Positions 1 through 25,188 of a stretch of DNA of 25,188 bases are shown one piece after another. Under the pieces are notes generated by a model. That model was not told the origin of the DNA. It worked only from the letters and a program-made list of their open reading frames with translations, and made no database searches. This DNA is from a virus. Where the stretch lies: positions 1-25,188 of IMG/VR virus record IMGVR_UViG_3300020162_001676. One strand, written 5' to 3'. Position 1 is the stretch's first letter. Each line of letters opens with the position of its first letter. Made by a program: the position numbers and the translations under genes.

Positions 1-486
1 AAGCAACTTGAAGTCATGAGCATCCACTTTGCCATTCTTGTTGGCATCAATCTTGTGTTGATTGCCAACCAAGGCTTCGTCAACTTCTTCTGCTTCACAA
101 TCTGCGCATTCATTGGTGTTGAACATTGATGAAGAAACTTCAGCTTTCTTTACATCAAGTAATGCATCAATTTTATGTTGTAACAATGAACTAAAAATAC
201 TATTGGCTTCTACATGATTGCCGGCGTCGATGTTATCAATTAAATCTAAAATTGCTTCGTTAATATCTGACATTTGAATATCCTCTTTTATTTGTGTAGC
301 AGGGCGTGTTTTAGAAACATGAATGGTGTGAGGGCGAGAATCTGCATCCATAGGTTGGATATTGATGTGTCCTGCAAGGGCGGCATTCTTATTTCCGTCG
401 TGACGATATATTACTTTACCTGTAACTTTCTTTCCTTTATGAGTGAAAGAAACGGTATCACCTATCTTAACTTCATTTAGCTCCAT
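1..486 (-). CDS. Prohead core (gp67/gp68-like) protein, 3' end cut by window
   Basis: An open frame of 162 codons runs off the window edge. It starts inside the end of the portal gene (ATGGAGCTAAATGA, 14-nt overlap) with GGAG a few bases upstream. Residues 1-65 look like a small SH3-like beta barrel (KIGDTVSF, GKKVTGKVIYR). From residue 72 an acidic helical part follows (DINEAILDLIDNID, then SIFSSLLQHKIDALLDVKK) that resembles T4-type prohead core protein gp68. The last 16 visible residues form a calcium-loop-like motif (DANKNGKVDAHDF). The place directly after gp20 matches T4 67/68, whose products are internal scaffold of the prohead. An internal in-frame ATG at position 273 has its own GAGG, so a shorter product may also be made or may be the true one. 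Family assignment is by resemblance and position; the fusion is observed, its meaning inferred. Confidence 0.6.
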   Translation of the reverse strand, partial: MELNEVKIGDTVSFTHKGKKVTGKVIYRHDGNKNAALAGHINIQPMDADSRPHTIHVSKTRPATQIKEDIQMSDINEAILDLIDNIDAGNHVEANSIFSSLLQHKIDALLDVKKAEVSSSMFNTNECADCEAEEVDEALVGNQHKIDANKNGKVDAHDFKLL

Positions 487-2053
487 TCTTTTTCTCCGGT
501 GGGGCGGGGAAAGGAGATCCCTTGGGTAATATGTTGCCAGGTTTATTTGGGTCTTCTAATGGTTCAGAGTAATCCATTCCAGCCGATGCTGCTTTTTCAT
601 TTTCTGAATCCATTTGTTTAATTTCATCATCAGTTAACCGTAGCACATTCTTTTGAATATAACTCTTACTTACATATTTGCCATCAAAGTCTGCAAGTTG
701 CGATAATAATTCAATACGGGATCGCAACAATTCTTGATCTTTACTTTCAGAATAATAGGCATCTTGGGCAAATTGATATTTAATATCTTCCTTGAGTTCT
801 TCCCAATCAGCTTCCGTGGTAACGCCTTTTAACACAAGTTGTGTTTTTAATAAATCATCAAACATACGCGAGAATTGTCGGCGTAGTTTATTGATAAATT
901 TTGTGAACTTCAACTCATCTCGATTAATTTCAGCGGCACGTCCAAAGTTTAATCCTGATTGTTGCTGTAAACGAGAAACAGGAACATATAAACTTTCATA
1001 TAACTTACGTTGGAAGTATTCAATATCGGCAATTTCACCGAGATTTTGCCCGCCTGGTAGAGTATCAATTTCAGTACCCTTACCCCCTTCACGCCGAGGC
1101 AACCAAAAATCTTCCAACAAACTCATCGTCTTTTTATCATCACGAATCTCGCCTGTGTTGGCATCATACACCAACTTATTACGATAACGATTCATGATGT
1201 CCTTGATGTATTGCTCCGCCTTCAACTTAGGAAGGTTACCCACATCAATATAGAAAATTCTGCGTTCAGGTGCTCTTGCTAAACGATAGATGACAAGAGC
1301 ATTTTCCATCATGCGCAGTTGATTTGCGGTTTTAATGGCTTTATGTAAATAGCTTAATATCATGTTGTTATCTACATCAACTAATCCTGATGAAACATAA
1401 CAAATGGCATCTTTTGTAATCTTTAATCCTTGTGTGGAACTTGGATTCATTTGAGCAACAGGAGTAGACAGCACTCCTTTTTCATTATATACGAAAAATT
1501 CTTCCACCTTACGAACAAATTCAACGCCTGTATTTTTTTCAGTTTCTTTGATGATGTTTCTGACTTTCTTGATTTTTCTAGGATCAATGTAACGAATGTC
1601 AGTTAACCCTTGTCTAGGTTTTTCTACATCTACAACTTTGTGAAAATACAAACGGCCATCTACATACCAGCGTCGAAAATAATCGTGTGCTCGATGTTTA
1701 AAATCAAGAATTTGTAAAATATTAACAAATTCTTCTTTAATTGCCTTTTTAATTGAATCAGGTGCCTTCACATCATCTAAATTAATATCAATAGGATCTT
1801 CATCCTCTACATTGGCAATAGATTCATTAATAATATCGTCAATGGCACTATCAACATCTGCCATTAAAGAAATGGTCCGATAGCGTTGAATTAAATCTGA
1901 TTCATTTTTTGCTGCATTATCCAGGTCGAGGTAGGTACCATAGTACCCACCTGCCCGGACAGTATCAAGAGCACCATCGTCGGAAGGAGGCACGAAACTA
2001 ATTTCATTTCGTGTGGGCTCCTTCCGCTTGATGCTATATCCAAAAATATCCAT
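473..2053 (-). CDS. 20: Portal vertex protein gp20
   Basis: Encodes the dodecameric portal through which DNA enters the head and to which the neck attaches; it also nucleates head assembly. The protein is 526 aa against about 524 in T4. The N terminus (MDIFGYSIKRKE, then SFVPPSDDGA) is typical of T4-like portals, as are the internal segments YIDPRKIKKVRNI, RLARAPERRIFYIDVGNLP and NFGRAAEINRDELKF. The C-terminal stretch is Pro/Lys-rich (GSPFPAPPEKKNGAK). Start is an ATG with AAGGT about ten bases upstream. It lies 22 nt after gp19 and overlaps the prohead-core gene, as expected for the T4 structural block. Nothing looks truncated. Confidence 0.96.
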   Translation of the reverse strand: MDIFGYSIKRKEPTRNEISFVPPSDDGALDTVRAGGYYGTYLDLDNAAKNESDLIQRYRTISLMADVDSAIDDIINESIANVEDEDPIDINLDDVKAPDSIKKAIKEEFVNILQILDFKHRAHDYFRRWYVDGRLYFHKVVDVEKPRQGLTDIRYIDPRKIKKVRNIIKETEKNTGVEFVRKVEEFFVYNEKGVLSTPVAQMNPSSTQGLKITKDAICYVSSGLVDVDNNMILSYLHKAIKTANQLRMMENALVIYRLARAPERRIFYIDVGNLPKLKAEQYIKDIMNRYRNKLVYDANTGEIRDDKKTMSLLEDFWLPRREGGKGTEIDTLPGGQNLGEIADIEYFQRKLYESLYVPVSRLQQQSGLNFGRAAEINRDELKFTKFINKLRRQFSRMFDDLLKTQLVLKGVTTEADWEELKEDIKYQFAQDAYYSESKDQELLRSRIELLSQLADFDGKYVSKSYIQKNVLRLTDDEIKQMDSENEKAASAGMDYSEPLEDPNKPGNILPKGSPFPAPPEKKNGAK

Positions 2054-2075
2054 AATATTTTTACCTTACCAAAGA

Positions 2076-2591
2076 TTAAACAGGTGTTACATCAAAATGC
2101 GAATATTGGAACGTCACGGTGAATTCTGAAATCACATCATTTTGACTATATGCTAATGCAATTTCCGACACGTTGATTGGAAAAGCGTTACGAATTTCGT
2201 AACTACGAAGTGTAACGTCATTTCTATCTAATTGCCTTACTTGCAAATCACATTGATATGCCGCAGGGGTCAATAGACCGCCATTGTTTACACGATCATT
2301 CATCACATTTGTCCAGCGTTCGAAGTATGAACGCATTCTCATTGAGGTATCATTAATGATTGTGACTGTCCATGGATCAAAGATGCGTTCTCCTGCCATC
2401 TTGACTTCACGACCACGATACTGAACAATGGTTGGGTTAACGTTTGAAGCGGGTAGAGCAGCTGCCGTTACTAGCAACGAGTCATCGGAAGCTGCTACAC
2501 CTACTACTGCAGGCCAAGTAAGTGTTACCAAAAATTGATTTGGACGAGCACCACCTGCGCCTAACTTATTTCTAAATTGGGTAATATCCAT
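2076..2591 (-). CDS. 19: Tail tube protein gp19
   Basis: Forms the inner tail tube around which the sheath contracts and through which DNA passes. The protein is 171 aa (T4 gp19 163 aa). The start MDITQFRNKLGAGGARPNQF followed by VTLTWP, the middle REVKMAGERIFDPWTVTI and the end FTVTFQYSHFDV are diagnostic of T4-type tube proteins. The ATG has a strong TAGGAG a few bases upstream. It sits 29 nt downstream of the sheath gene, the same pairing as in T4, and is probably co-transcribed from the late promoter before gp18. Confidence 0.95.
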   Translation of the reverse strand: MDITQFRNKLGAGGARPNQFLVTLTWPAVVGVAASDDSLLVTAAALPASNVNPTIVQYRGREVKMAGERIFDPWTVTIINDTSMRMRSYFERWTNVMNDRVNNGGLLTPAAYQCDLQVRQLDRNDVTLRSYEIRNAFPINVSEIALAYSQNDVISEFTVTFQYSHFDVTPV

Positions 2592-2620
2592 TTGTGTCTA
2601 TCTCCTAGAAGTTATTTAGT

Positions 2621-4294
2621 TTAGGCGCCGACGACTTCTTCAAAGCTCACGCCTGTGCGTGTTGCGATGAAGTTTAGCTGCATGAAGTTGATGGAACGAG
2701 AGGGCTTAATGAAGATGTCAGCTACGAATTCGTTACGGTCAATGACTTCGCCTGTGTTATTTGTTTCGTCACATACAACGCGGAAGTCATATATACCACG
2801 CCGACCACGCACATCACGCAAGAACGGCTCAACTAAGTTACGGAACTGAGCACGGGTGAATGCATCGTTGAATTCAAACAATTGATACTTGCCTGCCGTG
2901 GCAATTGCCTTTTCTAACACGATGAACAAACGACGAACGTTAATTCGGTCGAACGCTGATGGCTTGTCAAGAAGTGTCTTGTCACCAAACAACACGGTTC
3001 CTTCGCCTGGGAATGATACAACTGGGTTGATACCATTCTTATATAGTTCATCTCGGTCTGTCTTGTTTGGTGAGTATGCCAACTTCACAACGTTCTTGAT
3101 TTGTCCACGATTTAATCCGCCTGGTGAGAACCAAGGATCGGCAATGGTATCAGTACGAGCACAGAGACCTGCAATGTCGGCGTTCAAAGGAATCCACCGA
3201 TACAAGTCATTATACTTGTCGTATTGATACTTCCAACCTGAGTCCATGACACCATATGATGTATTGACATTTAATGTGGACTGACGATCTGTGATAATGT
3301 CATCGGCTTCATCTCCTGAATTATTTAAAACAGATGCCAAGAGAGGTGAAACAAATCCTACACAATCCATACGTGATTGTGCAACTTGAATCATGTATTG
3401 TCCCACTGCTAATGAATTGGGGCCGTTGAATAGAAGATTTACATCAACAATTTCTGCATTGGCAAATAAGTCCCAACCTAGTTGAAGTGCTCCAGTTGTA
3501 GGAGCGTCGTCTGTAACACCGCCGGACAATGACCAATTAGATGAACCTAATCCGTCGTATGTGATTGATGAAGATGCAGCACTGCCCCAGTTTGTGCCAG
3601 CCACGTGATCCATCCAGGTAATATACCGTGAACCACGTAATACATCACGATAGAAGGCATTTGAACCGTCTGTACTTTTGACATCGCCCCCCTTTGATGT
3701 AAAGGCGAACTTTTCTAACACGGTATTGGGTGTACCTGTCCATAGACCATCTTCATCGACAACCACAATGTGCATTTCATCGTTTGCATTTGCGTTGCCT
3801 AGTGATACTAGGTAATCGGATGTTCCTGGAGCAACATCAAATGATGATTTATATGCCCAAGCTCCGAATCCTGATGAGTCACATGCTGACACCTTTAATG
3901 AGTTTCCTAAAACTCCTGGGAACTTGGCGGCATATTCACCGACCGCTCCTGCACCTGTTGAATATTGTGCCTCCCATTGGTCTTCGTTTTTAATAAGAAT
4001 TGCGGTGCCTGATGTTACCGCATTTCTTGCTGCGGTGCCTACTGCACGCACCACCTTTAAGTTATTGCCATATGCCAAGAAATTAGCTGCCGAGAACCAG
4101 CTAGCGGCAACTGTGGTGTTTGGCTTGGCAAATGTTTTAGTAAGTTCAGTTTCGTTGCTAATGGTTGTAATTTTTTCTACTGGGCCCCATTGGAAGGCTC
4201 CCACGTAGCCCCCTATTGATGTGGCAACAGCAGGAACGATACCTGTTAGGTCTTTTTCGACTACAAGTACGCCTGGTGATAATTGAAATGCCAT
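2621..4294 (-). CDS. 18: Contractile tail sheath protein gp18
   Basis: Builds the contractile sheath. The protein is 557 aa, about 100 residues shorter than T4 gp18 (659 aa), as in many marine T4-like phages that lack part of the outer insertion domains. The N terminus (SPGVLVVEKDLTGIVPAV, GGYVGAFQWGPVEK) and the C-terminal sheath core (FIVLEKAIATAGKYQLFEFN, FLRDVRGRRGIYDF, FIKPSRSINFMQLNFIATRT) are clear. The middle (about residues 120-300) is variable and probably surface exposed. The start has AGGAG a few bases upstream of the ATG. A late promoter octamer lies about 70 nt upstream, so this gene probably heads its own late transcript with gp19, gp20 and the prohead-core gene. Confidence 0.96.
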   Translation of the reverse strand: MAFQLSPGVLVVEKDLTGIVPAVATSIGGYVGAFQWGPVEKITTISNETELTKTFAKPNTTVAASWFSAANFLAYGNNLKVVRAVGTAARNAVTSGTAILIKNEDQWEAQYSTGAGAVGEYAAKFPGVLGNSLKVSACDSSGFGAWAYKSSFDVAPGTSDYLVSLGNANANDEMHIVVVDEDGLWTGTPNTVLEKFAFTSKGGDVKSTDGSNAFYRDVLRGSRYITWMDHVAGTNWGSAASSSITYDGLGSSNWSLSGGVTDDAPTTGALQLGWDLFANAEIVDVNLLFNGPNSLAVGQYMIQVAQSRMDCVGFVSPLLASVLNNSGDEADDIITDRQSTLNVNTSYGVMDSGWKYQYDKYNDLYRWIPLNADIAGLCARTDTIADPWFSPGGLNRGQIKNVVKLAYSPNKTDRDELYKNGINPVVSFPGEGTVLFGDKTLLDKPSAFDRINVRRLFIVLEKAIATAGKYQLFEFNDAFTRAQFRNLVEPFLRDVRGRRGIYDFRVVCDETNNTGEVIDRNEFVADIFIKPSRSINFMQLNFIATRTGVSFEEVVGA

Positions 4295-4362
4295 TTTATT
4301 CTCCTGTTAGTGATTGAAATCTTAATAGTATTTTCAGGGCGTGATTACACTACGGTTTATAA

Positions 4363-4370
4363 TATTTATA
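4363..4370 (-). promoter_or_regulatory. T4-type late promoter before gp18
   Basis: The minus strand reads TATAAATA, the exact octamer used by the T4 late sigma factor gp55 with sliding-clamp activation. It lies in the only sizeable gap of the head-tail block (97 nt between gp17 and gp18) and faces gp18 with a leader of roughly 60 nt. The rest of the gap is AT-rich and holds nothing else I recognise. Confidence 0.75.
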
Positions 4371-4391
4371 ACTTTACATACTTTCAAAATA

Positions 4392-6035
4392 TTAATCTTT
4401 ATAAAGATGGTTCCATGGTAAAGATTTGTCGGTTGACCATACAATATTACCATCAACAAATATACTGTCTGAAGATCCGTCATCTATAAATCCAAACGGA
4501 GTCAACTCATCTTCAATTTGAGTCATTTGTTGTTTGTAAATTCTCTCACGCACATTAATGTCTGTGAGTTCACGGAAATATTGATTAGTTGTGAGCCAGC
4601 CAAATAGTACTAAAGTCATCACTAAATCATCATGATATCCTTCATCTGCTACGAATGTGCCATTTTTTTCAATGAAGGTTGAAAATTCATGGATGGTTTC
4701 GGCATCAAATATATTTAGTTTTTTCTCCTCGAGGAGAGATTTAATAGCGAAACATCCTTGTCGTTTCACCGACTTTGTTGTTCTAACTCCCATTGTGGTT
4801 GATTTAGCAAATCCTGGACTAATATATGTCTGTTTGTTTTCTTGTAGGGTACACAATATATTTTCATATTCATGTTCACTATGGATAATGTCTGAAATTT
4901 GTCCGCCAATATCATTGGTCTCTACAAGTATATATGCATTATTGTAATCCTTTGCTGCTTTTACAATAACATCTGGAAAAAGCATTGGAGAAATTGTATT
5001 GTTTTTAAATTTGCCCACAAGTGTATATGGCATATCTGTGACATCAACAATGGTGAAAGCGGAATAATCTCCTCCTACGCCTCGTGAAACGTCAACGGTA
5101 ATAACATATAATTTATCCTTTTGTGGCTCATTATATATAGACAACCCCATTTCATTATAAAATATAGGATCCATGCTACTCATATGTGCCAAAGTAGACC
5201 CGTTGATTAAGGTGTTAGTTGACCCTAAAAATTGACAGAGAACTTCTTGATTAAATTTCACCTCGCCCAGTGTTTTACGTTGTTCTTCTGCCCATGCTTC
5301 ATCACGCCCAGGGATTTCCCAGTAGGGAATAAAATGATGAACGAACCCATTTTTTCCTTTTTCAGCTTCATTCCAAAACTTCCAGAAGTGATTATATCCT
5401 AAAGGAGTTGATGTTAATAAAATCTTCGTAGTTTTACCTGCAGAAATTGTGGGATATACTGACGCGAAAAATTGGTCTGCAATGTTGTTAGGAATGATAG
5501 CAGCTTCGTCAATATACAACCAGTTCACAGATTTGCCTCGAATACCTGAGCCTGTTGTAGCTGCGGTAAATACTTTACTGCCGTTTTCAAGTTCAACATT
5601 ACCCTTGTTCCAAGTACGTACACCTTGCTGCATCCACATGGGTAGATGTTCATACATGATTTGATACCGATCCAACACTTCACGCGCCGCAGATCCTTTG
5701 TTTGCTAAAATGGCAACTGTTTTACTTTCTTGGAATAAGGTATACCATAAAATACAGGCAGCCGAAGTAATAGTTTTACCTTGCTGTCTACCTTCCATTA
5801 ACACAACTTTTCTATTTCCTAATATAATATTAACTTTGTTTCTCTGACAATCATACAACTTGAACAATTTAAGACCATGGTCAAGTGTGACAATATGACA
5901 GTAGTTCTCAATAAAGTGAATAGGATCTTTTTGACATCTGGCAATTTCTTGAATTTCTTCAGGAGTAAATTGATGTTGATGTCCAATAGATTTTAAATTA
6001 GGATTGCCATGATACGAGTTATTTTCTTCAGTCAT
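4392..6035 (-). CDS. 17: Terminase large subunit gp17
   Basis: The ATPase-nuclease motor that packages and cuts concatemeric DNA. The protein is 547 aa (T4 610). Seen in the sequence: Walker A GRQQGKT (residues 82-88), Walker B WLYIDEA (172-178) with catalytic Glu177, and coupling motif TSTP (208-211). The RNase H-like nuclease has candidate metal ligands D315 in VITVDVSRG, E372 in VETND and D469/D470 in YHDDLV, matching T4 D401, E458 and D542. The N terminus is shorter than in T4. The ATG overlaps the end of gp16 by 8 nt, suggesting translational coupling of the two subunits. All key residues are present. Confidence 0.97.
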   Translation of the reverse strand: MTEENNSYHGNPNLKSIGHQHQFTPEEIQEIARCQKDPIHFIENYCHIVTLDHGLKLFKLYDCQRNKVNIILGNRKVVLMEGRQQGKTITSAACILWYTLFQESKTVAILANKGSAAREVLDRYQIMYEHLPMWMQQGVRTWNKGNVELENGSKVFTAATTGSGIRGKSVNWLYIDEAAIIPNNIADQFFASVYPTISAGKTTKILLTSTPLGYNHFWKFWNEAEKGKNGFVHHFIPYWEIPGRDEAWAEEQRKTLGEVKFNQEVLCQFLGSTNTLINGSTLAHMSSMDPIFYNEMGLSIYNEPQKDKLYVITVDVSRGVGGDYSAFTIVDVTDMPYTLVGKFKNNTISPMLFPDVIVKAAKDYNNAYILVETNDIGGQISDIIHSEHEYENILCTLQENKQTYISPGFAKSTTMGVRTTKSVKRQGCFAIKSLLEEKKLNIFDAETIHEFSTFIEKNGTFVADEGYHDDLVMTLVLFGWLTTNQYFRELTDINVRERIYKQQMTQIEDELTPFGFIDDGSSDSIFVDGNIVWSTDKSLPWNHLYKD

Positions 6036-6438
6036 TTACATCTTGTATATCTTGTATGGCAATAGGATTACTGGCTTGTTTCATTGCCTTCAATAGTTCG
6101 TGTGTCGAGCCAACAAATAAATTGTTCTGTGTTTGAATTTTAGGTTTATCTTCTTTTTCTAAATCTTTTTTACGTTTCTGAATTTCTAGTAAATCTTTTG
6201 CAGTATCAGAAACCGTCTTGATGAGTTGACCTGCAACTTCATATGCTCTAGGATGGTCACTATTCTTGGCAATATGTAAAATGCCATCAATGGCTTCATT
6301 GCCTTTATCAATTAAATTACGTAAAGTTTCTCTGGCGTGTTGGGCATCATCTTCAACAACCGGCAAGATTGATTTATCACTATCCTCGTTTGTTGTGGAT
6401 ACAACGCCAAATTTTTCATCTAAATTATTAAATGTCAT
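6028..6438 (-). CDS. 16: Terminase small subunit gp16
   Basis: Recognises DNA and stimulates the gp17 ATPase as an oligomeric ring. The protein is 136 aa (T4 164) and mostly helical. The central region (AQHARETLRNLIDKGNEAID, then AYEVAGQLIKTVSDTAKDLL) is typical of T4-like gp16, where the central coiled coil drives oligomerisation; a charged helix QKRKKDLEKEDK follows. The assignment is secured by its place between gp15 and gp17, with a 4-nt ATGA overlap upstream and an 8-nt overlap downstream. Confidence 0.92.
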   Translation of the reverse strand: MTFNNLDEKFGVVSTTNEDSDKSILPVVEDDAQHARETLRNLIDKGNEAIDGILHIAKNSDHPRAYEVAGQLIKTVSDTAKDLLEIQKRKKDLEKEDKPKIQTQNNLFVGSTHELLKAMKQASNPIAIQDIQDVND

Positions 6439-7244
6439 ATCTCACTGGAAAAAATGTCATCAAACTCCTGCACAAATTCATAATTATCTATTGGAGTTGC
6501 CTCCTCGGGGTCAATTGTAGTTGTGATGCGTCTACCCACTTGAGCATTTGTAGGAGGCCCCCCTTCAAATAATCCATAATCTGTGTATATATTTTGTATT
6601 GTTTTCTTGATGATATTAGCGTCTTGAACGTGACCAAAGAAATTCATTTTAACGGTGAAATTTAAATCCCAAATTACACTTAACCGTTTATCAAATCCTC
6701 CTTCCCACTCATCTTGATAGCTGATATTATCTAGTACAATTTGCAAATCGCGTTTCACGCCTAATTCAGGAATTTCATTAATAGTGACATTGAAATCAGG
6801 ATTGAAATAAGGAAGAATTTGTTCTATAATTTGTAGACCGTCATCTTGATTTTTTGCAAATATACTTAAACTAATTCCCATATTATATGGGGTTGAGATA
6901 TATGAATATCGAATACCGGTATTTGTTGTACCTGAGGTGTCAACCGCACGAACATTTTGTGTAACTGATAATTTTCTAGACGCATCATAGCTGAAATTTG
7001 TTATTTCAAATCCCATGCGAGGCAATGTAATTTGAAACGTTGCGCGGCCTGTTTCTAATTCAGGGGCTTCACGAATACGGTCAATAAATTTTTGTTTAGG
7101 AGCATAACTTAAAGGCACAAATAAACTTTGTGCAACTTCTCCTTCTGCATTTATTCTGCGTAGTGTAATATTATTGAATAATGTTCCAAATGCAATGATG
7201 GCTTTTCGAATATGTTGATGATAGAAATGTTGATTATTGAACAT
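6435..7244 (-). CDS. 15: Tail sheath terminator (tail completion) protein gp15
   Basis: In T4 gp15 forms a hexameric ring on the tail end that stabilises the sheath and joins the tail to the neck. The protein is 269 aa (T4 272). The N terminus MFNNQHFYHQHIRKAIIAFG with TLFNNITLRR and the segment PYNMGISLSIFAKNQDDGLQ with QIIEQILPYFNPDF are characteristic. It is linked to gp14 by a TAATG overlap and to gp16 by ATGA, so it is probably translated by reinitiation. No anomalies seen. Confidence 0.95.
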   Translation of the reverse strand: MFNNQHFYHQHIRKAIIAFGTLFNNITLRRINAEGEVAQSLFVPLSYAPKQKFIDRIREAPELETGRATFQITLPRMGFEITNFSYDASRKLSVTQNVRAVDTSGTTNTGIRYSYISTPYNMGISLSIFAKNQDDGLQIIEQILPYFNPDFNVTINEIPELGVKRDLQIVLDNISYQDEWEGGFDKRLSVIWDLNFTVKMNFFGHVQDANIIKKTIQNIYTDYGLFEGGPPTNAQVGRRITTTIDPEEATPIDNYEFVQEFDDIFSSEI

Positions 7245-7984
7245 TAGTATTCACCGAATGGATTGACTTCAGAAAAATCAAGAATGTCTCCGCCTTCAGA
7301 TTCAAAAAATTCAGTATCGGAAAATGGCACATTGCTAGTTGTGTTGAAATCTTGTTTAATTATAGCATAGCCTGTCTGTGATAACAATCTTTCACCGGTT
7401 TGAGATAGTATTTCATATTCAAAAACATTTTGTGTAATAGTATCAACTGTACTATCAATGTCTGTAATTCCTGTATCAAACACTTCTGAACTATACTGAT
7501 ACAATTCACAGCTCATACTATACACGTAAAATTTTCCTAATTGATAAAATGGATCAAGATGTTGCACGAACTTAATTTCAAACATACTGTTGGTTTTTGG
7601 GAGATAAATTAAATCTCCTTCGGCAGGACGATTTGGAAGTTGAAGTAGTTCTTCAGGACTTGAGCCTACCGTGTCTTCCCATCTACGTTTGGAAACAACA
7701 AATGTGGCTTGGTCAGTCACACTGATACCAAATTTTGTAAATAATTCGCCATTGCCTTCCCATCCTTGAATATCTGCCAAATACATTTCTAATGGAATGG
7801 CAGTATCAAATTGACTTAATACATCTTCTCCTAATATGTTATCTAGATTACCGGATGAACGAGGAAGATAATAGACATCATGTCCGTAAATCTTGATGCT
7901 TTCAATGATTAAATCTTCTATGAGTCGTTGTTCATTGGTGGTACCTGAGGTGTTTCCTGATTGAAAATAGAAATTTGTTGCCAT
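7244..7984 (-). CDS. 14: Neck protein gp14
   Basis: Head-completion/neck ring protein that works with gp13 below the portal. The protein is 246 aa (T4 256). Family signatures include MATNFYFQSG, LIEDLIIESIKIYGHDVYYL, GWEGNGELFTKFGISVTDQA and RPAEGDLIYLPKTNSMFEIK. The C terminus (LDFSEVNPFGEY) is typical of gp14 proteins. The gene starts one base after the gp13 stop and ends inside the gp15 start, within the tightly packed neck operon. Confidence 0.95.
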   Translation of the reverse strand: MATNFYFQSGNTSGTTNEQRLIEDLIIESIKIYGHDVYYLPRSSGNLDNILGEDVLSQFDTAIPLEMYLADIQGWEGNGELFTKFGISVTDQATFVVSKRRWEDTVGSSPEELLQLPNRPAEGDLIYLPKTNSMFEIKFVQHLDPFYQLGKFYVYSMSCELYQYSSEVFDTGITDIDSTVDTITQNVFEYEILSQTGERLLSQTGYAIIKQDFNTTSNVPFSDTEFFESEGGDILDFSEVNPFGEY

Positions 7985-7985
7985 G

Positions 7986-8957
7986 CTATCCTACCATGAA
8001 ATCAACCGGGAGTTCATACCGGTTTTGCATTTCCGTTTCTATTTGTCGTATTTCTTCCATGGATTCATCGTAGATTTGTTGCCCATTCATTTCCACACCG
8101 CCAGGTAGTTTCATGCCTTGGAACTTCTTCATGTTGTCACCCCATTGCCGCTTAATCAATGATGTGGCATATCGTTTCAAGAACATGTCGTTGTACACTT
8201 CACTGTACACTTCTGGATCAATGATGGCACTGACTTCAAAGATGACATGATCTCCGATGGTAAATGTCTCGGCCCAATTCACATCAAGATAGATACGATT
8301 CATTTTTCTGTTGAATCGAATGGTTCTTTCACCTGCAAACATGTCATCAAGTAATTGTAAGTGCATTTTTACTTGATTATAATAGGTAACGTCAGATGAC
8401 AACAAATTATACATATCGTTTAAGCGAAATTGATACACAACATTGAAAATGTTTGTGGATCCCGTGTTGCTACTACCTGCAGATCCCACTGGAAACACCC
8501 GAATCACGCCTGTGATGTTGTCAGCAACATTAAAATATCCGCGAGCCAAACTTCCTTGGGTGTAGCCTAGTGTTGCATGCAATCCTGTAGAAAATCCAGA
8601 AGTTTGTCCTGTAATAGTTTCACTATTTTGAAACGCTTTGGTCTCATTTTTGATGTCAATGGTGTTGATGCTGGTAATGTTATGAATAACCCCAGATGCT
8701 CCAGAGGTGCCCCCGACGAGTGTTTCACCCGCGGTGAAGTTGTTTGCCAACACGGATGATAGCTTCAATGTTGATGCTGTGATTTCTTCAGAAAGATACA
8801 TCTTCTCCACGCCATCAAAGTGATATTCCTGCCAAAATTCGACGGCATCTTGAATTCTATCTTCTATTTGGTCATCATCAACATTGATTTCAATGACAGG
8901 ATATCCTAAACGACGCAAACAGTAATCTTTTAATTGTTGTCGTGTTGTAATAGGCAT
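7986..8957 (-). CDS. 13: Neck protein gp13 with an inserted module
   Basis: Head-completion neck protein, partner of gp14. I take the ATG at 8957, preceded by AAAGAG; an in-frame GTG two codons earlier is overlapped by the ribosome binding site and less likely. The product is 323 aa (T4 309). The N terminus (ITTRQQLKDYCLRRLGYPVI, DRIQDAVEFWQEYHFDGVEK) and the C-terminal half (RQWGDNMKKFQGMKLPGGVE) are typical of the family. Between about residues 63 and 138 there is a segment with a doubled motif (GETLVGGTSGASGVI and SETITGQTSGFSTGL), a form I associate with phage fibre and structural proteins. It appears inserted into the canonical gp13 fold. A late promoter lies about 40 nt upstream of the start. 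Confidence 0.93.
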   Translation of the reverse strand: MPITTRQQLKDYCLRRLGYPVIEINVDDDQIEDRIQDAVEFWQEYHFDGVEKMYLSEEITASTLKLSSVLANNFTAGETLVGGTSGASGVIHNITSINTIDIKNETKAFQNSETITGQTSGFSTGLHATLGYTQGSLARGYFNVADNITGVIRVFPVGSAGSSNTGSTNIFNVVYQFRLNDMYNLLSSDVTYYNQVKMHLQLLDDMFAGERTIRFNRKMNRIYLDVNWAETFTIGDHVIFEVSAIIDPEVYSEVYNDMFLKRYATSLIKRQWGDNMKKFQGMKLPGGVEMNGQQIYDESMEEIRQIETEMQNRYELPVDFMVG

Positions 8958-8972
8958 GTTCACTCTTTAGTA

Positions 8973-9004
8973 AAATAGTTGGAAAATTCTCTTCCCAACT
9001 ATTT
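8973..9004 (-). terminator. Stem-loop after the sugar gene, overlapping a late promoter
   Basis: A perfect 10-bp inverted repeat (AAATAGTTGG with CCAACTATTT, 12-nt loop) lies just after the stop of the 365-aa gene and before gp13. On the minus strand the stem ends in CCAACTATTTTA, a short U-rich tail that could make a weak intrinsic terminator. The upstream arm shares bases with the late promoter octamer. The hairpin is plain in the sequence; termination is inferred. Confidence 0.5.
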
Positions 9005-9007
9005 ATA
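9000..9007 (-). promoter_or_regulatory. T4-type late promoter before gp13
   Basis: Exact TATAAATA on the minus strand, about 43 nt upstream of the gp13 ATG, in the 57-nt gap that separates the fibre/sugar region from the neck and packaging operon. It would drive gp13 through gp17 late in infection, independent of the genes upstream. Confidence 0.75.
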
Positions 9008-9014
9008 AGAACTT

Positions 9015-10112
9015 CTATTTGTTATCTTCATAATACTGCGATAACCATTTCCAATCAACAGTTTTTTTCAACTGGGTTGGGCTGTCCTTATGCTTTGCTG
9101 CATAGTCATGACCATCTCTGGCGCCTTTTAACACCCAAAATGCGTTATCTCCCTCAGCAAAAGCTAACCAACGAGATAACCAATATTGTGAGTTTTGGTC
9201 AAATCTTAGAGTTAATTTAACAGTTTCACGAAACGCTGTTCTCCAGGCCTCATATTCCGATGTTGCAAATATGCCCTCACTTGCTGTTCTAGGATCGGAA
9301 TAACACGGACTATATTGGGTGAAATCTAATCCAAAATCTTCGGGGGTATTTAATACTAAATTTTTATTATAACACACAATGCCCATATGACCATATTCTA
9401 AACGATTGCTCATATTTTTCGAATTAAAAACAATGTGTGCATTTGTTACATCTGGTACGTAATCAAATACTGAAATATCGGTAACGTAATTTTTACCGGT
9501 TACAACAAAAAAATGATCGCTAGTTTTAGTTAAATCCACACATCGCAAAAACATATTTCTTCGACCATCAATCCCATCAACTCGTATAGCCTTAGGATAT
9601 ATCTCAACTAAATGTTTCCAATTTCTATCGGCATTACTTTCCCCATTGCTCGCAAAAAATACAGGTATTTCTTTTTTGTTATAATTTTTTCCTCGAACTG
9701 TGTGTATGACACCCACAGGATCTACTTCAATAATATGTTTAACAGGCCAATCCCACGGAGAATCATAATTCATTTTATATTCATCAATAACAGATTTTTC
9801 TCCTGCCCACCCCGCAATGTATACTAAGTCGTCGGTTTGTTTAATTGAAAAAATCACAGGACCTGAAATATGAATCCACTTGCCATTATCAAAACAAAAT
9901 AATTTCTTTTTAGAACTAACGTCATCAATAATATTGACGCAATCATGAATGGTTAATTCTTTATCGCCTGCTTGTACCCAACCTTTAGCATCTCTTGCTG
10001 TATGAATAAAATCAGTAAACCAACCTAATGTTCTGACCCACGATTTTTGTTCAATTATCCAATTGTTTTCAAAAAGGTCACTATGCATCAACCAAGATTC
10101 ATTATTTAGCAT
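9015..10112 (-). CDS. Glycosyltransferase-like protein with degraded DxD motif
   Basis: A 365-aa protein. Residues about 149-265 resemble a GT-A-like domain common in T4-like phages (PVFFASNGESNADRNWKHLV, KAIRVDGIDG, FFVVTGKNYV, SNRLEYGHMGIVCYNK). In the relatives I know, the central motif reads VVDGDxEV; here it reads VVTGKN (residues 203-208), so both acidic residues of the sugar-nucleotide site are replaced. The first 145 residues and the C-terminal part (WLSRWLAFAEGDNAFWVLKG) are not recognised. It is coupled to the upstream glycosyltransferase by a TAATG overlap. It may be a non-catalytic partner of that enzyme, a carbohydrate-binding protein, or an enzyme with a different metal site. 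Family resemblance is from memory of the motif and not from a search. Confidence 0.55.
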   Translation of the reverse strand: MLNNESWLMHSDLFENNWIIEQKSWVRTLGWFTDFIHTARDAKGWVQAGDKELTIHDCVNIIDDVSSKKKLFCFDNGKWIHISGPVIFSIKQTDDLVYIAGWAGEKSVIDEYKMNYDSPWDWPVKHIIEVDPVGVIHTVRGKNYNKKEIPVFFASNGESNADRNWKHLVEIYPKAIRVDGIDGRRNMFLRCVDLTKTSDHFFVVTGKNYVTDISVFDYVPDVTNAHIVFNSKNMSNRLEYGHMGIVCYNKNLVLNTPEDFGLDFTQYSPCYSDPRTASEGIFATSEYEAWRTAFRETVKLTLRFDQNSQYWLSRWLAFAEGDNAFWVLKGARDGHDYAAKHKDSPTQLKKTVDWKWLSQYYEDNK

Positions 10113-10819
10113 TATTTTTGCTCTCTTTTCTTCATATGTTTTTTAATAATTTGTTCCTGATTGGTTCCAATACTAGGACCAAACGCCCAATTGCCCACAT
10201 GTCGAATTTGACGGCTTAGATTCATGTCAACAAAAATGTCATATCCTGCGTTTCGAAGTTTTTCTTGAAAAAAGAAATCTTCACCGTGCCATGAATTATC
10301 CTTCCACTCAAAACTGAACCAAGGTTTTTGTATATCATGTAGGATATGGGTTTTCATCAACATACAGCCCATACCAATAGCTTCAACTTTTTCTAGGTCT
10401 GTTTGTGATTCTAAAGGTAACCAGCTATCCCAATCGCCTCGAACTTTATATGCCACGGTAGTTAATGGTGTAGACCGTTTCATATAATTGGCAGCAACAA
10501 TATCTTTATCATGTGCCATTAAACGTAATGCAGTCGTAGGGGGAAACATCATATCAGAATCCAGCCAAAGAATATAATCAGCATTCATTTCTAATGCTTG
10601 TTGTGCTAACTTTTCTCGTTGATTTAACAGAATTGTGCTAGTATCAAACATAGTATACACATCCATTCCCACCTTTGTTGTAGCTTTGACAAGTTCCAGT
10701 AATGATGATGTAAACAAGGTTTCAACTGTATCACGGCACGGAACTAAGATGGCAAGTTTTGTAGGATTATCCTGGTGTTTGCCTGTTTTCCAACTACTTG
10801 TGGTGTAGAGACTTTTCAT
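10112..10819 (-). CDS. GT-A fold glycosyltransferase
   Basis: A 235-aa GT2/Anp1-like transferase. The N-terminal strand KLAILVPCRDTVETLF, the DxD motif in YILWLDSDMMFP (residues 87-89), the acceptor-side GMGCMLMKTHIL and the HGED motif (178-181) in WHGEDFFFQEKLRNAGYDIF form the usual GT-A set, with a late His in RQIRHVGNW. It should transfer a sugar from a nucleotide donor in the cytoplasm; donor and acceptor cannot be read. It overlaps the preceding unknown gene by ATGA and the next gene by TAATG, forming a three-gene unit downstream of the 92-aa fibre-locus gene. Fibre or host-surface glycosylation is an inference from place. Confidence 0.8.
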   Translation of the reverse strand: MKSLYTTSSWKTGKHQDNPTKLAILVPCRDTVETLFTSSLLELVKATTKVGMDVYTMFDTSTILLNQREKLAQQALEMNADYILWLDSDMMFPPTTALRLMAHDKDIVAANYMKRSTPLTTVAYKVRGDWDSWLPLESQTDLEKVEAIGMGCMLMKTHILHDIQKPWFSFEWKDNSWHGEDFFFQEKLRNAGYDIFVDMNLSRQIRHVGNWAFGPSIGTNQEQIIKKHMKKREQK

Positions 10820-11277
10820 AATCCTGGCACCCCTGCTGCCAAATCAGATGCTTGATTAGAAATGTCATTGATAAGAGATACTAGTTCTTGTGTGCGCATC
10901 ACAACTAATTGATAATCTCCCAATGGAAATTGTGTGATGATATTCAATGTCTCAACCGAATACTTATTTTCAATGAGAATTTCCATTGCAGCAATGCGAG
11001 AATACTTTTCAATCATCGCCATTCTAGATGCATGAAAATCGTTGGACAATAGATTTTGAAGGAAGTTTAAATCTTGCTCGTTTAAAATTTTTTCAAACAA
11101 GGCAATTTTTTTTTCATCTTGTACGTCTTGTTCACGAAGATATTTCAATTCGTATAACATCTTCACAAGAGTTGGTTTATCATATCCAATAGAAACCCAT
11201 CGGAAATATCGTTCTTCATATTCCGATGGAGTTTCATTAATAGAGTTTATTAGAGTATCAATGTTTATATCAGTCAT
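10816..11277 (-). CDS. Unknown helical protein
   Basis: A protein of 153 aa, not recognised. I choose the ATG at 11277, where GAGG sits five bases upstream; an in-frame GTG at 11283 lies within that binding site. The sequence is acidic and almost wholly helical (YEERYFRWVSIGYDKPTLVK, EKKIALFEKILNEQDLNFLQ, RMAMIEKYSRIAAMEILIEN). No signal peptide or membrane segment is seen. Its end overlaps the glycosyltransferase start (ATGA), so the two may work together. An assembly or chaperone role for the preceding fibre genes is possible but unsupported. Confidence 0.75.
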   Translation of the reverse strand: MTDINIDTLINSINETPSEYEERYFRWVSIGYDKPTLVKMLYELKYLREQDVQDEKKIALFEKILNEQDLNFLQNLLSNDFHASRMAMIEKYSRIAAMEILIENKYSVETLNIITQFPLGDYQLVVMRTQELVSLINDISNQASDLAAGVPGL

Positions 11278-11345
11278 ATTCACCTCAAAAAAAGAAATAA
11301 TGTATTAATTTAATCTAACTACTAACAGCTATATTGTCAAGTTAG

Positions 11346-11624
11346 TTACGGTCCATCATATGTGTATGTGGTGGATTTCAACCCTAAATGAGCACTGAGC
11401 TGCATCGTGCCGCCCGACCCGGCGGCTACCCCTCGTTTATCAGTTGTTGTCGATGTTAGAGAATTCAAGGTGGTCCAAGCATTTTGACCGAGACCTGCCG
11501 TGTCACTCGTGTTTCCTCGTAAACGAACCGCATATGTCCCACGATCGGCATTACTCGCCAAGCCAAATGCTTTGGCGGCAAATCCCATGCCTATTCTACT
11601 ACCGGTTGCTGGTATTGTACCCAT
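11346..11624 (-). CDS. Small fibre-locus structural protein
   Basis: A 92-aa Gly/Ser/Thr-rich protein. The start MGTIPATGSRIGMGFAAKAF recalls short phage tail proteins that begin IPxSGxI; the rest (RLRGNTSDTAGLGQNAWTTL, KSTTYTYDGP) looks beta-rich. It has a good TAGGAG before the ATG, lies 17 nt after the S74-type fibre gene and so is likely co-expressed with it. A role as fibre tip or minor virion protein is inferred from position and composition only. Confidence 0.6.
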   Translation of the reverse strand: MGTIPATGSRIGMGFAAKAFGLASNADRGTYAVRLRGNTSDTAGLGQNAWTTLNSLTSTTTDKRGVAAGSGGTMQLSAHLGLKSTTYTYDGP

Positions 11625-11641
11625 GGTATACTGCTCCTAAA

Positions 11642-13798
11642 TTAACGAGATTTTTTTAACTCAGCAACTTCGGCTTGTAATTCCTTGATGGCTTCAATTA
11701 ATAATGGAATCATCTTTTCATACTTCACCGCCTTGAATCCATCTTCTCTATCTGCAACAACTTCTGGAAGAACAGCTTCAACTTCTTGAGCAATCACCCC
11801 TACATCGTGACGGCGTACAAAGTATCCATCTTCTCCTCCTCTACTATCTATATGACTTTGTGTCCAGTCAAATTCTACGCCGCGAATCTGACTCAATTTT
11901 TCTAGTGCATTAGTAATAGGTGTTACATTTTCCTTTAATCGGGCATCAGATGAGTAGAAGGCAGTAACTTCACCTGTTGCTCTAACTTCATTGGTCGCGC
12001 CGGCAGTACCCACACCAACGCCTCCAAACTGAACGTTTGATGATGTGGTAATTGCCTGAGGGATAGAGATGGTAACGGCACCTGTGGCACCTGACACAGT
12101 AATGCCTGTGCCTGCCACGTTACTTGTCACCCCTGTATTAGTAATTGTAACTGCGGCAGATCCGTTATAACTTGAACCACCTAAACCCGAACCAATGGTT
12201 AATGTGTTTGCCACTGAACTTGCAGCACCTGTCAACGTTGCAGTAATCGTTCCCGCGCTAAAGTTGCCTGAGGCATCTCGTGCAACGATTGCAGACGCAG
12301 TATTGGCATTTGTCGCAGTCGTAGCACTATTACTTACCTTGAGCGCAGTACTAATTGTTGCCAATTTAGTATCAACAATTGCTGCCGAAGCACTAATGTC
12401 TCCGTTGACAATTGTGCCATCAACAATCATCGCACTGGTTACAACTCCTGATGCTATTGTTGTTGTGTTCCCCACGGAAGTAACATGCCCAGTGAGATTG
12501 GCGTTGGTTGTGACATTGCCCGCAGTTAATCCTGCTGCTGTGCCAGTCACGTTGGTCATGGTACCTGATGCTGGGGTTCCCAGAGCAGGCGCAGTCATTG
12601 TTGGGCTAGTTAACGTCTTGTTGGTCAGGGTTTGTGTTCCCGTTAGTGTAACCAACTCAACTTCTGCCGCTGCCAATCCTGCTTTCCAAACATCAGCAGT
12701 TTCATCCCAAATTAATGAGGCGTTTGTAGATGTGCCGCGTTCAATCTCAATACCTGCATTTTGTGATGGCGTCCCTGCTTCATCACTATTTAAAACGAGA
12801 ATGTTGTCGCCAATTGATACGGTATTGGAATTAACGGTTGTTGTTGTTCCATTGACAATTAAATCGCCACTCAGAGTCAAACTAGCGGCGCTTACTGTGC
12901 CTGTGAATGTTGGACTAGCTGAGAATACTAATGTGCCTGTACCTGTTTCATCCGTGACTGCTGTAATAAGATTTGCACTACTAGGAGTTCCTAGAAATGT
13001 AGCAATTCCTGCGCCGAGTGATGTGATGCCTGTGCCACCGTTAGCTACAGGGAGTGTGCCTGTTACGCCAGAACTGAGAGGCAATCCTGTGCAACTTGTA
13101 AGAGTTCCTGAACCAGGTGTTCCTAGGGCAGGGGTCGTTAACGTTGGACTTGTTAACGTCTTGTTAGTTAATGTTTGAGTGGCAGTAAGGGTTGCAACCG
13201 TGTCGCTAGTTCCTGGGAATGCAAATGAAGTAGCATCAGTCCCCGTCAATGTCAGCGAGTTACTTGCTGTTAATGTCTTGCCATCAGCAATGGTTAATGT
13301 TGACCCAGTTGCAGGTGATGTAATAGCAACCTTGTTCACTGATGTGGCTGACGCTGCACCTAACGTTGGTGTCACAAACGTGGGTGACGTTGTAAATGCA
13401 ACTGTGCCACTACCTGATTCATCTGTTAAGGCAGACGCTAAATTTGCACTACTTGGAGTTGCCAAGAAAGCAGCAACGTTAGCCCCTAATCCAGAAACAC
13501 CCGTTGATATCGGGAGTCCTGTGCAACTTGTAAGAGTTCCTGAACCAGGTGTTCCCAGGACAGGTGCAGTCATTGTTGGGCTAGTTAACGTCTTGTTGGT
13601 CAGGGTTTGTGTTCCCGTTAGCGTAACAAGCGTGTCCGTTCCAGAAGGAACAGTTAATGTTGAAGTTCCTGATGTTGTCAATGTCAAAGTGTGTGCGGCT
13701 GACATTGTAAGAGTTGCGCCAGATACACCTACGTTGGTGATGCTTTGAGCGTTGTTATCTAACCCATTTTTTGCGACAAATCGTTTTGTTGTTGCCAT
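11642..13798 (-). CDS. Repetitive tail fibre with C-terminal S74 self-cleaving chaperone
   Basis: A 718-aa fibre. It begins with [20 protein letters not shown], a start I associate with phage fibres, followed by a long Thr/Ser/Ala-rich shaft with three copies of the module [11 protein letters not shown]. Other modules are [14 protein letters not shown] and [20 protein letters not shown], both also present in the 705-aa fibre. The last 102 residues are a peptidase S74/endosialidase-type intramolecular chaperone (SDARLKENV at 617, then [44 protein letters not shown]). In that family the domain trimerises the fibre and cuts itself off at the Ser-Asp site, which is intact here; the mature fibre would be about 616 aa. 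Start has AAGAGGAAAT upstream. Confidence 0.9.
12480..12511 (-). repeat. 32-nt repeat shared with the 705-aa fibre gene (copy at 14303-14334)
   Basis: An exact 32-nt match links the 718-aa and 705-aa fibre genes within the module [16 protein letters not shown] third, diverged copy starts near 14759. The identity at DNA level exceeds what the protein repeat needs, pointing to recent exchange or duplication. Confidence 0.85.
12591..12646 (-). repeat. 56-nt direct repeat, copy 1
   Basis: Exact 56-nt duplicate of 13566-13621 inside the 718-aa fibre gene, coding for the [20 protein letters not shown] module. The copies are 975 nt apart, so recombination between them would remove 325 codons in frame. 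Confidence 0.9.
13085..13123 (-). repeat. 39-nt direct repeat, copy 1 (copy 2 at 13517-13555)
   Basis: Exact 39-nt duplicate within the 718-aa fibre gene coding for [15 protein letters not shown]. The copies are 432 nt apart, a multiple of three, so exchange between them would keep the reading frame. Confidence 0.85.
13566..13621 (-). repeat. 56-nt direct repeat, copy 2
   Basis: Second exact copy of the 12591-12646 sequence, near the N-terminal end of the 718-aa fibre. Confidence 0.9.
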
Positions 13799-13824
13799 GA
13801 TTCTATTTCCTCTTGGCTGTTAAA

Positions 13825-15942
13825 TTATACATTAATTGTTGTTGCCATGACTTTATATACTGTGACTGCGTTTACAGGAGTTGTCAACAAACGAAGATTG
13901 CCCCCTGAAATATCAGCATCAAATGATGCCAACGATACTCCTGTCAGCACAGTACCATATTCTGTGATATATGCACCAGTTCCGTCATGAATCACACTAA
14001 CTTCTGTCATGTGATAGGCGGATCCTGAAGTGATGGAAATTTGATATTTCACACTTCTATATGTTGCAACTGCAATACTATCTAATACTTGGTCTGCTGT
14101 AGTTGCAGATGTTGTTAATGTAACTGAACGTAGAATACCGTTAGCCAATGCTACAGATGTTGCTGATGCCACCCCTAATGTAGGAGTTACCAATGTGGGG
14201 CTTGTAGCAAATACTGCCGCACCAGATCCTGTTTCATCTGTTAATGCAGTAGCAAGTTGAGAAGAAGTGAATGATCCAAGTACCGCAGCGTTTCCGACCG
14301 ATGTAACATGCCCAGTGAGATTGGCGTTGGTTGTAACGTTACCAGCAGTTAATCCTGATGCTGTACCTGTCACGTTTGTCATGATACCAGACGCAGGTGT
14401 TCCCAAGGCAGGGGATGTTAACGTTGGACTTGTTAACGTCTTATTAGTTAGTGTTTGTGATCTAGTTAGAGTAACAACTTCAACACCCTCAACTGTAATA
14501 ACACCTGCAGCAGAACGAGCAATAGTGGTATCGCTTTCATTACCTAAATCCAACGTACCAAGAACAGTAGCATTACCATTGCTTGCTAAAGTTATATTAG
14601 TTAATGTAAGACTTGAACCTGTCGCTGCACCTATAGCTGGAGTAACTAATGTTGGGGTATTCGCAAATACTGCTGCACCTGAACCAGTTTCATCTGTTAG
14701 TGCAGTAGACAATTGACTAGATGTAAAACTACCAAGAACAGTAGCGTTTCCGACTGAGGTAACATGCCCTGTTAAGTTGGCGTTGGTTGTAACGTTACCC
14801 GCAGTTAATCCTGCTGCTGTACCTGTTACATTGGTCATGATACCAGACGCCGGTGTTCCTAATGCTGGGGTGACCAATGTGGGACTTGTGGCAAATACTA
14901 ATGCACCTGAACCAGTTTCATCAGTAACAGCTGTTGCCAGCTGAGCTGAGGTGGCAGTCAGTGTGTTGCTTGTAAGATCAATGGTTTTGTTGGTGAGTGT
15001 CTGTGTCCCACTGATGGTTGCTAAAGCTACTTCAGATCCTGCCAATCCTGCCACCCATGCATCACTGGTTTCATTCCATAACAAAGACGCATCTGTGCTA
15101 GTGCCACGTTCAATCAATAACCCTGCATCTTGTGATGGCGCCCCTGTTTCATCACTATTTAAAATGATGATGTTATCGCCAATTGATACGGTATTGGAAT
15201 TAACAGTAGTGGTAGTGCCGTTCACTGTGAGGTTTCCTGATACTATCATGTCATTGAATGTGACATTACTACCTGTGCCTACAGCTTGCCCAATAGAAAT
15301 CGCCCCTGACGTAATTGTAACTCCTGTGCCCCCTGAAAAATGAGCACGAACGTCTGAGGCACTAGGACCTGTGTAGGTAATAACTCCTGTGCCTGAGTTA
15401 TATGATAAGCTACCATCACCACTTACATCTGTGACGCTAACAGCGGCTCTGGAACGTGCATCTGTGTACCATAGATTTACAGGACTACCATCTTCGGCAA
15501 TGTCATCGGTGACCAGTGTTCGAGTACCACCTAATGATGTACTGCTCCCATTAATTGTGATACTGCTATTTGTGAGTGAACCGTTGGCGATGTTGCTGAT
15601 GGTGTTGTTGTCACCATTAATGGTCTTGTTGGTAAGAGTTTCTGCTCCTGCCAATGTGCCAAAATCGCCGTCTGACAATGCAGTATTAAACTGAGCAACA
15701 GTGCCTGATAATGTATTGCTTGTTAAATTAACTGTTTTGTTTGTTAATGTAGTAGTACTCGACCCCGTGATGGCAGAGGTGTTAGTTAAATCAGCTCTAG
15801 CTAAAGTAATACCGCCCTGTGTGGAGCCATCATGTATTCTAATTGTTTTTACTTCGGTATCGACAGAAATTTCACCCGCGGCGCCGGTGAAAGCATTATT
15901 CTGAGATGTTGTTCCTCTACGAAACTGTACTTGTGTTGGCAT
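13825..15942 (-). CDS. Repetitive tail fibre with adaptor N terminus and tip-like C-terminal domain
   Basis: A 705-aa fibre. The N-terminal 55 residues (VQFRRGTTSQNNAFTGAAGE, ISVDTEVKTIRIHDGSTQGG) resemble the N-terminal domain of the phage major tropism determinant (Mtd_N type), likely the part that docks the fibre. The shaft is a Thr/Ser/Ala repeat with four LTNKT motifs, a [14 protein letters not shown] module and two copies of [20 protein letters not shown] (one reads TASGLTAG). The last about 100 residues (TADQVLDSIAVATYRSVKYQ, EYGTVLTGVSLASFDADISG) match the separate 137-aa protein at 19083-19496 almost end to end, so this is a movable tip domain. There is no S74 chaperone. Start has TAGGAG upstream. 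Confidence 0.88.
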   Translation of the reverse strand: MPTQVQFRRGTTSQNNAFTGAAGEISVDTEVKTIRIHDGSTQGGITLARADLTNTSAITGSSTTTLTNKTVNLTSNTLSGTVAQFNTALSDGDFGTLAGAETLTNKTINGDNNTISNIANGSLTNSSITINGSSTSLGGTRTLVTDDIAEDGSPVNLWYTDARSRAAVSVTDVSGDGSLSYNSGTGVITYTGPSASDVRAHFSGGTGVTITSGAISIGQAVGTGSNVTFNDMIVSGNLTVNGTTTTVNSNTVSIGDNIIILNSDETGAPSQDAGLLIERGTSTDASLLWNETSDAWVAGLAGSEVALATISGTQTLTNKTIDLTSNTLTATSAQLATAVTDETGSGALVFATSPTLVTPALGTPASGIMTNVTGTAAGLTAGNVTTNANLTGHVTSVGNATVLGSFTSSQLSTALTDETGSGAAVFANTPTLVTPAIGAATGSSLTLTNITLASNGNATVLGTLDLGNESDTTIARSAAGVITVEGVEVVTLTRSQTLTNKTLTSPTLTSPALGTPASGIMTNVTGTASGLTAGNVTTNANLTGHVTSVGNAAVLGSFTSSQLATALTDETGSGAAVFATSPTLVTPTLGVASATSVALANGILRSVTLTTSATTADQVLDSIAVATYRSVKYQISITSGSAYHMTEVSVIHDGTGAYITEYGTVLTGVSLASFDADISGGNLRLLTTPVNAVTVYKVMATTINV

Positions 15943-15974
15943 CTATTAGTCTCCTAAACAGGGCATGTATTTCA

Positions 15975-16181
15975 TTAATATGTACCACCATCCAAAATGG
16001 CGTTATTTGCAGAATTTGTTAAATCCACCTTCATCAATTCATGCCCACCAACGGTCAATGCGTCATGAACACGAATTGTTCCCTTGGAGATGTCTACAGA
16101 AATTTCTCCTTCTGCACCCGTAAAGGCATTGTTTTGTGCTGTACTCCCTCTACGAAATTGTACAACAGTGGGGGTTGGCAT
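15975..16181 (-). CDS. Mini fibre adaptor protein, single Mtd_N-like domain
   Basis: A 68-aa protein that is little more than the adaptor domain found at the start of the 705-aa fibre (VVQFRRGSTAQNNAFTGAEG, ISVDISKGTIRVHDA), followed by a short tail ending NAILDGGTY. The ATG has AGAGGT upstream. It lies 32 nt ahead of the 705-aa fibre gene. The start, stop and similarity are clear; a role as connector or short fibre segment is inferred. It could also be a remnant of a larger fibre gene, but it has its own binding site and ends in a motif shared with two other intact proteins. Confidence 0.75.
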   Translation of the reverse strand: MPTPTVVQFRRGSTAQNNAFTGAEGEISVDISKGTIRVHDALTVGGHELMKVDLTNSANNAILDGGTY

Positions 16182-16195
16182 TGGTATTACCTCTA

Positions 16196-16203
16196 TATTT
16201 ATA
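16196..16203 (-). promoter_or_regulatory. Possible late promoter before the 68-aa adaptor gene
   Basis: Exact TATAAATA on the minus strand. The TAA stop of the upstream 122-aa gene lies inside the octamer. The next ATG is only 15 nt downstream, so the leader would be very short and would barely include the AGAGGT binding site. This lowers confidence. Confidence 0.45.
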
Positions 16204-16567
16204 GTGCAGTGAAATCAACTTCGGCGATTGCTCCTAATGGGGTAGTTGAACAGTCATATGTAGGACTTACTGCAATACCAAAAGCGTCCACAGAAAGATT
16301 ATTTAAATTTCCATAGTCTCCTGTTGGAAACGTAGCTCCTACTAAACTATTTTCTATTGCATCTAATCTATCATCAATTTCAACCGGATCAATATCAACA
16401 TAGTTAGCGACAGGAGTAATTACATTTCCCGCTGTTCTAATATAGAATAATTTATCAGCAGTATTAATAGCAAGTTCACCTACTGCTAAATGATCAGTAG
16501 TAGGTATAGAACTGGCAGTTTCACTTCTTTTGAGCTTAATTATTGTCCCAGCAGGCGGCGGTGTCAT
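16199..16567 (-). CDS. Small fibre-locus protein with adaptor-like N terminus
   Basis: A 122-aa protein. Residues 8-50 (TIIKLKRSETASSIPTTDHL, AVGELAINTADKLFYIRTAG) show the adaptor pattern hKhKRS...LAxGELA...D..LYI seen in the other fibre genes here. A short helix (EIDDRLDAIENSL) follows, then a unique end (NNLSVDAFGIAVSPTYDCST). The start has AGGT upstream. It may be a short fibre, a connector or a baseplate decoration; I cannot distinguish these. Confidence 0.72.
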   Translation of the reverse strand: MTPPPAGTIIKLKRSETASSIPTTDHLAVGELAINTADKLFYIRTAGNVITPVANYVDIDPVEIDDRLDAIENSLVGATFPTGDYGNLNNLSVDAFGIAVSPTYDCSTTPLGAIAEVDFTAL

Positions 16568-16578
16568 TTTCTTTTTAC

Positions 16579-16755
16579 CTATTGACTATTATTTTCTGTA
16601 GAAGGTGTTGATGATTCTATTATCTTCTTCAATTCTTCTAGTTCTTCTTGTGTGAGTGCAAGTTGAGCAGACAACATTGTTTTTTCCATTGTTAGCTGCT
16701 TAACTTGCTCTCCCAATGCGGCAATATACTTGTTCACTAGTTTTTGCGTATCCAT
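16579..16755 (-). CDS. Short coiled-coil protein
   Basis: A 58-codon frame in the 208-nt gap between the 122-aa and 568-aa genes. The start is MDTQKLVNKYIAALGEQVKQ, the middle has leucine-type heptads (LTMEKTMLSAQLALTQEELE, ELKKIIE) and the end is a Ser/Thr/Asn tail. GAGG sits 8 nt before the ATG, a good binding site, and the frame fills the gap without overlapping its neighbours. A one-mismatch late promoter (AATAAATA, 16770-16777) lies over the stop codon of the 568-aa gene. A parallel coiled coil could hold fibre subunits together; this is inference. Confidence 0.72.
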   Translation of the reverse strand: MDTQKLVNKYIAALGEQVKQLTMEKTMLSAQLALTQEELEELKKIIESSTPSTENNSQ

Positions 16756-16775
16756 AATAAAACCTCAATTATTTA

Positions 16776-18482
16776 TTAGTATGTGCCACCATCAATGACA
16801 TTTGACCATTCAGGTGTGCCCGCGTTTGATTTTAAAATGTATGTGTCGGTGCCGGCGGCTGTTGCCTGGATGGCACTTGTGCCATTGCCATACAATATAC
16901 CGTTTGAAGTGAATGTTGCTGCACCTGTACCACCATCTACCACGCCAATAGCCGATGCCAAACTTGACACGGTACCGCCTGTGAAGTTGGCATAAATTGT
17001 ACCAACAGCATAACCAGTCCCGGCGGTGTTAACTGTTGTGCTAGGTTCTGATTCCAATCCCTTGAAAAACTTAAAGATGCTGCTGTCTGACGCATCGCGG
17101 AAGAAACCTGCATACTTAGTGGTTGATGCTTCCACATATTCAGCATACACACCTGTGTCTACTGAGTTTGCTGAATTATCTGTAGCTAACTTCAAGAGTA
17201 CGTCATCAATTGTTACTGTTGTTGAGTTCACAATTGTTGATGATCCATTAATCGTCAAGTTACCCGCAACTGTAACGTTGGCGCCATCAAGCGTCAATGC
17301 TGTTGTGCCTGATGATGACTTGATATCATTACCTCCTACTTTCAAGTCTCCCGCAACTGTAACATCAGCGCCGTCAAGTGTCAACGCTGTTGCTGATGAT
17401 GACTTGATATCATTACCGGTTACCGTCAAGTCACCTGCAATGGCAACGTCGGCAGACCCTGAGAATGTGATGGCAGTTGCGCCACCTGACATCTTGATGT
17501 CATTGCCGCCCACTGTCAAGTCACCTGCAATGGCAACATCCGTGGTCAATGCAACAGTCACGGCGGCGGTTTCTGATCCTGATCCTGTAATTGTAATTTG
17601 ATTGGCGGTGCCTGCCACTGTGGCAACATAGTTGCCTGTTGTGTCTGTGCCTAGTGCCACTGAGTTGGCGGCAATGGTTACTGCGCCTGCTTCAGTTACG
17701 GTGATGTCACCTGAAAATCCCGCATACACATAATCGGCAACATCTTCTGCACTAATACGACGATTTGCCGAGGCGGACGCATCATATACAAGAAATTCAT
17801 CGGCATCTGCCAATGATGTTAGTACTGTTCCGCCTGCAATATTAACCTTAGTTGCTTCAACAGAATTGATAACTACGTTGCCTGTTGTAAGCGTAAAGTT
17901 GGTGCTGTTGAATGACGCCACACCCTTGTTAGTGTCAGTGGCATCTTCTGCTGAAATTGTGACTGTGTTATCTGTAATAGCGGTATCAATGCCTTCGCCG
18001 CCAGTGAATGTTAGTGTTCCACCTGTACTAAATGAATCACTTCCTGTATCACCTGCAATGGTCAATGATGACGATGCGGGCGCGGCGAATGAAAGTGTGC
18101 CTGACCCGTTGGTTTGTAACACATGTCCATCTGAGCCATCAGCAGTGGGAAGTGTTAATGTGTAATCAGCTGCTAACGTATTTGGCGCTTTAACAGTTAT
18201 TTTGTTACTACCATTATTCGTGGCTTCCTTGAATACAACCTGACCACCGGTAGCTGCAACTTCTTGTATCAACATGCTATCAACAGTATTCGTGTACTTC
18301 TTACCACCAACTTTATCAATAACGGCTGTGGTGCCATCTGATCCGCGAGATTCAATATACAAAATCGCGCCGGCGCCCGATCCCGATCTATCTTGGCTAT
18401 ATGCTAATTCGCCTTCTGCTAAATCTGCCGCGACCGGAGCAGCGGCTCCAGTAGAACGTTTAATCTGAATTACTGTTGACAT
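16776..18482 (-). CDS. Repetitive fibre protein with adaptor N terminus and DGGTY end
   Basis: A 568-aa Ala/Thr/Gly/Ser-rich structural protein. The N terminus ([30 protein letters not shown]) is another version of the adaptor pattern. The middle has four tandem units of 28-30 aa ([12 protein letters not shown]...[12 protein letters not shown]), then [16 protein letters not shown] and [20 protein letters not shown], a distant relative of the [11 protein letters not shown] module in the other two fibres. The C terminus ([20 protein letters not shown] followed by GTY) ends in the DGGTY peptide. AAAGGAGAT before the ATG is the strongest binding site in the fibre locus. Host-range or tail-fibre role is inferred; the GC content is visibly higher than in the sugar genes. 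Confidence 0.82.
17255..17545 (-). repeat. Four tandem in-frame repeats in the 568-aa fibre gene
   Basis: Units begin near 17255, 17342, 17426 and 17516, with spacings of 87, 84 and 90 nt, all multiples of three. Each unit encodes [16 protein letters not shown] plus a linker ending TLDGA or similar. The second and third units (counted along the window) are nearly identical at DNA level. Confidence 0.85.
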
Positions 18483-18504
18483 GGAAAATCTCCTTTAAAT
18501 TTGT

Positions 18505-18720
18505 TTAGTATGTTCCGCCATCTATATTATTTGTGCCTGATGAAACCACCTGCGACACCCATTCCTGAGAGTTTTCATTCCATATCAACGTATACCCATC
18601 TTGCAAATCTGTGGTGTTCACATTTTTCAATTCTTCTAAATCTACTAGCGGGAGTAAAACTTTTTTTACAGTTGTATTGATTGGCGCTGGGCCAGTGTTT
18701 ACACGTACTTTGAGTGCCAT
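18505..18720 (-). CDS. Mini fibre protein ending in DGGTY
   Basis: A 71-aa protein with LVDLEELKNVNTTDLQDGYT and LIWNENSQEWVSQ, a pattern (L.d...l.dG..LiWn...qeWv) I know from phage fibre modules, followed by a tail ending NNIDGGTY. Its start overlaps the stop of the Ig-like gene (TAATG), so it is translationally coupled. The Trp-containing part and the end match the C terminus of the 568-aa fibre just downstream ([12 protein letters not shown]). Probably a connector or small virion protein; function not shown. Confidence 0.72.
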   Translation of the reverse strand: MALKVRVNTGPAPINTTVKKVLLPLVDLEELKNVNTTDLQDGYTLIWNENSQEWVSQVVSSGTNNIDGGTY

Positions 18721-19052
18721 TATCGAGTGACCTCAGGAGTTATTGTTATGATACCTTCAAGAACTCGTGTAACTTCACTTCCATCCACAATTTCAACATC
18801 ATATACATATCTTCCAGACCGAAGTGCTCCTGTTTGTTGTGCAGTTAATGACAGTGTAATTACGCCATCTTCAGGATCCTCTCCCGAACTTGTAGTGAAT
18901 GCCGTGTACGTAGTCGATCCATAACTTTTACGCAATTGTGCATGAATAGTATAGTCAGACAAATCCAATGGATTGTCATTGGCATCAGACAACTCAATAG
19001 AAATTGAAAATGTGCTTCCTTGGTCAATAGTTAAGTTGCGCAAATTCGCCAT
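18720..19052 (-). CDS. Ig-like/BppU N-terminal-like virion protein
   Basis: A 110-aa beta-rich protein. The sequence NLTIDQGSTFSISIELSDAN, NPLDLSDYTIHAQLRKSY and GRYVYDVEIVDGSEVTRVLE with GIITITPEVTR fits the family of small phage proteins with an Ig-like fold related to the N-terminal part of BppU, found in baseplates and fibres. It is coupled to the 71-aa gene by TAATG. It probably serves as baseplate or fibre attachment protein (inference from family and place). Confidence 0.72.
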   Translation of the reverse strand: MANLRNLTIDQGSTFSISIELSDANDNPLDLSDYTIHAQLRKSYGSTTYTAFTTSSGEDPEDGVITLSLTAQQTGALRSGRYVYDVEIVDGSEVTRVLEGIITITPEVTR

Positions 19053-19063
19053 AGTAGTACTCT

Positions 19064-19071
19064 TATTTATA
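19064..19071 (-). promoter_or_regulatory. TATAAATA octamer very close to the Ig-like gene start
   Basis: Exact octamer on the minus strand in the 30-nt gap after the 137-aa gene, but only 12 nt from the ATG. Transcription from it would begin almost at the start codon and past AAGAG, so a functional role is doubtful. Confidence 0.35.
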
Positions 19072-19082
19072 CTTTGTTAAAA

Positions 19083-19496
19083 TTATGCTTCAATTGTCAT
19101 TGAAGAAAAACGAAACACGGTTGATGACGCATTCGTGGGCGTAACTAAAATACGAAGATTTCCGCTATTAATATCAGCATCAAATGAGGCCAACGATGTT
19201 CCTGTCAACACGGTACCATATTCTGTGAGATATACTGTAGTGCCATCATGAATAATCATTAATGAGGTGGCATGAAATTCGCCTGACGTTGAATTTCCTA
19301 CCTGCATAATGTATCGTAACGTTCTTACAGAAGATGCCAAGATGGAATCTAATACTTGATTTGATGACGTACTTGTTGTTGTTAACGTCCCGGAACGACC
19401 TTCAACCTTGAAACTGTTTAAGTTTGAAAGATTGTCATCTAATTCTTGATGTGTAAGTGTCGTTCCTTTGACAGTGCGTAATGTTAAAGTTGCCAT
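19083..19496 (-). CDS. Free-standing fibre tip-like domain
   Basis: A 137-aa protein. The start (TLRTVKGTTLTHQELDDNLS, NLNSFK) is a common short phage fibre beginning. From about residue 33 (GRSGTLTTTSTSSNQVLDSI, EYGTVLTGTSLASFDADINS, GNLRILVTPTNASS) it matches the last 100 residues of the 705-aa fibre, at protein and partly at DNA level. So the domain exists both alone and fused. A late promoter lies about 30 nt upstream and TAGGAT serves as binding site. Likely a virion component, perhaps receptor-contacting or capping; this role is inferred. Confidence 0.78.
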   Translation of the reverse strand: MATLTLRTVKGTTLTHQELDDNLSNLNSFKVEGRSGTLTTTSTSSNQVLDSILASSVRTLRYIMQVGNSTSGEFHATSLMIIHDGTTVYLTEYGTVLTGTSLASFDADINSGNLRILVTPTNASSTVFRFSSMTIEA

Positions 19497-19523
19497 GCAG
19501 AATCCTAGTTAATCGTTCTATAG

Positions 19524-19531
19524 TATTTATA
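19524..19531 (-). promoter_or_regulatory. T4-type late promoter at the head of the fibre locus
   Basis: Exact TATAAATA on the minus strand, 28 nt before the ATG of the 137-aa gene, with space for a leader and the TAGGAT binding site. The TAA stop of the zinc-ribbon gene is embedded in the octamer (GTA TAA ATA). It probably starts the late transcript of the fibre genes. Confidence 0.65.
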
Positions 19532-20189
19532 CATGTGGCTGCCATTTATTTAACGGACATGACGCAGATGCTAGTTGACTTTTTGTTTTCATGAAACATC
19601 CACATTCGTGGCAACGGGATGTATCCTTGTCAAACCGATCACATCCTTCACATGTTAAAAGCCGCTGAAATCCCACTTCAGTTGGTACAAGTACGGGCAA
19701 CCCACGAGCGGCTCGTTTGCCGGTTTTCCACACTTCTTTTGCTAAATTTCTTGCCTGTTGAAATGCCGAAGGAAACGTGTGTAACGATGTTTTTTCAGTT
19801 TCAAGAATTGAATCCACTTCTTTAATCTGTAATCGTTCGCTATCAGAAAAACGGGCTTCTTCATAGCTAGTTCCATTCATCACTTTAGTAATGATTTCTA
19901 TGTCATTCTCAACAACATCTAACACTATACCCTGTCTCCAAAAAGCAGGAGTAGTGTTTTGAGGTGTAAAATAATAGATGCTCGGTGTTAATAATTGTGG
20001 AAATTCCAACTCGTTGTCTGATACACACAATGTATAGAAAGAAATTGGTAAATTAATTATCTTTTCTTCTAATGAAATTTGTGCAGTAGTTTTTTCCGTT
20101 TTACATCCTTGTGCAACAAGTAAAATCATAACTGGGCGTGTTGCTTCACTCACTATGTTTTTTACAGCGTCTTTCATTTCTGTTATCAT
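19527..20189 (-). CDS. Protein with C-terminal six-cysteine zinc ribbon
   Basis: A 220-aa protein. The C-terminal 45 residues carry C180, C183, C193, C196, C198 and C211 (LTCEGCDRFD, RCHECGCFMKTK, ASCPLNKW), a short zinc-ribbon form I have seen repeatedly at the ends of T4-like phage proteins. The N-terminal half (RPVMILLVAQGCKTEKTT, LLTPSIYYF) has a beta-alpha-beta look with a TPS turn that could be a degenerate thioredoxin-like fold without a CxxC pair; this is weak. The middle (EVDSILETEKTSLHTFPSAF) is helical. It lies between the epimerase gene and the fibre locus. Function unknown; a nucleic-acid or protein-binding role is possible. Confidence 0.75.
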   Translation of the reverse strand: MITEMKDAVKNIVSEATRPVMILLVAQGCKTEKTTAQISLEEKIINLPISFYTLCVSDNELEFPQLLTPSIYYFTPQNTTPAFWRQGIVLDVVENDIEIITKVMNGTSYEEARFSDSERLQIKEVDSILETEKTSLHTFPSAFQQARNLAKEVWKTGKRAARGLPVLVPTEVGFQRLLTCEGCDRFDKDTSRCHECGCFMKTKSQLASASCPLNKWQPHV

Positions 20190-20235
20190 AATTAAATACC
20201 CTTGTTGTTAAGATTTTTTAAATTTATCTTGTATA

Positions 20236-21114
20236 TTAATATCCTAGTATCGGACGATACCATTCAATAACTTCATCTATACCCTTCTCGAATGTTATTG
20301 TAGGTTTCCAATCTAGTAAGCGGGCAGAAGAATCATTACTCATATATCCCGCATCAGCCGTTTCTTCGCCAACACGTGCATTTTTATACACAATTGTACC
20401 TTTTCCAATACGTTTTACTATTTGTTCCGCTACCTCTCCCACTGTCATAATTTCACCTGATCCTACGAAAACCCCATCTACTTGGTTAATTTTGTCCATA
20501 CGCTCTACCGCATTTGCAAATGCTTTAGCAACATCTCGCACATGAACGAGGTCTGCATTTTTATTTCCCCACACTTCTAGATTTACATCTTTCAGCGCAT
20601 TTTCAATAAACTTAGGAACAATTTTAATAATTTTTGTACTTTGGCGCGGGCCATATACATTGAAAATACGTAAGGCGGCTGCCTGTAATTTATACTTATT
20701 GCCATATGCAAAAGCTAATTCTGCCCCTGTTCTTTTTGTAATAGTATATGGAGCTAACCAACGTGAACCAACGTCCACTGTTAAAATATCAGAACGTACT
20801 GATGCACATGCCTCATATACATTTACCGCGCCATGAATATTTGAATCCACACACTCATGGATATGATTCCATGTTTCGGATGTTCCCAAAATTCCTGCTA
20901 AGTGTATGGTTAGGTCGGGACGTATTTCTTCGAATACTTTTTGAACCCGGACATAATTAGTAATGTCTAATGGAACATATCTAACCTTATCAGAGATTTT
21001 CCATTCCATGTTTCTATCAACAGAAATTACATCGTGTCCTCTGTTAATTAATTCTTCAACAACATGACTACCTATAAATCCAGCGCCGCCGGTAACTAAA
21101 ATTCGTTTCTTCAT
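20236..21114 (-). CDS. NAD-dependent sugar epimerase/dehydratase
   Basis: A 292-aa extended short-chain dehydrogenase. Rossmann motif GGAGFIGS (residues 9-16) with Asp33 in SVDRN binding the NAD ribose, LAGILG (72-77) as the second cofactor loop, and the catalytic YTITK (Tyr123, Lys127). FNVYGPRQ and the late VHVRDVAKAFANA match nucleotide-sugar 4-epimerases and 4,6-dehydratases (UDP-glucose or UDP-GlcNAc types). It is slightly short (about 310-340 is usual). It would make an activated sugar for the adjacent transferases. AAAGGATT precedes the ATG. Exact substrate cannot be told. Confidence 0.9.
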   Translation of the reverse strand: MKKRILVTGGAGFIGSHVVEELINRGHDVISVDRNMEWKISDKVRYVPLDITNYVRVQKVFEEIRPDLTIHLAGILGTSETWNHIHECVDSNIHGAVNVYEACASVRSDILTVDVGSRWLAPYTITKRTGAELAFAYGNKYKLQAAALRIFNVYGPRQSTKIIKIVPKFIENALKDVNLEVWGNKNADLVHVRDVAKAFANAVERMDKINQVDGVFVGSGEIMTVGEVAEQIVKRIGKGTIVYKNARVGEETADAGYMSNDSSARLLDWKPTITFEKGIDEVIEWYRPILGY

Positions 21115-21128
21115 ATAATCCTTTTATT

Positions 21129-21842
21129 TTATTGATGTTTTTCTAAGAAAAATTTTACAGCATCTTGCTGATTAACTTCATCTAAATCTTCAATTTTTTT
21201 ATTATACCAATACTTTATATTATGTATAATGGGCTTTTCATATACTATATAATCCTCATATCCCCCTTGACAATATTCATTTTCAAGGGGAGTCCAATGC
21301 ATATTATTACAAATCATAATAAATTGTATCAGTCTGTCGGTATAACTACAATTACGATTATCATCAGCGCATGCTTTTGCCCAATTAATTTCTTGTAGTT
21401 TTAAATAAGAATCAATAAACGAGTTTCTTGAAATAATAGAACCGCCACCTGGAAATCCAGACCCACCTCCCCATCCTATTTCTGGGAAATTTTTAATGAT
21501 TCCGTGAATCCACACATCGTCTTCCATATGCACAAACCACTCAACATCCTTCATTTCTGTAACTAAACTAACATAAATTCTATGCAAAAAATGTAACCCA
21601 CTTGCCAATTCCCTGATGGGTAATGATGGTGAGTAATCTACATTGTGAGGGAGTCGATACATCTTTTTATAAAAAACATTATGTTTTTTACATATTTCTT
21701 CATATTCTGAAGAAATATCTTCCCATACAGTTACAGGAGATTCAGGATAATATTTTTTTATTTGACGTAGATTCATTTCAACTGCACAAGGATTTTTTGC
21801 TGATTGATAAAAGAATCCTAATTTTTTTGAATCAAACTCCAT
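21129..21842 (-). CDS. Putative GT-A-like glycosyltransferase
   Basis: A 237-aa protein with a GT-A layout: KLGFFYQSAKNPCAVEMNLR, IKKYYPESPVTVWED at the front, an acidic metal-site candidate in WFVHMEDDVWIHG (107-109), a Gly-rich turn (GWGGGSGFPGGG) and a late EYCQGGYEDYIV. I do not recognise the exact family. The gene is very AT-rich (one 60-nt stretch from 21181 is 20% GC). It overlaps the upstream gene by TAATG and lies 14 nt before the epimerase gene, so it is part of the sugar cassette. Confidence 0.65.
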   Translation of the reverse strand: MEFDSKKLGFFYQSAKNPCAVEMNLRQIKKYYPESPVTVWEDISSEYEEICKKHNVFYKKMYRLPHNVDYSPSLPIRELASGLHFLHRIYVSLVTEMKDVEWFVHMEDDVWIHGIIKNFPEIGWGGGSGFPGGGSIISRNSFIDSYLKLQEINWAKACADDNRNCSYTDRLIQFIMICNNMHWTPLENEYCQGGYEDYIVYEKPIIHNIKYWYNKKIEDLDEVNQQDAVKFFLEKHQ

Positions 21843-22645
21843 TATAAAAATGACCTTTTAAATTTATAGGGACGTTGGTCTAATAATGCATTAGGACTAT
21901 AGTTAGAAATTTCATCTATATCAATAGATTCTCCACACATATATCTAGTAGAAAATGCATATGGATTATATTCTTTCTTGTATTCAAGATTGTAAAAATC
22001 AATGAACGGGTGTGCTGTATTTAACGCATTAATGAAACAGGGGGATACTGGATAGAAATAAATTTTTCTATCATAGTGTGGAGTGATATGGCATCCTCCA
22101 AACGGTACATGTGAGGTGTGGTAGAATATTTTTCCGTAATATTTGCAAGGAAGTGTGTTAGGAAGTTGCTCAAATGCCTCTCCTTCTTTTTCAATAGAAT
22201 ATAAATGTCCTTCTCGTTTCCAAATGTGTGCCTGAGAAAAAAATTCAGAAGGATGTACAACAATACTATTTTTTTGGCGATTTAATCCTTTAAACAAATC
22301 TAGAACGTCATATTCACTTATTTGTGAAAGATGTGATAAATCAAAATCTACCGTAAAAATAGCGGTATCTGGAAGAACTAAATTGTATTCATCTAATACA
22401 AAATAATCTTCTATACTGGGGGGAGTACTATCATATTCTACTTTTACAAAATTTAAATGATTGTAATCCTGTAAAAATTTTCTATAGGCAGTTACATGAT
22501 ATTGTGTGTCTTTATGAGATTCATCATATAAAATGGTAAATTTAACTTCAACAGTGCCCTGTAAATGTTTTTGCCAACTATCAACTAACGCCTTGGTTTG
22601 ACATTCTCTATTTTTTCCTAGAATAAAAATATTAAGAGGTTTCAT
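21842..22645 (-). CDS. Putative glycosyltransferase-like protein
   Basis: A 267-aa protein. The start KPLNIFILGKNRECQTKALV with a following DSW resembles a GT-A first strand and helix. AIFTVDFDLSHL (DFD, residues 100-102) is a plausible DxD site. The C-terminal part (HTSHVPFGGCHITPHYDRKI, then HPFIDFYNLEYKKEYNPYAF) is unique to me. It is joined to its upstream neighbour by ATGA and downstream by TAATG. Enzyme class is inferred from motif and company; donor and acceptor are unknown. Confidence 0.6.
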   Translation of the reverse strand: MKPLNIFILGKNRECQTKALVDSWQKHLQGTVEVKFTILYDESHKDTQYHVTAYRKFLQDYNHLNFVKVEYDSTPPSIEDYFVLDEYNLVLPDTAIFTVDFDLSHLSQISEYDVLDLFKGLNRQKNSIVVHPSEFFSQAHIWKREGHLYSIEKEGEAFEQLPNTLPCKYYGKIFYHTSHVPFGGCHITPHYDRKIYFYPVSPCFINALNTAHPFIDFYNLEYKKEYNPYAFSTRYMCGESIDIDEISNYSPNALLDQRPYKFKRSFL

Positions 22646-23568
22646 AATTGAAATTGTGATAGGTCGGGTCGTCCAGTTCGTGCTCGTTCTGATACAGTTT
22701 TATTTTTAAAGTCTACTCCTGAATATTTTTCATATTGTTCAACTGTACGAACATTTCCTAATCCATACATGCCTAAAGATATATGATTTTCCATATTTAA
22801 TAAAGTTTCTAGTCTGCGTAAACTTACATCAGTTAATTTTCTAGCATTATCACCATGGTCTTCACTGTATTCTTTTCTGTACCCACGGTCATGTTTATGA
22901 AATGCCATATTTTTTGCTGTCACATAATGATTGTATCCATGTGAAAATGATCGTACGGCTAGGGAAATTTCTTCACCTAGAAAAAACATATCTGGATCAT
23001 ACGGAACATCATAAATCCATTGCTTAGGTCCAAAAAGATTACAGGCGGTTAAGAAACTGTTTAACACAGGTTTCTCTGTGACATCACGCACATCAAACAT
23101 TTGAAGTAAGACGCTTACCCAAAAATTTGTGGCTCGGGATGCCGCCATCTTAGTAGGACTATTATCCCAGTTATAACACTCATTGGGCGGTCCCCATTGA
23201 GGAACTGCACACGACATGATGGCTTTAGGATCTTCAGTTTGATGAAATTGTTCAATTAAACTTACATCCCAATCTTGAATGAAGTCCATATGTGAATCTA
23301 TCAGCCAAAAGAAATCTTCATCTTTATGAAGATGGAAAGCCAAACTCCGCGCCCAACTACATCCTTTACTTTGAAAGGCGGGCACCTTTATGACACGATG
23401 TTCCACCCCATAATAATCTAATTCTTCGTGTTCTTCTGAACCATACTGCCAACAAATACCTAATACAATATTTTCAGGATGTTTTGCCTTGGTCACTAAA
23501 TTTTTGATGGTATACTGTAGTAGTGGATCACGATAACTTGCAATATTTACAAAAATTTTATTGTTCAT
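22642..23568 (-). CDS. GT60-like (Pfam GlcNAc) glycosyltransferase, short paralog
   Basis: A 308-aa protein with the signature of the GlcNAc (PF11397/GT60) family: IFVNIASYRDPLLQYTI at the start, PENIVLGICWQ, KGCSWARSLA, the DxH metal motif in WLIDSHMDFIQDWD (91-101), and FFLGEEISLAVRSFSHGYN followed by AFHKHDR. Known eukaryotic members transfer GlcNAc to hydroxyproline of Skp1 or to Thr of mucins. It is about 40% similar by eye to the next gene upstream and overlaps it by ATGA, so the pair is a tandem duplication. It lacks the C-terminal extension of its paralog. Likely cytoplasmic, as no signal or membrane segment is present. Confidence 0.85.
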   Translation of the reverse strand: MNNKIFVNIASYRDPLLQYTIKNLVTKAKHPENIVLGICWQYGSEEHEELDYYGVEHRVIKVPAFQSKGCSWARSLAFHLHKDEDFFWLIDSHMDFIQDWDVSLIEQFHQTEDPKAIMSCAVPQWGPPNECYNWDNSPTKMAASRATNFWVSVLLQMFDVRDVTEKPVLNSFLTACNLFGPKQWIYDVPYDPDMFFLGEEISLAVRSFSHGYNHYVTAKNMAFHKHDRGYRKEYSEDHGDNARKLTDVSLRRLETLLNMENHISLGMYGLGNVRTVEQYEKYSGVDFKNKTVSERARTGRPDLSQFQL

Positions 23569-24827
23569 ATATTTCTTTCCATACGGTCATGCCAACCTTT
23601 AGATTTAGAATGAGGCCAGAATATCCATTTTTTTGGTTGAGTTTCTGTATGAAACTCTCTCCAAATTTTAATATATTCTTCTGTGGATTTTTGATTGAGA
23701 TACTTCTGTATTTCTTCTGCGTTCACATCTCTGCGATATACTTCTTTTCCATGTTCATCTTCAAATGCAATAACCCAGGTTGTGTAATCATCGTCGGGAA
23801 CAGTAGAATATGAAATATCAATACAGTGTTTAAAAATTCGTAACCAAGATTTCTCATACTCATCTTCTGATAATATAGGATTGGGCGGATATAATGTGTC
23901 CTTGGTATATTGCTGTATGGAACGTTTCTTAAAATTTATTCCAGCATATTTTTCATAATCTTCTAATGTTCGAACAGGTCCAAATCCATACCGCCCAAAA
24001 TCAATATTTTGTATTTCTCCATCCATTTCAAATAATTTTCTGTTTCGGGCATGACATAATGCATTTTTTTCACCCCATTTCTTGTCATCATCCCATTGTT
24101 TGCTTCTACCTTTTCTTGTATACTCGTGCCAGGCAATCACCTTGTGAGGATGAAATAAATCATATCCCCATGTATATGCTCTGGCAGCAATGGAAATTTC
24201 TTCACCGTGAAAATAATAATTAGGATCATGTTGAACTTCTTGAGCAAAACTTCCTAACGTAAAACAGAAATGTGCGGAATAAAATCTTGAGGCAACAGGC
24301 TCAGTCAATTCTTTCCAATTGGGAATATCTGTAGGTAAAAAGAAAACGGCGCCTTCAGGAATGAATCTATCAAAAACCATTCGCCAAGGAGCTTCTGCTC
24401 TTTTTTCAGGATCATTTTCAGGATCAAAGGAAGAAATGTATGATGTTAGTACAGGTTTAGGATATCCTTTATCTTGTAATTGTGTAATCATACTAATACA
24501 TTCAGTGTCCCAATTTTTAATGAATCTATGATGAGAATCTAACTGTAATGTATATTCTTCGTTCTGATATACTTTTTGTATTAAGTTTCTAGCCCAACAT
24601 GCACCTTGAGATTCTTCATACGGAATATCAATGATTCTAAATCTAGGATCTCCTCGAAATTCATCTAATGTATCCCATGTGTCATTGTTGTTATGTTGCC
24701 AAGCTATTCCAAATACTAAATTTTCAGGAAACGCAGCTTGTGCCAAACAGTCTTTAATTGTTGGCACAAGCTGTGGATCACGATAACTTGCAACCTGAAT
24801 AAAAATTTTATTGTTCATACTATTCAT
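23565..24827 (-). CDS. GT60-like (Pfam GlcNAc) glycosyltransferase, long paralog
   Basis: A 420-aa protein. Motifs: IFIQVASYRDPQLVPTI, PENLVFGIAWQ, ESQGACWARNLI, DxH in LQLDSHHRFIKNWD (97-107), FHGEEISIAARAYTWGYD (207-223) and VIAWHEYTR (230-238). Residues about 277-303 (FGRYGFGPVRTLEDYEKYAG) are shared with the shorter paralog. Residues about 315-420 are an extra C-terminal domain (ISYSTVPDDDYTTWVIAFED, HSKSKGWHDRMERNI) not seen in it. Two starts are possible; the second Met gives MNNKIF, identical to the paralog's start, and neither has a strong binding site. It is directly downstream of the Thr/Pro-rich structural protein, which may be its substrate (inference). Confidence 0.87.
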   Translation of the reverse strand: MNSMNNKIFIQVASYRDPQLVPTIKDCLAQAAFPENLVFGIAWQHNNNDTWDTLDEFRGDPRFRIIDIPYEESQGACWARNLIQKVYQNEEYTLQLDSHHRFIKNWDTECISMITQLQDKGYPKPVLTSYISSFDPENDPEKRAEAPWRMVFDRFIPEGAVFFLPTDIPNWKELTEPVASRFYSAHFCFTLGSFAQEVQHDPNYYFHGEEISIAARAYTWGYDLFHPHKVIAWHEYTRKGRSKQWDDDKKWGEKNALCHARNRKLFEMDGEIQNIDFGRYGFGPVRTLEDYEKYAGINFKKRSIQQYTKDTLYPPNPILSEDEYEKSWLRIFKHCIDISYSTVPDDDYTTWVIAFEDEHGKEVYRRDVNAEEIQKYLNQKSTEEYIKIWREFHTETQPKKWIFWPHSKSKGWHDRMERNI

Positions 24828-24846
24828 AATCTAGGGGTAAAATTGC

Positions 24847-25188
24847 TTATATGTGATGATAACCTATAAATTCACTGATTGCGTGAGGTGCAACTGTATC
24901 AGGTCTGCTTACACTACTTGTATTTATATTTGTTGGGCTAGCATTAGGGTCGGCATCCTGTGAAATTGTCTGTAGGGAATAATTTCCTCCTGCCACAGGG
25001 GTGCCTCCTTTATTTGTAACAATTCCTCCGATAGATAAATTGGTACTAGGTAAGACTGGACCAAAAGTATTTGTAGGAGTTGGTGTAAATGTAAATGTAG
25101 GTGTTGATGTATTTGTGATTGTGGGCGTTGCTGTTGCTGTGTTTGTAGGTGTTGCTGTTGTATTTGTAGGTGTTGCCGTTGTGTTTGT
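24847..25188 (-). CDS. Thr/Pro-rich mucin-like structural protein, C-terminal part
   Basis: The 5' end lies outside the window; 113 residues are visible. The first 42 contain 22 Thr and 6 Pro in a loose seven-residue repeat (TNTTATP twice, then TNTATATP, TITNTSTP). A globular end follows (NLSIGGIVTNKGGTPVAGGN) and finishes with VAPHAISEFIGYHHI, a version of the PHxxSEFxGY end that I know from phage virion proteins. The repeat looks like an extended, possibly glycosylated linker or stalk. The next genes downstream are two glycosyltransferases. The reading frame is open from the window edge to its stop 19 nt before the next gene. Confidence 0.78.
   Translation of the reverse strand, partial: TNTTATPTNTTATPTNTATATPTITNTSTPTFTFTPTPTNTFGPVLPSTNLSIGGIVTNKGGTPVAGGNYSLQTISQDADPNASPTNINTSSVSRPDTVAPHAISEFIGYHHI
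24921..24928 (-). promoter_or_regulatory. TATAAATA inside the Thr/Pro-rich gene
   Basis: Exact octamer on the minus strand within the coding sequence (codons for NINT), about 94 nt before the first glycosyltransferase start. It could give late transcription of the sugar cassette, or be chance in an AT-rich codon run. Confidence 0.4.
25092..25188 (-). repeat. 21-nt-type tandem repeat coding TNTTATP
   Basis: Imperfect units of about 21 nt, running off the window edge. Two adjacent units encode TNTTATP; units farther from the window edge are diverged or differ in length (TNTATATP, TITNTSTP, TFTFTP). Confidence 0.75.

Follow-up and report, generated by a model that had tools for sequence, protein, structure and literature searches.

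Phages Probably Glycosylate Their Own Tail Proteins in the Manner of Mucins

Why should a marine T4-like phage carry two putative peptide glycosyltransferase genes directly behind a gene for a protein built of Thr/Pro repeats? This arrangement is found in the IMG/VR record IMGVR_UViG_3300020162_001676, from which a stretch of 25,188 nucleotides was analyzed at full length (the window). Both enzymes resemble family GT60, which comprises peptide α-GlcNAc transferases that initiate mucin-type O-glycans in protists (PMC8724618). Since the pairing of enzyme and repeat recurs in unrelated phages and bacteria, phages probably decorate tail proteins of their own with sugars. For the window, the gene content and the protein family, together with a predicted fold, conserved catalytic residues and a genetic coupling seen repeatedly across unrelated genomes, make it likely that the locus (Table 1) is a phage-encoded mucin-type protein O-glycosylation cassette acting on the adjacent repeat protein, which would be displayed on the virion.

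Table 1. Genes of the putative glycosylation locus and their positions in the window.
Feature	Position	Strand	Evidence or remark
Mucin-like protein, C-terminal 113 aa	24847..25188	-	Thr/Pro repeat, then ~65-aa domain ending APHAISEFIGYHHI
e1, GT60-like glycosyltransferase, 420 aa	23565..24827	-	PF11397 E=3.6e-74, 250.8 bits
e2, GT60-like glycosyltransferase, 308 aa	22642..23568	-	PF11397 E=1.7e-50, 172.9 bits
267-aa protein	21842..22645	-	4-bp overlap with e2; syntenic in L003
237-aa protein	21129..21842	-	EDDVW motif resembling GT-A acidic motif; syntenic in L003
NAD-dependent sugar epimerase/dehydratase (SDR)	20236..21114	-	PF01370 E=1.8e-43
220-aa protein, DUF6171-like Zn-ribbon C-terminus	19527..20189	-	phrog_13558 E=1.9e-15

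The Thr/Pro-rich stretch that had drawn attention to the locus was verified by count: in the part of the open frame that lies inside the window, the first 42 residues comprise 22 Thr and 6 Pro, precisely as stated. This frame runs off the window, its 5′ end lying outside and its 3′ end inside. The source record consists of the 25 kb window alone, and the 5′ part was taken from L003, a relative with 90 % identity. Here, an intact homologue of 445 aa is encoded at 8147–9484 between a tail-fibre gene and the GT60 enzymes, which shows that the repeat belongs to a real protein. The homologue contains 139 Thr (31 %), 53 Pro and 26 Cys, but just 5 Lys and not a single Arg, a composition that would let it escape detection after tryptic digestion. 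A density of at least 20 Thr plus Pro per 40 residues was reached by none of the 1047 genes from T4-like terminase loci and by 3 of 897 genes from random viral loci, a rarity that places the repeat beyond chance. The initial annotation placed the stretch at the end of a virion-type protein; it is part of a modular Cys-rich/mucin-like protein and not the end of a fibre. The ~65-aa C-terminal domain also occurs in L524 (63 % over 62 aa) and can be discerned in L517; neither this shared domain nor the C-terminus of the repeat protein gave a match among the isolated phages searched.

The two genes reported to carry ASYRDP, DSH...WD and GEEIS motifs directly downstream are indeed present, separated from the repeat gene by 19 bp, and all three motifs occur in e1 as well as e2. 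Both proteins score far above the curated PF11397 cut-off of 21 bits and are thus members by profile; both also match phrog_24687. In e1, a GT-A domain (about residues 1–305) harboring DSH (97–99), GEEIS (208–212) and His234 is followed by a β-rich C-terminal domain of ~113 aa that is missing from e2. Residues D97, H99, E210 and H234 are invariant across 34 sequences. The structure prediction proposed at the outset gave an AF2 model of e1 (pLDDT 93) with a GT-A fold, a DxH metal motif, a GEE motif and a later His, whose best Foldseek matches are human GalNAc-T2, -T4, -T1 and -T12 and Toxoplasma GalNAc-T3 (E down to 4e-9, TM about 0.5). A sequence search of the PDB returned GalNAc-T7 as the sole relevant, albeit marginal match (E=0.016); in this alignment, DSH falls on DxH, GEE falls on the GGE motif, and the later His is aligned as well. 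The C-terminal domain of e1 showed no significant fold match and no lectin family match in the profile search, and its assignment as a lectin was rejected for want of a significant structural match. The tree also rejected recent tandem duplication of e1 and e2, which belong to different GT60 subclades, that of e2 being mostly proteobacterial/cyanobacterial.

With the characterized GT60 enzymes, i. e. the T. cruzi mucin enzyme and Gnt1 of Dictyostelium and Toxoplasma, the window enzymes share the profile, the DxH and GEE landmarks and the GalNAc-T-like fold, and the candidate acceptors, like the mucins of protists, have Thr/Pro repeats of mucin-like character. In contrast, they are phage-encoded beside their candidate acceptor with a predicted activity, e1 carries the additional β-rich domain, and neither membrane anchor nor Golgi is involved. 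The nearest solved structures are those of the GT27 GalNAc transferases that initiate metazoan mucins, with which the DxH and WGGE-like landmarks align. Yet, sequence similarity is marginal, and as e1 has no recognised ricin-type lectin domain, it is GT27-like in its predicted working rather than a GT27 enzyme. Our literature searches found no biochemistry of phage or bacterial GT60, no paper pairing “bacteriophage” with “GT60” and none connecting phage Thr/Pro repeats with glycosylation.

Both bacteria and several phage lineages without close relationship show the coupling of GT60 to Thr/Pro-rich proteins, at frequencies above those of the T4-like, random and other-glycosyltransferase controls. 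A strict Thr/Pro-repeat pattern was present in 36 of 50 GT60 virus records, compared with 0 of 31 T4-like (Fisher p=8e-12) and 3 of 50 random records (p=4e-12). When open reading frames were added to the search, a Thr/Pro gene emerged in 43 of the 50, the other seven being incomplete records, one with a borderline repeat; the repeat is hence kept alongside the enzymes, as the suggested survey was meant to reveal. After reduction of the loci at 70 % identity, 16 of 23 had a Thr/Pro gene inside 10 kb, and a Thr/Pro-rich neighbour was located directly upstream in 8/22 and downstream in 0/23 (p=0.0015). Bacterial GT60 genes show the same polarity (upstream 10/64, downstream 2/65, at least three genes away 2/543). 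The window's terminase was found in only 8 of the 50 GT60 records, which indicates several phage lineages, and the coupling is scattered over the GT60 tree (49 of 115 reduced lineages, with at least 30 changes of state). For a control glycosyltransferase other than GT60, Thr/Pro genes were seen at 2 of 80 loci, one of them with GT60. Conversely, PF11397 occurred in 15 of 83 Thr/Pro-rich viral records versus 0 of 50 random ones. The remaining 68 lack GT60, and among 47 genes sampled as neighbours of Thr/Pro genes in GT60-less records, none belonged to a glycosyltransferase family; such repeats thus also occur independently of GT60. Overall, a Thr/Ser/Pro-rich tandem-repeat acceptor candidate is genetically linked to a putative initiating enzyme, as expected for a mucin-type system.

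Among the alternatives, the strongest is still rather unlikely, namely that the enzymes act on other virion proteins such as the Thr-rich S74-type fibres, the sheath or the capsid, with the mucin-like neighbour as one acceptor among several or a bystander. The window's fibres are Thr-rich, a fibre at the syntenic locus reaches up to 14 Thr plus 5 Pro per 40 residues, and in some records GT60 is distant from every Thr/Pro gene. However, close relatives of these fibres are present in a GT60-less sister phage, and the recurrent direct upstream neighbour is the repeat gene instead of a fibre gene, also in bacteria, where phage fibres do not occur. Less probable still is a modification of the host surface, in which the enzymes would change the infected cell's LPS or capsule and thereby mediate superinfection exclusion. 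Such a role was proposed for the glycosyltransferases of pelagimyophages; marine T4-like phages carry glycosyltransferase genes in the host-recognition region, and the authors favoured O-chain modification (PMC7029224); GT25 and fucosyltransferase neighbours were also seen. Against this, GT60 members of known function modify polypeptides (PMC8724618, PMC6939170), the best fold matches are peptide GalNAc transferases, and the coupling to repeat proteins sets GT60 apart from the control glycosyltransferase.

Skp1-like chemistry, i. e. transfer of GlcNAc to hydroxyproline of the repeats after the action of a prolyl hydroxylase, is very improbable, although the repeats are rich in Pro and the hydroxyproline-specific Skp1 Gnt1 belongs to GT60 (PMC6939170). 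Thr clearly outnumbers Pro in the L003 homologue, and a look-up of prolyl-hydroxylase-type partner genes, covering PF13640, gave 0 of 43 GT60 records, most of them incomplete, against 2 of 7 controls, which favours Thr over hydroxyproline as the acceptor. Of the initial interpretation, GT60 membership, fold and Thr/Pro coupling are supported, while its hydroxyproline branch is not. Hypermodification of DNA, in which a hydroxymethylated base would be glycosylated for evasion of restriction, is just as hard to credit: phage DNA glycosyltransferases are known, and in the phages XacN1/RAS14 the GT60 gene adjoins a carbamoyltransferase gene a few kb from the DNA polymerase, but the Thr/Pro coupling extends to cellular bacteria and the window genes are part of the tail-fibre region instead of a replication module.

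If the locus is a mucin-type cassette, e1 and e2 would transfer an N-acetylhexosamine in α linkage, most likely from UDP-GlcNAc, to Thr of the repeats in the protein encoded immediately upstream, inside the infected cell and prior to assembly. The operon is tight, with overlaps of 4, 4 and 1 bp following e1. The 267-aa and 237-aa proteins, which had no match in Pfam, PHROG (E<0.05) or NCBIfam, the former also none in isolated phages, are candidate glycan-extension enzymes. The SDR protein resembles dTDP-glucose dehydratase/GalE while staying below the NCBIfam equivalog cut-offs, and it possibly supplies the donor sugar. Together, the two orphan proteins and the epimerase may lengthen or diversify the glycan. 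A scan for promoters and terminators gave sites no more frequent than in shuffled sequences. As judged from gene positions, the repeat gene adjoining baseplate/fibre genes, the extended, Cys-rich glycoprotein would be exposed on the virion at its baseplate/tail-fibre end and could there provide a hydrated spacer, act as a shield or change adsorption.

A partial parallel is offered by the cultured Xanthomonas jumbo phage XacN1, whose virions reportedly contain at least two glycoproteins that the text does not name (PMC5852040). It encodes the GT60 homologue ORF334 (49 % identity to e1) and, beside a baseplate wedge gene, the giant protein ORF325 that ends in Thr/Pro repeats. XacN1 is an unrelated phage, however, and its enzyme is encoded about 9 kb from the repeat, beside the carbamoyltransferase. 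Phage-encoded glycosylation of virion proteins with a proposed shielding function is also known from mycobacteriophages (Freeman et al. 2023, via PMC12619734); there, the glycans are attached where the polypeptides of the capsid and tail-tube subunits end, at their C-termini, and the account in PMC12619734, as far as it goes, describes neither a mucin-like repeat acceptor nor GT60.

If phages do carry self-made glycans on mucin-like tail proteins, the consequences would extend from adsorption and protection against antibodies and proteases to the puzzling question of why glycosyltransferases are so abundant in large aquatic phages. The bacterial pairs suggest that the mucin-type logic of enzyme and acceptor is older or commoner than its eukaryotic examples, and pairs of enzyme and repeat may become tools for site-dense O-glycosylation in E. 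coli. More tentatively, and with the balance tilting slightly against it, mucin-type O-glycosylation, known from eukaryotes, could be a widespread enzyme–acceptor gene pair of bacteria and phages, forming in the latter a cassette in which the mucin repeat is exchanged jointly with its glycosyltransferases (GT60, or an O-fucosyltransferase-family set), much like a virion serotype locus. The O-fucosyltransferase family PF10250 was rejected as a general substitute for GT60, being present in L524 only. That the mucin-like gene forms an exchangeable cassette with the accompanying sugar genes had gone unnoticed in the initial annotation. In sister phages, these genes are swapped as a single block; one sister phage encodes a Thr/Ser/Pro protein at the equivalent position without GT60, and DNA similarity to a sister phage restarts within the gene of the 220-aa protein, which marks the conserved right flank of the cassette.

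Profile search bore out the proposed GT60 membership of the two genes behind the Thr/Pro-repeat gene, with PF11397, the Pfam profile of the family, scoring 251 bits for e1 and 173 bits for e2; both genes carry the ASYRDP, DSH...WD and GEEIS motifs named in the initial annotation. GT60 comprises peptide α-GlcNAc transferases that start mucin-type O-glycans in protists (PMC8724618). The structure predicted for e1 (pLDDT 93) has peptide GalNAc transferases as nearest solved structures, the best PDB sequence match of the profile is GalNAc-T7, and no variation was seen at its catalytic landmarks D97, H99, E210 and H234. An extra β-rich domain of e1 (about 113 aa) gave no significant match. In a quick tree of 121 reduced GT60 sequences, some on long branches, e1 and e2 are placed in different subclades and hence are probably not redundant copies; the window unites two GT60 genes of different origin. 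The hydroxyproline branch of the original proposal was not sustained, as PF13640 prolyl-hydroxylase-type genes were found in 0/43 GT60 records, which favors Thr as acceptor.

On the minus strand from 25188, the translation starts TNTTATPTNTTATPTNT in a frame open at the window edge, and its first 42 residues hold exactly the 22 Thr and 6 Pro originally counted. A short folded-looking tail follows, with final residues APHAISEFIGYHHI. The missing part was read from L003, a syntenic locus with 90% identity, whose repeat protein (445 aa; 31% Thr, 12% Pro, 26 Cys, zero Arg) alternates 18 ATPTNT units with Cys-rich modules. Its gene lies between an S74-type fibre gene and the GT60 pair; the 1904-aa protein ahead of the fibre gene is taken as baseplate-like by position. 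In the window, which derives from a T4-like myovirus (terminase 49% identical to cyanophage terminases), a 19-bp gap after the repeat gene is followed by overlaps of 4, 4 and 1 bp, a spacing like that of a single operon. The mucin-like proteins of L003, its sister phage L517 and the more distant L524 are almost without Lys/Arg, so tryptic proteomics would miss them. Those of L003 and L524, otherwise different, share a domain of ~65 aa, recognizable also in L517 and without match in Pfam, PHROG or cultured phages, that is possibly the virion attachment part.

Coordinates of the features compared
Feature	Locus	Position	Content
GT60-like gene e1	window	24827-23565 (-)	420 aa
GT60-like gene e2	window	23568-22642 (-)	308 aa
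Exchanged block, conserved flanks	L003	8134-14514	sugar genes: GT60 pair, two orphans, epimerase
Exchanged block, conserved flanks	L517	16863-21658	after mucin-like gene: unknown, FkbM methyltransferase, PF04488 enzyme, GT2 enzyme
Exchanged block, conserved flanks	L524	7582-15730	epimerase, O-fucosyltransferase-family enzyme (PF10250, E=6e-27), GT2 enzymes, carbamoyltransferase
Mucin-like gene	L003	8147-9484	knottin-like Cys-rich modules (18-28 Cys across the three genes) between Thr/Pro stretches
Mucin-like gene	L524	7582-9045	as L003
Mucin-like gene	L517	16882-18285	as L003
~65-aa domain	window	24847-25050	consensus ..NYSLxTISxDxDPNASP..APHxIxEFxxYxH
~65-aa domain	L003	9280-9484	same consensus
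~65-aa domain	L524	8830-9045	same consensus
~65-aa domain	L517	16882-17100	same consensus
Second sugar-gene pair	window	9015-10819	Anp1-like glycosyltransferase, 365-aa orphan
Repeat gene	L285 (G055)	12296-14332	678 aa, 27% Thr, TTTTTTVAP repeats
Very divergent GT60 gene	L285 (G055)	14900-15862	568 bp downstream of repeat gene
e2-like GT60 gene, paired with one of different origin	L032	9081-10004	order reversed
Radical-SAM-like genes (CxxxCxxC)	L595	11823-19612	four to five in row
Long Thr/Pro-repeat protein by GT60	L479, L480, L482		Pseudoduganella
Long Thr/Pro-repeat protein by GT60	L454, L455		Sphingomonas
Long Thr/Pro-repeat protein by GT60	L446		Vicinamibacterales

The suspected co-occurrence of repeats and enzymes held across viral records. 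Most of 80 GT60 loci from a protein search of viral contigs contain TPTPT-type repeats in long ORFs. A strict pattern (TPTxTPTxTPT) was present in 36 of 50 whole GT60 records, rising to 43 after ORF inspection. Among the control records, it occurred in 0/31 from T4-like terminase relatives and in 3/50 drawn at random; of these three, two or more are microsatellite-like. Thr/Pro-rich genes (T+P≥20 per 40 aa) numbered 125/1536 in GT60 loci, compared with 0/1047 in T4-like terminase loci and 3/897 in random loci; around another phage glycosyltransferase, Thr/Pro genes occurred in 2/80 loci, one of which has GT60 too. After reduction at 70% identity, a Thr/Pro gene lay no more than 10 kb away in 16/23 GT60 loci, and the adjacent gene was Thr/Pro-rich on the upstream side in 8/22 and on the downstream side in 0/23. 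Conversely, PF11397 was detected in 15/83 records chosen for Thr/Pro repeats versus 0/50 random ones.

Shared ancestry does not explain this pairing. The window terminase was detected in only 8/50 GT60 records, strongly in two, and not in several of 170-240 kb. Among bacterial GT60 loci (11 left out of the count; prophages or binned phage may account for some of the contigs), a Thr/Pro-rich neighbour lay directly upstream in 10/64 and downstream in 2/65, against 2/543 for genes at least three away, which served as internal control. Of the 115 lineages that could be scored in the tree, 49 have a Thr/Pro gene no more than 5 kb away; they are dispersed over it, which requires 30 or more changes of state.

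L003 and L517, whose baseplate-like proteins are 80% identical, share 75% DNA identity until two bases beyond the fibre stop codon; 6.4 kb of unrelated DNA follow before identity returns at 76% from within a DUF6171-like gene. In both, the block consists of a mucin-like gene and then sugar genes, of different kinds in the two phages. Since these differ between conserved flanks, mucin-like gene and sugar genes appear to have been swapped as one block in related phages. GT60 was not detected in L517-type records of 78 and 124 kb and hence represents one option among several.

Independent support for phage glycosylation comes from the cultured Xanthomonas jumbo phage XacN1, where ORF334 is 49% identical to e1 and ORF325, adjoining a baseplate wedge gene, has C-terminal Thr/Pro repeats. 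According to the text of the XacN1 paper, the virion contains at least two glycoproteins, left unnamed there, and the authors suggest phage glycosyltransferases as their makers (PMC5852040). In our judgement, GT60 fold and family membership are virtually certain, and the acceptor is very probably a polypeptide rather than LPS or DNA. The adjacent Thr/Pro protein is the likely main acceptor, and its display on the virion is rather probable; for UDP-GlcNAc as donor the chances seem even, while a role in shielding or adsorption is a tentative suggestion. Neighbours of GT60 genes include HtrL/YibB-like proteins (12/112), FkbM methyltransferases (7), PLOD-type and GT25 glycosyltransferases, carbamoyltransferases, epimerases and fucosyltransferases, a set consistent with glycan extension and decoration.

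Several further arrangements were observed. The e2 enzyme clusters apart from e1, among short proteobacterial and cyanobacterial members of GT60, and GT60 genes of different origin are also paired in L032, another of the loci compared. The second sugar-gene pair of the window lies near neck genes, its order being conserved in the T4-like phage L595, whose radical-SAM-like row adjoins a Thr/Pro protein and two GT60 genes. The L285 contig encodes a second very divergent GT60 enzyme as well. In cellular bacteria, the ends of very long Thr/Pro-repeat proteins lie roughly 20 bp or less from a GT60 gene; the pairs of Pseudoduganella, Sphingomonas and Vicinamibacterales are candidate bacterial mucin-type glycosylation pairs.
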